Origin: Sphingomonas sp. 28-63-12
Lineage (GTDB): Bacteria; Pseudomonadota; Alphaproteobacteria; Sphingomonadales; Sphingomonadaceae
Length of the DNA stretch: 64,000 nt
Assembly: GCA_002281535.1 (NCBI GenBank)
Contig: NCGD01000005.1
Location: 68,249 to 132,248 of the forward strand
Direction of reading: 5' to 3'
Below are positions 1 through 64,000 of the stretch, in pieces; within the stretch, counting starts at the first letter, position 1, and every line of letters begins with the position of its first letter. The position numbers were made by a program, and so were the translations under genes. Below the pieces are notes generated by a model that was not told the origin of the DNA, made no database searches, and saw only the letters and a list, made by a program, of their open reading frames with translations.

Positions 1-424
1 GCGCCATTTCATGCGCAATTACCTGCGATAGCGGCCGGACCCCGCCAATCGGTCTGCCGTTAAAGACGCGATCCAATCCAGTGTCGCTGCGATTGACGAT
101 CAGCACCTCTGAATACGGGCGCGAGATGGCAAAGGCGCTGACGCTCGGCCCCGCGAGGACGCGCCATCGCCAGCCGCCATTTGTCAGAAATATTCGGCTG
201 CCCATGCCGGTTAGGGTGATCGCCGACATTTGGACCCGCTGGTCGGCCCGGGCGAGGATATCGACGATCGCCGGCGTAATCGGCGCCTCGGCAAACACAT
301 GGTGGCTGCCTATCTGCCGGCTGTAGGGAAAGTTCAGCTGTTCGGGTGCGTGCACGGCGCTGGCGCTCGCGACCGGCGCTGCCAAAGCGAGCAGCAAGCC
401 GGTGCGCGCGCCCAGCACGATCAC
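1..424 (-). CDS. Secreted protein of unknown function, cut by the window edge
   Basis: Only the first 141 or so codons are inside the window; the gene runs off the left end. The likely GTG start at 424 overlaps the icd stop (GTGTGA), so it is probably translated with icd; a second GTG lies at 418. The N-terminus has a short hydrophobic stretch ending in A-S-A-S-A, which looks like a signal peptide. The visible part has no domain I can name. The last complete residues read V-I-A-H-E-M-A, and the next codon begins with C, so an HExxH zinc-protease motif (HEMAH) is possible but cannot be confirmed. Function unknown. Confidence 0.6.
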
Positions 425-1635
425 ACACCCATCGCAGTTTCCAGATTGACCCGGACTTGTTCGAAAAACTGCTCGGTCGTCATCCAAGGCTGGTTGGGGC
501 CGATCAGCAGGGCAAGATCCTTGGTCATATGCCCGTTTTCAACGGTTTCGATGCAGATTCTTTCGAGCGTTTCGGCGAAGGCCGTCACTTCGGGGGTGTC
601 GTCGAACTTGCCGCGATATTTGAGGCCGCCGGTCCAGGCGAAGATCGAGGCGATCGGGTTGGTCGACGTTGCCTTGCCCTGCTCATGCTGACGGAAATGG
701 CGGGTAACGGTGCCGTGCGCAGCTTCCGCCTCGACAGTCTTGCCATCCGGGGTGAGCAGCACCGACGTCATCAGCCCGAGCGAGCCGAAGCCCTGGGCAA
801 CCTGATCCGATTGGACGTCGCCATCGTAATTCTTGCAGGCCCAGACGAATTCGCCATGCCATTTGAGCGCGCTGGCGACCATGTCGTCGATCAGACGATG
901 CTCATAGACAATGCCTGCCTCCTTGAATTTGTCCTTGAATTCGCTTTCGAAAACCTCGGCAAACAAATCCTTGAAGCGCCCGTCATAGGCTTTCAGAATC
1001 GTGTTCTTGGTCGACAGATAAACCGGCCATTTCAGGTTCAGGCCATAATGCATCGACGCGCGGGCGAAATCGCGGATCGAATCGTCGAGATTGTACATCG
1101 CCAGCGCAACACCCGGCGACGGATACTGGAAAACTTCGCGATCGATCACGGTGCCGTCGTCGCCTTCGAACACCATGCGCAGCTTGCCGGGGCCAGGGAC
1201 GAGGAAATCAGTGGCGCGATACTGATCGCCAAAGGCGTGGCGACCGACGACAATCGGGTGGGTCCAGCTTGGGATCAGCCGGGGCACATTCTTGATGACG
1301 ATCGGTTCACGGAAAATGGTGCCGCCCAGGATGTTGCGGATCGTGCCGTTGGGCGATTTCCACATTTTCTTGAGGCCGAATTCCTTCACCCGGTCCTCAT
1401 CGGGCGTGATGGTCGCGCATTTCACGCCCACGCCATATTTCTGGATGGCACGGGCCGATTCGACCGTGATCTTGTCGTCGGTCTCGTCGCGTTTCTCCAC
1501 GCCCAGATCATAATAATCGAGATCGATGTCGAGATAGGGAAGAATGAGCCGCTCACGGATCCACTGCCAGATGATCCGGGTCATCTCGTCGCCGTCGATT
1601 TCGACAACGGGTGTCTTCACCTTGATTTTCGCCAT
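421..1635 (-). CDS. icd: NADP-dependent isocitrate dehydrogenase
   Basis: Oxidatively decarboxylates isocitrate to 2-oxoglutarate in the TCA cycle and makes NADPH in the cytoplasm. The 404-residue protein begins [20 protein letters not shown] and belongs to the dimeric type found in alphaproteobacteria and eukaryotes, not the E. coli type. The isocitrate-binding motif SPNGTIRN lies near residue 94, and the cofactor-site segment [10 protein letters not shown] near residue 305. The length is normal for the family. It is divergent from psd, with about 155 bases between the start codons, and its stop overlaps the start of the next minus-strand gene. Confidence 0.97.
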
Positions 1636-1790
1636 CGATTGCTCGCTTGTCCTTGGGGGAGGGGATATCAGGGCCGTCTAGGATGAAGGCCCGCGCCAAT
1701 CAACCTCTCCAAGCCGCGTAACGCGCCGTGACCGTCGGCAATTGGTGCCGACGCATTGAATTGCTGCACTGCGCAAGGTACAACCCCACC

Positions 1791-2519
1791 ATGCCATTGC
1801 CAGAAAAGCCGCCGATCGGCGGCGCCAGCGTCACGTGGCGCTTTCCTGATGTGCACCCGGAAGGGCGCAAATATGTGCTGATTGCCGGTGCGGTCGCGCT
1901 GCTGTCGCTGTTTGTGTGGGATATCATGACCTGGCCGCTGATCGGCCTGACGATCTGGGTGGCGGCGTTTTTCCGCGACCCCGTGCGGGTGACGCCGCAG
2001 GGCGATGATCTGATCACAGCGCCGGCGGATGGCCTGATCACCATGATCGAGCGGATGCCGGTTCCCCCCGAACTCGCCGGCGACAATTGTCTGGGGACGG
2101 CGCCGCTGGTGCGGGTGTCGATTTTCATGAGCGTGTTCGACGTCCATATCAATCGCACACCGATTGCCGGCACGATCCGCCAGGTAATTTATATTTCAGG
2201 CAAATTCCTCAATGCCGATCTCGACAAGGCCAGCGAGGAAAATGAGCGTCAGCATATTCTGGTCGAAGGCCGAAACGGTCGCAAGATCGGCTTTACCCAG
2301 ATTGCCGGACTGGTCGCCCGGCGCATCGTGGGTTTCGTCAAGGCAGGCGACATGGTGGCATCTGGCCAGCGAATCGGTTTGATCCGCTTCGGCAGCCGGG
2401 TCGATGTCTATCTGCCCGACGATATCGCATGCCAGGTTGTGCTTGGTCAGCGCAGCGTGGCCGGCGAGACGATCATCGGCCGCGCGCATGCAACCACCCC
2501 GATCGGGATAGCGCAGTGA
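1791..2519 (+). CDS. psd: Phosphatidylserine decarboxylase (short bacterial type)
   Basis: Converts phosphatidylserine to phosphatidylethanolamine at the inner membrane. From the ATG at 1791 the protein has 242 residues; an upstream in-frame start would add 21 residues that do not look like the family. Hydrophobic stretches at about residues 24-60 are followed by the F-F-R-D-P sequence typical of short Psd proteins. The self-cleavage motif F-G-S-R-V-D-V places the serine that becomes the pyruvoyl group at about residue 202. The next gene, pssA, makes its substrate, so the two form a phosphatidylethanolamine operon. Confidence 0.95.
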
Positions 2520-2559
2520 TCATAGCCGGTCGGCGGACAGGGCAGATCGCGGTCCAGCA

Positions 2560-3339
2560 ATGAGGCGGCCAACCCCGCGCCCGGTCCGTGGCCTCCCGCT
2601 GCGGGCGGTGGCACCCAATGCGGTGACCGCATTGGCGCTGTGTTCCGGCCTGACCGGCATCCGCTTTGCGATTGCGGCGGAGTGGCAGCTGGCGGTGACG
2701 ATGATCATGATCGCTGGGGTGCTGGACGGACTCGATGGCAGGATCGCCCGGATGGTCCGTGGCGAAAGCCGGTTTGGCGCCGAGCTCGATTCGCTTTCCG
2801 ACGCCATTTCCTTTGGTGTGTCGCCCGCGTTGATTCTGTATCTCTGGTCGCTCGAGGCGTTTCCGAAAATCGGTTGGCTCTGTGCGCTGGTCTTCGCGGT
2901 GTTCTGTGCGCTGCGTCTGGCGCGGTTCAACGCGGCGATCGATGTGGCCGACCAGCCGCACAAGCTGGCGGGATTCCTTACCGGCATCCCTGCACCCGCC
3001 GGCGCCGGCCTGGCGATGCTGCCACTTTATTTATGGTTCTGGACCGGTGAGGCTGTGTTTCGGTCACCCTGGCTGGTGGCGCCCTGGATCGCGATTGTCG
3101 CGGTCATGATGGTGTCGAGCATGGCGACCTATAGCTGGTCCTCGCTCAAACTACGCAGCTCGATCCGCTTCGAGGCGATCGCCGTTGTCGTGCTGCTCGG
3201 CGCGGCGCTGGTGTCTGCGCCTTGGCATACGCTGACATTTATTTGCATCGCCTATCTATTGTCGATGCCGTTCAGCATTCGGGGCTATGCCCGGATCAGG
3301 CGGCTGCGCGCAAAGCCTGCGGCCGTGCCGCTGCCATGA
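2560..3339 (+). CDS. pssA: CDP-diacylglycerol-serine O-phosphatidyltransferase
   Basis: Makes phosphatidylserine from CDP-diacylglycerol and serine in the inner membrane. The 259-residue protein has several membrane segments. The CDP-alcohol phosphotransferase signature D-x2-DG-x2-AR-x8-G-x3-D-x3-D is complete at residues 56-81. The ATG at 2560 is the first usable start after the psd stop at 2519. Its 3' end overlaps the convergent small gene at 3296-3508 by 44 bases. Confidence 0.95.
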   Translation: MRRPTPRPVRGLPLRAVAPNAVTALALCSGLTGIRFAIAAEWQLAVTMIMIAGVLDGLDGRIARMVRGESRFGAELDSLSDAISFGVSPALILYLWSLEAFPKIGWLCALVFAVFCALRLARFNAAIDVADQPHKLAGFLTGIPAPAGAGLAMLPLYLWFWTGEAVFRSPWLVAPWIAIVAVMMVSSMATYSWSSLKLRSSIRFEAIAVVVLLGAALVSAPWHTLTFICIAYLLSMPFSIRGYARIRRLRAKPAAVPLP

Positions 3340-3508
3340 CCGGCCGCCGCCACACCACCGGACGTGCCGATACGCTGCGGACCGCTGGTTGACTGGTCAC
3401 GAACAAGGCGACGATCCGGGGCATGGCGGGGACAAGCGTTGTCGCCATCACCGCAAATACGGTGACAAGGGCGATCGAGAATAGCGTCAGGCTCAACAGT
3501 ACCATCAT
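3296..3508 (-). CDS. Small membrane protein with an SOS-type promoter
   Basis: A 70-residue protein I cannot assign to a family. Residues 2 to about 35 are strongly hydrophobic (MMVLLSLTLFSIALVTVFAV at the start), consistent with one membrane segment; the rest is rich in Arg, Ala and Pro. The start is well supported: GGAGG lies at 3517-3521, eight bases before the ATG at 3508, and a second ATG follows directly. About 90 bases upstream, on the same strand, is a TTGACA box with GAAC-N7-GAAC inside the promoter. A membrane protein made under DNA damage would recall SidA, the SOS-induced division inhibitor of Caulobacter, but that role is inference. The gene is convergent with pssA and overlaps its last 44 bases. 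Confidence 0.65.
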   Translation of the reverse strand: MMVLLSLTLFSIALVTVFAVMATTLVPAMPRIVALFVTSQPAVRSVSARPVVWRRPVMAAARPQALRAAA

Positions 3509-3595
3509 TGTTCAATCCTCCGTATCCGTCCGAAATGTCCCGATCGCCCTGACGAGCAGCGATGACATTTGTTCCATGTACGCTCTACGAACCCT

Positions 3596-3624
3596 ATATG
3601 TTCCGTTCATGTTCCAACTGTCAA
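3596..3624 (-). promoter_or_regulatory. Promoter with a LexA (SOS) box
   Basis: Read on the minus strand, TTGACA at 3624-3619 is a perfect -35 box. GAAC-ATGAACG-GAAC lies at 3614-3600, matching the alphaproteobacterial LexA site GAAC-N7-GAAC. A weak TATA-like -10 falls around 3593-3601. A second half-site in opposite orientation makes GAAC-N7-GTTC across 3589-3603, read on the plus strand. A bound repressor would cover the spacer and block RNA polymerase. The promoter points at the small membrane protein starting at 3508. An effect on rpsB, which starts at 3761 on the other strand, cannot be excluded. Confidence 0.6.
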
Positions 3625-3701
3625 CCCTTGATTCGATTGGCTGCGTCGGCTAAGCGCCGCGCCTCAACCCCGCATGGGAAGCGCACATCACCGGTGTCCA
3701 G

Positions 3702-3716
3702 CAAGGCGAAGCCTTG
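3702..3716 (+). other. Hairpin in the rpsB leader
   Basis: CAAGGC-GAA-GCCTTG is a perfect six-base-pair stem with a three-base loop, 44 bases before the rpsB start. Leaders of S2 operons are often autoregulated by S2, so this may be part of such an element, but I cannot match it to a known structure. Confidence 0.3.
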
Positions 3717-3760
3717 TCGGATATTTGCTTCCCAGAGGACAAACCGGAAAGGAATTATCT

Positions 3761-4636
3761 ATGGCGGCACCAGTCGTCACCATGCAGCAATTGCTCGAAA
3801 CAGGCGCGCATTTCGGCCACCAGACCCACCGCTGGAACCCGAAGATGAAGCCCTATATCTTTGGCGACCGCAACGGCGTCCACATCCTCGATCTGTCGCA
3901 GACCGTGCCGCTGTTCGCGCGCGCGCTCGAATTCGTCGCGGCATCGACTGCGTCGGGCGGGAAGGTGCTGTTCGTCGGCACCAAGCGCCAGGCACAGGAG
4001 CCTGTGGCCGACGCGGCGCGCCGTTCGGGCCAGCATTTCGTCAACCATCGCTGGCTGGGCGGCATGCTCACCAACTGGAAGACGATTTCGGGCTCGATCA
4101 AGCGGCTCAAGACGCTTGAAGAGCAGCTCTCGGGCGACACGACGGGACTTACCAAGAAGGAAGTCCTCCAGCTCACCCGTGAGAAGGACAAGCTTGACCT
4201 GTCGCTGGGCGGCATTCGCGACATGGGTGGCATTCCGGACGTGATGTTCGTGATCGACGCCAACAAGGAAGAACTGGCGATCAAGGAAGCCAACACGCTG
4301 GGTATTCCCGTCGTTGCGATCCTTGATTCGAATGTTTCGCCTGACGGGATCGCTTTCCCGGTTCCCGCGAATGACGACGCCAGCCGCGCGATCCGCCTGT
4401 ATTGTGAGGCGATTGCGATTGCCGCAACGCGTGGTGGCCAGCAGCAGCAGGCCGCCAGCGGTCGTGATCTGGGCGCAATGGATGAGCCCCCGGCTGAAGA
4501 AGCACTGGCAGCACCGGCCGTGGAAGTTGCAGCAGCGCCTGCTGCGACCGCACCAGCCGCCGCCGAGCCGGAAATGGTTGCTGCGGCATCCATGCCTGAA
4601 ACCGCCGTTGCAGGTGAGCAGCAGCTCGACGCCTAA
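3761..4636 (+). CDS. rpsB: 30S ribosomal protein S2
   Basis: Small-subunit ribosomal protein. The start at 3761 ([20 protein letters not shown]) matches the family and follows an AAGGA ribosome binding site; a longer reading frame upstream to 3674 adds unrelated sequence. Residues 1 to about 235 form the conserved S2 body, with H-F-G-H-Q near residue 16 and F-V-G-T-K near residue 70. The last 50 or so residues are a low-complexity tail rich in Ala, Pro and Glu, a common extension in alphaproteobacteria. The protein has 291 residues and is followed by tsf as usual. Confidence 0.97.
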
Positions 4637-4652
4637 AGGCGTCGCTGAACTG

Positions 4653-4702
4653 AAATATGGACGGGGTAGGGCGCAAGCCTTCCCCCGTCCGTACCCATAT
4701 TT
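4653..4702 (+). terminator. Long hairpin between rpsB and tsf
   Basis: AAATATGG at 4653-4660 pairs with CCATATTT at 4695-4702, and GGACGGGG at 4659-4666 pairs with CCCCGTCC at 4683-4690. There is no T run right after it. It may lower read-through from rpsB to tsf or protect the rpsB 3' end rather than stop transcription fully. Confidence 0.5.
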
Positions 4703-4723
4703 GACGAAGATAAGGATTGAGAC

Positions 4724-5647
4724 ATGGCCGAGATCACAGCCGCCGCCGTCAAGGATCTGCGCGAAAAGAGCGGCGCGGGCATGATGGATTGCAAAAAGGC
4801 ACTCACAGAAGCGAATGGCGACATGGATGCCGCCATGGATTGGTTGCGCACCAAGGGGCTTGCTTCGGCTGCCAAAAAATCGAGCCGTACCGCCGCAGAG
4901 GGCCTGGTTGGCGTCGAAGTTTCGGGCACCAAGGGTGCCGTCGTCGAGGTCAATTCCGAGACCGATTTCGTGGCCAAGAACGAGCAGTTCCAGACGTTCG
5001 TGCGCGACGTGACCTCGGTTGCGCTTGAGCTGGGTGATTCGATCGAAACCATCAAGGCAGCGCATCTCGGCGGCAAGACCGTTGATGAAGTGCTGACCAA
5101 CAACATCGCGACGATCGGCGAAAATCAGAATCTGCGTCGCGCCAAGCGGCTCGAAGTCAGCAGCGGCGCGATCGTGCCCTATGTCCACAATGCGGCGGCC
5201 CCTGGGCTTGGCAAGATCGGCGTGCTGGTTGCGCTTGAGAGTGATGCCGATGCCGATGTGCTGTTGCCGCTTGGCAAGCAGATTGCGATGCATATTGCAG
5301 CCGCTTTCCCGCTGGCGCTCAACGAAGAGGATCTTGATCCCGAGATCGTCGCCCGCGAGCGTGCGATTGCGACCGAGAAGGCAGCCGAAAGCGGCAAGCC
5401 GGCCGAGATCGTCGCCAAGATGGTCGACGGCGCGATCGCCAAATATCGCAAGGAAAACGCCCTGGTTAGCCAGCTGCTGGTGATGGACGGCAAGACCAAG
5501 ATCTCAGACGTTGTTGCCAATGCTGCCAAGGCGGCCGGCAAGGCGATCCTGCTCAAGGACTATGTCCGCTTCCAGTTGGGCGAGGGCATTGAGCGCGAAA
5601 CCAGCGATTTCGCGGCTGAAGTTGCCGCCGCTGCCGGCGTCAACTGA
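4724..5647 (+). CDS. tsf: Translation elongation factor Ts
   Basis: Exchanges GDP for GTP on EF-Tu. The 307-residue protein begins [20 protein letters not shown], the typical N-terminal UBA-like domain, followed by M-D-C-K-K-A-L. The segment T-D-F-V-A-K-N-E near residue 80, which contacts EF-Tu, is present. An AAGGA-type binding site lies a few bases before the ATG. It is second in the rpsB-tsf pair, after a hairpin in the intergenic space. Confidence 0.97.
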
Positions 5648-5655
5648 TCACATAA

Positions 5656-5685
5656 GGGGTGGACCGGCACGGGCCGGCCCACCCC
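5656..5685 (+). terminator. Hairpin after tsf
   Basis: GGGGTGG at 5656-5662 pairs with CCACCCC at 5679-5685, with inner pairing CCGGC/GCCGG. It begins nine bases after the tsf stop. Only GATTT follows, so the U-tract is weak. It probably ends most rpsB-tsf transcripts. Confidence 0.6.
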
Positions 5686-5838
5686 GATTTGGTAACGCGA
5701 TGATGCGGTGCGTGGCCCGCATGAATCGTACCGGCATGGACCGGCGATGGTGCGATCGTCACCGGTATCAGTGCTTGGCACGGTGAAGGGGGCCTACTAA
5801 GGTCGCGCCGCTGCCCTGCCCAAGCGCAAGTTGGATCG

Positions 5839-6567
5839 ATGACCATACCCAAATTCAAGCGTATCCTGCTCAAGCTGTCCGGAGAGGCAGCGATGGGCGA
5901 TCAAACCTTCGGGATCGACCCGGCGACCGTGGCGCGTGTCGCGGGCGAAGTGAAACAAGCCAAAGACGCTGGCTATCAGCTGTGCCTGGTGATCGGCGGG
6001 GGCAACATCTTCCGCGGCATGGCTGGTGCGGCCAAGGGCATGGACCGGGCGACCGCCGATTATATGGGCATGCTGGCCACGGTGATGAACGCGCTGGCTA
6101 TGCAGGACGCGCTCGAGCGGCTCGGCGTTGAAACCCGCGTGCAATCGGCAATCCCGATGGCGAGTGTGTGTGAACCCTATATTCGGCGCCGGGCAGAACG
6201 GCATCTCGAGAAGAACCGCGTGGTGATCTTCGCGGCCGGCACCGGCAGTCCCTATTTCACGACGGATTCGGGTGCTGCGTTACGTGCGGCCGAAATGCGC
6301 TGCGACGCGCTGCTGAAAGGTACCAGCGTCGACGGGGTGTATAATGCCGATCCCAAGATTGACCCTGATGCCGTGCGCTATCAGCAATTGACCTTCAGCC
6401 GGGTGCTGTCCGACGACCTAAAGGTGATGGATGCCAGCGCGGTTGCGCTCTGCCGCGATAACGATATTCCGATTGTCGTCTTCAATATCCGCGAAACCGG
6501 GAACCTTGCTCGGGTGTTGCGCGGTGAAGGGACCTCGACAATCGTCAACAACCAGACGGAGAACTGA
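5839..6567 (+). CDS. pyrH: UMP kinase
   Basis: Phosphorylates UMP to UDP with ATP in pyrimidine nucleotide synthesis. The 242-residue protein begins [17 protein letters not shown], the amino-acid-kinase fold signature. It shows G-G-G-N-I-F-R-G near residue 54 and D-G-V-Y-N-A-D-P-K near residue 166, both family motifs. It is followed by frr with one base between stop and start, the usual bacterial pyrH-frr order. Confidence 0.97.
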
Positions 6568-6568
6568 C

Positions 6569-7126
6569 ATGGCCGCTTATGACAAGGCCGATCTCGAACG
6601 GCGCATGGCCGGCAGCGTTGAAGCGCTGAAAGGCGATCTGGTCGGTCTGCGGACAGGCCGTGCCAGCACCTCGCTGCTCGATCCGATCACCGTTGAAGTC
6701 TATGGGTCGCAGATGCCGCTTAATCAGGTTGCGACGGTGTCGGTCCCCGAATCGCGGCTTATTTCGGTGCAGGTTTGGGACAAGGGTAATGTCGGCCCCT
6801 GCGACAAGGCAATCCGATCGGCGGGGCTGGGGCTCAACCCGATCGTCGATGGCACCACATTGCGTATTCCGATCCCCGACCTGACCGAAGAGCGCCGCAA
6901 GGAGCTTGCCAAACTGGCCGGGCAATATGCCGAAAAGGCCCGGATTGCCGCGCGCAACGTAAGACGCGATGGCATGGAAAGCCTGAAGCTGGACGAAAAG
7001 AAGAATGTTTTTGGCGAAGATGAACGCAAGCGCCTCGAAACCGAGGTGCAGAAGCTGACCGACGCGACGATCGCCGACATCGACGCTGCTGCCAGCGCCA
7101 AGGAAAAAGAAATTCTCGGCAAGTGA
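6569..7126 (+). CDS. frr: Ribosome recycling factor
   Basis: Splits post-termination ribosomes together with EF-G. From the ATG at 6569 the protein has 185 residues, the normal length. It shows G-L-R-T-G-R-A near residue 27, the helical segment with E-E-R-R-K-E-L, and R-N-V-R-R-D near residue 129. The start is one base after the pyrH stop; a longer frame reaching into pyrH is not supported. The stop overlaps the uppS start. Confidence 0.97.
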
Positions 7127-7866
7127 TCCCGCAGCCCGCCAATGTGCCGCAAACGGCGGGAGAAGAAGGCGCATTGCCGCGCCATGTTGCCATCATCATG
7201 GACGGCAATGGGCGATGGGCGAAGCAACGCCATCTGCCGCGGCTGGCCGGACATCGCAAAGGCGTGGAAGCCGCAAGGCGCATCACTCGCGCCGCACGGG
7301 CGCTGGGGATTGAGGCGCTGACGCTCTATGCCTTTTCGTCGGAGAACTGGCGCCGGCCCGAAGAAGAGGTCGGTGACCTAATGGGCCTGTTGCGGCTGTT
7401 CATTCGCAGCGATCTTGACGAAATGGTGCGCGAAAACGTGCGGTTGCGCGTGATCGGCGATTATAGCCGTTTTTCGCCCGATATTGTCGCACTGGTCGAC
7501 GATGCGCTGGCACGCACCGCCGCCAATGACGGCCCGATCCTGGTGATTGCCCTCAATTACGGTGCGCGCGCTGAGCTGGCCGCTGCCGCGCGGGCGCTCG
7601 CCCGGCAGGTGCGCGACGGCACAATCGAGATTGATGCGATCGACGAGGCGGCGATTGAACGCCATCTCGATACCAATGATCTGCCGCCGCTCGATCTGCT
7701 GATCCGGACGTCGGGGGAGCATCGGCTGTCCAATTTCCTGCTCTGGCAGTCTGCCTATACCGAGCTGCTGTTCGTCGACACGCTATGGCCCGATTTCGAC
7801 GAAGCAGCATTGCGCGACGCTGTGGCATCATTTGGCCGGCGTCAGCGGCGCTTTGGCGGCTTGTGA
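7123..7866 (+). CDS. uppS: Isoprenyl transferase (undecaprenyl diphosphate synthase)
   Basis: Makes the C55 lipid carrier for peptidoglycan by adding isopentenyl units to farnesyl diphosphate. The 247-residue protein has I-I-M-D-G-N-G-R-W with the catalytic Asp at residue 27, F-S-S-E-N-W-R-R-P near residue 66, and [11 protein letters not shown] near residue 194. The GTG start at 7123 overlaps the frr stop (GTGA), implying coupled translation. Its stop overlaps the cdsA start in the same way. Confidence 0.96.
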
Positions 7867-8690
7867 GCACGCCCGATCAGACACTGAAGCGCACCGAGCT
7901 TGTGACGCGGACCGTGGCGGGTCTGGCGATGGCTGGCTTCACGCTGACAATGCTGTGGCTGGGCGGCATCGCCTTTTGGCTGACGACCGTTTTGCTCGGC
8001 CTTGGCGTGATCGTCGAATGGGCCAATCTCGCCAAGGCGGATGCGGCGACAAAGCGCCTGATGTTGTTCACCCTGTCGGTGCCGCTGGCGATCATGTGTC
8101 CGTTGGCGGCCGGGCCCAATTTCTTCGCGCTCGGGCTGATCTTTGCCGCCGCGATCTTTACCCTGGCGACGACGCGGCGGCCGGATCTGGCCGCGGGGAT
8201 GCTCTATACCGGGTTGCCGGTGCTCGCGCTGTTGCTGATCCGCAAGCAGCCCGATGGGCTGATGATGACGATTTGGGCGATGGCGCTGGTCTGGGTTTGC
8301 GATGTCGGCGCGTTCTTCGTCGGTCGGGCGATCGGCGGCGTGCGGCTGGCGCCGATGATCAGCCCCAACAAGACCTGGGCTGGCTTTGTCGGCGGCATGG
8401 TCGCGGCGGCGGCATTCGGCGCCGTCATGCATATCGGCTGGGGTCTGCCATGGCGATTGACGCTGGCCACGCCGGCGCTGGCGATTGTGGCGCAGGCAGG
8501 CGATCTTTATGAAAGCTGGTTGAAGCGCCGGGCAGGCGTGAAAGACAGTGGCACGTTGCTGCCGGGGCATGGCGGTCTGATGGATCGGGTGGATGGCCTG
8601 ATCCCGGTCGCGCCGATCGCTGCTTTCCTGGTGATGCTGCCCGAAATAGAAGAATTGCTGATGGAATTGCTGCGGGGACTTTGGGCATGA
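7863..8690 (+). CDS. cdsA: Phosphatidate cytidylyltransferase
   Basis: Makes CDP-diacylglycerol, the precursor used by pssA, from phosphatidate and CTP in the inner membrane. With the GTG start at 7863, which overlaps the uppS stop, the protein has 275 residues and many hydrophobic segments. The CDS signature is present near the C-terminus: S-W-L-K-R-R-A-G-V-K-D-S-G, then L-P-G-H-G-G-L-M-D-R-V-D. It overlaps dxr by ATGA. Confidence 0.96.
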   Translation: MSTPDQTLKRTELVTRTVAGLAMAGFTLTMLWLGGIAFWLTTVLLGLGVIVEWANLAKADAATKRLMLFTLSVPLAIMCPLAAGPNFFALGLIFAAAIFTLATTRRPDLAAGMLYTGLPVLALLLIRKQPDGLMMTIWAMALVWVCDVGAFFVGRAIGGVRLAPMISPNKTWAGFVGGMVAAAAFGAVMHIGWGLPWRLTLATPALAIVAQAGDLYESWLKRRAGVKDSGTLLPGHGGLMDRVDGLIPVAPIAAFLVMLPEIEELLMELLRGLWA

Positions 8691-9844
8691 AGAGCGTAAC
8701 GATATTGGGGGCAACGGGGTCGATCGGCACTTCGACGCTCGACCTCATCGAGCGCGAGCCTGACAATTTCCAGGTGCTGGCGCTAACCGCCAATGGCGAT
8801 GTCGCCAAGCTTGCCGCTGCCGCGATCCGAACCAATGCGCGCCGCGCCGTTGTCGCTGACGAACGCTACCTGTCCGATTTGCGCGCGGCGCTGGCCGGCA
8901 CCGGCATCGAGACAGCAGGTGGCGCCCTGGCCTTGTGCGAAGCCGCGGCGATGGGCGCGGACGTAACGATGGCCGCGATCGTCGGCTGTGCCGGACTCGA
9001 ACCCGTGCTGGCGGCGATCGGGCAGGGCGGGACGATCATCCTGGCGAACAAGGAGCCGCTGGTTTCGGCAGGCGATGTCATCCTTGCAGCGGCGGCGGCG
9101 GCGGGCGCGACCTTGTTGCCGGCCGATTCGGAACACAATGCCATTTTTCAATGCTTCGATGCTGCACGCCCCCATCGGGTGCGGCGGATCATCCTGACGG
9201 CGAGCGGCGGTCCGTTCCGCGACAAGTCATTGGCGGAAATGCGGCACATGACCCTGGAACAGGCGGTTGCGCATCCGAACTGGTCGATGGGGGCCAAGAT
9301 ATCAGTCGATTCGGCGACGTTGATGAACAAGGGGCTCGAACTGATCGAGGCCGCCCGGCTGTTTCCGGTCGCGAATCACCAGATCGAGATTATCGTCCAC
9401 CGCCAATCGGTTATCCATTCGATGGTCGAATATGTCGATGGCTCAGTCCTGGCCCAGCTCGGGCCGCCCGACATGCGCACCCCGATTGCCTATTGCCTGG
9501 CCTGGCCGGATCGGATGGCCGCGCCGATGGCACCGCTCGATCTGGTCGCGATCGGCCGGCTCGATTTCGAAGCGCCCGATCCGGTGCGCTTTCCCGCGCT
9601 GCGGCTGGCGCGTGAGGCGCTCGAGGCAGGCGGTGCGCGGCCAGCGATCCTGAACGCTGCGAATGAGGTTGCGGTTGCGGCTTTTCTGGAAAGACGGATT
9701 GGCTTCCTCGAAATTGCCGCAATCGTCGAAGATACGCTGAGTGGCTATGACCCGGCTGCCCCGGAAGCGCTTGAAGCGGTGCTGGCGGTTGATGCCGAAG
9801 CGCGCAGGTTTGCGGGCGAGCGTGTAAAGGATTGCGTCGTTTGA
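8687..9844 (+). CDS. dxr: 1-deoxy-D-xylulose-5-phosphate reductoisomerase
   Basis: Second step of the MEP isoprenoid pathway, feeding uppS. The ATG at 8687 overlaps the cdsA stop and gives 385 residues. The NADPH-binding G-A-T-G-S-I-G lies at the N-terminus, N-K-E-P-L-V near residue 120, and the metal-binding segment A-D-S-E-H-N-A-I-F-Q near residue 147. K-I-S-V-D-S-A-T-L-M-N-K-G follows. The length is normal for the family. Confidence 0.97.
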   Translation: MKSVTILGATGSIGTSTLDLIEREPDNFQVLALTANGDVAKLAAAAIRTNARRAVVADERYLSDLRAALAGTGIETAGGALALCEAAAMGADVTMAAIVGCAGLEPVLAAIGQGGTIILANKEPLVSAGDVILAAAAAAGATLLPADSEHNAIFQCFDAARPHRVRRIILTASGGPFRDKSLAEMRHMTLEQAVAHPNWSMGAKISVDSATLMNKGLELIEAARLFPVANHQIEIIVHRQSVIHSMVEYVDGSVLAQLGPPDMRTPIAYCLAWPDRMAAPMAPLDLVAIGRLDFEAPDPVRFPALRLAREALEAGGARPAILNAANEVAVAAFLERRIGFLEIAAIVEDTLSGYDPAAPEALEAVLAVDAEARRFAGERVKDCVV

Positions 9845-10974
9845 TCCAGACCCCAGGCTTTCTCTACACGGCCATGGCCTTCATCCTGGTAATCGGGCCG
9901 TTGGTGTTCGTGCACGAGCTTGGCCATTATCTGGCCGGCCGGCTGTTTGGCGTGAAGGCCGACGAGTTTTCGATCGGGTTCGGCCGGGAGGTTTTCGGCG
10001 TTACCGACAAGCGCGGGACGCGCTGGAAGTTCGGCTGGATTCCGCTGGGCGGCTATGTGAAATTTGCCGGCGACATGGATGCATCGAGCAAACCTGATCC
10101 CGACTGGCTCGCACTGCCCGCCGAGGAACGTTTCCGCACCTTTCAAGCGAAGCCGATCTGGCAGCGTGCGATCATCGTCGCCGCAGGCCCGATCACCAAC
10201 TTTCTGGTCGCGATCGCTATTTTGATGGGCTTTGCGATCAGCTTCGGGGAATTGCGCACGCCGGCGGTGGTTGGTTCGGTTCTGCCGAATAGCCCGGCGC
10301 AGCTGGCCGGCCTTCACCCAGGGGACCGGATCACGGCGCTGGGCGGGCGCAGTGTCGACACGTTTGAGGATATGGTCCGTTTCGTCCAGATCCGGCCCGG
10401 TCAGGCCGTGCGAGTCGATTTCGTGCGCGGTGCCGATACCCAGACGATCAACCTGACCATCGGCACCCGGATCGAGCGCGACCGTTTTGGTAACGAACCG
10501 AAGATCGGCCGCATCGGTATTGGTCGATCGGCAGCGACGCTGCTGCCGGTGAGCCTGATCGAGGCGCCGGCGGTAGCGGTCCGGCAGACCGGCAGCATCT
10601 TGAGCATGATGGGCGATGTGATCGGACAGATTATTTCCGGTCGGCGATCTGTGAAGGAACTTGGTGGCCCGTTGAGCATTGCCAAAGTGTCCGGCGAACA
10701 GCTGGCGCTTGGCACGTCATCCTTCGTTTTCCTGATCGCGCTGGTTTCCATTAATCTGGGATTCATTAACCTTTTGCCAGTGCCGGTACTGGATGGTGGG
10801 CATTTGCTTTTCTACGCGATCGAGGCAATCCGTCGTCGGCCGCTGGAGGCGCATGTGCAGGAATGGGCTTTCCGTGGCGGCTTGGCGGCGGTGCTGGCGT
10901 TGATGGTGCTGGTGACCTTCAACGATTTGGGCGCCTTGGGACTTTGGAATCGGCTAGCTGGGTTGATCGGTTGA
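9841..10974 (+). CDS. rseP: Site-2 type intramembrane zinc protease RseP
   Basis: Cuts membrane-bound regulatory proteins inside the bilayer, for example anti-sigma factors. HELGH, the zinc and catalytic motif, is at residues 25-29, and the third ligand motif L-D-G-G-H is near the C-terminus. One PDZ domain lies between (from about V-V-G-S-V-L-P-N-S-P-A). A TTG at 9841 overlaps the dxr stop and is the likely start, giving 377 residues; a TTG at 9832 would add three. It sits between dxr and bamA, the common order in proteobacteria. Confidence 0.93.
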   Translation: MIQTPGFLYTAMAFILVIGPLVFVHELGHYLAGRLFGVKADEFSIGFGREVFGVTDKRGTRWKFGWIPLGGYVKFAGDMDASSKPDPDWLALPAEERFRTFQAKPIWQRAIIVAAGPITNFLVAIAILMGFAISFGELRTPAVVGSVLPNSPAQLAGLHPGDRITALGGRSVDTFEDMVRFVQIRPGQAVRVDFVRGADTQTINLTIGTRIERDRFGNEPKIGRIGIGRSAATLLPVSLIEAPAVAVRQTGSILSMMGDVIGQIISGRRSVKELGGPLSIAKVSGEQLALGTSSFVFLIALVSINLGFINLLPVPVLDGGHLLFYAIEAIRRRPLEAHVQEWAFRGGLAAVLALMVLVTFNDLGALGLWNRLAGLIG

Positions 10975-11035
10975 TCGGCTTCGGGCAGGGCGGCACGCGC
11001 CGTGCAATGCTTACATATCCGTTTGGGGTGAAATA

Positions 11036-13744
11036 GTGACAGCGACCAAGGTTTCCAAATTCGGTTCGCGCGCGGTCGCGGTTCTGCTGGCCGGCACGAT
11101 GCTCTCTGGCCTGTCCGGAACGGCGATGGCGCAGAGCAATGCCCCCAGGGTGCTGGCGCCGTTGCCGGCGGCGGTGCCGGATGCGCCGGTCAGGGTCATC
11201 AAGACGCTGCGCGTCGACGGCGCGCAGCGCATCGAATCCGATACCGTGCTGTCCTATACCAAGCTACGGATCGGGCAGGCCTTTACCAATGAGTCGCTCG
11301 ATCAGGCGATCAAGGACTTGTATAACAGCGACCTGTTTGCCGACGTGACGATCAGTGGCGCTCAGACCGGCGACATCATCCTCAAGGTTCGCGAAAACCC
11401 GATCATCAACCGGGTGCTGATCGAAGGCAACAAGCGGCTGAAGAGCGACAAGATCCAGAAGGAAATCAAGCTCGCCCCGCGGCAGATTTTCACGCGATCG
11501 GCCGTGCGGTCCGACGTGTCACGCATCATCGAGCTGTATCGGCGCCAGGGCCGTTTTGCGGCATCGGTAAGCCCCAAGATGGTCGCGCTTGATCAGAACC
11601 GCGTCGACATCATCTTCGAAGTGTCGGAAGGGCCGAAATCCAAGGTTCGCCAGATCAATATCATCGGCAACGAGCAGTTTTCCGACGGCCGGCTGCGTGG
11701 TGAAATGGCGACCAAGCAGGCCCGGCTGACGTCACTGCTCAGTTCCAACACCAGCTATGATCAGGACCGGCTGGCCTATGACCAGCAGAAGATGCGGCAA
11801 TTTTATCTGACCGAGGGCTATGCCGATTTCAAAATCACCTCGGCGGTGGCCGAGCTGACGCCGGACAAGCGCGATTTCATCATCACTTATGTGGTGCAGG
11901 AAGGAAAGCGCTACCGATTCAGTGACGTGACCGTCGACAGCGACATTCGCGACTTCGACAACAAGAAACTTGCCGAGACGCTGACCGCCAAGAAAGGCGA
12001 TTGGTACAACGCTAAGAAGGTCGAAGATTCGGTCGACGCGATCAACCAGGCCGCCGGCCTGTTCGGCTATGCCTTTGTCGAAGTAAATCCGGAATTCTCG
12101 CCCGATCGCGACGCGCTGACAATGGCGATCAACTTCCACATCTCCGAAGCCAAGCGGACATATGTCGAGCGGATCGACATCAACGGCAATACGGTGACGC
12201 AGGATCAGGTGGTCCGTCGCGAAATGCGGCTGGCCGAGGGCGATCCGTTCAACAGCTTCTTGGTCAAGCGTTCACAGGATCGGATCAACTCGCTCGGCTT
12301 CTTCCAGGAGAAGCTGGAAGTCACCCAGAAGCCCGGTTCGACACCGGACCGGGTTGTCCTCGAGGTGAATGCCGAGGAAAAATCAACTGGCGAGCTGAAC
12401 CTGTCTGCCGGTTTCTCCAGCCTGGAGCGGTTCATTCTCCAGGCATCGATCAAGCAGCGCAATTTCCGCGGCAAGGGCCAGGAACTGCGCGCCAGCGTGA
12501 GCTATTCGACCTATTCAAAGTCGGTCGAGCTGGGGTTCACCGAGCCTTATCTGTTCGGGCGGACGATCGCGGTTGGCGGCGACATCTTCCGTCGCGATTA
12601 TAACTCGTTCAATTATAGCGGCACGCAGCGCCAGACGACCTACTCCCAGCTGTCGAGCGGTTTCCAAATCCGTGCTGGCGTGCCGATCACTGAATATCTG
12701 TCGCTGTCGGGCCGTTATGGTTTGACCTATGATCAGGTCGGTCTCGATCAGGCGACCTATTATACGAACGGCGTCTGCGACCCGCTCAAGGCCGGCCGCT
12801 ATCTGTGCGATTCGACCGGCAACCGGGTGACCTCATCGATCGGCTATTCGCTGGTCTATGACAGCCTGAACAGCCGGGTCCGGCCAAGCGCCGGGCACCG
12901 CATTATCTTCAGCCAGGATCTGGCCGGGCTGGGCGGCGACGTTCGTTATATCCGGACCAAGTTCGATTCCGATAAATATTGGAACGTCGGCAGCGGCTTC
13001 ATCTTTTCGGTCGGACTTGAGGGCGGGTACATTCTGCCGCTGGAGAAGGGCCGTGGCCCCGGCATCGACGGCGTTCGCATCAACGATCGTTATTATCTTG
13101 GCGAACCGCAGTTCCGCGGTTTCGACATTCGCGGCGTCGGCCCGCGCATCCAGCGAATTTCGTATAGCGATGGCACGGTCAACCAGACGCTGCTCGACGG
13201 ACGCAACCAGTTTGTCGACGATGCGCTGGGTGGCCGGGCCTATTATCTGGGCCATGCCGAGCTTGAGATTCCGCTGGGTGCCGGCGCGCGCGAGCTGGGC
13301 CTGCGGCCGTCGATCTTTATGGATTTCGGCGCGCTTTTTGGCGTGACCCGGCCATTGCCCACCGCGACTTTCCCGACGCTCACAGACCCAACCACCGGCA
13401 AAACCTATGTTGGATCGATCTTCACTCCGGTGTCGGGTTTCTATACTTATAATGCCGGTACGGTGGATGCACCGCTCACGTCGACGACGACCTGCGCAGC
13501 CGGTATTCCCGATGCCAATGGACTTTGCGTCGGCACGACCCCGAACCCGGGTCTACTGTCCGAACAGACACCATTCATCGAACGCTTCCTTGGCAACTCG
13601 GCGTCGCCGCGCTTGACGATTGGTGTGGGCGTCAACTGGAATTCTCCATTCGGGCCGCTTCGCATCAACGTTGCCAAGGCATTGCTCAAGCAGCCGGGCG
13701 ATGACGCCAAACTCATTACTTTCAACGTAGGGACGAGTTTCTAA
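11036..13744 (+). CDS. bamA: Outer membrane protein assembly factor BamA
   Basis: Core of the BAM complex that folds and inserts beta-barrel proteins in the outer membrane. The GTG start at 11036 follows a GGGGTGA binding site. Residues 1-32 are a signal peptide ending A-M-A-Q. Five POTRA repeats follow (from V-I-K-T-L-R-V-D-G), then a beta-barrel from about residue 450. The last residue is Phe (N-V-G-T-S-F), the usual outer-membrane C-terminal signal. At 902 residues it is longer than E. coli BamA. Its stop shares one base with the start of the OmpH-family gene. Confidence 0.97.
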   Translation: MTATKVSKFGSRAVAVLLAGTMLSGLSGTAMAQSNAPRVLAPLPAAVPDAPVRVIKTLRVDGAQRIESDTVLSYTKLRIGQAFTNESLDQAIKDLYNSDLFADVTISGAQTGDIILKVRENPIINRVLIEGNKRLKSDKIQKEIKLAPRQIFTRSAVRSDVSRIIELYRRQGRFAASVSPKMVALDQNRVDIIFEVSEGPKSKVRQINIIGNEQFSDGRLRGEMATKQARLTSLLSSNTSYDQDRLAYDQQKMRQFYLTEGYADFKITSAVAELTPDKRDFIITYVVQEGKRYRFSDVTVDSDIRDFDNKKLAETLTAKKGDWYNAKKVEDSVDAINQAAGLFGYAFVEVNPEFSPDRDALTMAINFHISEAKRTYVERIDINGNTVTQDQVVRREMRLAEGDPFNSFLVKRSQDRINSLGFFQEKLEVTQKPGSTPDRVVLEVNAEEKSTGELNLSAGFSSLERFILQASIKQRNFRGKGQELRASVSYSTYSKSVELGFTEPYLFGRTIAVGGDIFRRDYNSFNYSGTQRQTTYSQLSSGFQIRAGVPITEYLSLSGRYGLTYDQVGLDQATYYTNGVCDPLKAGRYLCDSTGNRVTSSIGYSLVYDSLNSRVRPSAGHRIIFSQDLAGLGGDVRYIRTKFDSDKYWNVGSGFIFSVGLEGGYILPLEKGRGPGIDGVRINDRYYLGEPQFRGFDIRGVGPRIQRISYSDGTVNQTLLDGRNQFVDDALGGRAYYLGHAELEIPLGAGARELGLRPSIFMDFGALFGVTRPLPTATFPTLTDPTTGKTYVGSIFTPVSGFYTYNAGTVDAPLTSTTTCAAGIPDANGLCVGTTPNPGLLSEQTPFIERFLGNSASPRLTIGVGVNWNSPFGPLRINVAKALLKQPGDDAKLITFNVGTSF

Positions 13745-14373
13745 TGAACAATATTCTTAAAGGCGCCGGTCTGGCGCTCGCACTTTCGGCTGGCATGGCA
13801 ATCGCGCCAACGGCTGCGTCGGCACAGACTCTCACCGTTGACGTCGATCAGGTCTATAAGGACAGCCTGGGCGGCAAGAACGGTGGCGACCAGCTCGAAG
13901 CAAAATATGGCCCCCGGCTGAAGGCGGCGCAGGAAAAGCTGCAGACGTCGATCACCGGCTGGAACACCCAGCTTGAAGCGGCCAAGAAGGTCGTCAAGCC
14001 CGACGGCACGTTGCCGCCGGCCAATCAGACCGCGATCGATCAAGCTCGCCAGTCGCTCAACGAGTCCAAGACGGCGTTTGACGAGCTTCGGCAGGAAATT
14101 CAGTATGCCGACCAATATGTAAAATATCAGATCCTGGAAAAGCTCGTCCCGGTGACCGAGAAGATCCGCAAGGATCGCAAGGCCGGTCTGGTCGTTCCCC
14201 GTGCGTCGGTGCTGGCTTTCGATCCGGTCAACGACATCACCCCGGTTGCGCTGCAGCAGCTCAATACGACGCTAACGACAGTGTCGATCACGCCGCCGCA
14301 GCAGAATCAGGCTGCTCCCGCCCAGGGCACCGCACCAGCACAGCCTGCCAAGCAGCAGCCACAGAGCCGGTGA
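13744..14373 (+). CDS. OmpH/Skp family periplasmic chaperone
   Basis: Probably holds unfolded outer-membrane proteins in the periplasm for BamA. The 209-residue protein has a signal peptide ending A-S-A-Q near residue 28, a helical middle with heptad-like charged stretches, and a Gln/Pro/Ala-rich tail. Similarity to Skp is weak in sequence, but position and architecture match. Start and bamA stop form TAATG, so translation is probably coupled. In many proteobacteria lpxD follows here; in this window fabZ does. Confidence 0.85.
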
Positions 14374-14846
14374 ATGATGTAGTAACGGCAGCGACGCCCT
14401 ATGCGCTCGAGATCGGGCGTGTGATGGCGGCGCTGCCGCATCGTTATCCGATGTTGCTGGTCGATCGGGTCGAGGCACTTGTTCTCGACCGGTCGATCAC
14501 GGCGATCAAGGCGGTGACATTTAACGAGAGCTTCTTCCAGGGGCATTTCCCCGGTCGCCCGATCATGCCCGGCGTGCTGATCGTCGAGGCGATGGCTCAG
14601 GCCGCCGGCGTCCTTGCGGTTGAGAGCCTTGGCCTCGCGGGTTCGGGTAAGCTCGTCTACTTCATGGCGATTGAGGGCGCGAAATTCCGCAAACCCGTAG
14701 AACCGGGCGTGTTGCTGAAACTCGAGGTCGAGTTCGTGCAGAAGCGCTCAAGTGTGTGCAAATTTGCCGGCAGGGCGCTGGTCGATGGTGTGCTGGTCGC
14801 CGAGGCCAACTTCACCGCGATGATCGCCGATCCGCCAAAGGCCTAG
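14370..14846 (+). CDS. fabZ: 3-hydroxyacyl-ACP dehydratase
   Basis: Dehydrates 3-hydroxyacyl-ACP in fatty-acid elongation. The 158-residue protein contains [10 protein letters not shown] near residue 25 and the hot-dog active-site segment [13 protein letters not shown] with the catalytic His, followed by E-A-M-A-Q with the catalytic Glu. The GTG start overlaps the preceding stop (GTGA). After it the operon ends; lpxA and lpxB do not follow. It is convergent with amn. Confidence 0.96.
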
Positions 14847-14931
14847 GCTGCGGTTTGGCCTGGCCGGGCACGGGTGCACGGCTCAATTCCTTCAGACGCG
14901 TCTGCGATGCGGCACGACGGTCCTGGCGATA

Positions 14932-16386
14932 TCACCGAAATGGCGGTTCGTTGAACGCGCGCAGCTTTCGACTATGCAGCTTGGCACCTTCGCGCCGCAA
15001 TTGTTCGCAGGCTTCGATACCGATTTTCATATGTTCTGCGATTGCGCGTTCGTAAAAGCGATTGGCCTGGCCCGGGAGCTTGAGTTCGCCGTGCAAGGGC
15101 TTGTCCGACACGCACAGCAATGTGCCATAGGGCACGCGGAACCGATAACCTTGCGCGGCAATCGTCGCTGATTCCATGTCGATGCCGACCGCCCGCGAGA
15201 GCGAAAAGCGCAGTGCTGATTTCGAATAGCGCAACTCCCAGTTGCGGTCGTCCGTCGTCACGATCGTGCCGGTCCGCAGCCGACGCTTGAGTTCCTCGCC
15301 CGACTGGCCCGACACCGTTTCGGCTGCGCGGGCCAGCGCCTGCTGGACTTCGGCAATCGCCGGCACAGGAATTTCCGGCGGCAATACATCATCAAGCACG
15401 TGATCGTCGCGCAGATAGGCATGGGCGAGAACATAATCGCCGATCCGCTGGCTCGGGCGCAGGCCGCCGCAATGGCCAATCATCAGCCAGACTTCTGGGC
15501 GGACGACGGCAAGGTGATCGCAGATCGTCTTGGCGTTGGACGGCCCAACTCCGATATTGACGAGGGTGATGCCGGTGCGGTCGTCGGCCATCAGGTGATA
15601 GGCGGGCATCTGGTGCCGCCGCCAGGCGCTGGTATCGGCGAGCACCGCCTCGATATCGTCGCCCGCCTCGAACAGCACGCCGCCGGCGCCCGACAATGCG
15701 GTGAACCGGCTGGGATTGCCCTGCTCATCGGGGCCGAGCTGGGCTGCCGCCCAGCGCACGAACTCATCGACATAACGGTGATAATTGGTGAACAGCACAT
15801 AGCGCTGGACATGTTCGGGCGGGGTGCCGGTATAGTGCCGCAGCCGTGCCAGCGAGAAATCGGTGCGCAGCGCATCGAACAGCGCCAGCGGGCGGACGCC
15901 GTCATGGCTTTCGAGCAAGCCGTCGGCGGTTTCATCGCCGATAAAGGCCAATTCGGTCGCGGGGAAATGGCGCGACAATTCGGTCGCCGAGACTTCATCA
16001 AGGCCAAGCGCCGCACCGGCATCGAGCACATAGGGAAAAGGGATTTCCTGCCGACCGGCGCCGGCCTCGACCGAGACATCATAATCCTCGATCAGCAGAC
16101 CGAGCTGTTCGGTCAAATAGCCGGCAAATTGCGCCGGCTTGGTGACGCTGATCCGGTACTCGCCAGGTGTGACCAGGCGACCGAACGATCGCAGCGGCGT
16201 TGGCCGTTCGTCGGCGCCGCGATAGGTCAACCGAATTTCCGGATAAGCAAACGAGCCATCGTGGCGCATCGTGGCTGGCGGAATCGTGCCATCGTGCAGA
16301 TAGGCGGACAACGCGGTGCGAAGCCGATTGACAGAGGCGGTGTAGAGCCGATCCAGCTCGGCGACGATTTCAGCAGCTTTGTCCAT
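14932..16386 (-). CDS. amn: AMP nucleosidase
   Basis: Hydrolyses AMP to adenine and ribose 5-phosphate, regulating the adenylate pool. The 484-residue protein matches the bacterial enzyme in length. An N-terminal regulatory domain is followed by a nucleoside-phosphorylase fold with V-G-P-S-N-A-K-T-I-C-D-H-L and M-I-G-H-C-G-G-L-R near residue 300, and D-M-E-S-A-T-I near residue 415 for ribose binding. No operon partner; it converges with fabZ and a small gene lies upstream. Confidence 0.94.
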   Translation of the reverse strand: MDKAAEIVAELDRLYTASVNRLRTALSAYLHDGTIPPATMRHDGSFAYPEIRLTYRGADERPTPLRSFGRLVTPGEYRISVTKPAQFAGYLTEQLGLLIEDYDVSVEAGAGRQEIPFPYVLDAGAALGLDEVSATELSRHFPATELAFIGDETADGLLESHDGVRPLALFDALRTDFSLARLRHYTGTPPEHVQRYVLFTNYHRYVDEFVRWAAAQLGPDEQGNPSRFTALSGAGGVLFEAGDDIEAVLADTSAWRRHQMPAYHLMADDRTGITLVNIGVGPSNAKTICDHLAVVRPEVWLMIGHCGGLRPSQRIGDYVLAHAYLRDDHVLDDVLPPEIPVPAIAEVQQALARAAETVSGQSGEELKRRLRTGTIVTTDDRNWELRYSKSALRFSLSRAVGIDMESATIAAQGYRFRVPYGTLLCVSDKPLHGELKLPGQANRFYERAIAEHMKIGIEACEQLRREGAKLHSRKLRAFNEPPFR

Positions 16387-16460
16387 GCACTGGCGCTAAT
16401 CGAGCCGTGCGACGGTGGCAAGACGGCGCGAGGTGACGCGCGCGATCGGTGCCAATGGTC

Positions 16461-16490
16461 GCGGGGCGCGTCGCTATCGCCGCGCCCCGC
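16461..16490. terminator. Perfect ten-base-pair hairpin
   Basis: GCGGGGCGCG at 16461-16470 pairs perfectly with CGCGCCCCGC at 16481-16490 around a ten-base loop. It lies just after the stop of the minus-strand gene at 16498, so it is probably its terminator. There is no long T run. Confidence 0.6.
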
Positions 16491-16497
16491 CAACCGG

Positions 16498-16779
16498 CTA
16501 TTTTGAGTCGGCGGCTGGTTTGTCGCCGTCATCCAGCAGCTTGCTGACGCCGTAAGCCGCCCCGGCGGCGGCCACGACAACGCCACCTGCAATCGCTGCA
16601 GCGGCAAGCGGATTTTCCTTCACCGCCTCGACCGTTGATTCGACTGCGTCTTCAATCGCTTCCTGCGCACGCTCGAGGAAAGATTTGGCTTCCGCCTTTG
16701 CGTCGGCAATCGACGGAAGCGCAGCCGCAAGATCGTCGCCGGCCGTCTTGATCGCGTCCTGAATGGTCTCATCGCTCAT
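16498..16779 (-). CDS. Small YqjD/ElaB-like membrane-anchored protein
   Basis: A 93-residue protein with an acidic, helical N-terminal half (A-K-A-E-A-K-S-F-L-E-R-A-Q-E-A-I) and one hydrophobic segment near residues 60-82 (A-A-A-A-I-A-G-G-V-V-V-A-A-A-G), then a short charged tail. This layout resembles the DUF883 family (YqjD, ElaB), which in E. coli anchors to the inner membrane and binds ribosomes. I assign it by architecture only. A ten-base-pair hairpin follows its stop. Confidence 0.7.
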   Translation of the reverse strand: MSDETIQDAIKTAGDDLAAALPSIADAKAEAKSFLERAQEAIEDAVESTVEAVKENPLAAAAIAGGVVVAAAGAAYGVSKLLDDGDKPAADSK

Positions 16780-16866
16780 TGCCTGGATCCTTCAGCTTAA
16801 AAAATCGGGTGTCCACCGTCAACGCCGGCAACCGGTCGAGGTTCCGGCAGACCGGGGATTTTCATT

Positions 16867-16883
16867 GGCATCGCGGCGATGCC
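16867..16883. terminator. Short hairpin after the peroxiredoxin gene
   Basis: GGCATCG-CGG-CGATGCC forms a perfect seven-base-pair stem, eight bases beyond the stop of the minus-strand peroxiredoxin gene. There is no U-tract, so it may be a weak terminator or a 3' protective structure. Confidence 0.4.
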
Positions 16884-16890
16884 CGGTCGA

Positions 16891-17373
16891 TCACATCGTA
16901 TCGAGCATATGCTCCGCTGAGCTGACCTTGAATTCGCCGGGACCTTCGACGTTGAGCTGGGTAACGACGCCATCGTCGACGAGCATCGAAAAACGCTGGC
17001 CGCGCGTGCCCATGCCGAATCGTGAACTGTCCGATGTCAGGCCCACCGCTGCGGCAAAGGCGGCATTGCCGTCGGCGAGCATCGTCACCTTGCCATCGGC
17101 AGCGTTGGTCTTGCTCCAGGCGCCCAGGACGAATGCGTCATTCACGGCGGTGCAGGCAATCTCGTCAACACCCTTCGCCTTGAAGGCATCGGCCTTGTCG
17201 ATGAAGCCGGGCAGGTGCTTGGCCGAGCAGGTTGGCGTGAACGCCCCGGGGACGGAGAACAGGGCGATTTTGCGGCCGGCGAAGTAGGCGGCAGAATCGA
17301 CAGCTTCGGGACCGTGATCGGTCGCCTTGATAAAGGTTGCCTGCGGGAGCTTATCGCCTACCTTGATCGTCAT
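16891..17373 (-). CDS. Peroxiredoxin (Prx5 type)
   Basis: Reduces hydrogen peroxide and organic peroxides in the cytoplasm using thiol or glutathione partners. The ATG at 17373 gives 160 residues (MTIKVGDKLPQATF) and has a GAAGGAAG binding site; a longer frame adds seven unlikely residues. The peroxidatic cysteine is at residue 49 in P-G-A-F-T-P-T-C. Length and motif fit the Prx5 group. Confidence 0.94.
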   Translation of the reverse strand: MTIKVGDKLPQATFIKATDHGPEAVDSAAYFAGRKIALFSVPGAFTPTCSAKHLPGFIDKADAFKAKGVDEIACTAVNDAFVLGAWSKTNAADGKVTMLADGNAAFAAAVGLTSDSSRFGMGTRGQRFSMLVDDGVVTQLNVEGPGEFKVSSAEHMLDTM

Positions 17374-17446
17374 GCTGCACTTCCTTCGCGCCAATATTTA
17401 CGGGCACCATCTAGGCGCGCCAGGGCAATGATTGAAGCGTCTTTGG

Positions 17447-18445
17447 TCAGATTTCGCGATTAAATCGCGCACGGGCCGCCAGCACCGGGCGGGCAAGGCC
17501 GGGCAGAGCGAGCATGACCGGCAGGGCGAAATACCATTTGATCGACCGCCGCCAGGGTTCGCCCTCGCGCAGACGATCGAGCCCGGCGCGTCCGTGCCCG
17601 GCAAGCACCAGCGCTTCGCCCTCGACACAGGCGAGCTGGCGTTCGATCAAATGCTGCATCTCGCGCGCCACGGCGGCCTCTGGCCGGTCGCCGAGCCGAT
17701 GAGCGGCCTTGTCATACACCAGCGCCACATACCGCAGCAGCGTGGCCGTCTGGCTGGATAGCGAACCCGCCCGCCGGCGGTAGCGCGAGAGCGGCGCGTT
17801 GACATAAGCGGCGCGCCATCCGCCTTCGATGAGCCTGATCCAGAGGTCGAAATCCTCAGCCGAGCGCAATGCCGGATCAAACCCGCCCACGGCATCAAAC
17901 GCCGCGCGGCGGATCACGCTCGTGATGAACACGTTGAATTCACGCCGCAGGATTCGTTCCAGCGAGATAGGGTCGATCTGCGGTACATGCTGGGAGAATA
18001 GCTGTCCGTTGCGCGAGGCCCCGAAATAGATGGCGTTGCAGGTGACGAAACCCAGCCCCGGATCGGCCGTGATCGCCGCCAGCATCGTTTCCAGATAGGT
18101 CGGTTCATACAGATCGTCACCATCGAGCAGGGCGATGAAGGCACCGCGCGCGGTAGCGATCGCCCGGTTGCGCGCAGTAGCCAGCCCGGCATTGTCGGTC
18201 TTCAGCAAGCGAATCCGCGGATCATGCGCAAATCTGCCGAGCGCGCCCTCGACATCGTCGGGCGCACCATCATCGACGACGATTGCTTCCCAATCCGGGT
18301 AGGATTGCGCGACGACTGAGTCGAGCGTTTCGCCGACAAGGTGGGCCAGGCCATAGGCAGGTACGATGATCGATATCGTCGGCACCGATGCGGAGGCGGC
18401 AGATTCAATCGAAGGATGGGACAGAGGAGGCTTTGGACCAGACAT
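17447..18445 (-). CDS. Family 2 glycosyltransferase
   Basis: Transfers a sugar from a nucleotide donor, probably to a surface polysaccharide or lipid; the substrate is unknown. The GT-A fold begins at T-I-S-I-I-V-P-A-Y-G near residue 23, with V-V-D-D-G near residue 56 and the metal-binding D-G-D-D at residues 108-111. E-D-F-D-L-W-I-R-L lies near residue 200, typical of GT2. No clear membrane segment; a hydrophobic patch near the C-terminus may bind the membrane. It is divergent from the YqgE gene with only about 20 bases between the starts. Confidence 0.9.
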   Translation of the reverse strand: MSGPKPPLSHPSIESAASASVPTISIIVPAYGLAHLVGETLDSVVAQSYPDWEAIVVDDGAPDDVEGALGRFAHDPRIRLLKTDNAGLATARNRAIATARGAFIALLDGDDLYEPTYLETMLAAITADPGLGFVTCNAIYFGASRNGQLFSQHVPQIDPISLERILRREFNVFITSVIRRAAFDAVGGFDPALRSAEDFDLWIRLIEGGWRAAYVNAPLSRYRRRAGSLSSQTATLLRYVALVYDKAAHRLGDRPEAAVAREMQHLIERQLACVEGEALVLAGHGRAGLDRLREGEPWRRSIKWYFALPVMLALPGLARPVLAARARFNREI

Positions 18446-18465
18446 TGGCTGGCCTATAAGCGGAA

Positions 18466-19029
18466 ATGATGAACGGACCGTCCTATCTCACCGGGCAATT
18501 CCTGCTCGCGCTGCCCGGTATGGGGGATGCCCGATTCGATCATGCGGTGATCGCGATGTGCGCGCATGATTCGCAAGGGGCAATGGGGGTTGGCATCGGT
18601 GCCCGCATCGATGACCTGGGGCTGCACGAAATTCTCGAACAATTCGACATCGACGTCGGCGAGGCACCGAATGCGCCTGTACATTTCGGCGGACCGGTCG
18701 AGCCGGGCAGGGGGTTTGTGCTGCACAGCAACGATTGGGGCGGCCAGGACACGATCGGGGTGGCCGGGCGCTGGTCGCTGTCGGGGACGATCGATATTCT
18801 CCGCGCGATCGCCCAAGGCCGGGGCCCGACGCGCTGGGTCGTCGCGCTTGGCTATGCCGGCTGGGGCGAGGGCCAGCTCGATCGCGAACTGACCCGGCAT
18901 GGCTGGTTCAGCGTCGAGGGCGATTCGGGGCTGATCTTCGATACGCCTGCCGAAACGCGGTGGCAGCGTGCCTTTGAAAGGGCCGGCATCGATCCCCGTC
19001 TGCTCGCGAGCAGCACCGGCCAGGCGTGA
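18466..19029 (+). CDS. YqgE/AlgH family protein
   Basis: A 187-residue member of the UPF0301 (YqgE/AlgH) family, whose biochemical role is unclear. It shows Y-L-T-G-Q-F-L-L-A-L-P-G-M near the start, V-H-F-G-G-P-V near residue 67 and L-G-Y-A-G-W-G-E-G-Q-L near residue 126, all family hallmarks. Two ATG codons in a row (18466, 18469) leave the exact start open. It is alone on the plus strand next to a broken gene. Confidence 0.92.
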   Translation: MMNGPSYLTGQFLLALPGMGDARFDHAVIAMCAHDSQGAMGVGIGARIDDLGLHEILEQFDIDVGEAPNAPVHFGGPVEPGRGFVLHSNDWGGQDTIGVAGRWSLSGTIDILRAIAQGRGPTRWVVALGYAGWGEGQLDRELTRHGWFSVEGDSGLIFDTPAETRWQRAFERAGIDPRLLASSTGQA

Positions 19030-19110
19030 ACCGCGCGGGCCGTGCGGACTCGGACAGTTCCAAGCGGATGTTTAACGGATCGCACTGCGCGCGCGGTACC
19101 GAAGACGACC

Positions 19111-19843
19111 ATGGCCGATCCCGCTGCCCTGAAATCGTTGCTCGCCAGATGTTCGGGCCGTTCATCATCGTTCTTTGTGTAATGACGGCATTCGAGTTGC
19201 TGTTGCCGCGCGAGCGTCAGTCGCTGCGGGACGGCTGGCGGGGATCGCCTTTTGGCTGGTCTATCTGCCCGCGACTGCGATCGTCTGCGCGATCACCACC
19301 GCTGCCTGGCGGGCTGTCGGCATCCCGCCGCTGCTGATCCTGCCGCTTGATTTCGCCTGGGCGGGGCCGCTGTCGATCATGCTGGCGCCGATTGTCGGAG
19401 CAATGGCCTATGATCTCGGCTTTTAGCGGTTCCACCGCGCCCAGCACCGCTGGCTGTGGCGCTATCATGCGGTGCATCATTCGATCGAGGAATTAAACGC
19501 GGTCAATTCCTATCACCATATCAGCGAGCCGCTGCTGCAATGGATCGGCATCGGCTTGCCGGCGAGCCTGATTGTCAGCGATTCCGGGGTGACGGTGCCG
19601 ATCATCGCGGTGATCATCCACCTGAATGCCTCCTTTATCCATTTGCCGATGCGGGTTTCGTTCGGCCCGCTGCGCGCCGTCTTTTGCGATAACCGGTTTC
19701 ACTGGATTCATCACAGCCTTGAGACGCGCCATTTCGACGGGAATTTCGGCGCATTCACAACCCTTTGGGATCGATTTTTCAGCACGGCTTGGTTTCCGAT
19801 CGACGCGGAGTGGCCCGACATCGGCCTGGCCGGGGTCGGGTAG
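19111..19843 (+). pseudogene. Broken sterol desaturase/fatty acid hydroxylase-like gene
   Basis: The pieces together resemble the membrane di-iron hydroxylase family: hydrophobic segments, then H-R-A-Q-H-R, H-A-V-H-H-S and H-W-I-H-H-S histidine motifs. The frame is broken in at least two places. A one-base shift lies in a GGGG run at 19240-19243, where D-G-W-R-G continues in another frame as I-A-F-W-L-V-Y. A TAG stop at 19424-19426 sits in D-L-G-F-stop-R-F-H-R, where the family usually has Tyr or Trp. A further shift near 19146-19150 is likely if the gene began at the ATG at 19111. The second half, from 19472, still reads cleanly. Confidence 0.75.
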
Positions 19844-19968
19844 CCAAAGACGATCGCGCAATGGCTGATGCTGCCGGCCCAACTGCGGAAGGCGGTTCCA
19901 GACGAGCCCCGTCTGAATCGCGACGCTGTCCTTCACGCCAAATGAATCGGCATGGCGTGCGACGAGTG

Positions 19969-19988
19969 ATATAAAGACATCTTTATAT
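19969..19988. promoter_or_regulatory. Inverted repeat before ahcY, probable SahR operator
   Basis: ATATAAAGA-CA-TCTTTATAT is a perfect nine-base inverted repeat with a two-base spacer, centred about 90 bases before the ahcY start. Repeats of this kind precede methionine-cycle genes in proteobacteria, where the ArsR-family repressor SahR binds in response to S-adenosylhomocysteine. The assignment comes from memory of the motif and from the adjacent gene; no regulator gene is in the window. Confidence 0.55.
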
Positions 19989-20069
19989 TTGATTTGGGCG
20001 GCGCCACTGGTTATGGCGCAGGCAGGCGGCCGCAGGGGCGGCCCGACATTCAGTCCCAGGAGATTTCTA

Positions 20070-21473
20070 GTGGCCACCGTTATCGAGCGTCCCGATTATG
20101 TCGTCGCCGACATCACCCTTGCCGATTTCGGCCGCAAGGAAATCAACATCGCCGAAACTGAAATGCCCGGCCTGATGGCGCTGCGCGAAGAATTCGGTGC
20201 GACCAAGCCGCTCAAGGGCGCGCGGATCACCGGATCGCTGCACATGACGATCCAGACCGCCGTGCTGATCGAAACGCTGACCGCGCTGGGTGCACAGGTC
20301 CGTTGGGCAACCTGCAACATCTATTCGACGCAGGACCATGCGGCTGCTGCGATCGCCGCGACCGGCGTGCCGGTGTTCGCGATCAAGGGCGAGAGCCTGG
20401 CGGACTATTGGGACTATGTCGGTGACATCTTCAATTGGGGTGACGAAACCGCCAACATGATCCTCGACGATGGCGGCGACGCGACAATGTTCGCGCTGTG
20501 GGGCGCCAAGCTCGAAGCCGGGCACTCGTTCCCCGAGCCGGAGAATGAGGAAGAAGTCGAGATGCAGCGCGCGGTGAAGGCGTTCATCGCCAAGAAGCCC
20601 GGCTACCTGACCGAGAGCGTCAAGGCCATCAAGGGCGTGTCGGAAGAAACGACCACCGGCGTCCACCGCCTCTACGCCATCGCCAAGAAGGGCGAGCTGC
20701 CGTTTCCTGCGATCAACGTCAACGACAGCGTGACCAAGTCGAAGTTCGATAATCTTTATGGCTGCAAGGAATCGCTGGTCGATGCGATCCGTCGCGGCAC
20801 CGACGTGATGCTGGCCGGCAAGGTCGCGACCGTCGCCGGCTTTGGCGATGTCGGCAAGGGCTCGGCCCAGTCGCTGCGCAATGGCGGCGCGCGCGTGCTG
20901 GTGACCGAAATTGACCCGATCTGTGCACTGCAGGCGGCGATGGAGGGCTTTGAAGTCGTGACGATGGAAGAAGCCGTCACGCGCTCGGACATTTTCGTGA
21001 CCGCCACCGGCAATGCCGACGTGATCACCGCCGATCACATGAAGAACATGAAGAACATGGCGATCGTCTGCAACATCGGCCATTTCGACAGCGAAATCCA
21101 GATTGCGGCGCTGTCCAACTACAAATGGACCGAAGTGAAGCCGCAGGTCGACCTGGTCGAATTCCCGGATGGCAAGCAGATCATCATCCTGTCGAAGGGT
21201 CGCCTGGTGAATTTGGGCAATGCGACCGGCCACCCGTCGTTCGTGATGTCGGCAAGCTTCACCAACCAGACGCTCGCGCAGATCGAACTGTTCACCAATC
21301 CTGGCCAGTATGAAAACGACGTCTATGTTCTGCCCAAGCATCTCGACGAAAAGGTCGCGGCGCTTCACCTCGAAAAGCTGGGCGTTAAGATGACCCAGCT
21401 GACCAAGAAGCAGGCAGAATATATCGGTGTGCCGGTCGAAGGCCCATTCAAGCCAGACCACTACCGCTACTAA
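20070..21473 (+). CDS. ahcY: Adenosylhomocysteinase
   Basis: Hydrolyses S-adenosylhomocysteine to adenosine and homocysteine, recycling the product of methylation. The GTG start at 20070 follows AGGAG at seven bases and gives 467 residues starting [10 protein letters not shown]. The NAD-binding G-F-G-D-V-G-K-G-S is near residue 257 and the C-terminal K-P-D-H-Y-R-Y is the family end. The frame extends upstream to 19989, but that part overlaps the operator region and is not conserved. A terminator follows. Confidence 0.97.
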
Positions 21474-21501
21474 GAGGTCAGACCCAACCGGGTTGACAGC
21501 A

Positions 21502-21535
21502 GGGGGTCGCGTTCGGCAACGGGCGCGGCCCTTTT
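21502..21535 (+). terminator. Rho-independent terminator after ahcY
   Basis: GGGTCGCG at 21504-21511 pairs with CGCGGCCC at 21524-21531, with one G-T pair, and TTTT follows at 21532-21535. It lies about 30 bases after the ahcY stop and separates ahcY from the divL operon. Confidence 0.7.
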
Positions 21536-21648
21536 GGCATGCATCGAGCGCCGCCACTTTGCGTGATGCGTCGCTTCCCCTTGGCCACGCCGCGTTCTAA
21601 GGGATTTGCCATGAACCAGCTGTATTTGCCGGCGTCGGACTCGGCGCG

Positions 21649-24042
21649 ATGATGGGTCAGTCGGCACTTGGCCAGACACTTGGCCCAACACTGGGGCCGA
21701 TCATGGCCGGCGTGACGCTGGCGCTGCTCATCGCGGTTGCCGGTTGGGCGCTCTATTCCGGCTTGCGTGCGCGCGCTGAAGCCGCGGCTAGTGCGGCGGA
21801 AAATGCCCGGCTGCAAGCGTTGCTGGCGTCATCCCCTGCCTTATCGATGATTGTGCGCCCCGATGGCCGGGTAAGCCTGCCCGATCGCCTGGCCGACTGG
21901 CTTTCACTTTCACCGCCGCCGCGCGACCTGGCTGATTTCAGCCGCGCCGAATCCGGGCTGACCCCAGTCGATCTCGCCGGACTGCTGGAGGACGTCGACG
22001 CAGCCCAGAAATCGGCGCGGCCATTTAGCCGGTCGGCCCGCGTGCTGGGCAGCACCAAGGTCTTGATGTTCAAGGGGCAGCGCGCGCCGAACGGCCTTCA
22101 TGCGGGGGGCAGCGTCGTGGTCTGGGCATTCGACGCTACCGAGAGTGAGGCGGAGATTGCGCGACTGGGCAACGAGGAGCTGCGGGTTCGCACCGCTTTC
22201 GAGGCGCTGACCGGCCTGATCGAGGCGGCGCCAATGCCGATGTGGTATCGCGGTGCTGATCTGCGGCTGGTGATGGTCAACTCCGCCTATGTTGAGGCGG
22301 TGGAGGGCCGGGATGCCGAGGATGTTGTCACGCGCGGGCTTGAACTGATCGAGGAATCCGGCGGTGGCGGCCCGCTTGCCAGCGCCGTTGTCGCCCGCGA
22401 CAGCCAGCGCCCGCAGACCCAGGCGGTTCCGGCGACGATCCAGGGCGCGCGGCGCATGCTGCGGGTGTTCGATGTGCCACTGCCCACCGGCGGCATCGCC
22501 GGCTTTGCGGTCGATATCGAGGAACTGGAACAGGCGCATTCGGGGATCAAGCGCTTTGCCGAGGCACAGCGGGCAATGCTCGACCGATTGTCGGCGGGCG
22601 TTGTCCAATTTGCTGCAGACCGGACACTGGCATTTTGCAACCAGCCGTTTCGCCGCCTGTTTGCGATGCGCAACGAATGGCTGGTCGACCGCCCCGAATT
22701 CGATCGCGTGCTGGAAAGGATGCGCGAGGCCAATCGCCTGCCCGAAGTGCGGGATTTCCCGGGCTGGAAGGCGGAGCGGCGCGACTGGTTCGCGGCAGCC
22801 GACAGCCAGCTCGAAGAAAACTGGCTGCTGCCCGGCGGAGTCCATTTGCGCGTGGTCGCCCAGCCGCTGCCCGATGGCGGTCTATTGCTGATCTTTGAGG
22901 ATCGCACCGAACAGATCCAGCTGGCCAGCGCGCGCGACACTTTGCTCCGCGTGCGTACCGCGACATTCGACAATCTGTTCGAGGCGCTGGGCGTGTTTGC
23001 GGCCGATGGTCGGCTGCAGCTGTGGAACAACCGTTTCCGGGTGACGCTTGGATTTGACGAGGCGTTTCTCGCCGAGCACCCCCGGGTGGATGTGCTGGCC
23101 AAGGCAGCGGCGCCCAAGCTCGCCAGCGCCGGCAAGGCGGTGCTGATCAGCGATCTGGTCCGATCGGCCACGGTCGAGCGGCTGCAGCGTGGCGGCAATC
23201 TTGCCTTTGCCGATGGCCGCCACTTCGAATTCGCGGCCGTGCCGCTGCCCGACGGCAATGCGTTGTTCACGATGCTGGACATCACCGACAGCCACAAGAT
23301 CGAGATCGCGCTGCGCGACCGCAATGAAGCGCTTGAAGCAGCCGATCGGGTCAAGACAAATTTCGTCGCAAATATGAGCTATGAACTGCGTACGCCGCTG
23401 ACCTCAATCAGCGGTTTTGCGGAAATGCTGCAAGGCGGTTATGCCGGGGCATTGCCAGAGACCGCGACCGATTATGTCAAGGCGATCATGGAATCGGTCG
23501 AGCGGCTGAGCGGCCTGGTCGACGATGTGCTCGACCTGACCAAGAATGATGATGGCGCCGCGCCGCAACTGCAGGCTGAGGTCGACCTCGACACGCTGGC
23601 GCGCGGGGTGGCGGCCAAGCTCGACGGCGCGGTCAGCGCGCGCAAGCTGGATTTTGCGATCGATATCGCACCCTCCGTCGGCCGCGTGACGGGCGATCCC
23701 CGCCGGCTCGCACAGGTGATTGACAATTTGCTGCGCCACGCGATCTCAGGCACGCCAGAGGGCGGGCGCGTGCTGCTGCATGCCGATGGCACGGCGGCAT
23801 CCGCCCGAATCGTTGTTTCGGACAATGGCCGGGGGATGAGCGAAAAGGCGATTGCCCGGGCGTTTGATCGCTTTGCCGAACCCGGCATTACGCGCAGCGG
23901 CGAACGGGCGCTGGGGCTTGGCCTGCCGCTCGCCAAGCAGTTTGTAGAGGCGCATGGCGGCACAATCGCCCTGGTATCGGAGCGCGGGCAGGGGACGTTG
24001 ATTACCGTCGAGCTGCCGCGCAGGGCCGGCACTAAAGGATGA
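21649..24042 (+). CDS. divL: DivL-like PAS histidine kinase with Tyr in place of the phospho-His
   Basis: Probable cell-cycle signalling protein. The 797-residue protein has one N-terminal membrane segment (about residues 17-39), about three PAS-type sensor regions between residues 170 and 560, and a kinase core. The H-box reads N-M-S-Y-E-L-R-T-P-L, with Tyr578 where histidine kinases have the phosphorylated His. The ATP-binding lobe keeps I-D-N-L-L-R-H, S-D-N-G-R-G-M and G-L-G-L-P-L-A-K. The same His-to-Tyr change defines Caulobacter DivL, which binds DivK and controls CckA and CtrA. The following tsaE and addAB genes fit the DivL neighbourhood. tsaE starts at its stop codon. Whether it phosphorylates anything is unknown. 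Confidence 0.8.
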   Translation: MMGQSALGQTLGPTLGPIMAGVTLALLIAVAGWALYSGLRARAEAAASAAENARLQALLASSPALSMIVRPDGRVSLPDRLADWLSLSPPPRDLADFSRAESGLTPVDLAGLLEDVDAAQKSARPFSRSARVLGSTKVLMFKGQRAPNGLHAGGSVVVWAFDATESEAEIARLGNEELRVRTAFEALTGLIEAAPMPMWYRGADLRLVMVNSAYVEAVEGRDAEDVVTRGLELIEESGGGGPLASAVVARDSQRPQTQAVPATIQGARRMLRVFDVPLPTGGIAGFAVDIEELEQAHSGIKRFAEAQRAMLDRLSAGVVQFAADRTLAFCNQPFRRLFAMRNEWLVDRPEFDRVLERMREANRLPEVRDFPGWKAERRDWFAAADSQLEENWLLPGGVHLRVVAQPLPDGGLLLIFEDRTEQIQLASARDTLLRVRTATFDNLFEALGVFAADGRLQLWNNRFRVTLGFDEAFLAEHPRVDVLAKAAAPKLASAGKAVLISDLVRSATVERLQRGGNLAFADGRHFEFAAVPLPDGNALFTMLDITDSHKIEIALRDRNEALEAADRVKTNFVANMSYELRTPLTSISGFAEMLQGGYAGALPETATDYVKAIMESVERLSGLVDDVLDLTKNDDGAAPQLQAEVDLDTLARGVAAKLDGAVSARKLDFAIDIAPSVGRVTGDPRRLAQVIDNLLRHAISGTPEGGRVLLHADGTAASARIVVSDNGRGMSEKAIARAFDRFAEPGITRSGERALGLGLPLAKQFVEAHGGTIALVSERGQGTLITVELPRRAGTKG

Positions 24043-24503
24043 CATTTGCGACAGCCCCGCTGCTCCTGACTGATCCGGCGGCAAGCGATCGTTTTGGCGC
24101 AGCGCTGGCGGCGCTGGTCATGCCGGGCGACGTAATCACGCTGGCGGGGCCGCTGGGGGCAGGCAAGACCAGCATCGCGCGCGGCCTGCTGGCGGCGCTG
24201 GGGCTCGTCGGGGAGGCGCCGTCGCCGAGCTTTGCGATCGTTCAACCCTATGCCCCGCCAGATACGCGGCTGCCGGTGCTGCATGTCGATCTTTATCGTA
24301 TCGACGATCCCGCCGAGATCAACGAACTGGGGTTGGACGAATCGGTCGAGGAACAGCTGTTGATCGTCGAATGGCCAGAGCGTGCGCCACCCGATTACTG
24401 GCCCCATGCCCTGGCGATTTCGCTGTCGATGGCGCCTGATGGCGGTCGCCGCTTGACAGTGGAGGTCCCATTGCCATGGAGGGCGCGATGGTCCCGGATA
24501 TGA
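24039..24503 (+). CDS. tsaE: tRNA threonylcarbamoyladenosine biosynthesis ATPase TsaE
   Basis: ATPase that works with TsaB and TsaD to make the t6A37 modification of ANN-decoding tRNAs. The 154-residue protein has Walker A G-P-L-G-A-G-K-T-S at residues 37-45, P-S-P-S-F-A-I-V near residue 62 and H-V-D-L-Y-R near residue 82, all family marks. Its ATG overlaps the divL stop (ATGA), and its own stop overlaps the next start at 24500. Confidence 0.93.
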   Translation: MTFATAPLLLTDPAASDRFGAALAALVMPGDVITLAGPLGAGKTSIARGLLAALGLVGEAPSPSFAIVQPYAPPDTRLPVLHVDLYRIDDPAEINELGLDESVEEQLLIVEWPERAPPDYWPHALAISLSMAPDGGRRLTVEVPLPWRARWSRI

Positions 24504-25468
24504 CACCCCCGCCTGCCGCACGCGGCTTTCTGACACTGCATGGATGGGGCGAGGCGTCGATCCTGCCATTGGCTGGCGATGCATCGTTCCGGCGTTATTT
24601 CCGGATCGTGGCGCCCGGGCGCAGCGCGGTGTTGATGGATGCACCGCCGCCGCATGAAGATCCCCGGCCCTTTGTCGATATCGCCCGATGGCTGCACCAG
24701 CGCGGTTTTGCGGCGCCCGCCATTCATGCCTTGGACCTGGTCGCCGGGCTCGTGCTAATCGAGGATTTTGGCGATGATCGCATGCGCGAGGCAATCGATG
24801 CCGATCCGGCGCGCGCTGTGCCGCTTTATGAATCGGCGGTCGATATTCTGATCGGGCTGCATCAGCAGCCACAGGGGCCGCTCGCCCCTTATGACAGGGC
24901 GGTCCTGCAGCGCGAGGCCGATCTGCTGACCGAATGGTATTGCCCCGCCGTGGGGATCGATCCCGATCAGGCGGGCTATGCACAGGCATGGGATCAGGTG
25001 TTCGATCTTGCGCTGGCCGATGTGCCGGTGACGGTATTGCGGGATTATCACGCCGAAAATTTGATGTTGAAACAGGGCGGTGGGCTTGGCCTGCTCGATT
25101 TTCAGGACGCACTGGCGGGGCATCCCGCTTATGATCTGGTGTCGCTGCTGCAGGATGCACGCCGGGACGTCGAACCCGAGATCGAACTGGCAATGCTCGC
25201 CCGCTACAAGGCAGCAACCGGCGCGGGCGACGCCTTCGACGCGGCCTATCATGTGCTGGGCGCACAGCGGAACGCCAAGATCATCGGCATTTTCACCCGG
25301 TTGTGGCAGCGTGACGGCAAGCTGCGGTATCCGACCCTTTGCCCGCGCGTCTGGCGCTATCTGGAACAGGATCTCGCGCACCCGGCGCTTGGGCCGGTGG
25401 CGGCCTGGTTCGAGGCACGACTTCCGCCCGACCGGCGTGGCGACCCGATCGTGATCGCCGGCCGATGA
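24500..25468 (+). CDS. amgK: N-acetylmuramate/N-acetylglucosamine kinase AmgK
   Basis: Phosphorylates the anomeric position of MurNAc or GlcNAc for peptidoglycan recycling. I place the start at the ATG at 24500, which overlaps the tsaE stop, as elsewhere in this operon; in-frame ATGs at 24476 and 24488 are alternatives. The protein has 322 residues with an aminoglycoside-phosphotransferase fold: L-R-D-Y-H-A-E-N-L-M near residue 186 and L-L-D-F-Q-D-A near residue 202. murU follows directly and acts next in the same pathway, which makes the assignment firm. Confidence 0.88.
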   Translation: MTPPPAARGFLTLHGWGEASILPLAGDASFRRYFRIVAPGRSAVLMDAPPPHEDPRPFVDIARWLHQRGFAAPAIHALDLVAGLVLIEDFGDDRMREAIDADPARAVPLYESAVDILIGLHQQPQGPLAPYDRAVLQREADLLTEWYCPAVGIDPDQAGYAQAWDQVFDLALADVPVTVLRDYHAENLMLKQGGGLGLLDFQDALAGHPAYDLVSLLQDARRDVEPEIELAMLARYKAATGAGDAFDAAYHVLGAQRNAKIIGIFTRLWQRDGKLRYPTLCPRVWRYLEQDLAHPALGPVAAWFEARLPPDRRGDPIVIAGR

Positions 25469-26226
25469 GCACCGTCCGCACCCTGGCGATCCGCCCCGAT
25501 CCCGGTGGCGTGGTGCCAGAAACGGCGATGGTGATGGCGGCGGGGCTCGGCAAACGGATGCGTCCGCTTACCGCCACGCGCCCCAAGCCGCTGGTGCAGG
25601 TGGCAGGCCAAACCCTGCTCGATCATGCACTCGATCGGCTGCGCGCTGCCGGTATCAAGCGGACGATCATCAATGTTCATTATCTGGCGGATGCGCTCGA
25701 GGCACATTTGCGGCGTCGCGATCAGGGCATGGAGATTGTGATCTCCGATGAACGCGCGCAATTGATGGAGACTGGGGGCGGACTGGTACAGGCGCGCGCG
25801 CTGATTGGCGACAAGCCGTTCGTGACGGTCAACAGCGACAATTTGTGGGTCGATGGCCCGATCGATTCGATCCGCGCGCTGGCTGCCGGCTGGGACGATG
25901 CGCGGATGGATGCGCTGTTGCTGCTGGTGCCGTTGGCGCGCGCCAATTGCCATGGCGGCAGTGGCGATTTCCATCTCGATCCATATGGTCGGATTACAGG
26001 GCGACGGCGACGGGGGCGACTTGCCCCCTTCGTCTGGACCGGGGTGCAGATATTGTCACCGCGCGTGATCGCCGATTGGCCGGCGGGCCCGTTTTCGACC
26101 AACTTGTTCTGGGATCGCGCAATTGCGGCAGGCCGCGCTTTCGGCATCAGCTATCAAGGGTTGTGGTTCGATGTCGGCACGCCGGGCGCGATCGCCAAGA
26201 CCGAAGCGATCCTGGCGGATGGCTAA
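25465..26226 (+). CDS. murU: N-acetylmuramate alpha-1-phosphate uridylyltransferase MurU
   Basis: Makes UDP-MurNAc from MurNAc-1-phosphate, the AmgK product, bypassing de novo MurA and its fosfomycin-sensitive step. The ATG at 25465 overlaps the amgK stop and gives 253 residues. The nucleotidyltransferase signature A-A-G-L-G-K-R-M-R-P-L-T lies near residue 24, K-P-L-V-Q-V-A near residue 41 and N-S-D-N-L near residue 118. A frame extending upstream into amgK is not the real start. Confidence 0.92.
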   Translation: MSTVRTLAIRPDPGGVVPETAMVMAAGLGKRMRPLTATRPKPLVQVAGQTLLDHALDRLRAAGIKRTIINVHYLADALEAHLRRRDQGMEIVISDERAQLMETGGGLVQARALIGDKPFVTVNSDNLWVDGPIDSIRALAAGWDDARMDALLLLVPLARANCHGGSGDFHLDPYGRITGRRRRGRLAPFVWTGVQILSPRVIADWPAGPFSTNLFWDRAIAAGRAFGISYQGLWFDVGTPGAIAKTEAILADG

Positions 26227-29217
26227 TTGCCGGGCCCGATCGTGATGCCGGATCGGGCTGGCCCCCAGCTGTTCAGCATCCCGGCGCATCGGGCCTTTGC
26301 CGATGCACTGGCGGCCGGGCTGATCCGGCGTTTTGGCAAGGACAAGCTGGCGCTGGCCCGCGGCATCGTGCTGCTGCCCAATAATCGCGCCAAGCGCACG
26401 ATCACCGATGCCTTTGTGCGGGCGAGCGGAGGCGGGCTGCTGCTGCCTCGACTGGTGGCGATCGGCGATGCGGACGGAAGTGAGGCCGCCGATGTCGCAA
26501 TCGATCCAGCCGGTGATGCCGATCCGGTGCCGCCGGCGATTGCGCCGCTTGCACGGCAAATGATCCTGGCGCGCCTGGTCAGCGAGGAACGCGCGCGGGC
26601 GGGCACGCCGATCGATGCGGCTGAAGCGGTCCGGCTGGCCGGCGAGCTGGCGCGGACGCTCGATCAGATGCTGGTCGAGGAAGTCGCCCCAGCGCGGCTG
26701 CGCCATCTGGAGATCGCCGAGGAATTGTCCGACCATTGGCAGCGTGCGCTGGCGATGTTCGGCGTGGTGCTCGATCGCTGGCCGCGAGAGCTGGCGCGGC
26801 TCGGCCGGATCGATCTTGCCGATCGCCGGGCGCGGCTGCTCCACCGGCTTGGCGCGCGCTGGAGCGAATTGCCTCCGCCGGGTTTTGTCTGCGCCGCCGG
26901 GATTACGACGGCCGCCCCCGCTATTGCCCGGCTGTTGCGGGTGGTGAGCGAGATGCCGCAGGGGCTGGTGGTCTTTCCCGGCCTCGCGACCGAAATGGAC
27001 GAGGCCGAATGGCAGGCGCTCGGGCCGCATGCGCCCGATCCGGCGACCGGCGCACGGCGGCGATCGATCGAAACACACCCGCAATTCCAGTTGAAATTGC
27101 TGCTCGACCGGATGGGCGTCAATCGTGGCGAGGTCGTCACCTGGCGCGAGGGTGGCGGCCATGATGCGAGCGCCGGGCGTGGCCGGGCGATCGCCAATGC
27201 GCTGGCCCCGGCCGATTATACCGGCAAATGGACGATGCTGCCGGCGGACGAGCGGCGGCTGGGTGATGTGAGCGCCGCGATCCTCGCCACACCGGCGGAA
27301 GAGGCCCAGGCAATCGCGCTCGCGCTGCGCGAGGCTCTGGAGACGTCGGATAAGACCGCCGCCCTGGTGACCCCCGATCGTGCGCTGGCGCGACGGGTGG
27401 CGGCGCATTGCGCGCGCTGGGGCGTGGCGATCGACGACAGCGCCGGCCGGCCGCTCTCGATCCTGCCCTCAGGCACGATGTTGACGGTGCTGGCCGAAGC
27501 GGCCGCACAGCAATTCGCTCCGCTGGCGTTGCTGGCGCTGCTCAAACATCCGCTGGTCCGATTCGGCGACCAGCGACTCGCTTGGCTGGAGGGCGTGCGG
27601 CGGCTCGATTTGGCGCTGCGGGGGCCGCGTCCGGCGCCGGGGCTGGACGGCATTGCCGCCTATCTGGCCGAAGGCGACCGGCGCGCGCAGATCATCCGTC
27701 GCCCGGCGGCGGCGTGGTGGCCCCAGGCGCAAGCCGTGCTCGAACCGATCGCCGCCTTGTTCGCGGCCGGGCCGCAACCGCTCGACCGGCTGATCGCCGG
27801 GGTGCGCGAAACCGCGCAGGCGCTGTGCGGCGATGCGCTCTGGTCCGGTGTTGCCGGGCGGGCAGCGGCCGAGTTGCTTGCAGCGATAGAGGCAGAGGCG
27901 ACGGCAGGCCCGGCGCTGATTGAGCCGCACAGCCTGGCACCGCTGCTGCGGACGCTGATGGAGGACATGGCGGTGCGGCCGCCACAGGGCGGGCATCCGC
28001 GGCTTGCCATCTATGGATTGATCGAGGCGCGGTTGCAGACCGCCGACCTGATGATCCTGGGTGGGCTCAACGAAGGTGTATGGCCGGGCCAGCCTGCGCC
28101 TGATCCGTGGCTTGCGCCACGCATCCGGATCGAGCTTGGCCTGCCCGCGCTGGATCGCCGGGTCGGGCTGGCTGCACATGATCTTGCCGCCGCGCTGGGC
28201 GCGCCCGAGGTGTTGCTGACCCGGGCGCGGCGAGATGCACGATCGCCCGCAATTGCCTCGCGCTTCTGGTTGCGGCTTGAGGCCATGTCGGGCGGGCTGG
28301 TCCGTGCTGCAGCCCTGGAGCAGTGGGCGCGAACGATCGATCGGCCCGATCGCCATGCGCCGGCTGACCGACCGGCGCCGATGGTGCCGATCGAACTGCG
28401 CCCCAAGCGGATATCGGTTACGGAGGTGGATCGCCTGAAGGCCGACCCCTTCGCCTTTTACGCGCGACGGGTGCTGGGGCTCGGGCCGCTCGATCCAGTC
28501 GATGCCGATCCGAGCGCGGCGTGGCGGGGCACCGCTGTCCATGCGATATTGGAGGCATGGGCCAAGGACGATAACTGCGCGCCCGAGAAGCTGCGCGATC
28601 GGGCACAGGCAATGCTCAACGACGCGCGCACCCACCCGATGATGCGGGCGCTCTGGCAACCGCGGCTGATCGAAGCGATCGACTGGATTGCCCGCGAAAT
28701 GGACAAGCAGGTCGATCAGGGGCGGCAGGTCCTGGCCGCCGAACGAACCGGGGAGATCGTCATCGCCGGGGTTACCTTGCGCGGCACGGCCGACCGGATC
28801 GACCGATCGGCAAGCGGCGGGCTGGCGATTATTGATTACAAGACCGGCAAGGCCCCATCGGCGGCTGCGGTACGCGCTGGCTACAGCCTGCAATTGGGGC
28901 TGCTCGGGCTGATCGCCGAGCGCGGCGGCTTTGCCGATATCGCCGGCATCGCGGATGGTTTCGAATATTGGTCACTCGCCAAAGCCGGTGACAGCTTCGG
29001 TAAAATCACCTCGCCGGTCGATCCGGCGGGCAAGCGTGACCTGATTCCAACCGCCGATTTCACAACCTTGGCTGCGCATAACTTCATCGCGGCGGCAGAA
29101 AACTGGCTCACTGGTGACGCGCCTTTTACCGCCAAGCTCGCGCCTGATTTTGCGCCCTATGCCGATTATGACCAGCTGATGCGGCGCGACGAATGGTATG
29201 GCCGTGACCAAGGATAA
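26227..29217 (+). CDS. addB: Double-strand break repair protein AddB
   Basis: One subunit of the AddAB helicase-nuclease, the alphaproteobacterial counterpart of RecBCD, which processes broken ends for RecA. The 996-residue protein has a UvrD-like body without a working Walker A and a C-terminal RecB-type nuclease with I-I-D-Y-K-T-G-K near residue 870. The four cysteines that bind an iron-sulfur cluster in Bacillus AddB are not evident. The TTG at 26227 directly follows the murU stop; an ATG at 26245 is an alternative. It overlaps addA by 20 bases. Confidence 0.94.
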   Translation: MPGPIVMPDRAGPQLFSIPAHRAFADALAAGLIRRFGKDKLALARGIVLLPNNRAKRTITDAFVRASGGGLLLPRLVAIGDADGSEAADVAIDPAGDADPVPPAIAPLARQMILARLVSEERARAGTPIDAAEAVRLAGELARTLDQMLVEEVAPARLRHLEIAEELSDHWQRALAMFGVVLDRWPRELARLGRIDLADRRARLLHRLGARWSELPPPGFVCAAGITTAAPAIARLLRVVSEMPQGLVVFPGLATEMDEAEWQALGPHAPDPATGARRRSIETHPQFQLKLLLDRMGVNRGEVVTWREGGGHDASAGRGRAIANALAPADYTGKWTMLPADERRLGDVSAAILATPAEEAQAIALALREALETSDKTAALVTPDRALARRVAAHCARWGVAIDDSAGRPLSILPSGTMLTVLAEAAAQQFAPLALLALLKHPLVRFGDQRLAWLEGVRRLDLALRGPRPAPGLDGIAAYLAEGDRRAQIIRRPAAAWWPQAQAVLEPIAALFAAGPQPLDRLIAGVRETAQALCGDALWSGVAGRAAAELLAAIEAEATAGPALIEPHSLAPLLRTLMEDMAVRPPQGGHPRLAIYGLIEARLQTADLMILGGLNEGVWPGQPAPDPWLAPRIRIELGLPALDRRVGLAAHDLAAALGAPEVLLTRARRDARSPAIASRFWLRLEAMSGGLVRAAALEQWARTIDRPDRHAPADRPAPMVPIELRPKRISVTEVDRLKADPFAFYARRVLGLGPLDPVDADPSAAWRGTAVHAILEAWAKDDNCAPEKLRDRAQAMLNDARTHPMMRALWQPRLIEAIDWIAREMDKQVDQGRQVLAAERTGEIVIAGVTLRGTADRIDRSASGGLAIIDYKTGKAPSAAAVRAGYSLQLGLLGLIAERGGFADIAGIADGFEYWSLAKAGDSFGKITSPVDPAGKRDLIPTADFTTLAAHNFIAAAENWLTGDAPFTAKLAPDFAPYADYDQLMRRDEWYGRDQG

Positions 29218-32200
29218 GGCCGAAGACCGCGTCGCCAATTTGCCGCATCTGCTCGGCAATCAGGCCCGGGCGAGCGCGCCCGATTCCCATGTCTGGTTGT
29301 CCGCATCGGCGGGCACGGGCAAGACCCAGGTGCTGGCGGCGCGCGTGTTCCGGTTGCTGTTGCGCGGCACCGATCCGGCGGCGATCCTGTGCCTGACCTT
29401 TACCAAGGCCGGGGCGGCCGAAATGGCCGGGCGGATCAGCAGCCGGCTTGCTGCCTGGGTGCGTATGCCCCTGCCGGCGCTGCGCAAGGACTTGTTCGCG
29501 CTGGGCGAGGCGCATCTCGATTCCGCCGTGGTGGCGCGGGCGCGGACCTTGTTCGCCAAATTGCTCGATTCGCCGGGTGGCGGGATTCGCATCCAGACGA
29601 TTCACGGTTTTGCGCAAGGGTTGCTGGCCAGCTTTCCGGTCGAGGCAGGGCTGGCGCCGGGGTTCCGGCCGATCGAACCGCGCGAGGAAGCCATCTTGCT
29701 CCGTGAGACGCTGGCCGAGCTTTTGGTCGATGCGGAGCGCGACGGGCGGGCCGGGCTGGTCGAGGCGATCGGCGCGCTCAGCCTACGGTTGGGCGAGGGC
29801 GGGGCGACTGAATTCCTGCATGCCTGCGCGCGCGCGCCGGCGGCGATGGCGGCGCTGCCTAGGGGGATCGGCCCCTATATCCGCCGCGCCCTTGGGCTGC
29901 CGGCGGGGGATGTTGCCGATATCCTTGCCGACAGCTGCCACGACGACGAGTTTAATGTCGATGCCGTTCGTCGCATCGCTGCGGCCAACCGCGCCTGGGA
30001 CACCAAGACCGGGCATAATCACGCCGACATCGCCGAATGCTGGGTCGAGGCGGCCCCCGCTGAACGCTCGACGATGCTCGAGGATCTGCGCGGCGTGGTG
30101 TTTACCAGGGAGGGTGAACCGCGGAAATATCAAAAGAAGTTGCTCGATGCCGATTTCGATTATCCCGAGTTGGCAATGGCGATCGGCAACCGTTGCACCG
30201 AACTGCTCGGCATGGCGACGCGGGCGGCCTATGGGGACCTGCTGGCGGCGGGGCTGGGCGTCGGGCGCGATTATGCCGAAGCCTATGTCCGCGCCAAGGG
30301 TCGGATCGGCGCGGTCGATTTCGACGATCTGATTCGCCATGTCGTCGCGCTGCTGGAACAGCCGGGGATGGGGGACTGGGTACGCTACAAGCTCGATCAA
30401 ACCACCGAACATATTCTGGTCGACGAGGCACAGGACACGAATTTGCGCCAGTGGCAGATCGTCGAGGCAATGGCAGGTGAGTTCTTCACCGGGCTGGGGG
30501 CGCATGGCGAGCGGACCCGGACGCTGTTTGTCGTCGGCGATTACAAACAGGCAATCTTCGGCTTTCAGGGCACCGACCCGCTTTTTTTTGCCGCCGCCGA
30601 ACAGTCGTTCCAGCGCAAGGCCGAAGCACTGTTCGAGGACCGGTCGGCCGAGGCGACGGCATTCAATCAGCTTTCGCTGACCCACAGCTTTCGGTCGACC
30701 AAACCAATCCTGGAATTTGTCGATGCGGCGATCAGCGCGGTCGAGGCTCCCGGGCTGGGCCTAGTCGGCGCGATCGAGGCGCATGCCAGCGAAGTGGCCG
30801 GCCCCGGATTCGTTTCGCTCTGGCCGCCGACGATCGCCGGCGGCAGCGAGGTTGATGAGGAAGAATGGATCGACGACGCAACCCGAGCGCTGGCCAAGCA
30901 GATCGCACGCCAGCTCAGGGCCTGGCTCGATCCCGCCAACCCGTTGATGCTGGAGAGCAAGGGCAGGGTGCTGCGGCCCGAAGACGTGATGATATTGGTG
31001 AAGCGGCGCGGCGAGCTTGCGTCGCTGATCGTGGCGCGGCTTTATGCCGAAGGAGTGCCGGTTGCCGGGGTTGACCGGCTGCGGCTCAACGCACCGCTGG
31101 CCGTGCAGGATCTGCTGGCGGTAATCCGGTTTGCGCTCCAGCCCGATGATGATCTGTCGCTCGCCAATCTGCTGGTATCGCCGTTGATCGGGTGGACTCA
31201 GGACGACCTGCTTGCCGCCGCCGTGCCACGATCCGAGGGCAGCCTGTGGCGGCAACTGCGGGCGTCTTGCAGCGATGAGGCGCTCCAACCGCTGTTCGAT
31301 CTGCTGGCGCGTGCCGATATCGCCACGCCCTATCAATTGCTTGAGGAGCTGCTGTCGGGCCCGCTCGACGGGCGGCGCAAGCTGATCCGCCGGCTTGGGC
31401 AGGAAGCGCGAGACCCGATCGAGGAAGTGCTGAGCGCAGCGCTTGATTTCGAAACACTCGGCACGCCATCGTTGCAGGGGTTTCTCGACTGGTTCGATCG
31501 CGGCGATATCGAGATCGTCCGCGATCCCTCGGCGCCGCTCGACGCGGTGCGGGTGATGACGGTACATGGCGCCAAGGGGCTACAGGCGCCGCTCGTGATT
31601 CTGGGCGATGCAACAATCGACCCGGGGCTGACGCCGCGATCGATCCTTAAATGGGCGCCCGAATCGGGCGACGAGGCCTTCCCGATCTTCCGTCCGCGTA
31701 GCGGCGAGCGCGGCGGGCCATTGGGCGCCGTGATTGAGACGGTACAGGCGCGCGAGCTGGAGGAGCATTGGCGGCTTTTCTATGTCGCCGCGACCCGCGC
31801 CGAGGAAAGGCTGGTGATCGCCGGGGCATTGGGCCCGCGCGCACAGGGCGTGCCCCCGCCGGCGAGCTGGTATGCTGCGGCCGAGCGTGCGCTGGCGACG
31901 CTTGGGGTCGATGCGGAGGAGGGCGTGCGGCATTTTAGAGGTGTTGCCCCGCAGCGGCCCGTCGAGGGGCGCACGGCACCGGCGGCAATGGCGTCGGCTG
32001 ATGCTGGCCTTCCGGACTGGACGCGCCGCGCCGCACCGGTGGAGGCGCGCCCGCCGCGCCCTTTGGCACCTTCAGCGCTTGGGCTCGATATGGTCGCCGA
32101 TCCCCCGCCGAGCAGCGCGCTGCGGGCAGCGGCCGAGCGCGGCCGGCTGATCCACGCGCTGTTCGAGCGCCTGCCGGCGGTGGCGCCCGCCGACCGCCGA

Positions 32201-32662
32201 GCCGCTGCCGATCATTGGCTGGCGAAGACTGGCGGGGTTGATGACCCGGCGGCGCGCGCGGAAATTGCCGATCAGGTTGCTGTCGTGCTGGATGATCCGC
32301 GCTTTGCCGATCTGTTCGGCCCCGAGGCGTTAGCCGAAGCACCGATCGCGGCAGTGATCGAGGGTGGTTTTGTGGTATCCGGGACGGTCGATCGACTGCT
32401 GGTGACCGATACGACGGTGATGGTGGTGGATTTCAAGACCGGACGGCGCCCGCCCGCCGATCTTGCCGCTATCCCAACCTATCATCTTCGGCAGATGGCC
32501 GCTTATGTCGAGGCGCTGGCAGTGATCTTCCCCGGCCGCGTCATCGAGGCGGCGTTGGTCTATACGGCGGCCCCGATACTGTTTGTGCTGCCGGAAGCGT
32601 TGCTGGGTGCGCACAAGCAGCGCTTTGGTGCCAATCAGCAAAGCTTGGGTCCAGACGCTTGA
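29198..32662 (+). CDS. addA: Double-strand break repair helicase AddA
   Basis: Helicase and nuclease subunit of AddAB. The 1154-residue protein has Walker A S-A-G-T-G-K-T-Q at residues 37-44, Walker B V-D-E-A-Q-D-T near residue 408, and H-G-A-K-G-L-Q-A-P motif VI-like sequence near residue 790. The C-terminal nuclease domain has V-V-D-F-K-T-G-R near residue 1076. The ATG at 29198 lies 20 bases inside addB, so the two are translated together. Length is normal. Confidence 0.96.
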   Translation: MAVTKDKAEDRVANLPHLLGNQARASAPDSHVWLSASAGTGKTQVLAARVFRLLLRGTDPAAILCLTFTKAGAAEMAGRISSRLAAWVRMPLPALRKDLFALGEAHLDSAVVARARTLFAKLLDSPGGGIRIQTIHGFAQGLLASFPVEAGLAPGFRPIEPREEAILLRETLAELLVDAERDGRAGLVEAIGALSLRLGEGGATEFLHACARAPAAMAALPRGIGPYIRRALGLPAGDVADILADSCHDDEFNVDAVRRIAAANRAWDTKTGHNHADIAECWVEAAPAERSTMLEDLRGVVFTREGEPRKYQKKLLDADFDYPELAMAIGNRCTELLGMATRAAYGDLLAAGLGVGRDYAEAYVRAKGRIGAVDFDDLIRHVVALLEQPGMGDWVRYKLDQTTEHILVDEAQDTNLRQWQIVEAMAGEFFTGLGAHGERTRTLFVVGDYKQAIFGFQGTDPLFFAAAEQSFQRKAEALFEDRSAEATAFNQLSLTHSFRSTKPILEFVDAAISAVEAPGLGLVGAIEAHASEVAGPGFVSLWPPTIAGGSEVDEEEWIDDATRALAKQIARQLRAWLDPANPLMLESKGRVLRPEDVMILVKRRGELASLIVARLYAEGVPVAGVDRLRLNAPLAVQDLLAVIRFALQPDDDLSLANLLVSPLIGWTQDDLLAAAVPRSEGSLWRQLRASCSDEALQPLFDLLARADIATPYQLLEELLSGPLDGRRKLIRRLGQEARDPIEEVLSAALDFETLGTPSLQGFLDWFDRGDIEIVRDPSAPLDAVRVMTVHGAKGLQAPLVILGDATIDPGLTPRSILKWAPESGDEAFPIFRPRSGERGGPLGAVIETVQARELEEHWRLFYVAATRAEERLVIAGALGPRAQGVPPPASWYAAAERALATLGVDAEEGVRHFRGVAPQRPVEGRTAPAAMASADAGLPDWTRRAAPVEARPPRPLAPSALGLDMVADPPPSSALRAAAERGRLIHALFERLPAVAPADRRAAADHWLAKTGGVDDPAARAEIADQVAVVLDDPRFADLFGPEALAEAPIAAVIEGGFVVSGTVDRLLVTDTTVMVVDFKTGRRPPADLAAIPTYHLRQMAAYVEALAVIFPGRVIEAALVYTAAPILFVLPEALLGAHKQRFGANQQSLGPDA

Positions 32663-32710
32663 GACGATGCCGCACCGCACCTACCTACTGCCCATCAGGA
32701 GATAATGATC

Positions 32711-33034
32711 ATGGCGACCACGAAGATTAACGATGCGAGCTTCGAGAACGACGTTTTGAAGGCCGACAAGCCCGTGCTCGTCGATTTCTGGGCCGAATGG
32801 TGCGGCCCGTGCAAAGTGATCGGACCGAGCCTTGAGGAAATTTCAGACGAACTGGCCGATCAGGTGACGATCACCAAGGCCAATCTTGACGATGCGCCAG
32901 AAGCGGCCACGCGCTTTGGCATTCGCACGATTCCGAACCTCGTGCTGTTCAAGGGCGGTGAAGAGGTCGCTCGTTTCAGCCGGGCTGCCCCCAAGAGCCA
33001 GCTCAAGGCATGGCTCGAAGGCGCACTGGCGTAA
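32711..33034 (+). CDS. trxA: Thioredoxin
   Basis: Cytoplasmic disulfide reductase supplied by thioredoxin reductase. From the ATG at 32711, nine bases after a GGAG site, the protein has 107 residues; the ATG at 32705 is too close to the site. The active site W-C-G-P-C is at residues 30-34 and the conserved cis-Pro is in R-T-I-P-N-L near residue 75. It closes the divL-to-addA run. Confidence 0.97.
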   Translation: MATTKINDASFENDVLKADKPVLVDFWAEWCGPCKVIGPSLEEISDELADQVTITKANLDDAPEAATRFGIRTIPNLVLFKGGEEVARFSRAAPKSQLKAWLEGALA

Positions 33035-33056
33035 GACTGCGGCGGTTAGGGTGCCA

Positions 33057-33082
33057 CATCGCCGCGCCGTAGCGCGGTGATG
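33057..33082. terminator. Hairpin between trxA and a convergent GST gene
   Basis: CATCGCCGCGC at 33057-33067 pairs with GCGCGGTGATG at 33072-33082, with one G-T pair, around CGTA. It lies between the trxA stop and the convergent stop at 33099, so it may serve both strands. There is no clear T run. Confidence 0.55.
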
Positions 33083-33098
33083 CGGGGCTCACCCTCCC

Positions 33099-34004
33099 TC
33101 AAGCCGCCGTCAGGATCTGCCCGATCCGCGGGAAATGAACGGCGACGGTGCCGACCCGGGGATCGTCGCGCAGCAGCACGATGTCGCGCGCTGTGCAGCG
33201 CAGCAAGGTGCCGGAGACAATGTCGGCCCCCGGGTCTTCGGTGCGGATCGCCACCGCCTGACCTGCGGCAAAGCGGCAATCGGAATCGATCTGGGCGATC
33301 GCCTTGGGCGTGGCGGCCTTGGCGATATCCAACGCTTCCTGCGCCGTCATGTCGATCGGCTGGCCCAACCCAAGAGCGTCGCAGCGCGCGATCCAGCGCG
33401 TAAGATGGGGAAAGGGCGCCAGCCGCGCCTCTTTCAGCCCGAATTGGCCCTGAAACCAGATGTTCATCCCCACCGCGCAATCGGCATAGCCAGGGATATT
33501 GCCGCCGAGAAAAGCGCGACCATCGGCAAGCGCATCGTCCAGCTTCGCGAGCCAGCCGATAAATTGCGCGGTCAAATGGGGCGCGGTTTTCTTGATCCGA
33601 TCGCGGTCTGTGCCGAACAATTTCTTGCGATCATCGAAAAAGGCATCGTCGATCTGATCTGCAACCACCGCCATGGCTGATCCGACTGCATGGCCGAAGG
33701 TGGTGCCACCCGCCTGCAGCGCGATCAGCGCGCCCAGCCGGCCAAGCGGCGCGGGAAACAGCGTCGGCAAGGGCTGAAATGCCTCGATTGCCTCGATGGC
33801 AATAGCTGTATCGCAATAGACATCGGCGCCAATCTGCAGCACCGGCGTCTTGCGATAGCCACCGGTGAGCGGGGTCAGCTCGGGCTTTGGCGCCATGTTG
33901 GGGATCATAACCGATCGCCAGTGCGCGCCCTTTATCCCCAGTGCGCGGCGGACCAGCTCAGCATAGGGCGAGCGTGGATAATGATGCAGGATCAGATCGG
34001 TCAT
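33099..34004 (-). CDS. Glutathione transferase-like protein with a C-terminal extension
   Basis: A 301-residue protein with a thioredoxin-like N-terminal GST domain (L-I-L-H-H-Y-P-R-S-P-Y-A-E, then K-T-P-V-L-Q-I-G near residue 52) and a helical GST C-domain. Beyond about residue 225 it has roughly 75 extra residues predicted to be beta-rich (R-T-E-D-P-G-A-D-I-V-S-G-T-L-L-R), not part of classical GSTs. The substrate is unknown. Another GST gene lies upstream on the same strand with a short gap. Confidence 0.8.
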   Translation of the reverse strand: MTDLILHHYPRSPYAELVRRALGIKGAHWRSVMIPNMAPKPELTPLTGGYRKTPVLQIGADVYCDTAIAIEAIEAFQPLPTLFPAPLGRLGALIALQAGGTTFGHAVGSAMAVVADQIDDAFFDDRKKLFGTDRDRIKKTAPHLTAQFIGWLAKLDDALADGRAFLGGNIPGYADCAVGMNIWFQGQFGLKEARLAPFPHLTRWIARCDALGLGQPIDMTAQEALDIAKAATPKAIAQIDSDCRFAAGQAVAIRTEDPGADIVSGTLLRCTARDIVLLRDDPRVGTVAVHFPRIGQILTAA

Positions 34005-34035
34005 GGCATTTCCTGAGTGTTGCTGTGAACGTCCT

Positions 34036-34644
34036 TCACGTCAGCGGGATCATTACCTGGCGCGCAAAGCCCGGTCGCGCGCATAATCGCGCATACCAGT
34101 CGGCAAGTGCATCGAGCCGGGGGCGATCGATATCCAAGGTAAACCACGTATAGGCATAGACACCCATCGGTACGTCGCCCAGCCCAAATACTGCGCCGGA
34201 CAACCATGGCGCGCCGGCCAGATGATCGTTCAGGATCGCCATCAGCTGAGCGCAGGCCGCAACCGAGCAAGCGACCGCATCGGCGTCCCGCTTTTCGGGC
34301 GGCCGGCGCACCAGATTGATGAAGGCATCGCGCTGGGCATCTGCATAGCCGAATTGCCAGTCCATCCAGCGGTCTGCCAGCGCGCGGGATGCGGGGTCGA
34401 TGGGCCACAGGGCCGGGGCGTAGCGTGCGGCGAGGTAGCGCAGGATCGCATTGGATTCCCACAGGATAAAACCGTCATCGTCGATCGTGGGAATCAGCCC
34501 GTTTGGGTTGAGCGCGCGATAGGCAGCGTTCATCCCAAAGGCGCCACCGACATCGTGGCGGACATAGTCGAGCGCGATCTCATCTGCGAGCCAGGCGATT
34601 TTCTTGACATTGTGCGAATTGAGCCGTCCCCAGATCGTCAGCAT
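34036..34644 (-). CDS. Glutathione transferase
   Basis: A 202-residue GST. The N-terminal half has N-P-N-G-L-I-P-T-I-D and E-S-N-A-I-L-R-Y-L-A near residues 48-72, which bind the glutathione chain. The C-domain is short but complete. It conjugates glutathione to small electrophiles or acts as an isomerase; the substrate is unknown. It is between argJ upstream and another GST downstream, all on the minus strand. Confidence 0.88.
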   Translation of the reverse strand: MLTIWGRLNSHNVKKIAWLADEIALDYVRHDVGGAFGMNAAYRALNPNGLIPTIDDDGFILWESNAILRYLAARYAPALWPIDPASRALADRWMDWQFGYADAQRDAFINLVRRPPEKRDADAVACSVAACAQLMAILNDHLAGAPWLSGAVFGLGDVPMGVYAYTWFTLDIDRPRLDALADWYARLCARPGFARQVMIPLT

Positions 34645-34649
34645 GGCGC

Positions 34650-35876
34650 TCAGCTCCGGTAATCGGCATTTATGCTGATATAGCCATGCGTCAGATCACA
34701 GGTCCAAACGATAGCCCTGCCTTCGCCAATGCCCAGATCGACGCCGATATCAATGTCTTGCCCCTTGAGATGGGCGGCGACTGGCGTCTCATCATACCCC
34801 GCAACGGCGAGGCCATTGGCGGCGACCTGCGTGGTGCCGAAGCGAATTGATAGCAGGTCGCGATCGGCCGGCTCGCCCGCCTTGCCGACCGCCATCACGA
34901 CGCGGCCCCAATTGGCGTCCTCACCCGCAATCGCGGTTTTTACGAGCGGGGAATTGGCGATCGACAGCGCGATGCGATGGGCGCTGGCGTCTGACTGCGC
35001 CCCTGTAACAGCGATGGTGATGAACTTGCTCGCACCCTCGCCATCGCGCACGACGAGGTGGGCAAGTTGTTGGCAGAGATCATCCAGCGCCGCGCGAAAC
35101 GCATCGGCGCCGGGCGAGTCGGCTGAGTCGAGCGGCGCATTGCCGGCTTTGCCGGTGGCAAAGGCAAGCACGGTGTCGCTGGTCGAGGTATCGCTATCAA
35201 CCGTGATGCACGAAAAACTGCGTCGGTTGGCGTCGGCCAGCGCGGTTTGCAAAAAGCCTGGCGTGGTGGCGGCGTCAGTGAAGATGAAGCCGAGCATCGT
35301 TGCCATATCGGGCGCGATCATGCCCGATCCCTTGATGATCCCGACTAAGGTAACGGTGCGGCCGTCAACGATCGCGGTCGTCATCGCGCCCTTGGGGAAG
35401 GTGTCGGTGGTGCCGATCGTCAACGCGGCATCCTGCCAGCCGCAGGGCTGGGCGGCAAAGGCGGCGTCGAGCCCGGCTTCGGCCTTGGGGATGGGCAGGG
35501 CGGTGCCGATCACCCCGGTGGAGGCGACGAAGACATCGGAGGGTTGGCAGCCGAGATGAGCCGAGACCCGCGCCGTGATCGCCTCGACTGCCACGCGGCC
35601 GCGATGGCCGGTAAAGGCATTGGCGTTGCCGGCATTGACCACCAGCGCGCGGGCCTGACCAAGCGCCAGCGCCGAGCGGCACCATTCAACCTCGGGCGAG
35701 GGGCAGCGGCTCTGGGTAGTTACTCCCGCCACTTGGGTGCCCGGATCGAGGATCGCCAGCGTCAGGTCGCAGCGGCCCCAATCCTTGTAGCCAGCGCGCG
35801 CGACGTGCAGCGAAACCCCGGCAATAGCGGGCAGGTCGGGAAAGCGATCTGGGGCGAGCGGCGAGCGGGATGACAT
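34650..35876 (-). CDS. argJ: Bifunctional ornithine acetyltransferase/N-acetylglutamate synthase
   Basis: Moves the acetyl group from N-acetylornithine to glutamate in the cyclic arginine pathway. The 408-residue precursor cuts itself before Thr193, seen in D-M-A-T-M-L. N-terminal S-R-C-P-S-P-E-V-E-W and the K-G-S-G-M-I-A-P stretch are conserved. Length is normal. It starts divergent from the TonB-domain gene and is followed by the two GST genes. Confidence 0.95.
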   Translation of the reverse strand: MSSRSPLAPDRFPDLPAIAGVSLHVARAGYKDWGRCDLTLAILDPGTQVAGVTTQSRCPSPEVEWCRSALALGQARALVVNAGNANAFTGHRGRVAVEAITARVSAHLGCQPSDVFVASTGVIGTALPIPKAEAGLDAAFAAQPCGWQDAALTIGTTDTFPKGAMTTAIVDGRTVTLVGIIKGSGMIAPDMATMLGFIFTDAATTPGFLQTALADANRRSFSCITVDSDTSTSDTVLAFATGKAGNAPLDSADSPGADAFRAALDDLCQQLAHLVVRDGEGASKFITIAVTGAQSDASAHRIALSIANSPLVKTAIAGEDANWGRVVMAVGKAGEPADRDLLSIRFGTTQVAANGLAVAGYDETPVAAHLKGQDIDIGVDLGIGEGRAIVWTCDLTHGYISINADYRS

Positions 35877-35946
35877 GGGGCGAGTCTCGGCCTAAGGGGG
35901 ATGAGCTGTTGCAGGGGGTGTTAGAGTGCGTAGTGTTGAAGGCAAG

Positions 35947-36423
35947 ATGACAATTCCGGTGGCCGCTATTGCTCTGGCGATGCTGGTCGCGTGCGTGGCG
36001 CCGGCGATCGCCCAGACCCATAAGGTCGCAGCGCCTGCCGTGCCACCGGCGATGACTGGGGGCGGAGCCGGGGCCGGGGCCGGGGCCGGGGCCGGGGGCG
36101 CCGGCATGGCGACTGGCGCGATGCCGATCGGCAACCCCGGTGAATGGTTTCCGCCCGAATCCTATCCACCCGAAGCTAAGGCTGCCTCGCAGGAGGGCCG
36201 GACCGAATTCTCGCTCGATATCGATGCCGCCGGGCGGATCACCGGGTGCAACATCGTCCAGTCCAGCGGCTCGGAGCTGCTCGATTCGACGACGTGCAGC
36301 CAGCTGATCTCCAACGGGCGCTTCAAGCCCGCGCTCGATCATCAGGGCAAGCCGATGCGCAGCAACTGGACATCGGCGATGCGCTGGCAATTGACCGAGG
36401 CGAAGGTCGAGGCTGAAGAATGA
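35947..36423 (+). CDS. TonB C-terminal domain protein
   Basis: Secreted or membrane-anchored protein, 158 residues from the ATG at 35947; an upstream ATG at 35926 adds seven. A signal-like hydrophobic N-terminus ends A-P-A-I-A-Q. A Gly-Ala repeat follows, encoded by five tandem CCGGGG units. The rest is a TonB-type C-terminal domain with P-P-E-A-K-A-A-S-Q-E-G-R-T and L-D-I-D-A-A-G-R-I-T-G-C. It lacks the long Pro-rich spanning region of a true TonB, so energy transduction is doubtful. Confidence 0.75.
   Translation: MTIPVAAIALAMLVACVAPAIAQTHKVAAPAVPPAMTGGGAGAGAGAGAGGAGMATGAMPIGNPGEWFPPESYPPEAKAASQEGRTEFSLDIDAAGRITGCNIVQSSGSELLDSTTCSQLISNGRFKPALDHQGKPMRSNWTSAMRWQLTEAKVEAEE
36068..36097 (+). 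repeat. Five tandem CCGGGG hexamers
   Basis: Five exact CCGGGG units encode alternating Gly and Ala in the TonB-domain protein. Because the unit is six bases, slippage would change length by two residues and keep the frame. Confidence 0.9.
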
Positions 36424-36918
36424 ACCGGCCGGGCCGATTGGTGACGCAGCTTTTTTGAGTGATGGACGTTGCGCTTGTGACTGCCTATGTGCTTGGCGGC
36501 TGCCGCTGAGGCAGGTTGACTGGACGATTTGATTGGAACTGCTGCTCATCCTCTCTGCGCTGCTGAGCGCGCTGACGGGCGTTTCCGTTGGCACACGCAC
36601 GCCAGAAGTGCGTCTGCATCAGTCGGCTGCGCCGGCCGCTTTGGCGGCAGCTGCAGCGCAATCTGCCAGCCGCCGGATAGCGGCACGTATCGCTCAGCCT
36701 CAGCAGACGCTGGCGATCCTGGCGGCCGCGCCGGCGTTTGCAGCGTTTGCGCTGCGTGCTGCCGCCCCGCTCTATCAGTCGCGGCGTCGCGAATAGCGCG
36801 CAGGCGCCATCCGGACCCCGTCCGGTCGTGATCCGGTGATGCCGGTTCTCCTATGCCATAATTGATGCGCCCCGGCACTGTCCGGCAGGCGCTCTGCTCT
36901 TAGATACAGGAAATCCCC
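36424..36918. other. Sparse region before secA
   Basis: Nearly 500 bases between the TonB-domain gene and secA. The only plausible gene is a small hydrophobic reading frame at 36533-36796, listed separately. I see no tRNA, repeat or clear terminator elsewhere. The secA promoter should lie in the last 100 bases, but I cannot identify it. Confidence 0.6.
36533..36796 (+). CDS. Small hydrophobic protein, uncertain
   Basis: An 87-residue frame from a TTG start right after an in-frame TGA. It begins M-E-L-L-L-I-L-S-A-L-L-S-A-L-T-G, a hydrophobic segment, then an Ala-rich region with a second hydrophobic patch and a basic end (Q-S-R-R-R-E). No strong ribosome binding site precedes it. Codon choice fits the neighbours, so it may be real, but the evidence is thin. 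Confidence 0.35.
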   Translation: MELLLILSALLSALTGVSVGTRTPEVRLHQSAAPAALAAAAAQSASRRIAARIAQPQQTLAILAAAPAFAAFALRAAAPLYQSRRRE

Positions 36919-39660
36919 ATGCTCGGTGGCCTTGCCAAAACCATTTTCGGATCGTCGAACGACCGCTACGTCAAGTCGCTCGGATCGATCGTTGCCAAGA
37001 TCAATGCGTTCGAACCGCAGATCGCTGCGCTCGATGACGCGGCGCTCAGCGCACAAACGATGCGGTTTCGCGAGCGGCTGGCAAATGGCGAAAAGCTCGA
37101 CAGCCTGCTGCCGGAAGCGTTTGCGACGGTGCGCGAAGCCGCCAAGCGAACGCTTGGCCAGCGGCACTATGACGTCCAGATGGTCGGCGGCATCGTGCTG
37201 CATCGCGGCGAGATTGCCGAGATGCGCACCGGTGAAGGCAAGACGCTGGTGGCGACGCTGGCTTGCTATCTCAATGCGCTGCCGGGCACCGGTGTCCACG
37301 TCGTGACCGTCAATGATTACCTCGCCGCGCGCGATGCCGAGTGGATGAGCAACGTCTATCGCTTTCTGGGCATGACGACCGGCGTGATCGTGCCAAACCT
37401 AACCGACCAGCAGCGTCGCGACGCCTATAATGCTGACATCACCTATGCCACCAACAACGAGCTCGGCTTCGATTATCTGCGCGACAATATGAAATATGAG
37501 CGCGAATCGATGGTGCAGCGCAAGTTCAACTTCGCCATCGTCGATGAGGTTGATTCGATCCTGATCGATGAAGCGCGGACTCCGCTAATCATTTCGGGAC
37601 CAACTGACGACAAGACTGATCTGTACCTGCGCGTCGACGCGATCGTGAAGCAGCTTGACGCCGATACCTATGAGCTCGACGAGAAGCAGAAATCAATCAT
37701 CCTGACTGAAGCCGGGACGGAAACGGCGGAGCGGATGCTTGAAGATGCAGGGTTGCTTGAAGGCACCAACCTGTATGACTTCGAAAATACCCAGGTGGTC
37801 CATCACCTGAATCAGGCGCTGCGGGCGAACAAGATGTTCAAGCGTGACACCGATTATATCGTCAAAGACGACAAGGTGATCATCATCGATGAATTTACCG
37901 GCCGGATGATGGATGGCCGGCGCTGGTCTGACGGTCTGCATCAGGCAGTCGAAGCCAAAGAGGGTGTGGCGATCGAGCCTGAGAACCAGACCATGGCATC
38001 AATCACCTTCCAGAATTATTTCCGCATGTACCCCAAGCTGTCGGGCATGACCGGTACGGCGGCGACCGAAGCGGCCGAATTTTTTGACATCTACAAGATG
38101 AATGTCGTCACCATCCCGACAAACGTGCCGGTCAAGCGCGTTGATGAGGAGGACGAGTTCTACAAGAATACCCAGGACAAGTTTCAGGCGATCGCCAAAA
38201 AGATCAAGCATCATGCCGAGCTTGGCCAGCCGGTGCTGGTCGGTACCGTGTCGATCGAGAAATCCGAGCTGCTCAGCGAATTTCTGATCAAGGAGGGCGT
38301 CGTTCACGAGGTGCTCAACGCGCGCCAGCATGAGCGCGAAGCACATATCGTTGCACAGGCCGGGCGCAAGAGTGTGGTGACGATCGCGACCAACATGGCC
38401 GGTCGCGGCACCGACATCCAGCTGGGCGGGAACGTCGAATTCCGGGTGAATGACGAACTGAACGGCCTGGCCGAAGGGCCTGAGCGCGACGCGGCGATCG
38501 AGCGGATCAAGGCCGAGGTCGCGGCGGAAAAGGCTGAAGTTCTGGCGGCGGGCGGCTTGTTCGTGCTGGGCACCGAGCGGCATGAGAGCCGCCGGATCGA
38601 TAATCAGCTACGCGGTCGCTCGGGTCGCCAGGGCGATCCTGGCCTCAGCCGATTCTATCTGTCGCTCGATGACGATCTGCTGCGCATCTTTGGACCGGAT
38701 ACGATGTTCGCCAAGATGATGCGCTCCAACATTGGCGATGGCGAGGCGATCGGCTCGAAATGGTTGAGCAAGGCGATCGAAACCGCACAGCGCAAGGTCG
38801 AGGCCCGCAACTATGATACGCGCAAACAGGTTGTCGAATATGATGACGTGATGAACGACCAGCGCAAGGTTATCTACGAGCAGCGGAGCGACATCATGGA
38901 CGCCGATACGGTCGGCGACGTTGTGACCGATATGCGGACCGAGACCGTTAATACGCTGGTTGGCACCGCCTGTCCGCCGAACAGCTATCCCGAGCAATGG
39001 GATATCGCCGGGCTGCGCGAGAATGTGCAGGATATGCTCGGCATCAACCCGCCGTTCGAGGCGTGGCTGGCCGAGGAAGCGATCGATCCCGAGCTGGTCG
39101 AGGAGCGGGTGCGCGAGGCCGCCGATGCCCATATCGCCGCCAAGGCCGCGTCGCTTGAGCCGGAGACCTGGACCCAGGTGGAAAAATCGATTTTGCTCCA
39201 GAATCTCGATCATCATTGGAAGGAGCATCTTTCGACGCTCGATGCGTTGCGTCAGGTGGTCCATCTGCGCGCCTACGCCCAAAAGACGCCGATCAATGAA
39301 TATAAGGCAGAGGCGTTCGCGCTGTTTGAGCGGATGCTGGGTACGATTCGCGAAGACGTGACAAAGACGATCGCGCACGCGCAATTCCAGCTCGAGCAGC
39401 CGATGGGCCTGCCTGATCTGCCCGATTTCATCACATCGCATTTCGACCCGTTCGCGGGCGAAGATGACGGCCGTGATTCGAGCGGCAATGCCCTTGGCCT
39501 GGTGACGACGCGGATTGCGCCGCTTGCTGCTGCCGCTGCGGGCGGCGATGGCGGTGAATTCGGCAATGATCCGGCGCAATGGGAGGGCAGGGTGAGCCGA
39601 AATGCACCGTGCCCGTGCGGTTCGGGCAAGAAATACAAGCAATGCCACGGCGCGCTGTAA
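36919..39660 (+). CDS. secA: Preprotein translocase ATPase SecA
   Basis: Motor that pushes preproteins through SecYEG. The 913-residue protein has M-R-T-G-E-G-K-T-L Walker A near residue 102, [15 protein letters not shown] Walker B near residue 208, and [10 protein letters not shown] near residue 496. The last residues carry the zinc motif [13 protein letters not shown] that binds SecB. Length is normal. Confidence 0.97.
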
Positions 39661-39669
39661 CCTCCCTGC

Positions 39670-39697
39670 TTGCCCCGGCTGCCAGCACTGCTATAGA
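39670..39697 (+). promoter_or_regulatory. Probable promoter of tRNA-Leu
   Basis: TTGCCC at 39670-39675 and TATAGA at 39692-39697, 16 bases apart, resemble sigma-70 boxes. The tRNA starts about 35 bases after the -10 box. Confidence 0.45.
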
Positions 39698-39732
39698 CGC
39701 TCGCCGACTGGCGGTGTCTTGACGGTGGCCGG

Positions 39733-39817
39733 GCGGGCGTGGCGGAACTGGTAGACGCAGCAGGTTTAGGTCCTGCCATCGCAAGATGTGGGGGTTCGAG
39801 TCCCTTCGCCCGCACCA
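39733..39817 (+). tRNA. tRNA-Leu (UAG)
   Basis: The acceptor stem GCGGGCG pairs with CGCCCGC. The anticodon loop TTTAGGT gives anticodon UAG, reading CUN leucine codons, between GCAGG and CCTGC stems. It has a long type-II variable arm, the GGTTCGAGTCC T-arm, and an encoded CCA end at 39815-39817. Confidence 0.95.
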
Positions 39818-39876
39818 ACATCGCCGCTCCGTGCGGTGGTGCCGTTTCAAAGAATTAGCTGACGAAAAGAGCCAAA

Positions 39877-41469
39877 ATGCAAACTGTTGAGACGTTGAAC
39901 GAAGGCCTCAAGCGCGCCTACTCGCTCAAGATCACCGCCAAGGATATCGAAGCCCGTGTGGATGCGGAGATCAAAAAGGTCGCCCCGCAAATCCGTATGC
40001 CCGGCTTCCGCCCCGGCAAGGTGCCCGCGAATCTGGTGCGCAAGATGCACGGCCCGGCGATCACGCAGGATGCACTCAACACGTCGATTCAGGACGGCAT
40101 TCAGCAACTGATCAGCGAAAAGCAGCTGCGCCCCGCGATGCAGCCTTCCGTGGCGCTCGAAGATGGCTATGAAATCGGCAAAGATGCCGAGATCACCGTC
40201 ACGCTCGAAGTGCTGCCCGATGTGCCCACGCCGGCAATCGACACGCTTGTGCTCGAACGGCTGGTCGTTCCGGTCGATGAGGCCGCTGTCGAGGCGCAGT
40301 TGCAGCGCTTTGCCGATCAGCAAAAGCGTTTCGATGATGCGCCCAAGACGCATAAGGCAAAGACCGGCGACCTTGTCGTGATGGACTTTGTCGGCAAGGT
40401 AGATGGCGTAGCGTTCGAGGGCGGCACCGGTGAGGACATGTCGGTCGAGATCGGTTCGGGCCGATTGATCCCGGGCTTTGAAGACCAGATCATCGGCGTC
40501 AAAAAGGGCGCCGAGCTGACCATCAATGTCACTTTCCCTGACGATTATGCTGCTGAAAACCTGAAGGGCGCCGCTGCGACCTTCGATCTGGTGATCAAGG
40601 ATGTCCGCGTCGCCAAGGAAGCGGCGATCGACGAAGAGCTCGCCACCTCGCTTGGGCTCGAAAGCCTCGAGCAGCTGCGCGGTTTGCTGAAAGGGCAGAT
40701 CGAGCAGGAGCATAACGGCCTGACCCGCACCCATATGAAGCGCAAGCTGCTCGATCAGCTGGCGGTTGGCCATGATTTCGAAGTGCCGCCGTCGATGGTC
40801 GAAGCCGAATTCCAGCAGATCTGGGCACAGCTGCAGCATGAGGCGAGCCATGAGGCTGATCCGACCGCCGCACTGGCCGAGATGGAGGCCGAGCGCGCCG
40901 ACTACCTCGCCATTGCCGAGCGTCGCGTCCGGCTTGGGCTGTTGCTGTCCGAGATCGGGCAGAAGAACGGCGTGGACGTCAGCCAGCAGGAAATGAACCG
41001 GCTGATCGCGCAGGCCGCGCAGCAATATAGCCCGGAAGAGCGCACCCGCTTTATCGAATATGTTCGCCAGGAGCCAATGGCCGCTGCCCAGCTGCGCGCG
41101 CCATTATATGAGGACAAGGTAGTCGACTGGCTGTTCGAGCAGGCAACGATCACCGATCGCGAAGTCACGCGGGAAGAGATCGAAGCCGCAATCGAAAGCG
41201 AAGACAGCCATGTCCATGGCCCTGGCTGTGGCCATGATCATGATCATGATCATAAGCCGGTGGCAAAGGCCAAAAAGGCAGCCCCGAAAAAGGCCAAGGC
41301 TGACGATGCAGCTGAGCCGGCGGCGGAAGAGGCTCCCAAGCCCGCCGCAAAGAAAGCCAAGAAGCCGGCGGAATCCGAATCGGCGTCAGCTGCCGAACCG
41401 GATACCGAAGCAAAGCCTGCCAAAAAGCCGGCCGCCAAAAAGGCGCCTGCAAAGAAGAGCGAGGCCTGA
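39877..41469 (+). CDS. tig: Trigger factor with a His-rich, Lys-rich tail
   Basis: Ribosome-bound chaperone and prolyl isomerase. The 530-residue protein begins with the ribosome-binding domain, with G-F-R-P-G-K-V-P near residue 44. The FKBP domain starts at D-L-V-V-M-D-F-V-G-K near residue 167, followed by the helical chaperone domain. Unusually, after about residue 440 it has a tail: a His-rich stretch H-V-H-G-P-G-C-G-H-D-H-D-H-D-H at residues 445-459, then about 70 residues of Lys, Ala and Pro repeats. E. coli trigger factor ends near residue 432. The tail could bind metal or nucleic acid. clpP and clpX lie downstream, the usual partners. Confidence 0.95.
   Translation: MQTVETLNEGLKRAYSLKITAKDIEARVDAEIKKVAPQIRMPGFRPGKVPANLVRKMHGPAITQDALNTSIQDGIQQLISEKQLRPAMQPSVALEDGYEIGKDAEITVTLEVLPDVPTPAIDTLVLERLVVPVDEAAVEAQLQRFADQQKRFDDAPKTHKAKTGDLVVMDFVGKVDGVAFEGGTGEDMSVEIGSGRLIPGFEDQIIGVKKGAELTINVTFPDDYAAENLKGAAATFDLVIKDVRVAKEAAIDEELATSLGLESLEQLRGLLKGQIEQEHNGLTRTHMKRKLLDQLAVGHDFEVPPSMVEAEFQQIWAQLQHEASHEADPTAALAEMEAERADYLAIAERRVRLGLLLSEIGQKNGVDVSQQEMNRLIAQAAQQYSPEERTRFIEYVRQEPMAAAQLRAPLYEDKVVDWLFEQATITDREVTREEIEAAIESEDSHVHGPGCGHDHDHDHKPVAKAKKAAPKKAKADDAAEPAAEEAPKPAAKKAKKPAESESASAAEPDTEAKPAKKPAAKKAPAKKSEA
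41233..41253 (+). repeat. CATGAT tandem repeat in the tig His tract
   Basis: Alternating CAT and GAT codons, three CATGAT units and a last CAT, encode the His-Asp run in trigger factor. The repeat is also palindromic, because GATC sits at every second codon. Confidence 0.9.
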
Positions 41470-41486
41470 TCACCACTTGTTCGTCT

Positions 41487-41529
41487 TTCCCGCCTATGCT
41501 CCGGTACTCGTGATTGGAGTGGGCGGGAA
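41487..41529 (+). terminator. Hairpin after tig
   Basis: TTCCCGCC at 41487-41494 pairs with GGCGGGAA at 41522-41529, with inner CTCC/GGAG pairing. It starts 18 bases after the tig stop. It also covers the ATG at 41529, so it may control the glycosyltransferase start rather than end transcription. Confidence 0.45.
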
Positions 41530-42548
41530 TGAACGAGCGGGTGTCAGGGACAATGCTGCGTGATGCCGGACGTGCGGCCGTCAGGGCGGTTGACCTGGCG
41601 ATGAGCGATACCCCTGTCATCGCCGTGCTGCTGCCGTGCTATAATGAGGAAGTGGCGATCGCGCAGACGATCGGCGGATTTCGGGCCGTACTGCCCGATG
41701 CGATCATTTATGTGTACGACAATAACAGCGCTGATCGCACGGTCGCCGAGGCGGCTGCGGCAGGGGCAGTCGTTCGTTCCGAGCGGATGCAGGGCAAGGG
41801 CAATGTCGTGCGGCGCATGTTCGCCGACATTGATGCCGATATCTATATCATGGCGGACGGCGATGCGACCTATGACGCAGCCTCTGCGCCCGCGTTGGTG
41901 CAGCGCATGATTGACGAGCAGCTCGACATGGTGGTCGGATCGCGTGTGACGCAGGCGCAGGCAGCGTACCGCGCCGGGCATCAGCTGGGCAACGCTGTGC
42001 TGACGGGCATGCTGGCGCGCCTGTTCGGGCGAAGCTTCAGCGATATCCTGTCGGGCTATCGGGTGTTTTCAAGGCGATTCGTAAAAAGTTTTCCGGTGTT
42101 GTCGGGCGGATTTGAAATTGAGACCGAAATCAGCGTCCATGCGCTGGAGCTGAAAATGCCGGTCGCTGAAATCGCCACGCCCTATTTTGCCCGGCCCGAG
42201 GGATCGGTATCGAAACTGAGCACTTATCGCGACGGCTGGCGGATTCTGCGGATGATCGTCACGCTCTACCGGATCGAACGGCCCATGCTGTTTTTCGGTG
42301 CAATTGGCGCGATGCTGGGCCTGGCTGCGGTCATTCTGAGCGTGCCGCTGATCGTAACCTATATGCACACCGGGCTGGTGCCGCGCCTGCCGACGGCGGT
42401 GCTGGTGACAGGACTAACGATCCTGGCAGCGCTGTGTGGTTTCACCGGCCTGATCCTCGATACAGTGGTGCGCGGGCGGCGCGAAGTGCGGCGGCTGAGC
42501 TATCTATCCTTCACGGCACCGGGCCTTCCCTGGGGCAAGAGGGCTTGA
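41529..42548 (+). CDS. Family 2 glycosyltransferase with C-terminal membrane segments
   Basis: GtrB/DPM1-like transferase that probably moves a sugar to a lipid carrier. The GT-A domain has V-L-L-P-C-Y-N-E-E, Y-D-N-N-S-A-D and the metal site A-D-G-D-A-T-Y-D. Two or more hydrophobic segments near residues 240-320 anchor it in the membrane. The ATG at 41529 has a GGAG site nine bases upstream; an ATG at 41601 (MSDTPVIAVLLP) is closer to the domain start and may be the real one. It sits between tig and clpP without being part of either. Confidence 0.85.
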   Translation: MNERVSGTMLRDAGRAAVRAVDLAMSDTPVIAVLLPCYNEEVAIAQTIGGFRAVLPDAIIYVYDNNSADRTVAEAAAAGAVVRSERMQGKGNVVRRMFADIDADIYIMADGDATYDAASAPALVQRMIDEQLDMVVGSRVTQAQAAYRAGHQLGNAVLTGMLARLFGRSFSDILSGYRVFSRRFVKSFPVLSGGFEIETEISVHALELKMPVAEIATPYFARPEGSVSKLSTYRDGWRILRMIVTLYRIERPMLFFGAIGAMLGLAAVILSVPLIVTYMHTGLVPRLPTAVLVTGLTILAALCGFTGLILDTVVRGRREVRRLSYLSFTAPGLPWGKRA

Positions 42549-42608
42549 ACTCGCTTTCGCCAAGGCCGATGTAGGCACTCTTAGGGAATAAGGACCAGCG
42601 AGACTCCC

Positions 42609-43271
42609 ATGCAGAACCCATTTGAAACCGGCACCTTCACCAACCCCGAGACGGGCGGCCTGGTCCCCATCGTCATCGAGCAATCGAATCGCGGCGAGCG
42701 CAGCTTTGACATTTATTCGCGGCTGCTGCGCGAGCGCATCATCTTCGTGACGGGCCAGGTCGAGGATCATATGGCCTCGGTGATCACCGCCCAGCTGCTA
42801 TTCCTCGAGTCGGAAAATCCGAAAAAGGACATCTACATGTACATCAACTCGCCGGGCGGTGTCGTCACGGCGGGCATGGCGATCCATGACACGATGCAAT
42901 ATATCCGGCCTCGGGTCGGCACTTTCTGCATTGGCCAAGCCGCATCGATGGGCAGCTTCCTGCTCTCGGCCGGCGAGCCGGGGATGCGTGTTGCGCTGAC
43001 CAATGCGCGAATCATGATCCATCAGCCATCGGGCGGGGCGCAGGGCATGGCGACCGATATCGAGATCCAGGCGCGCGAGATTTTGCGCATCCGGCATCGG
43101 TTGAACGAGCTTTATGCAAAATATACCGGCCAGCCGCTCGATGCGATCGAGCACGCGATGGACCGCGACAAGTTTCTTAGCGCCGACGAAGCCAAGACTT
43201 TCGGCCTGATTGATGAAGTGATTGAAAAGCGGCCTATGCCGACCGAAGATGCGTCAACGGTTGCTGCTTGA
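42609..43271 (+). CDS. clpP: ATP-dependent Clp protease proteolytic subunit
   Basis: Serine protease chamber for ClpX or ClpA. The 220-residue protein has the catalytic Ser in G-Q-A-A-S-M-G (residue 113), His in M-I-H-Q-P-S-G-G (residue 138), and S-P-G-G-V near residue 82. Clear family length. clpX follows after 105 bases with a hairpin in between, so clpX may have its own promoter or adjusted expression. Confidence 0.97.
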
Positions 43272-43316
43272 ATTAGCCGGATCGTAACGCGATTTTGGTG
43301 ATTGTACGATTGAAGC

Positions 43317-43340
43317 GGGGCGGTCTACTATGATCGCCCC
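43317..43340 (+). other. Hairpin between clpP and clpX
   Basis: GGGGCGGTC pairs with GATCGCCCC around a six-base loop, with one G-T pair. There is no T run after it. It may set the clpP to clpX ratio. Confidence 0.45.
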
Positions 43341-43376
43341 AAGCATGCGCGCGTATCAGTGCGAAGGATGGATTGA

Positions 43377-44642
43377 ATGACGAAGCTTAGCGGCAGCGAC
43401 TCGAAGAGTACGCTCTATTGCTCGTTCTGCGGTAAGTCGCAGCACGAGGTGCGCAAGCTGATCGCCGGCCCCACGGTGTTCATCTGCGATGAATGCGTGG
43501 AATTGTGCAACGACATCATCCGCGAAGAAACCAAGTCAGCATTGGTCAGCAAGAAGGACGGCGGCGTGCCGACGCCGCAGGAAATCTGCGACGTGCTTGA
43601 TGATTATGTGATCGGCCAGAAGCGCGCCAAGCGCGTGCTGTCGGTGGCGGTACACAATCATTACAAGCGCTTGAATCACGGCCAGAAGGGCGCGGATGTC
43701 GAACTGGCCAAGTCGAACATTCTGCTGGTTGGGCCAACCGGTTGTGGCAAAACCTTGCTCGCGCAGACATTGGCGCGAATCCTCGATGTGCCCTTCACCA
43801 TGGCCGATGCGACGACACTGACCGAGGCAGGGTATGTCGGTGAGGATGTCGAGAACATCATCCTGAAGCTGCTTCAGGCCTCCGATTACAATGTCGAGCG
43901 GGCGCAGCGCGGGATCGTTTATATCGACGAGATCGACAAGATTTCACGGAAAGCCGAAAATCCCTCGATCACGCGCGACGTGAGCGGTGAGGGGGTGCAG
44001 CAGGCGCTGCTCAAGCTGATGGAGGGCACGACCGCAAGCGTGCCGCCACAGGGCGGGCGCAAGCATCCGCAGCAGGAATTCCTGCAGGTCGATACGACGA
44101 ATATCCTTTTCATCTGCGGCGGCGCGTTTTCGGGCCTGGAAAAGATCATCGGCGATCGCCTGCAGGGCAAGTCGATCGGCTTTGGGGCTTATGTCGCTGC
44201 ATCTGAAGAACGCCGCACGGGCGAGGTGCTGAAGTCGGTTGAACCCGAGGATCTGCTGAAGTTCGGGTTGATCCCCGAATTCGTCGGTCGTCTTCCCGTG
44301 ATTGCGACGCTCGAGGATCTCGATGTCCCCGCGCTCGTCACGATCCTGACCGAACCGAAGAACGCGCTGGTGAAGCAATATCAGAAGCTGTTCGACATGG
44401 AGAATGTCCAGCTGGACTTCACCGAAGATGCGCTGGTGACGGTGGCGCGCAAGGCGATCGATCGCAAGACCGGCGCGCGCGGACTGCGATCGATCCTCGA
44501 AAGCATTTTGCTCGACACGATGTTCGACCTGCCCGGGATGGACGGTGTCGACGAAGTGATGATCGACAAGGACGTGATCGAGGGGCGCAAGGAGCCGATC
44601 AGGGTCTATACCAAGAAGGAAAAGACCGGCGACGCGGCTTAG
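43377..44642 (+). CDS. clpX: ATP-dependent Clp protease ATP-binding subunit ClpX
   Basis: AAA+ unfoldase that feeds ClpP. The 421-residue protein starts with a four-cysteine zinc domain (C-S-F-C-G-K, then C-D-E-C-V-E). Walker [10 protein letters not shown] is near residue 120, Walker B I-D-E-I-D-K near residue 184, and the pore loop G-Y-V-G-E-D near residue 150. In alphaproteobacteria ClpXP also degrades CtrA, the regulator downstream of DivL. Confidence 0.97.
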
Positions 44643-44697
44643 CTCGTCCCAGTGATCGCGAACGACGGATGATGATCGGCGGAAGGCCTGCAAGGCA

Positions 44698-45282
44698 ATG
44701 AGCGTCAACATCGCCCGCCAGGATCAGCGCCGCACCATTGCCGCGATGCTGTCCCGGGCGTTTTTCGACGATCCGGCGATTCGCTGGATCTTCCCCAGCC
44801 CGGCGGACCGATCAAAGCGCCTGCCGAAACTGTTCGCTTTGCTGTTCGATACCGATGCCGATCGCGGCATGCGTCTGGTGACCGCCAAGGCCGAGGCGGC
44901 GACCTTGTGGCGTGCACCGGGCCAGGCGCAGACCGGCCTGGGAGAAATGCTCGCCAGCCTGTTGCCGATGATCGGGGCTTTCGGCCCGGCGATCGGGCGC
45001 GCGGTGGCGGTCAGCAAGGCGATCGACGCACATATGCCTGACGGCGATTATTGGTACCTCCACATCGCCGGTTGCGATCCCATGTACCAGGGAAAGGGCA
45101 TTGGCGGCTCGATCGTTCGCGACGGGCTCCAGCGCGCGGTGGACGGGCGGTTCCCCGCCTATCTGGAGACGCCGCTGGAACGCAATATCAGCTTTTATCG
45201 TGGTCTGGGCTTTGCCGTGACCAGCGAATGGGTGGTGCCCAAGGGCGGGCCACGTTTCTGGTCGATGTGGCGGCCGGCCTAG
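44698..45282 (+). CDS. GNAT family acetyltransferase
   Basis: A 194-residue acetyltransferase of unknown substrate. The coenzyme A-binding motif reads M-Y-Q-G-K-G-I-G-G-S near residue 130, following W-Y-L-H-I-A-G-C-D-P. The C-terminus has F-Y-R-G-L-G-F, common in GNAT proteins. It ends four bases before the convergent pyrF stop. Confidence 0.85.
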   Translation: MSVNIARQDQRRTIAAMLSRAFFDDPAIRWIFPSPADRSKRLPKLFALLFDTDADRGMRLVTAKAEAATLWRAPGQAQTGLGEMLASLLPMIGAFGPAIGRAVAVSKAIDAHMPDGDYWYLHIAGCDPMYQGKGIGGSIVRDGLQRAVDGRFPAYLETPLERNISFYRGLGFAVTSEWVVPKGGPRFWSMWRPA

Positions 45283-45286
45283 GCGG

Positions 45287-45961
45287 CTACAGAGTCGCCT
45301 CAATCGCACGGGCCGCGAGATCGGGGTCGGTAGCTTGGGTGATGGGTCGGCCAATCACCAGCACCGAGGCGCCGGCATCCAGCGCGGCGCGCGGCGTCAC
45401 CACGCGCTTCTGATCGCCCGCGGCACCGTCGGCGGGCCGCAGGCCGGGAACGACCAGATATCCCCTTGGCCATAATTTGTGGGCAGCGGCCACCTCTGCG
45501 CCCGAGCAGACAATGCCATCGACGCCGGCGGCCATTGCCAGCTCGGTCAGCCGCATTACCTGATCGTGGGGATCACTGCTGACGCCGATCGAGCGAAGAT
45601 CGGTCCCGTCGAGGCTGGTCAGCGTCGTCACCGCGACGACTTTGGTGTGGAGCGGCGCGGCTGCCTTGGCATCTTCGAGCATCGCCCGGCCGCCAGCAGC
45701 GTGGACTGTCAGGATCGCTGGCTCGAGATCGCCCAGTGCCTGGATCGCCTTGGCGACGGTATTGGGAATATCGTGCAGCTTGAGATCGAGGAAGATCGGC
45801 AGGCCGATATCCGCCATCTCGCGCACCCCGGCCCGGCCATTCGCCAGGAAAAATTCAAGGCCAAGCTTGATACCGCCGATATGGTGGCGGACCCTGAGCG
45901 CCATTGCGCGCGCCTTGGCGAGATCGGGCGTGTCGAGCGCAACAAAAACTTTCGTTGTCAT
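45287..45961 (-). CDS. pyrF: Orotidine 5'-phosphate decarboxylase
   Basis: Last step of UMP synthesis. The ATG at 45961 overlaps the stop of the LapA-like gene (ATGA) and gives 224 residues starting M-T-T-K-V-F-V-A-L-D. The catalytic segment D-L-K-L-H-D-I-P-N-T is near residue 55 and V-V-P-G-L-R-P near residue 170. The frame continues upstream without being conserved. Confidence 0.95.
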   Translation of the reverse strand: MTTKVFVALDTPDLAKARAMALRVRHHIGGIKLGLEFFLANGRAGVREMADIGLPIFLDLKLHDIPNTVAKAIQALGDLEPAILTVHAAGGRAMLEDAKAAAPLHTKVVAVTTLTSLDGTDLRSIGVSSDPHDQVMRLTELAMAAGVDGIVCSGAEVAAAHKLWPRGYLVVPGLRPADGAAGDQKRVVTPRAALDAGASVLVIGRPITQATDPDLAARAIEATL

Positions 45962-46305
45962 GCGACGCCCGGCGGCACGGCGGTGGGCACGGCTGCCGGC
46001 GGGATCGTCATTGCCTCGGGCGGTTCGGCTGCGGGCTGGGCATGGGCCGCAACTGCGCCACGCAGATCGGTGATCGCGCGTTCCGCGGTCGACAGTTTTT
46101 GCCCGAGCCGCCACTTCACGGCGTGGTGGTAGAGCAGCACGGGAAACAGCCCCGCCAGGAAGGTGAGGACCAGCAGCAGCGGCAGGTTCACTTCGGCGAT
46201 GAGCCCGGCCCAGAGCCGGATCGGCACCGTTGTCCAGTTGCCGATCGAAAACACCGCGACGATCAGCGCGAGCAGGAACCAGAAAAGCGTCTTCAAAAAC
46301 TGCAT
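45958..46305 (-). CDS. LapA-like DUF1049 membrane protein
   Basis: A 115-residue inner-membrane protein with two hydrophobic segments (L-F-W-F-L-L-A-L-I-V-A-V-F near the start and L-P-L-L-L-V-L-T-F-L-A-G-L-F near residue 42) and an Ala/Pro tail. This is the LapA/DUF1049 layout; LapA in E. coli works in lipopolysaccharide assembly, but this organism seems to lack LPS genes nearby, so the role is open. It is coupled to pyrF. Confidence 0.8.
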   Translation of the reverse strand: MQFLKTLFWFLLALIVAVFSIGNWTTVPIRLWAGLIAEVNLPLLLVLTFLAGLFPVLLYHHAVKWRLGQKLSTAERAITDLRGAVAAHAQPAAEPPEAMTIPPAAVPTAVPPGVA

Positions 46306-46362
46306 GGCATGCTCCGTCCGATCTTGGCCGAGCTTAGGGCGCTCATAGAATTTTTGCCAGCC

Positions 46363-48660
46363 TCAGCCAATTTCGCGCCGCAGCGAGCTGATCAGCGGGC
46401 TGATCTGGAGCAGTTTTGGTTCTTCTTCGTCAAGAATGGCGAAAAAAGCGTCGCGCTTGATCGCCGCAATCCGCCCCGGTTTCATCTGCATCGACGCGGG
46501 CAGGGTGGAGACGATGATGTCGATCAGCCGTTCGGCGCCGTGGAGCCGGCCCCAGAGATAGTCGTTTTCGCGGTAAGCCCTGCTGAAAAAGGCGCCGAAG
46601 CTGTTGAACTGAATGCCTTTCAGTGTTGCCGGGGCCCCGCCAGCACGGATTGACGTCGCATCGTCGGGAGCGATACGATCGACCTTGATCGCATCGAATT
46701 CGTCGAGGCCCTCGCCCTGGAGCAGCGGGAGCGTCGCCACATCGAAATAGGGAAAACCGAGATAGGCGAGCAGCATCGGCCGCCGGACGTCGCGCGAAGC
46801 CTGACCAAGCGCCGTGGACAGGCGCAGCTCGGTTTCGTCGTCAAGCGGCTTAAGGTTGAGCGACTCGGCGAGCCGTTCGAGCAACGGGCCGGCATTGCTG
46901 CGCAGCGCCCGCACATCGCGTTGCAGTGACAGATGCGTCTCGGTCCGCTTGCAATCGAGATAGGCGGCCAGCGATGCGTAGACGGCGTCCCTCACCAACG
47001 CGATATCGGCTTCGTCAAAGCCGCTTTCCAGATCGCTCAGCCGCCGGGCCATCATCCGCAAGCGGCGGATGCGAAAGCCGAGATCATAGGAGCGCAGAAA
47101 CGCGATCGTGGCAGGGTTGGTGCCGCCCGAAAATGTCGGCCCCATATCGTCCATGCCCTGCGACCGGACGGTCGCCGCGACCTGGTGACGGATATGATCG
47201 AGCCGGGCCTGACCCAGCTCGCCGCCGACGCTCCAGAGCAATTGCGCCATTTGCTCGATCACCCCGGCGAGCTTCAAATGGCCATAAGCGGCATAGCCAT
47301 AGCCGGCCTTGCTCGCGGCCGCAGTCTGCGCACGACGGCGCCAGGTTGCCAGCCGCGCTACCGTCGGGCGATCGAGAAACAGGGTGTAGCCAAACAGACT
47401 CTCGACCTGTTTCTCCACCTCGGGCCGGATGCCCGCGATAATTTCCGCCATTCGCTCGATGCGGTGCGACCGTTCGGCAATCGCTTCGAGATTGTCGCGG
47501 ATTGGCTGTTGGCGGGGCAATTCGGATATCGCCCCGATAATTGTCTGGAAAAAGCCGGGGACGCCGCCTTTCTTGCCCCCGAAATCGAGCTTCGCGCCGG
47601 GATGCGGATCGATATAGACGAAACGCCGATCGACCTGCCGGCGCGCGGGTCGCTCGCGCAGCGCCTCGATCGCGGGACGGAATGGGGCGTTGGCCAGCAC
47701 CGATCCATCGATCAACACGGTACAGTCGGCGGCGTTGGCCGCGTACTGGCGCGGCAAATTGCGCTTCAGAAACGCTTCGCGTTCGGGCCATGGCAGGTTG
47801 CGACCTGCGAGCACTGCATCGATTTCCTTGACCGTGCAGGGTGGGAAGGCACCGGGAAAGCTGGAGGTTGCGCGTGCGGCGAAGGTTAACTCGCCGGGGT
47901 GGGCCAGCGTGACGCTTGCCTGGCCGTGATCGGTAAAGGAAAAGATCAGCCGGTGTTCGGTTTCGATCACCTCGGCGGGTGAATTGAGGGCCAGTTTTTC
48001 GGGGTGGCCGGCAAAATCGGTGACGGTGACGAACAGATCGAGTGGCTGATCGACCGGCAGGAGCCGGGGACCGGCGGGCGCGGCGGCCATTGCATCGAAG
48101 GCGTCGAGCATTAAATTGCTGAAGCGCGCGCCGCCAAAGGGTGGCTCGAACCAGCGGGACCGGACGAATTTGGACAGCTTGGCGCGAACTTCGTTGCGCG
48201 CGCCGGCCTCGACCAGTTCATCGATGCGGTCCCCCGACCGGCGCTGCGCCATCCAGGCCAACGGCAGCGCCCAGATTTTCGACAGCCGGTGCCGAGGGCC
48301 CTGATCGGGATCGATCAAGGCTTCGACATCGGCACTGTCGAGCCACAGATCGGTCAGCGGCTCAAGCGACTGGCCGGTCGAGATCGCCTGGCCAAGAAAT
48401 ACACCGTTGATGCCGCCCGCGCTCGCCCCGGCAATGATATCGACCAGCACGCGCAGCTTGAGCTTGTGATCATGTTCAATTTCCGCGAGCAGCGCGCGAT
48501 AGACACCCTGGCTGCCGCCGGTTGGCGCATCGCCATCCAGAAAGGCGCAGCTCGCCCGCGCCAGCCGCCAGATCTCCTTTGAGATGCCGTGCATATAGAC
48601 CGCCAGGCTGATGCCGCCGTAGCAAACCAGGGCCAGTCGAAGTTCCTTTTCACGGCTCAT
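46363..48660 (-). CDS. Patatin-like phospholipase, large
   Basis: A 765-residue protein with a patatin domain: the serine nucleophile motif G-A-S-A-G-G near residue 78, an oxyanion-type G-G-I-S near residue 16, and the Asp motif L-I-D-G-S-V-L-A-N near residue 320. Later helical regions match patatin-related proteins with a DUF3376-type extension. It probably cuts lipid acyl chains. The ATG at 48660 overlaps the stop of the upstream EEP-family gene (ATGA), so the two are made together. Confidence 0.85.
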   Translation of the reverse strand: MSREKELRLALVCYGGISLAVYMHGISKEIWRLARASCAFLDGDAPTGGSQGVYRALLAEIEHDHKLKLRVLVDIIAGASAGGINGVFLGQAISTGQSLEPLTDLWLDSADVEALIDPDQGPRHRLSKIWALPLAWMAQRRSGDRIDELVEAGARNEVRAKLSKFVRSRWFEPPFGGARFSNLMLDAFDAMAAAPAGPRLLPVDQPLDLFVTVTDFAGHPEKLALNSPAEVIETEHRLIFSFTDHGQASVTLAHPGELTFAARATSSFPGAFPPCTVKEIDAVLAGRNLPWPEREAFLKRNLPRQYAANAADCTVLIDGSVLANAPFRPAIEALRERPARRQVDRRFVYIDPHPGAKLDFGGKKGGVPGFFQTIIGAISELPRQQPIRDNLEAIAERSHRIERMAEIIAGIRPEVEKQVESLFGYTLFLDRPTVARLATWRRRAQTAAASKAGYGYAAYGHLKLAGVIEQMAQLLWSVGGELGQARLDHIRHQVAATVRSQGMDDMGPTFSGGTNPATIAFLRSYDLGFRIRRLRMMARRLSDLESGFDEADIALVRDAVYASLAAYLDCKRTETHLSLQRDVRALRSNAGPLLERLAESLNLKPLDDETELRLSTALGQASRDVRRPMLLAYLGFPYFDVATLPLLQGEGLDEFDAIKVDRIAPDDATSIRAGGAPATLKGIQFNSFGAFFSRAYRENDYLWGRLHGAERLIDIIVSTLPASMQMKPGRIAAIKRDAFFAILDEEEPKLLQISPLISSLRREIG

Positions 48661-49355
48661 CGCACACCCTCTATCCGCGCCCAGATCGGCAAATGATCGG
48701 AGGCGACACTGGCCAGCCGGCTCGCTTGCACCCCGCATTCGATCAGTTTCAGGTCGCGCGACATCATGATCCGGTCAAGCCGGGCGATCGGCCGGCGCGC
48801 GTGAAAGCTGGGGCCGGTATCGGCGATCCGGTAATGGCGTGCAAATTCGTGCAGGCAGCCGGTGGTGGCGCTCCATTCGTTCATGTCGCCCATCAGAATT
48901 GTCGGTATCTGATGGGGTTTGACGTGCAAATGGGCGATGATTGCCTTGGCCTGGCGCCGGCGCCAGAGCCCCGACAGATCGAGATGCATGCCGATTATGC
49001 GCACCTGCCCGCCGGTACTGCTCCGCAGATCGGCGCAGACGGCGCCGCGCGGCTCCAGGGTTGGCAAGTGGATCGCTTCGCTGCTGGTCATGACCATCCC
49101 CTGGCGGATCAGGATCATGTTGCCGTGCCATCCCATGCTGGCCGCGCGAGCGCCGAAGGTGACCGGGTGCCAGCCCGCCTGCTCGATGAGTTTGAGCGGC
49201 AGCACGCTGGCGCGCGCGCCGAATCGGCGGTCGGCCTCTTGCAACGCGACAATATCGGCGTTGATCTCCGCCAGCACGTCCAGAATGCGCTCCGGCCGCC
49301 TTTGCCGATCGGTCCCGACAGCCTTGTGAATATTGTAGCTCGCAACCGTGATCAT
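48657..49355 (-). CDS. Endonuclease/exonuclease/phosphatase family protein
   Basis: A 232-residue EEP-fold enzyme. It shows V-A-S-Y-N-I-H-K near the start, L-Q-E-A-D-R near residue 40, M-G-D-M-N-E-W near residue 160 and S-D-H-L-P-I-W near residue 222, the metal and active-site motifs. It may act on phospholipids or sugar phosphates rather than DNA, given the linked patatin gene. The substrate is unknown. Confidence 0.85.
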   Translation of the reverse strand: MITVASYNIHKAVGTDRQRRPERILDVLAEINADIVALQEADRRFGARASVLPLKLIEQAGWHPVTFGARAASMGWHGNMILIRQGMVMTSSEAIHLPTLEPRGAVCADLRSSTGGQVRIIGMHLDLSGLWRRRQAKAIIAHLHVKPHQIPTILMGDMNEWSATTGCLHEFARHYRIADTGPSFHARRPIARLDRIMMSRDLKLIECGVQASRLASVASDHLPIWARIEGVR

Positions 49356-49417
49356 GGCCCCTTATCGGCGGGGCGGCACGGGCTCTGCAAGGAGAATAGG
49401 ACGCGCGCTTGAGGGGA

Positions 49418-49493
49418 TGGTGCCGGTTGCAGGAATCGAACCCGCGACCTTCGGTTTACAAAACCGCTGCTCTACCAGCTGAGCTAAACCGGC
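49418..49493 (-). tRNA. tRNA-Thr (UGU)
   Basis: On the minus strand the acceptor is GCCGGTT/AACCGGC with discriminator A and encoded CCA. The anticodon loop TTTGTAA gives UGU. The T-arm GCGGGTTCGATTCCTGC is standard. One G-A mismatch at the base of the anticodon stem is seen in this tRNA in related bacteria. Confidence 0.95.
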
Positions 49494-49512
49494 ATCCGAC
49501 AAGCCCCATGCG

Positions 49513-50373
49513 TCAGACAACGCCGAAGGTCCAGCCCTCGGTTCGGGCAATTTGCGGGGTGAGGGCGGATGGCGCCCATAAATCATGGTCATGGGCGCGT
49601 GATCGCAACCAGGCTGCACTCAAAATGGCATCGGTGGCATGATCGTTATAACGGTCCAACGGTAAGTGCGGCTGGCTGGTGATGGCCGGATGGGCAAGCG
49701 CGGCATCGAGGGCGGCCGGTCCGCGCATCTTGCTGATGCCCTTGCGCATGCCAGCCGCGCGGGCGGCGATGGTCGTATAGATCTCCACCACCAGCGCGCC
49801 TCGGCTTGGCACCGGATCAAAGGGCCAGACCGGCACCGCAGGCGCGAGATGGTGGAGTAGCCGCATGCCGGCAAAGCTGGCCTTGGCGACCTGTGCCGCG
49901 CCGATGGCGTCGTAAACGGTGGAGGGCTTGCCGCCGCCGTTCGCGTTGAAATGGGCCTCACATCGGCGGAAATGCATGAAATCGGCCTTGCGGCCGTCGC
50001 TGGCGCCAAAATAGAAATGGGTGCCGCGCCGTTTTTCCAGGAAGGAGGCAGCTCCAAGATCATCGTCATCGCTTTGGGCATCGACATGCGCCCAGAAGGG
50101 GCGGGCTGAATCGGGAGTGACCTCGCCAGGGAGATAGGCACCGCGCTCGATCAGCGGTGGAGCGAAGCTGAAATCAAAGCCGACCAGCAACGGCGCGTTG
50201 GCGTGATCCTGCACCCACGCCAAAACGGCGCTGCGCGACCAGATGCCGCCCGGCGGGACGACGAGTTGTGGCGCGGCATCACCGGCATGGCACAGGGCAA
50301 CGGCAATGCCGCGATGGCGTTTGCCCCTGGCGCCTGACCAGTCGATGGCAGCGAATTGCTGAAAATGCGTCAC
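49513..50373 (-). CDS. Conserved hypothetical protein, possible RNase H-like fold
   Basis: A 286-residue protein with no firm family. Acidic motifs F-A-A-I-D-W-S-G near the start, V-G-F-D-F-S-F near residue 62, and H-A-T-D-A-I-L-S-A near residue 250 are spaced like the RNase H/DUF429-type fold. Function unknown. Its start overlaps the stop of the YjbR-like gene (ATGA), and tRNA-Thr follows. Confidence 0.65.
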   Translation of the reverse strand: MTHFQQFAAIDWSGARGKRHRGIAVALCHAGDAAPQLVVPPGGIWSRSAVLAWVQDHANAPLLVGFDFSFAPPLIERGAYLPGEVTPDSARPFWAHVDAQSDDDDLGAASFLEKRRGTHFYFGASDGRKADFMHFRRCEAHFNANGGGKPSTVYDAIGAAQVAKASFAGMRLLHHLAPAVPVWPFDPVPSRGALVVEIYTTIAARAAGMRKGISKMRGPAALDAALAHPAITSQPHLPLDRYNDHATDAILSAAWLRSRAHDHDLWAPSALTPQIARTEGWTFGVV

Positions 50374-50726
50374 TTTCTCGCGCGAGGCCGAGATTTTGGC
50401 CGGGCAGCGGTCCAGTCACGTGACCGTTCGATCATTGCGCGCACCCGCTCGGGATCGGGGCTGTCATAGTTGACCAGTACCGCTTGCCAGCCTGCATAAT
50501 GCGGGGTTTGCCAGAAGCTCGCCGGATCGGTTGCCATCAGGAGATCGATCGTGTCGAGATCAATGGCGAGGGCAAAGGAGGTTGCAGCTTCGCGGCCGGG
50601 ATAGACAAAGGCGCGGCCATTGCTGCTGACCTTGACCGCTGGCGCGCCATAGCTGGTCGACAATTCGGTATCGGGCAGGGTGCATGCAAAGGCGGCGACT
50701 TCGGCCCAGCTATTCATAGCGATCAC
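50370..50726 (-). CDS. MmcQ/YjbR family protein
   Basis: A 118-residue protein of the YjbR double-wing fold. It has T-S-Y-G-A-P-A-V-K-V near residue 24, H-Y-A-G-W near residue 75 and a basic tail. Some members bind DNA, but function is not set. ATGs at 50726 and 50717 are both possible. It is coupled to the next minus-strand gene. Confidence 0.8.
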   Translation of the reverse strand: MIAMNSWAEVAAFACTLPDTELSTSYGAPAVKVSSNGRAFVYPGREAATSFALAIDLDTIDLLMATDPASFWQTPHYAGWQAVLVNYDSPDPERVRAMIERSRDWTAARPKSRPRARK

Positions 50727-50748
50727 TCTGTGCGCTCATTTTGCGCGA

Positions 50749-52062
50749 TCACGCAGGGCGATCATTCTTCAACCTCTCCCAATAATCGAGGCGTTCGGCG
50801 ATGCGCTTTTCGTGACCGCGATCGGTGGGCCGATAAAATGTCTCCGGTGCCATTTCCGGTGGCCAGTAATTGGCGCCGGAAAACCCGGTGTCACTGTCAT
50901 GATCATAGGCATAATCCTTGCCATAGCCGATGTCCTTCATGAGCTTGGTTGGCGCATTGAGGATATTTTGCGGCGGCATCAGCGATCCGGTGTCGCGCGC
51001 CGACTTCCAGGCAGCCTTTTGCGCCTTGTAGGCGGCGTTCGATTTCGGCGCGGTGGCGCAATAAAGGCAGGCCTGCGCGATCGCGAGTTCGCCTTCCGGG
51101 CTGCCGAGAAAGTCATAGGCGTCTTTAGCGGCGAGGCACTGAACCAGTGCCTGCGGGTCGGCCAGCCCGATATCCTCGCTGGCGAATCGGGTGAGGCGAC
51201 GCAGCACATAGAGCGGCTCCTCGCCCGCGGTCAGCATCCGGGCCAGATAGTAGAGCGACGCTTGCGGATCGGAGCCGCGCATCGATTTGTGGAGCGCGGA
51301 GATCAGGTTGTAGTGCCCCTCGCGATCCTTATCATAGACGGCTACGCGGCGCTGCAGAAACGCGCCCAGCCCTTCGGGATCGAGCGGTTCGGGGAGCTCA
51401 ACCGAATATAGTGTCTCGGCCTGGTTGAGCAGGAAGCGCCCGTCGCCGTCTGCGCTCGCAATCAGGGCGGCGCGGGCATCGGTGGTCAGCGGTAGGGGCC
51501 TGTCCTCGATCGCCTCTGCACGGTCGAGCAGCAGGCCAAGTGCAGCCGCATCGAGCCGGTGGAGGATCAGGACCTGCGCGCGGCTGAGCAGCGCGGCGTT
51601 GAGCTCGAATGAGGGGTTTTCGGTGGTGGCACCGATGAGGGTGACGGTGCCATCCTCGACATAGGGCAGGAAACCATCCTGCTGGGCGCGATTGAAGCGG
51701 TGGATTTCGTCAACGAACAACAGGGTGCGCTTGCCGATCCGGGCGTGGTCGCGTGCCTCGGCAAAGACCTTCTTCAGATCCGCGACGCCGGAGAAGACTG
51801 CCGAGATGGCGGCGAAGCGCAAGCCGACGGCGTCAGCGAGCAGACGCGCAATCGTCGTCTTGCCGGTGCCGGGCGGCCCCCACAGGATTATCGACGAAAG
51901 GCGCCGGGCTGCAACCATGCGGCCGATCGCGCCTTCCGCGCCGGTCAGATGATTCTGTCCGACAACTTCATCCAACTGCTTTGGGCGCAGGCGATCGGCT
52001 AAAGGGCCAGTCTCCAGCACTGGCGCACTGGGGAGATCGTCGGGAGCGAAGAGATCGGCCAT
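50749..52062 (-). CDS. rarA: Replication-associated recombination protein A (RarA/MgsA)
   Basis: AAA+ ATPase that acts at stalled replication forks. From the ATG at 52062 it has 437 residues starting M-A-D-L-F-A-P; the frame reaches 52110 but that part is not conserved. Walker A G-P-P-G-T-G-K-T-T is near residue 60, Walker B L-F-V-D-E-I-H-R-F-N near residue 115, and the C-terminal MgsA tetramerisation domain has H-Y-N-L-I-S-A-L-H-K near residue 252. It is divergent from the PadR gene, with the palindrome between them. Confidence 0.93.
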   Translation of the reverse strand: MADLFAPDDLPSAPVLETGPLADRLRPKQLDEVVGQNHLTGAEGAIGRMVAARRLSSIILWGPPGTGKTTIARLLADAVGLRFAAISAVFSGVADLKKVFAEARDHARIGKRTLLFVDEIHRFNRAQQDGFLPYVEDGTVTLIGATTENPSFELNAALLSRAQVLILHRLDAAALGLLLDRAEAIEDRPLPLTTDARAALIASADGDGRFLLNQAETLYSVELPEPLDPEGLGAFLQRRVAVYDKDREGHYNLISALHKSMRGSDPQASLYYLARMLTAGEEPLYVLRRLTRFASEDIGLADPQALVQCLAAKDAYDFLGSPEGELAIAQACLYCATAPKSNAAYKAQKAAWKSARDTGSLMPPQNILNAPTKLMKDIGYGKDYAYDHDSDTGFSGANYWPPEMAPETFYRPTDRGHEKRIAERLDYWERLKNDRPA

Positions 52063-52115
52063 GCCTCCAAGATAGGCGCATCGAAATATTTTACAGCCAC
52101 TCTTGATCATGTGTT

Positions 52116-52133
52116 TCTAAGATATATCTTAGA
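52116..52133. promoter_or_regulatory. Perfect 18-base palindrome, probable PadR operator
   Basis: TCTAAGATATATCTTAGA reads the same on both strands. It lies 31 bases before the PadR start and 53 bases before the rarA start. PadR dimers bind such AT-rich palindromes, so autoregulation is likely; control of rarA is possible. Confidence 0.6.
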
Positions 52134-52164
52134 CCCATCACGATGAGTCAAAAAAGGAATTGAG

Positions 52165-52746
52165 ATGTTTCATCTTCACGGCAATCGCCACTGTGGGCCA
52201 CGCGGATCACGCCGTTGGGGTCCATTCGCCTTCACCTTTGAGGTCGATCAGCCGGGTATGCATGGCGGCCCACGCGGACGACGCGGCCGCATGTTCGATG
52301 GCAGCGAGCTTCGTCTCGTACTGCTCAAGCTGATCGCCGACCAACCGCGCCATGGCTATGACCTGATCCGCGAGATCGAGGACCTGACCGGCGGCGCCTA
52401 TGCGCCAAGCCCAGGGGTCGTCTACCCGACGATCACCTTGCTGGATGATATGGGCCTGATCGATGAACAAAAGGCCGAGGGTGCGAAGAAGTTGTTCGCA
52501 GTGACCGAGGCGGGCACGGCCCATCTCGCCGAACGGGCGGACGCGGTCGCAGCGTTGATGGCGCGGCTGACGGATCTGGGCGCCGAGCGCCAGCGCGGCG
52601 ACAGTGCGTCGGTGCGGCGCGCGATGGGCAATCTCCGCTCGGTGTTGATGCATCGCTTCAGCCAGGGCGAGGTCGATACTGACACGTTGCACCAGATCGT
52701 CGCACTGATCGACGAGACCGCGCAGAAAATCGAACGGCTGGACTAA
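52165..52746 (+). CDS. PadR family transcriptional regulator
   Basis: A 193-residue repressor-type protein with an AAGGAA site before the ATG. The winged helix lies at about residues 45-115 (L-L-K-L-I-A-D-Q-P-R-H-G-Y-D-L-I, then G-V-V-Y-P-T-I-T-L-L), and a helical dimerisation part follows. The N-terminal 40 residues are rich in Gly, His and Arg (M-F-H-L-H-G-N-R-H-C-G), as in several sphingomonad PadR proteins, and may bind metal. The inducer and targets are unknown. Confidence 0.9.
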   Translation: MFHLHGNRHCGPRGSRRWGPFAFTFEVDQPGMHGGPRGRRGRMFDGSELRLVLLKLIADQPRHGYDLIREIEDLTGGAYAPSPGVVYPTITLLDDMGLIDEQKAEGAKKLFAVTEAGTAHLAERADAVAALMARLTDLGAERQRGDSASVRRAMGNLRSVLMHRFSQGEVDTDTLHQIVALIDETAQKIERLD

Positions 52747-52757
52747 ACGGGGCGAGC

Positions 52758-52785
52758 GCGCGACGGGCTATTTGCCCCGTCGCGC
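52758..52785. terminator. Bidirectional hairpin
   Basis: GCGCGACGGG at 52758-52767 pairs perfectly with CCCGTCGCGC at 52776-52785. It lies between the convergent PadR and glycosyltransferase genes; its right arm is inside the glycosyltransferase 3' end. Confidence 0.6.
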
Positions 52786-53916
52786 CTCAACCTCAAGATA
52801 TTTGGCAAGCATTTTCGCGTTGACCGCGTCCCAGCTATAGGCGCGGCTGCGCGCTTCGCCTGCCAGCCCGTCGCTATCGGCGAGGTCGCGATCCTCGCAA
52901 TAGGCCTGCAGCGCATCGGCAAAGCCGCTGATGTCGTCGGGCGGCACCAACCGACCAGTGACGCCGTGCTCTACCAGGCTTGAGCTGCCGGTGGCGATCG
53001 CGGCTACGACGGGTACCGCGCAGGCCATCGCCTCCAGGGTGACATTGCCGAAGGTTTCGGTGACGCTGGGGTTGAAAAGCATATCCATCGACGCAACAGC
53101 GCGGCCGAGATCGGCACCCGCCTGAAACCCGGCGAATACTGCCCCGGGGACTTGTTCGGCAAACCAGTCCTGTGCTGGTCCCTTGCCGACGATCAGCACG
53201 CGGTGCGGCACCCCGCGCTGGCTGAGTTCATTGAGCGCGGCGGCGAAGACGTCGAGCCCCTTTTCGAGCACCAGCCGGCCGAGAAAGCCGATCGCCATCT
53301 CGTCATCGCGGATTCCGTGGTCGCGGCGCCATGTGGTGCTGCGGGCGGCGGGCGTAAAAATATCGGTGTCGATCCCACGCGACCAGATGCCGATATCGTG
53401 GTTCATGCGCTGGTCACTGAGCAGATCGGCCATGGATTGCGAGGGTGGCATGATCGCGTCGCATCGCCGGTAGAAGCGCCGGAGGAGAGCAAGCGCGCCG
53501 GGTTCCAGAAAGCCCAGATTATAATATTTGAGATAGGTCTCAAACCGGGTGTGGACCGACGCGACCACCGGGATATCATGGCGCCGCGCATAGCCAACGG
53601 CGCAATGGCCCAGGATATCGGGGGCCGATACATGCACCAGATTGGGGGCAAAGGCATCGAGATCGCGCCGCACCGAGGCCGGCAGGCCACGCGCGACGAG
53701 ATATTCCTTGCGCGTCGGGATCGAGAATGCCGGCACGGACACCAAATCACCGGTCGGGGCGAAAGCCGGCACCGGCAGCGTTGGCGAATAAACACGCACC
53801 TGGCAGCCCTGCGACAATAAATAGCCGACAAGCTTGTTGAGCGCCGGATTGGCGCCGTCACGAGTGTAGTTATAATTGCCGCTGAACAGGGCGATGCGGA
53901 GGTCTGTCGCTTTCAT
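52768..53916 (-). CDS. Family 4 glycosyltransferase (GT-B)
   Basis: A 382-residue retaining transferase using a nucleotide sugar, perhaps for a glycolipid or cell-surface polymer. It starts with I-A-L-F-S-G-N-Y near residue 8. The donor site has E-T-F-G-N-V-T-L-E, the EX7E motif, near residue 290, and G-F-L-G-R-L-V-L-E-K-G-L near residue 210. The closest types are mannosyl- or sulfoquinovosyl-transferases, but I cannot choose. Confidence 0.88.
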   Translation of the reverse strand: MKATDLRIALFSGNYNYTRDGANPALNKLVGYLLSQGCQVRVYSPTLPVPAFAPTGDLVSVPAFSIPTRKEYLVARGLPASVRRDLDAFAPNLVHVSAPDILGHCAVGYARRHDIPVVASVHTRFETYLKYYNLGFLEPGALALLRRFYRRCDAIMPPSQSMADLLSDQRMNHDIGIWSRGIDTDIFTPAARSTTWRRDHGIRDDEMAIGFLGRLVLEKGLDVFAAALNELSQRGVPHRVLIVGKGPAQDWFAEQVPGAVFAGFQAGADLGRAVASMDMLFNPSVTETFGNVTLEAMACAVPVVAAIATGSSSLVEHGVTGRLVPPDDISGFADALQAYCEDRDLADSDGLAGEARSRAYSWDAVNAKMLAKYLEVEARRGK

Positions 53917-53986
53917 TGCGCGAATCCATAGCGCGATGGACGTGGCATGACTATCTCCCTAGCGAACGCGATTTCAGGAGGATGCC

Positions 53987-54691
53987 TTGGCCGATCTGTC
54001 TGCTTTCCCGATCACCGCACGCTGGGCCGCCCAACACCCCGATAGGCTGCAGCTGTATGCATTCCCCACGCCCAACGGCGTGAAGGTATCGATCATGCTC
54101 GAAGAGACAGGATTGGCGTATGAGCCGCACCTGATCCGGATCATGGCCAATGAGAGCCATGATCCGGCGTTCCTCTCGCTCAATCCCAATGGCAAAATCC
54201 CCGCGATCCTCGATCCCGATGGCCCGGGTGGACAGCCCTTCGCGCTGTTCGAGAGTGGCGCAATTCTGCTCTATCTCGCCAACAAGTCCGGCCTTTTCCT
54301 GTCGACCGACCCGGCACAGCGCTTTCAGACCATCCAGTGGCTGATGTTCCAGATGGGTGGCGTTGGACCGATGTTCGGCCAGATGGGATTCTTCGTGAAA
54401 TTTGCGGGCAGCCAGTGGGACGACAAACGTCCGCAGGAGCGGTTTGTGAGCGAAGTGAAGCGCATCCTCGGCGTCATGGACAGCGCGCTTGAGGGACGAA
54501 CCTGGTTCATGGGCGACGATTATACGATCGCCGATATCTCGATGATCGGTTGGGTGCGCGCGATCGACGCTTTTTACGGCGCGGGGGATTTGGTTGGAAT
54601 GGCCGAGTTCGCCAACGTCAACGCGTGGCTGGCAAGAGCGCTCGCACGGCCGGCCGTGCAGCGGGGGCTGGCAATTCCTGCTATGGGGTAA
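53987..54691 (+). CDS. YghU/YfcG-type glutathione transferase
   Basis: A 234-residue Nu-class-like GST with disulfide-bond oxidoreductase features. It has T-P-N-G-V-K-V near residue 28, N-P-N-G-K-I-P-A-I near residue 66 and F-E-S-G-A-I-L-L-Y-L near residue 87. The TTG start at 53987 follows AGGAGG at five bases; an ATG just upstream is in another frame. Confidence 0.88.
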   Translation: MADLSAFPITARWAAQHPDRLQLYAFPTPNGVKVSIMLEETGLAYEPHLIRIMANESHDPAFLSLNPNGKIPAILDPDGPGGQPFALFESGAILLYLANKSGLFLSTDPAQRFQTIQWLMFQMGGVGPMFGQMGFFVKFAGSQWDDKRPQERFVSEVKRILGVMDSALEGRTWFMGDDYTIADISMIGWVRAIDAFYGAGDLVGMAEFANVNAWLARALARPAVQRGLAIPAMG

Positions 54692-54725
54692 TCTGTCTTC
54701 ACGCCGAGTCCGCTTCCCCGGCTCT

Positions 54726-54753
54726 GGAGGGGGGAAGGATTTTGTTCCCCTCC
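54726..54753 (+). terminator. Hairpin after the GST gene
   Basis: GGAGGGGGGAA at 54726-54736 pairs with TTCCCCTCC at 54745-54753, with one bulge. The loop is GGATTTTG. It separates the GST gene from radA. Confidence 0.5.
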
Positions 54754-54779
54754 CGTTCCCTTGCTGCTAACCGGTGCCA

Positions 54780-56153
54780 ATGGCCAAGCCCCAGAAACGT
54801 TATGTCTGCCAATCCTGCGGGTCCGTCTCGCATCGCTGGGCGGGACAATGCGCCGATTGCAGCGAATGGAACACGCTGGTTGAGGAGTCGACCGGACCGG
54901 TCACGCCCTTTGCCGCCAAGCATAATTTGCAAGGCGGCGGGCGGTCGCTCCGATTGGTTGGTCTCGACAGCGAGATTGCGTTGCCCGAGCGACTGCCGAC
55001 GGGCATTGCCGAACTCGATCGCGCATTGGGGGGCGGATTCGTCGAAGGCAGCGCAACGCTGATCGGCGGCGATCCCGGCATCGGCAAGTCGACGCTGCTG
55101 CTCCAGGCCGCTGCCAAACTGGCGCTGGCCGGGCATTCGGTGGCCTATGTCTCGGGCGAGGAAGCGGCGGATCAGGTGCGGTTGCGGGCGCGGCGGCTAG
55201 GGCTGGGGACGGCACCAGTGATGCTGGCGGCAGCGACATCGGTGCGCGATATCCTGACCACGCTGTCGCAAGCGACCCCACCGGCGCTGGTGGTGATCGA
55301 TTCGATCCAGACGATGCATTCTGACCTGATCGAGGGCGCGCCGGGTACGGTTAGCCAGGTCCGTGCCTCGGCGCAGGAATTGATCCGTTTTGCCAAGGAG
55401 CGCGGCACCGCTGTGGTATTGGTTGGTCATGTCACCAAGGACGGCAGCATCGCCGGCCCGCGTGTGCTCGAACATATGGTCGATACAGTGCTGAGCTTCG
55501 AAGGCGAGCGCAGTCACCAATACCGCATCCTGCGGGCGATCAAGAACCGCTTTGGCGGCACCGATGAGATTGGCGTGTTCGCGATGGTCGAGGAAGGGCT
55601 GGCCGAGGTGTCAAACCCTTCGGCGCTGTTCCTGACCCAGCGCGACGAAGGCGTGACCGGGACGGTGGTGTTTCCCGCGCTGGAGGGCACACGGCCGGTG
55701 CTGGTTGAGATCCAGGCACTTGTTGTCCGCCTCGCGAGCGGGGCAACGCCACGCCGCGCCGTGGTTGGCTGGGATTCGGGGCGGCTGGCGATGATCCTGG
55801 CCGTGCTGGAGGCGAGATGCGGGCTGAGTTTTTCGAGCTCGGAAGTCTATCTCAACATTGCCGGCGGCTATCGGGTGCAGGACCCGGCGGCCGACCTCGC
55901 GGTGGCCGCCGCGCTGATCTCCGCGCTGAGCGAGCGGCCGGTGGCGATCGATTCGGTCGCGTTCGGCGAAGTCGCGCTGTCGGGGGAGATCAGGCCGGTC
56001 GCGCATGGCGCGTTGCGGCTTAAGGAAGCGGGCAAATTGGGGTTTGAGCGCGCGCTGGTGCCGGCGGCGCTCGTCGGCGAAAAGCAGCCGCTCAAACTGT
56101 CGGGTTTCAAGAACCTTGGCAGTTTCGTTGACCATATGCTCGGGCGTGGCTAG
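54780..56153 (+). CDS. radA: DNA repair protein RadA
   Basis: Helicase-like ATPase that drives branch migration in recombination. From the ATG at 54780 it has 457 residues; a GTG at 54774 would add two. A zinc motif C-x2-C-x10-C-x2-C is at residues 10-27, Walker A G-D-P-G-I-G-K-S-T near residue 98, the K-N-R-F-G motif near residue 257, and a Lon-type C-domain. cvpA follows 51 bases later. Confidence 0.95.
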   Translation: MAKPQKRYVCQSCGSVSHRWAGQCADCSEWNTLVEESTGPVTPFAAKHNLQGGGRSLRLVGLDSEIALPERLPTGIAELDRALGGGFVEGSATLIGGDPGIGKSTLLLQAAAKLALAGHSVAYVSGEEAADQVRLRARRLGLGTAPVMLAAATSVRDILTTLSQATPPALVVIDSIQTMHSDLIEGAPGTVSQVRASAQELIRFAKERGTAVVLVGHVTKDGSIAGPRVLEHMVDTVLSFEGERSHQYRILRAIKNRFGGTDEIGVFAMVEEGLAEVSNPSALFLTQRDEGVTGTVVFPALEGTRPVLVEIQALVVRLASGATPRRAVVGWDSGRLAMILAVLEARCGLSFSSSEVYLNIAGGYRVQDPAADLAVAAALISALSERPVAIDSVAFGEVALSGEIRPVAHGALRLKEAGKLGFERALVPAALVGEKQPLKLSGFKNLGSFVDHMLGRG

Positions 56154-56204
56154 CGATCGGTCGATTGGCACACCATCTTCCCCACGGGGAACAAGGATAG
56201 GCAC

Positions 56205-56771
56205 ATGGGACTGACCGCGCTTGATATCGTCGTGCTGCTGCTGGTCGGCGGCGGTGCCGTGCTGGGGCTGATGCGGGGCTTCGTCACCGAGGTGCTGTCG
56301 CTGATGGTGTGGATATTTATCGTGTTCGGGCTGAAACTGCTCCACGGTCCGGTTGCCACGATGCTGACCGGTGTGGTCGGGACATCTGCGGGCGCGGCTG
56401 TGCTGTCGTTTGCGATCGTGGCCGGCGCGATCTATTTCGGCGGACGGCTGGTCGCCAACATGATCGGCGCGCGGACGCGGACGTCGATCCTGGGGCCGCT
56501 CGACCGCGCGCTGGGCTTTGGCTTTGGCGGCCTGAAAGGGCTGATCCTGGCGAGCCTGGGCTTTTTGCTGATCGTGCTGGTAACCGATACGATCGGCGGC
56601 GGGCCAAACCGGCGGCCGACCTGGATAACCAAATCGCGGACCTATCCCGTGCTCAGCCAGACCAGCAAGGGAATCTCCGAATTTGTCGATCGCCGGCGAC
56701 GCGGCGACAACGCGTTTGGCCCGGATACCAATAGCGCGTCCCCTGCCAATGCCAGCGACGCCAGCAAATGA
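56205..56771 (+). CDS. cvpA: CvpA family membrane protein
   Basis: A 188-residue inner-membrane protein with about four hydrophobic segments and G-L-T-A-L-D-I-V-V-L at the start, typical of CvpA, which is linked to colicin V production and envelope function in other bacteria. The stop overlaps the next start (ATGA). Confidence 0.85.
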   Translation: MGLTALDIVVLLLVGGGAVLGLMRGFVTEVLSLMVWIFIVFGLKLLHGPVATMLTGVVGTSAGAAVLSFAIVAGAIYFGGRLVANMIGARTRTSILGPLDRALGFGFGGLKGLILASLGFLLIVLVTDTIGGGPNRRPTWITKSRTYPVLSQTSKGISEFVDRRRRGDNAFGPDTNSASPANASDASK

Positions 56772-57208
56772 ACGCCCCGCTCTATAATAACGCCATTCTC
56801 AGGCTCGCGGCGTCGGTGCCACATAACGAGCGGCTGCCGGACCCAATGGCGAGCGTGGAGAAGCGATCGCCAGTGTGCGGCAGCCGGGTGACGGTCGACA
56901 TCAATGTCGATGTCGAGGGGCGCGTGTCGGGCATCGGCCTGCTGGTCCGGGCCTGCGCGCTTGGCCAGGCCTCATCGTCACTGATGGCGGCGCACGCGAT
57001 CGGCAAGCGAGCGGATGAGTTCGCCGCTGCCCGCGATGCGCTTGGCGCGTGGCTGGCAGGGGAGGGACCGGTGCCAGACTGGCCCGGCCTTGATATCTTC
57101 GAGCCTGCCCGGCCACATAGCGCTCGCCATGCCTCGATCAGGCTGGCGTTCGAAGCAGCGGCCGAAGCCGCCGAGCGGGCTGGCACAGCGAGCGAGCCGA
57201 CCGCATGA
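56768..57208 (+). CDS. IscU-like scaffold protein lacking the third cysteine
   Basis: A 146-residue relative of IscU/SufU. Cys37 in S-P-V-C-G-S and Cys63 in R-A-C-A-L-G-Q-A-S-S-S match the first two cluster ligands. The third cysteine is replaced around residues 119-125 (A-R-H-A-S-I-R), leaving His121 and Ser123. It may hold a cluster differently or have another role. It is coupled by ATGA overlaps to cvpA and the antiporter gene, away from isc or suf genes. Confidence 0.75.
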   Translation: MNAPLYNNAILRLAASVPHNERLPDPMASVEKRSPVCGSRVTVDINVDVEGRVSGIGLLVRACALGQASSSLMAAHAIGKRADEFAAARDALGAWLAGEGPVPDWPGLDIFEPARPHSARHASIRLAFEAAAEAAERAGTASEPTA

Positions 57209-58959
57209 TCGGCTCGACGTTACGCGATGGCGTGATCCTGCTGGGCTTTGCGCTTGCTTTTGTTCTGCTTTTCCGGAAGCTTGGTCTCGGCGCCACGCTG
57301 GGGTTTCTGATCGCGGGTGCCGTGGTCGGGCCGCAAGTGATGGGGCTGGTCGGTGATGCCGAACAGAAAATGGGGATTGCCGAGCTCGGCATTACCCTGC
57401 TGCTGTTCCTCGTCGGCCTCGAGCTCAACCCGGCGCGGTTGTGGCGGCTCAAGAAGGATATATTCGCGCTCGGGCTGCTTCAGGTCAGTTTGTGCGGGGC
57501 GGCGGTGGCAGCGATTGTCTGGCTGATCGCGGGATTCTCACCCGCCGCCGCGCTCGCCGTCGGCCTGCCGCTTGCCTTGTCATCGACCGCGCAGGTACTG
57601 CCGATGCTGCAATCGGCTGGACGGCTGAAGACTCCCTTTGGTGAACGTGCCTTTTCAATCCTGCTGTTCCAGGATTTGTCGATCGTGCCGATGATCACGA
57701 TCGTTGCGGCGCTGTCACGCGCACCGGCTGTGCCGAATGCCCCGCCGGGCTGGCTGCTGGGAGTCTATACCGTATTGGCAATCATCGGGCTGGTAGCGGC
57801 GGGGCGCTTCCTGTTGCGGCCGCTGTTCCGACTGATCGGCAGCCTTGGCGAGCGCGAGATGTTCGTCTTCGCGGCGTTGTTCACGGTGATCGCCAGCTCG
57901 GCGGTGATGGAGGCATTGGGCCTGTCGACCGCGCTCGGGGCGTTCATCGCCGGCGTGATGCTCGCAGATAGTCCCTATCGTCATGAACTGGAAGCCGATG
58001 TCGACCCGTTCCGATCGATTCTGCTCGGCCTGTTCTTCCTGAGCGTGGGCATGATGCTCGACCTGCATGCCATCGCCGAGCGGCCGATGTTCGTGATTGG
58101 CATGGCCATGATGCTGATCGCCGCCAAGACCGGGATCATGATGGCGATTGGTCTTGCCTTCAAAATGAACTGGCGGCCGGCGCTCGCGCTCGGTTTGCTG
58201 CTCAGCCAAGGCGGTGAATTTGGCTTTGTGCTGTTCGCCCAGGCCAAGGATGCCCTGTTGATCGAGCCTCAGGCCGCCAGCCTGTTTGGCGCGGTCGTAA
58301 CGCTGTCGATGGCGACGACGCCTTTTTTGATGATGTTCACCCGCAAAATCCGGGCCGCGCCAGTGGTCTCCGGCGATGGGCTGGATGCACCGAGGATCGA
58401 TGGCGCCAGCGCACTGGTGATTGGATATGGACGCTTTGGGCAGACCGTCGCGCAGATGCTGATCGGGCAAGGCATCTCGGTATCGCTAATCGACCGCGAT
58501 CCTGAGATGATTGCGACAGCGGGCAGTTTTGGCGCCAAAGTCTATTATGGCGACGGCACCCGGCTCGATCTGCTGCGCCAGGCCGGCGCCGGCGAGGTGC
58601 AACTGCTGTTGTTTTGTGTCGACGAAGATCAGGTCGATGCCCCGTTGCTCCACGCGGTCAAAGAGGCGTTTCCAAAGGCAGCGACCTTTGTACGCGCCTA
58701 TGACCGCCGCAGCCTTGTGAAGCTCAAGGGCGCGCCAATGGCCGGATCGGTGCGCGAAGTGATGGAATCAGCGGTAGTGATGGCGCGGCAGGCGCTTGCC
58801 GAGGTCGGAGTCGACAATGACGAGGTCTCGCGTACCGAAGCCGGTTATCGCGCGCGCGATCTCGATCGATTGCGGGCACAGGCTGTCGATGGCGATATGC
58901 ATGCCGGGGATGCGCATCTGATTCGTGGCCCGTTGAACCCGATTGGGGATGCAGGATGA
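57205..58959 (+). CDS. Kef-type cation/proton antiporter
   Basis: A 584-residue CPA2 transporter. About 12 membrane segments lie in residues 1-385, with F-L-S-V-G-M-M-L-D-L near residue 280. The C-terminus has an RCK/TrkA-N domain, with V-I-G-Y-G-R-F-G-Q-T near residue 407, that senses NAD(H). It probably exports potassium in exchange for protons. The ATG overlaps the previous stop. Confidence 0.92.
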   Translation: MIGSTLRDGVILLGFALAFVLLFRKLGLGATLGFLIAGAVVGPQVMGLVGDAEQKMGIAELGITLLLFLVGLELNPARLWRLKKDIFALGLLQVSLCGAAVAAIVWLIAGFSPAAALAVGLPLALSSTAQVLPMLQSAGRLKTPFGERAFSILLFQDLSIVPMITIVAALSRAPAVPNAPPGWLLGVYTVLAIIGLVAAGRFLLRPLFRLIGSLGEREMFVFAALFTVIASSAVMEALGLSTALGAFIAGVMLADSPYRHELEADVDPFRSILLGLFFLSVGMMLDLHAIAERPMFVIGMAMMLIAAKTGIMMAIGLAFKMNWRPALALGLLLSQGGEFGFVLFAQAKDALLIEPQAASLFGAVVTLSMATTPFLMMFTRKIRAAPVVSGDGLDAPRIDGASALVIGYGRFGQTVAQMLIGQGISVSLIDRDPEMIATAGSFGAKVYYGDGTRLDLLRQAGAGEVQLLLFCVDEDQVDAPLLHAVKEAFPKAATFVRAYDRRSLVKLKGAPMAGSVREVMESAVVMARQALAEVGVDNDEVSRTEAGYRARDLDRLRAQAVDGDMHAGDAHLIRGPLNPIGDAG

Positions 58960-59294
58960 ACTGGCTGATGGGGATTGCCGCACTATCCGGCGCAGTGGCG
59001 GTGGGAGCAGGCGCGTTCGGTGCGCACGGCGCATCGGGGGCAGCGGTCGACTGGTTGAAGACCGGCGCGCATTACCAGCTTGTCCATGCGCTGGCTGCCC
59101 TGATCGCGTCGCAGATCGGCGCCCGCGGCGCCGGGTGGCTGTTCGTCAGCGGGGGCGCAATTTTTGCGGGCTCGCTCTACCTGATGGCGATCGGCCTGCC
59201 GCGCTGGTTGGGCGCGATCACCCCGATCGGCGGCGCGTTGCTGATCGCAGGCTGGCTATGGCTGGCTTGGATCGTTCTCCACACACCGCGCTAA
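58956..59294 (+). CDS. DUF423 membrane protein
   Basis: A 112-residue protein with four hydrophobic segments and the family motif G-A-G-A-F-G-A-H-G near residue 20, then Y-Q-L-V-H-A-L near residue 44. Function unknown. Coupled to the antiporter gene by ATGA; it ends four bases before the convergent MBL gene. Confidence 0.9.
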   Translation: MNWLMGIAALSGAVAVGAGAFGAHGASGAAVDWLKTGAHYQLVHALAALIASQIGARGAGWLFVSGGAIFAGSLYLMAIGLPRWLGAITPIGGALLIAGWLWLAWIVLHTPR

Positions 59295-59298
59295 AGGT

Positions 59299-61068
59299 TC
59301 AGGCGGCGATTGCCGCCAGTTCCCGTTCCAGCAACCCGCCCAGATCCGCCAGCCGAGCGCGATCCTCGGCGCTGAATTCGCGTGGCCGGTCGTCAAGGAT
59401 GCACAGAGTGCCGATCGCATGTCCGCTCGGCAGCACCAGCGGCGTGCCCGCATAGAAGCGTACATTGGGCGGACCGATCACGGTTGGGTTGTCGCCGAAG
59501 CGCGAATCGGTGAGCGCATCGTTGACGACCATCACGTCAGGATGGTGGATCGCGTGCGCGCAGAACGAGACGTCACGCGGAGTCTGTTCAATCTCGGTGC
59601 CGTGCTTTGCTTTGAACCATTGCCGATCCTCATCGATGATCGACACCAGCGCATAGGGCACTTTGAACAGTGCGGCCGCGATCCGCGTGTAGCGATCAAA
59701 CTGCTCGTCACCGCTTGATTCGACCAGATTGAGCGCGCGCAGCGCCTGCATCCGCTCGGTCTCGTCTTCGGGCATGCTCGCGCGCAGCCAGCGAAAAGCG
59801 CCGCGCATCGTCCATGTGCGAATCCGCGATCGTGCATATTCGACCGAAAACGGTGCGCGTAGCCATTCGACATGCTCGCCGAAATTGCCAAGTTCGGCGG
59901 CGGTGCCGCCGAGAAACAGGATCGGCACGGTTTCCATATCGGGCTTTGCCCGCAGCGCGGTGGCCATCGCGATCGCGCCGGACGCGAGATCGCCATCGAT
60001 CAGTACCAGACCGGGGGGCGGTGCCGCTTCGTTGATACTGGCCAGATCCGGCACAGCGAGCAGCAACACCGGCTCGTCGGCCACGGCTTGCTTCATCTTG
60101 GTGCGCAACGCTTCGTCGCGCGTGACCAGCAGCGCGACCGCTTCGCGAGTGCCGACCGCCTGGTCCATCAGCGCCGCATCGCCATCACTCAGGCTTTCGC
60201 GATTGCCGCGGTAATCAAGGATCATCCCCTCGGCAGCGCCGAAAACATGGATCGGGGCCGCCGGCCCCAGCGACGTGCGCAAGTCGCCGATCAGCGCGTC
60301 GATCGCATCATCGGTACGCATCGGATCATGATGGGTGATTGCCAGCTGCTTCACGCCGGCGGTCTTGCAGACCTGCAGCGAATATTCGACCGTGCTGTGC
60401 CCCCAGCCGATCTTGCCGGGATATTCGGCGGCCAGATATTGCGCATCATGGATGACGAGATCAGCGTCGCGAAGGAATTCAGCATGGGCGAGATCCTGCC
60501 CATCAAGCGCACCGATCCCGTCGGCTGCTTCGCGCGAATGCGGTTCATGATCGCAGGCATAGACGACCACGGCACCATCGACTTCGATCCGGAACGCGAT
60601 CGTCAGCGCGGGATGATTGAGATAGCGGGTGCGGATGACGATATCGTCGATCCGAAACACGCCCTCGGACAGATTATTGTAATTCAGTTCAGCACCGAAG
60701 GCCTCGGGCGTGATCGGGAAATAGGTATATTCCATTTGCCCGGCCAGCGTTTCGCGGAGCGATTCGCCGAACCCTTTTGGCGCATAGAAATCCCATTTGT
60801 TGCCCGGCACGAAGAAGGGCGCAAAAAACGGGATGCCCTGAATATGATCCCAATGGGTATGGCTGATCAGCACATGGCCGCGGGTTGGCTTCGGCCCCTC
60901 TTTGAGCAGCATCTGGCCAAGCCCATGCGCACCGGTGCCGCAATCGATGATCAGCAGCGTGCCTGACGCTGATGTGATCTGCACGCACGATGTATTGCCG
61001 CCATATCGAACCGTATCGGGACCAGGCTTTGCCATCGACCCGCGGGTTCCCCAGAACCGCACTTGCAT
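59299..61068 (-). CDS. Three-domain protein: metallo-beta-lactamase fold, receiver-like, GAF
   Basis: A 589-residue fusion. Residues 1 to about 280 are an MBL hydrolase with H-T-H-W-D-H at 70-75 and later His and Asp ligands (C-D-H-E-P-H, I-T-H-H-D). Residues of about 310-430 resemble a response-regulator receiver, with Asp358 in L-V-L-I-D-G-D at the usual phosphorylation place. Residues of about 445-585 are a GAF domain with F-C-A-H-A-I and Y-A-G-T-P-L. The enzyme may be a phosphodiesterase or hydrolase switched by phosphorylation and a bound ligand. There is no kinase gene beside it. Confidence 0.85.
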   Translation of the reverse strand: MQVRFWGTRGSMAKPGPDTVRYGGNTSCVQITSASGTLLIIDCGTGAHGLGQMLLKEGPKPTRGHVLISHTHWDHIQGIPFFAPFFVPGNKWDFYAPKGFGESLRETLAGQMEYTYFPITPEAFGAELNYNNLSEGVFRIDDIVIRTRYLNHPALTIAFRIEVDGAVVVYACDHEPHSREAADGIGALDGQDLAHAEFLRDADLVIHDAQYLAAEYPGKIGWGHSTVEYSLQVCKTAGVKQLAITHHDPMRTDDAIDALIGDLRTSLGPAAPIHVFGAAEGMILDYRGNRESLSDGDAALMDQAVGTREAVALLVTRDEALRTKMKQAVADEPVLLLAVPDLASINEAAPPPGLVLIDGDLASGAIAMATALRAKPDMETVPILFLGGTAAELGNFGEHVEWLRAPFSVEYARSRIRTWTMRGAFRWLRASMPEDETERMQALRALNLVESSGDEQFDRYTRIAAALFKVPYALVSIIDEDRQWFKAKHGTEIEQTPRDVSFCAHAIHHPDVMVVNDALTDSRFGDNPTVIGPPNVRFYAGTPLVLPSGHAIGTLCILDDRPREFSAEDRARLADLGGLLERELAAIAA

Positions 61069-61223
61069 ATTTGCCCCCTACCCATCGACTCGCGCCTGGG
61101 CGCGTTCTGTTATGGCTATATCACCATCTTTGCCCGGGAACGCCCGGCAGGTCTATCCAGGCTTCGGCGAAAAGCGACAAAGCGCCGCGCCCCTCAAATC
61201 GATGCGAATCGCGATCGCCGCTT

Positions 61224-61367
61224 TCAGCTGCCTGCCTGACGGCATCGGGCTGAACAATAGACGACATTATCCCAGTCGCGCGCCCATTTCTTGCGCCACG
61301 AAAAAGGGCGCAGACAGACCGGGCAGAGCTTGGTCGGCAAATCGCGCTTGGCGACCCCGGTTGGCAC
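61224..61367 (-). CDS. DUF2256 zinc-binding small protein
   Basis: A 47-residue protein: four cysteines (C-P-V-C near residue 15 and C-S-A-R-C near residue 38) frame [12 protein letters not shown], the DUF2256 signature. It probably binds zinc. The GTG start shares its G with the aroB TAG stop (TAGTG), so translation is coupled to aroB. Function unknown. The rest of the gap from 61069 to 61223 shows nothing I can assign. Confidence 0.85.
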
Positions 61368-62467
61368 TAGCGCGGCTGGCGATCGAGGAAATGTGCCACA
61401 TCTGCAAGGTCGACCAATCCGTCCAGATAGGTCGCCCCAATCCCGTGACTTAGCAGAAAGGGCAGGGTGCCGGCCGCCATCTTCTTGTCATGACGCATGT
61501 GATCGACCAGCGTGTCGCCCGTGGCGGTGATTCCGGCCGCGGCAAGGCCATCGGGCAGGCCGACAGCGCGGAGATGCGCCGCGACGCGGGCGGCATCGGC
61601 CGCCGGACATAGCCCGCGATCAGCGGAATAGGCATAGGCCAGAGCCATCCCGGCAGCGACTCCTTCACCGTGCAGGAGCGCATCCGAAAAGCCGGTTTCG
61701 GCCTCGAGTGCATGGCCAAAAGTATGCCCCAGATTGAGCAGCGCGCGCTTGCCGGTCGTCTCGCGCTCGTCTTCAGCGACGATTCGCGCCTTGGCGGCGA
61801 TGCTGTGGGCGATCGCGGCGGTGCGAAGCGCGATATCGCCGGCAATCAGCGCAGCACCGTTGCTTTCGCACCAGCCGAAAAAATCGGCATCATCGATCAG
61901 GCCGTATTTGACGACTTCGGCATAGCCCGCACGGAGCTCGCGAACGGGCAGCGTGGCGAGCGTCTCGGGATCAATCAGCACCAGCGCCGGCTGATGAAAG
62001 GCACCGATCAGATTCTTGCCGGCGCGCGTGTTGATCGCCGTCTTGCCGCCCACTGAACTGTCGACCTGGGCCAGCAGCGTGGTTGGAATCTGCACGAAGT
62101 GGCAACCCCGCTTGAGGATCGAACAAGCAAAGCCGACCAAGTCGCCGATCACGCCGCCGCCGAGCGCGATGACATGGTCGCTGCGCTCGATGCCGAGATC
62201 GAGCAGCTGGTCGGTCAGGGATTCGAGCGTTGCCCAGCTCTTGCTCCCCTCACCGGGCGTCAGCTCGATCGCCGCCGTCGCGATTCCCCCGTCGGCGAGT
62301 GCCGCCTCGAGCCTGTGGCGGTGATGCGACAAGTTCGAATCGCTGACGATCACCTGGCGCCGGCCGCGCGCCAGCGGCTTTAACCACTCAGCGGCGCGCC
62401 CCAAAACGCCGGCTTCGATGACAACCTGATAGCCGCGTGAACCTAGCTCAACATTGATGGTGGTCAC
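61367..62467 (-). CDS. aroB: 3-dehydroquinate synthase
   Basis: Second step of the shikimate pathway, using NAD and zinc. The GTG start at 62467 overlaps the aroK stop (GTGA) and gives 366 residues. [11 protein letters not shown] lies near residue 100, and the zinc-site motifs [11 protein letters not shown] near residue 250 and H-G-E-G-V-A near residue 270 are present. The frame stays open upstream through aroK, but the real start is the coupled one. Confidence 0.96.
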
Positions 62468-63018
62468 GGTTCGATCGCCTCGTTGGCCAACGCTTTCAGG
62501 ATGGCTGCCACGGTGGTTTCGTGGGGTGCCTGCTGGCTGGAAATATGGATAGGCGCCAGCGCATAGATGGGATTGCGAACGCGCGCGAGTTCCGTGAGGA
62601 CTTCGGCCGGATCGCGATTGCGCAGCAGCGGCCGCGTATCGCGGCGGCGGACGCGCTCGGCGAGAATATGTGGGCTGGCGTCGAGCCATACCGCCAGTGC
62701 CTGCTCCAGGATCAGCGCGCGCGTATCGGCATTGATGAAGGCGCCACCACCGGTCGCGATCACTTTTGGCGTGCCGTCGATCAGCCGGGCGATCACGCGC
62801 CTCTCGCCATCGCGAAAATAGGCTTCGCCGAATCGCTCGAAAATGTCGGCAATCGCCATATCGGCGGCGGCCTCGATCTCGCTGTCGGCATCGACAAAGG
62901 GCAGCGCGAGCCGGGCCGCGAGCCGCCGGCCGACGGTCGATTTGCCGACGCCCATCAGCCCAATCAGCACGATCGGCCGGCCTTGCCAATTTTTGAGGGG
63001 AAGGTGGTTTTGCAACAT
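62464..63018 (-). CDS. aroK: Shikimate kinase
   Basis: Phosphorylates shikimate, supplying the aromatic pathway with AroB. From the ATG at 63018 the protein has 184 residues starting M-L-Q-N-H-L. Walker A G-L-M-G-V-G-K-S-T is near residue 20, D-A-D-S-E-I-E near residue 43 and G-G-G-A-F near residue 90. A longer open frame overlaps the divergent small gene and is not used. Confidence 0.95.
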   Translation of the reverse strand: MLQNHLPLKNWQGRPIVLIGLMGVGKSTVGRRLAARLALPFVDADSEIEAAADMAIADIFERFGEAYFRDGERRVIARLIDGTPKVIATGGGAFINADTRALILEQALAVWLDASPHILAERVRRRDTRPLLRNRDPAEVLTELARVRNPIYALAPIHISSQQAPHETTVAAILKALANEAIEP

Positions 63019-63100
63019 TATCCCGAGGGCTATACAGCGAGCCTGCCGCTCGGGCAAAAGGCCCGTCATTGCTGTTACTCCGACTGCCAAGGTGTTTGCC

Positions 63101-63238
63101 ATGTCCCGCCTGCTTATCGTCATCGCCATACTGGTTATCGCCCTGGGGGGCGGGCTGGTCGTGCTCGCTGGCCGTAATGGCGAAAGGCCGTTGACGCATG
63201 TTGAAAAGGTCGTCCCGCTTGCGTCTCTCCAGAAATAA
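63101..63238 (+). CDS. Small single-pass membrane protein
   Basis: A 45-residue protein: M-S-R-L-L then a hydrophobic helix (I-V-I-A-I-L-V-I-A-L-G-G-G-L-V-V-L) and a short charged end. An AAGG site precedes it. It overlaps the next gene by 41 bases in another frame, so the two are probably coupled. Function unknown. It is divergent from aroK, with 82 bases between starts. Confidence 0.7.
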   Translation: MSRLLIVIAILVIALGGGLVVLAGRNGERPLTHVEKVVPLASLQK

Positions 63239-64000
63239 GGTTGGGGCCGGAGCCCTTGCGCTCGGCCTGATCGCAGCCGGCTTGCCGGCGCTTGGTCAGG
63301 ACAAACCCGAATCGATCCTGCCTCCAGGGTTCAACGAACCCGTGCCGACGCCTGCCGCTACGCCGACGCCGACGCGAGTTACCCCGGCGGCGGGCGGGGA
63401 CAGGCCGGGGCCATCGGCCGGTGACCCATTGCCTCCGACGCTATTGGCGCCAGCTGATGCCGGCCTGACCGTTTCTGACACGGCGGGAACGCCGCAGCAG
63501 GTAGATCCGAGCCTCCTCGCTGCCTATGATATCCCCGGCTATGCCCGACGCTCGCCAGCGATGGCCGGCGTTGTCGGTGTGGCCGAGGGTGGGCTTGGAC
63601 CACGCGCCTTTGGCACTGCCAATGGCCGGTTTCTCGAAACGCTGATGCGCAAGATGAATGCGCCGATTCCGTCGCGCTGGGTGTCGATCGGCCTACGGCA
63701 GGCGCTGGCGTCCAAGGTTGCGGCTCCGCCGGGCGTCAATGGCGCGGACTTTGCTGCCGAGCGCGCCTGGCTGCTCGTCCGGATGGGCGAATCGGTCGTG
63801 GCGCGCGCGATGGTCGAAAGCATCGATCCCGATCGCTACACGCCGAAAATGTATCAGGTGGCCATGCAGGCGGCGCTCGCGACGGGCGACCCTGCGGCAG
63901 TTTGCCCGGTTGTCGACAAGGCGCTTGCTGTTTCCAGCGAACGTGCCTGGGTGTTGGCAAAGGCGATGTGTGCGGCGCTGTCTGGCGCGCCCAAGCAGGC
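63198..64000 (+). CDS. Secreted protein with a Pro-rich linker, cut by the window edge
   Basis: Runs off the right end; about 267 codons are visible. The ATG at 63198 lies inside the previous small gene. A basic start (M-L-K-R-S-S-R-L-R) and a hydrophobic stretch form a signal peptide ending near A-L-G-Q. A Pro/Thr/Ala-rich linker follows (P-T-P-A-A-T-P-T-P-T), then helical repeats that look TPR-like (R-A-W-L-L-V-R-M-G-E-S, M-Y-Q-V-A-M-Q-A-A-L). It is probably periplasmic. Function unknown. Confidence 0.75.
   Translation, partial: MLKRSSRLRLSRNKVGAGALALGLIAAGLPALGQDKPESILPPGFNEPVPTPAATPTPTRVTPAAGGDRPGPSAGDPLPPTLLAPADAGLTVSDTAGTPQQVDPSLLAAYDIPGYARRSPAMAGVVGVAEGGLGPRAFGTANGRFLETLMRKMNAPIPSRWVSIGLRQALASKVAAPPGVNGADFAAERAWLLVRMGESVVARAMVESIDPDRYTPKMYQVAMQAALATGDPAAVCPVVDKALAVSSERAWVLAKAMCAALSGAPKQ

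Follow-up and report, generated by a model that had tools for sequence, protein, structure and literature searches.

A short open reading frame (ORF) between pssA and rpsB of Sphingomonas sp. 28-63-12 is a gene under purifying selection. Judged from its promoter, its control by LexA is near certain, and its product is probably an SOS-induced cell-division inhibitor of the sphingomonads, which would act like SidA of Caulobacter crescentus and is apparently unrelated to it. The gene lies in a stretch of 64,000 nucleotides of contig NCGD01000005.1, which is called the window here. A sequence-only reading of this DNA had called attention to a 70-residue frame, a GGAGG site, a TTGACA hexamer, a GAAC-N7-GAAC box and an extra GAAC half-site, all of which are present in the window (Table 1).

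Table 1 Features of the locus in the window (window positions; +, forward strand; -, reverse strand)
Feature	Position	Strand	Remark
psd	1728-2519	+	neighbour in the window
pssA	2560-3339	+	downstream of psd
Small membrane-protein ORF, 70 aa (70 codons)	3296..3508	-	between pssA and rpsB
Antisense overlap of the 3' ends of the small ORF and pssA, 44 nt	3296..3339		
GGAGG ribosome-binding site	3517..3521	-	8 nt before the ATG of the small ORF
Extra GAAC half-site	3571..3574	-	downstream of the operator; from sequence
-10-like region (ACATAT / CATATA)	3595..3601	-	17-18 nt from the -35 element
Predicted LexA operator GAACATGAACGGAAC (GAAC-N7-GAAC)	3600..3614	-	in the promoter spacer; from motif and conservation
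-35 element TTGACA	3619..3624	-	TTGAC in 72/73 picked genus loci
rpsB	ATG at 3761	+	beyond the small ORF

Taken alone, a single match to GAAC-N7-GAAC is not significant. The window holds two such matches against 1.36 expected, and at least two occurred in 43 of 100 shuffled sequences. Genome-wide there are 66 matches as compared to 63 for the reversed pattern, and most of the matches in the genome are probably due to chance. What raises the box at this locus far above chance is its conservation at the same spot across relatives. With 66 sites on the two strands of 3.48 Mb and a search length of 250 bp, about 0.002 exact boxes are expected per locus, whereas the locus carries an exact box in 75 of the 76 testable genomes of the genus and, outside it, in 27 of the 29 genera sampled from the rest of the family. 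The reading that a chance motif happens to precede a chance ORF agrees with the count of a single box being no higher than expectation, but it is contradicted by the family-wide conservation and by the purifying selection on the frame, and its probability is negligible.

The survey of the genus was anchored on rpsB, which was matched in 79 of 81 genomes. Upstream stretches were examined for 77 of these, two matched stretches that were cut at contig ends being left out, and one more (L041), which ends 126 nt upstream of rpsB, falls outside the testable set of 76. All 76 testable genomes possess an ORF of 70-82 amino acids with a single transmembrane segment behind a TTGAC-N4-6-GAAC-N7-GAAC arrangement, with a box that is exact in 75 and has one mismatch in the remaining one; L040 carries a one-mismatch box behind TTGAC and has the ORF. 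In 73 of the 76 stretches, the distance from rpsB to an exact box upstream of it is at most 420 nt. At L061 and in G069 (L113) a different gene adjoins rpsB, and the ORF and its exact TTGAC-box promoter are intact beyond that gene. The 76 ORFs consist of 73 that were picked automatically, L040 among them, together with those of L075, L061 and G069. The picked ORFs start with ATG (70) or GTG (3), and all 73 have a Shine-Dalgarno-like motif before the start, a count to be read with the fact that starts were chosen partly on this motif. The sequence-only reading had suggested such a comparison across relatives and had named a non-conserved box and a frame with random stops as grounds for its refutation. 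Neither applies, since relatives retain both the box and the open frame.

The promoter elements around the box are equally regular. A TTGACN hexamer stands 3-5 nt before the box at 72 of the 73 picked genus loci, and at 58 of these 72 the box is followed immediately by ATA; by these sequence elements, the predicted operator occupies the spacer between the -35 and -10 regions. At least two full boxes are found at the promoter of 24 of the 73 loci, and GGAAC sites resembling the extra half-site of the window are visible at the loci of many relatives. Where multiple boxes occur, they are mostly 23-25 or 29-30 nt apart (L064, L067, L072, L082, L103 and others). A set of 80 named loci, among the matches listed, gave a similar picture, although it shares species with the genomes of the rpsB survey and is not independent of it: 78 are of the Sphingomonas type and 77 of these have the promoter, the single locus without it starting 5 nt from a contig end. 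The remaining two of the 80 come from betaproteobacterial records and match by chance. The 78 loci include one record from an uncultured bacterium and one titled Arthrobacter. The latter (L191, Arthrobacter sp. TPD3018) has a Sphingomonas-type locus, and the record is probably mislabelled.

The selection on the frame is evident from a pN/pS of 0.11 outside the last 22 codons, obtained with 42 close same-length pairs that share sequences and are therefore non-independent; in the same pairs and region, differences at codon positions 1, 2 and 3 number 88, 38 and 483. The possibility that the ORF is an antisense shadow of pssA is ruled out by this ratio, which concerns codons outside the overlap, and by the existence of members without overlap. 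The window protein has no match among the Pfam and NCBIfam models. A search with 56 family members gave weak and inconsistent hits (best E 0.0007) to four NCBIfam models and three Pfam models, each to a single member. The gene is therefore likely to have been missed or labelled hypothetical. The small membrane protein that had been proposed from the DNA alone, in a place where annotation often overlooks such genes, is hence strongly supported as real and conserved, and easily missed indeed.

Beyond the genus, one genome was surveyed for each of 29 other genera of Sphingomonadaceae; the 30 genera examined, own genus included, are those with the best rpsB matches among the 59 searched. In 27 of the 29, an exact box lies upstream of rpsB on the strand of the ORF and is followed by a small transmembrane ORF, although the candidate of L288 is atypically short. 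TTGAC precedes the box at 25 of these 27 loci (not at L268 and L282). The other two genera have a one-mismatch box behind TTGAC with the ORF, beside rpsB at L281 and beside pssA, away from rpsB, at L439 (the genome of L270), so that all 29 have box and small transmembrane ORF if one mismatch is allowed. The most divergent of these ORFs (e.g. L285, L289, L293, L295) were assigned by position, box and helix and not by sequence similarity. A direct profile search of 196 genomes of the order matched only 34, since the sequences of the family change rapidly and no more than 29 candidates were scored for each genome, and at least three of the matches look false (L155, L156 and L443, the second match in G260). 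With this low yield and these false matches, rpsB synteny is the better basis for a survey. A box was present upstream on the coding strand at 26 of the first 29 profile-search loci, and also at three further loci.

Outside the family, no box was found upstream of rpsB in 22 genomes of the order that belong to other families (the stretch covered 1450 nt in 18 of them and 52 to 775 nt in four). Among 28 genomes of other alphaproteobacterial families, three of them with shorter stretches, there was one box near rpsB, without a transmembrane ORF passing the filter, and one further box more than 1 kb from rpsB. Since no boxed ORF was found near rpsB in these 50 genomes of other families, the arrangement is a trait of the Sphingomonadaceae and not a property of the rpsB region. 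This is relevant to the question which gene the box serves. At 73 genus loci the box starts upstream of rpsB, 148-339 nt from its ATG, and it could in principle adjust ribosome synthesis after damage by acting on rpsB, the ORF being incidental. However, the TTGAC and ATA elements flank the box on the strand of the ORF, rpsB of other families has no box, and the box goes with the ORF at loci where the ORF does not adjoin rpsB. This is the case at L061 and in G069, as well as at loci with no rpsB within 1.5 kb, where box and ORF are found together: L141, L143 and L154 in one genus, L145 and L153 in another, and L133 in Sphingomonas. On these grounds rpsB is rejected as the main client of the box, and such a role is very improbable.

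The same box occurs at established SOS genes. A single gene in the genome of strain 28-63-12 matches the LexA DNA-binding family, and a box starts 31 nt before the lexA ATG; a recA box is present upstream at 20 of 23 genus loci, the others being two contig ends (L171, L173) and one locus without it (L159). The check at known SOS genes that had been suggested along with the SOS promoter thus came out in its favour, and together with the conserved operator at the promoter it lends strong support to regulation by LexA. The motif also agrees with the alphaproteobacterial LexA motif, described in the literature as GTTC-N7-GTTC (PMC12700426; PMC7987155). Reading 33 box contexts of the genome by eye led to recognition of an imuA-like (L354) and a uvrD-like (L364) gene, which speaks further for LexA as the regulator; no SOS gene was recognised in the remaining contexts, which fit chance. 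The box at the imuA-like ORF starts 19 nt before it (by eye; G000:C46 near 5243, L354), and the mutagenesis cassette probably also belongs to the regulon. A further GAAC-N7-GAAC of the window (54744-54758, reverse strand) precedes a radA-like ORF (54774-56153), whose ATG at 54780 is some 20 nt away. In Sphingopyxis granuli TFA, itself a sphingomonad, induction of lexA, recA, radA, dinG and imuAB-dnaE2 together under anoxia is described (PMC6472365), and since radA rises there with lexA and recA, the radA-like gene of sphingomonads may be a LexA gene. The small ORF is not among the induced SOS genes in the available text of that paper, Table 1 included.

The protein encoded in the window consists of an N-terminal membrane helix, an arginine-rich tail and a C-terminus reading LRAAA. 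AlphaFold gives one helix, covering residues 2-38, with block-mean pLDDT values above 90 for the first 30 residues and below 60 for the last 30. ORF length varies from 70 to 82 amino acids within Sphingomonas and reaches about 110 elsewhere. An alignment of 56 members shows A70 to be invariant and F10, P27, R49, R53, R67 and A69 to be near-invariant. Residues 1-8 have no net charge in 68 of the 73 genus proteins and a net charge of -1 in five, and the tail has one of +4 to +10. By these charges and the positive-inside rule, the tail is predicted to be cytoplasmic, i.e. an N-out/C-in topology. The tails are also nearly free of lysine, with 642 arginines as compared to 15 lysines in the 73 proteins.

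The C-terminus is -AA or -VA in all 73 genus proteins, in all 78 named Sphingomonas-type loci among the matches listed and in 24 of 26 proteins from other genera (exceptions L285, ending NLA, and L289, ending FAV), whereas such an end occurs in only 4 of the 44 long ORFs in the window. As the antisense end of pssA also constrains most of these C-termini, the evidence for a degron is weaker than the raw counts suggest. Among nine members that are not overlapped by a long opposite ORF, eight from three genera keep the -AA or -VA end (L040, L105, L141, L143, L144, L145, L153, L154) and one (L285) does not. ClpXP is described as recognising the ssrA tag mainly by its terminal Ala-Ala (PMC7652416), and in Caulobacter two C-terminal alanines are reported to be a common ClpXP degron, as in the case of CdnL (PMC11034885). 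The tmRNA tag of strain 28-63-12 itself is ANDNEALAIAA, ending in -IAA. From these similarities, the C-terminus of the small protein may be regarded as a putative built-in degradation tag.

SOS-induced small membrane proteins that block division are described for Caulobacter (PMC4211646), Bacillus subtilis (PMC13396833) and Staphylococcus aureus (PMC6851548). The LexA-type promoter and single membrane helix of such inhibitors are both found in the sphingomonad family, and a functional counterpart of SidA appears to be the most economical reading, with division as a target suggested by the class of protein only. LexA bound to the operator between the -35 and -10 elements would keep the gene off. 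Upon DNA damage, activated RecA would trigger self-cleavage of LexA, and the gene would be switched on. The product would insert in the inner membrane by its N-terminal helix, with the N-terminus outside and the arginine-rich tail in the cytoplasm as predicted, and helix and tail may then block a late division protein of the FtsW, FtsI or FtsN type, by analogy with SidA, YneA and SosA, so that septation waits for repair. After recovery of LexA, a cytoplasmic protease, most likely ClpXP, would remove the protein via its Ala-Ala or Val-Ala end and division could resume. More tentatively, the Sphingomonadaceae may possess an SOS division checkpoint protein of their own, which would stand in for a dnaE-linked SidA-type gene and be fast-evolving, N-out/C-in and equipped with a degron resembling the tmRNA tag, making the arrest self-limiting.

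TisB of Escherichia coli is a short peptide that is held in check by an antisense RNA. If the sphingomonad protein were an SOS-induced membrane-active toxin of the TisB or DinQ kind, it would depolarise the membrane and bring about dormancy without blocking the divisome, and LexA control and one membrane helix are indeed reported to be common to these two proteins (PMC3567139, PMC8145889). However, DinQ is likewise described as a short peptide under antisense RNA, and neither peptide is known to have a long conserved tail, while tail and C-terminus are conserved in the sphingomonad protein, Pro27 and several arginines are near-invariant, and the gene, located on the chromosome, has largely kept its neighbourhood throughout the family. 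A role as a toxin of this kind is quite improbable. It is also unlikely that the protein, induced in the SOS response and inserted in the membrane, acts on something other than division, with its arginine-rich tail binding nucleic acid, an anionic lipid or an envelope enzyme. It could, for example, anchor the chromosome when this is damaged, or it could modulate the synthesis of phospholipids, for which psd and pssA as neighbours might be taken as an indication. The strong bias of the tail (642 Arg, 15 Lys) and the fact that most of the loci compared adjoin pssA are in line with this, but neither pssA nor psd is present in the stretches of L141, L143, L144, L145, L153 and L154, and because such members exist, the lipid genes are not needed nearby.

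SidA is described as an SOS- and LexA-controlled small inner-membrane protein (PMC4211646, PMC12700426) with the locus tag CCNA_02004 (PMC11034885). The sphingomonad protein resembles it in being a small membrane protein with a LexA-type promoter and the same type of operator, whereas SidA is reported to have 29 amino acids and the sphingomonad protein, with 70-82 in the genus, has a long arginine-rich tail and the -AA or -VA end. DidA of C. crescentus (CCNA03212) is closer in size, being described as a division inhibitor of 71 amino acids with one predicted transmembrane helix and short cytoplasmic and periplasmic parts, but it is reported to be independent of the SOS response and driven by DriD, whereas the sphingomonad family stands under LexA boxes. 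An SOS promoter and a membrane location are shared with the SOS-induced division inhibitors YneA of B. subtilis and SosA of S. aureus (PMC13396833; PMC6851548). YneA is described as bitopic and quickly degraded (PMC13396833), with an extracellular C-terminal LysM domain and cleavage by membrane-bound proteases; the sphingomonad tail, in contrast, is predicted to be cytoplasmic and ends in the Ala-Ala type, and no known domain such as LysM was detected by Pfam in the window protein or consistently in the 56 members. With TisB and DinQ the family has LexA control and the single membrane helix in common, as far as these are described, and it differs from such antisense-RNA-controlled toxins by its conserved tail.

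An alphaproteobacterial SOS division inhibitor is established for Caulobacter with SidA, and the sphingomonad gene offers one candidate that recurs consistently and has a promoter ready for assay. Its existence suggests that division checkpoints are re-invented per lineage while the LexA switch stays, and predicts a checkpoint that is reset by C-terminal degradation, as compared to membrane-bound proteases in B. subtilis. Among the matches listed for the open literature, as distinct from subscription papers, preprints and supplements, there was no paper on the small ORF or on a sphingomonad SOS division inhibitor, and the available text of a paper on the Caulobacter SOS response does not mention sphingomonads by that name (PMC13384398).

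The gene by pssA and rpsB can further be set against SidA-type candidates upstream of dnaE. The search for SidA-type genes covered up to 9 kb of DNA before rpsB and, after that, the region upstream of dnaE. The sidA gene itself presumably neighbours dnaE in Caulobacter. Among 21 class-level dnaE loci, small transmembrane ORFs with an SOS box directly precede dnaE in four alphaproteobacterial families besides the Sphingomonadaceae; they encode 33-47 amino acids with a W-[SG]-x-[IV] motif (G352, 35 aa; G368, 38 aa; G315, 33 aa; G321, 47 aa with a GTG start, by eye; loci L389, L379/L438, L416 and L406). Three further class-level dnaE loci have a box and no recognised ORF (L404, L417, L437). No SidA-type gene was found at 13 dnaE loci from other families of the order. 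Within the Sphingomonadaceae, 16 dnaE stretches showed no SidA-type gene and no nearby upstream box; two of them contain a box at a distance of more than 1 kb. The dnaE-linked ORFs resemble the SidA type, and the sphingomonad family seems to represent an independent solution. That the latter is unrelated to SidA apparently fits, as the dnaE-linked candidates, which served for this comparison in place of Caulobacter SidA, differ from it in size, location and motif.

The dnaE-linked small ORFs are themselves candidates for a wider SidA-type family. The dnaE product of the Sphingomonadaceae (e.g. G000:C3:48514-49026) is unusually divergent, being only 36-43% identical to an N-terminal query of alphaproteobacterial DnaE1, as compared to 44-58% for other families of the order and class with the same query, and it is possible that dnaE was replaced in the ancestor of the family.
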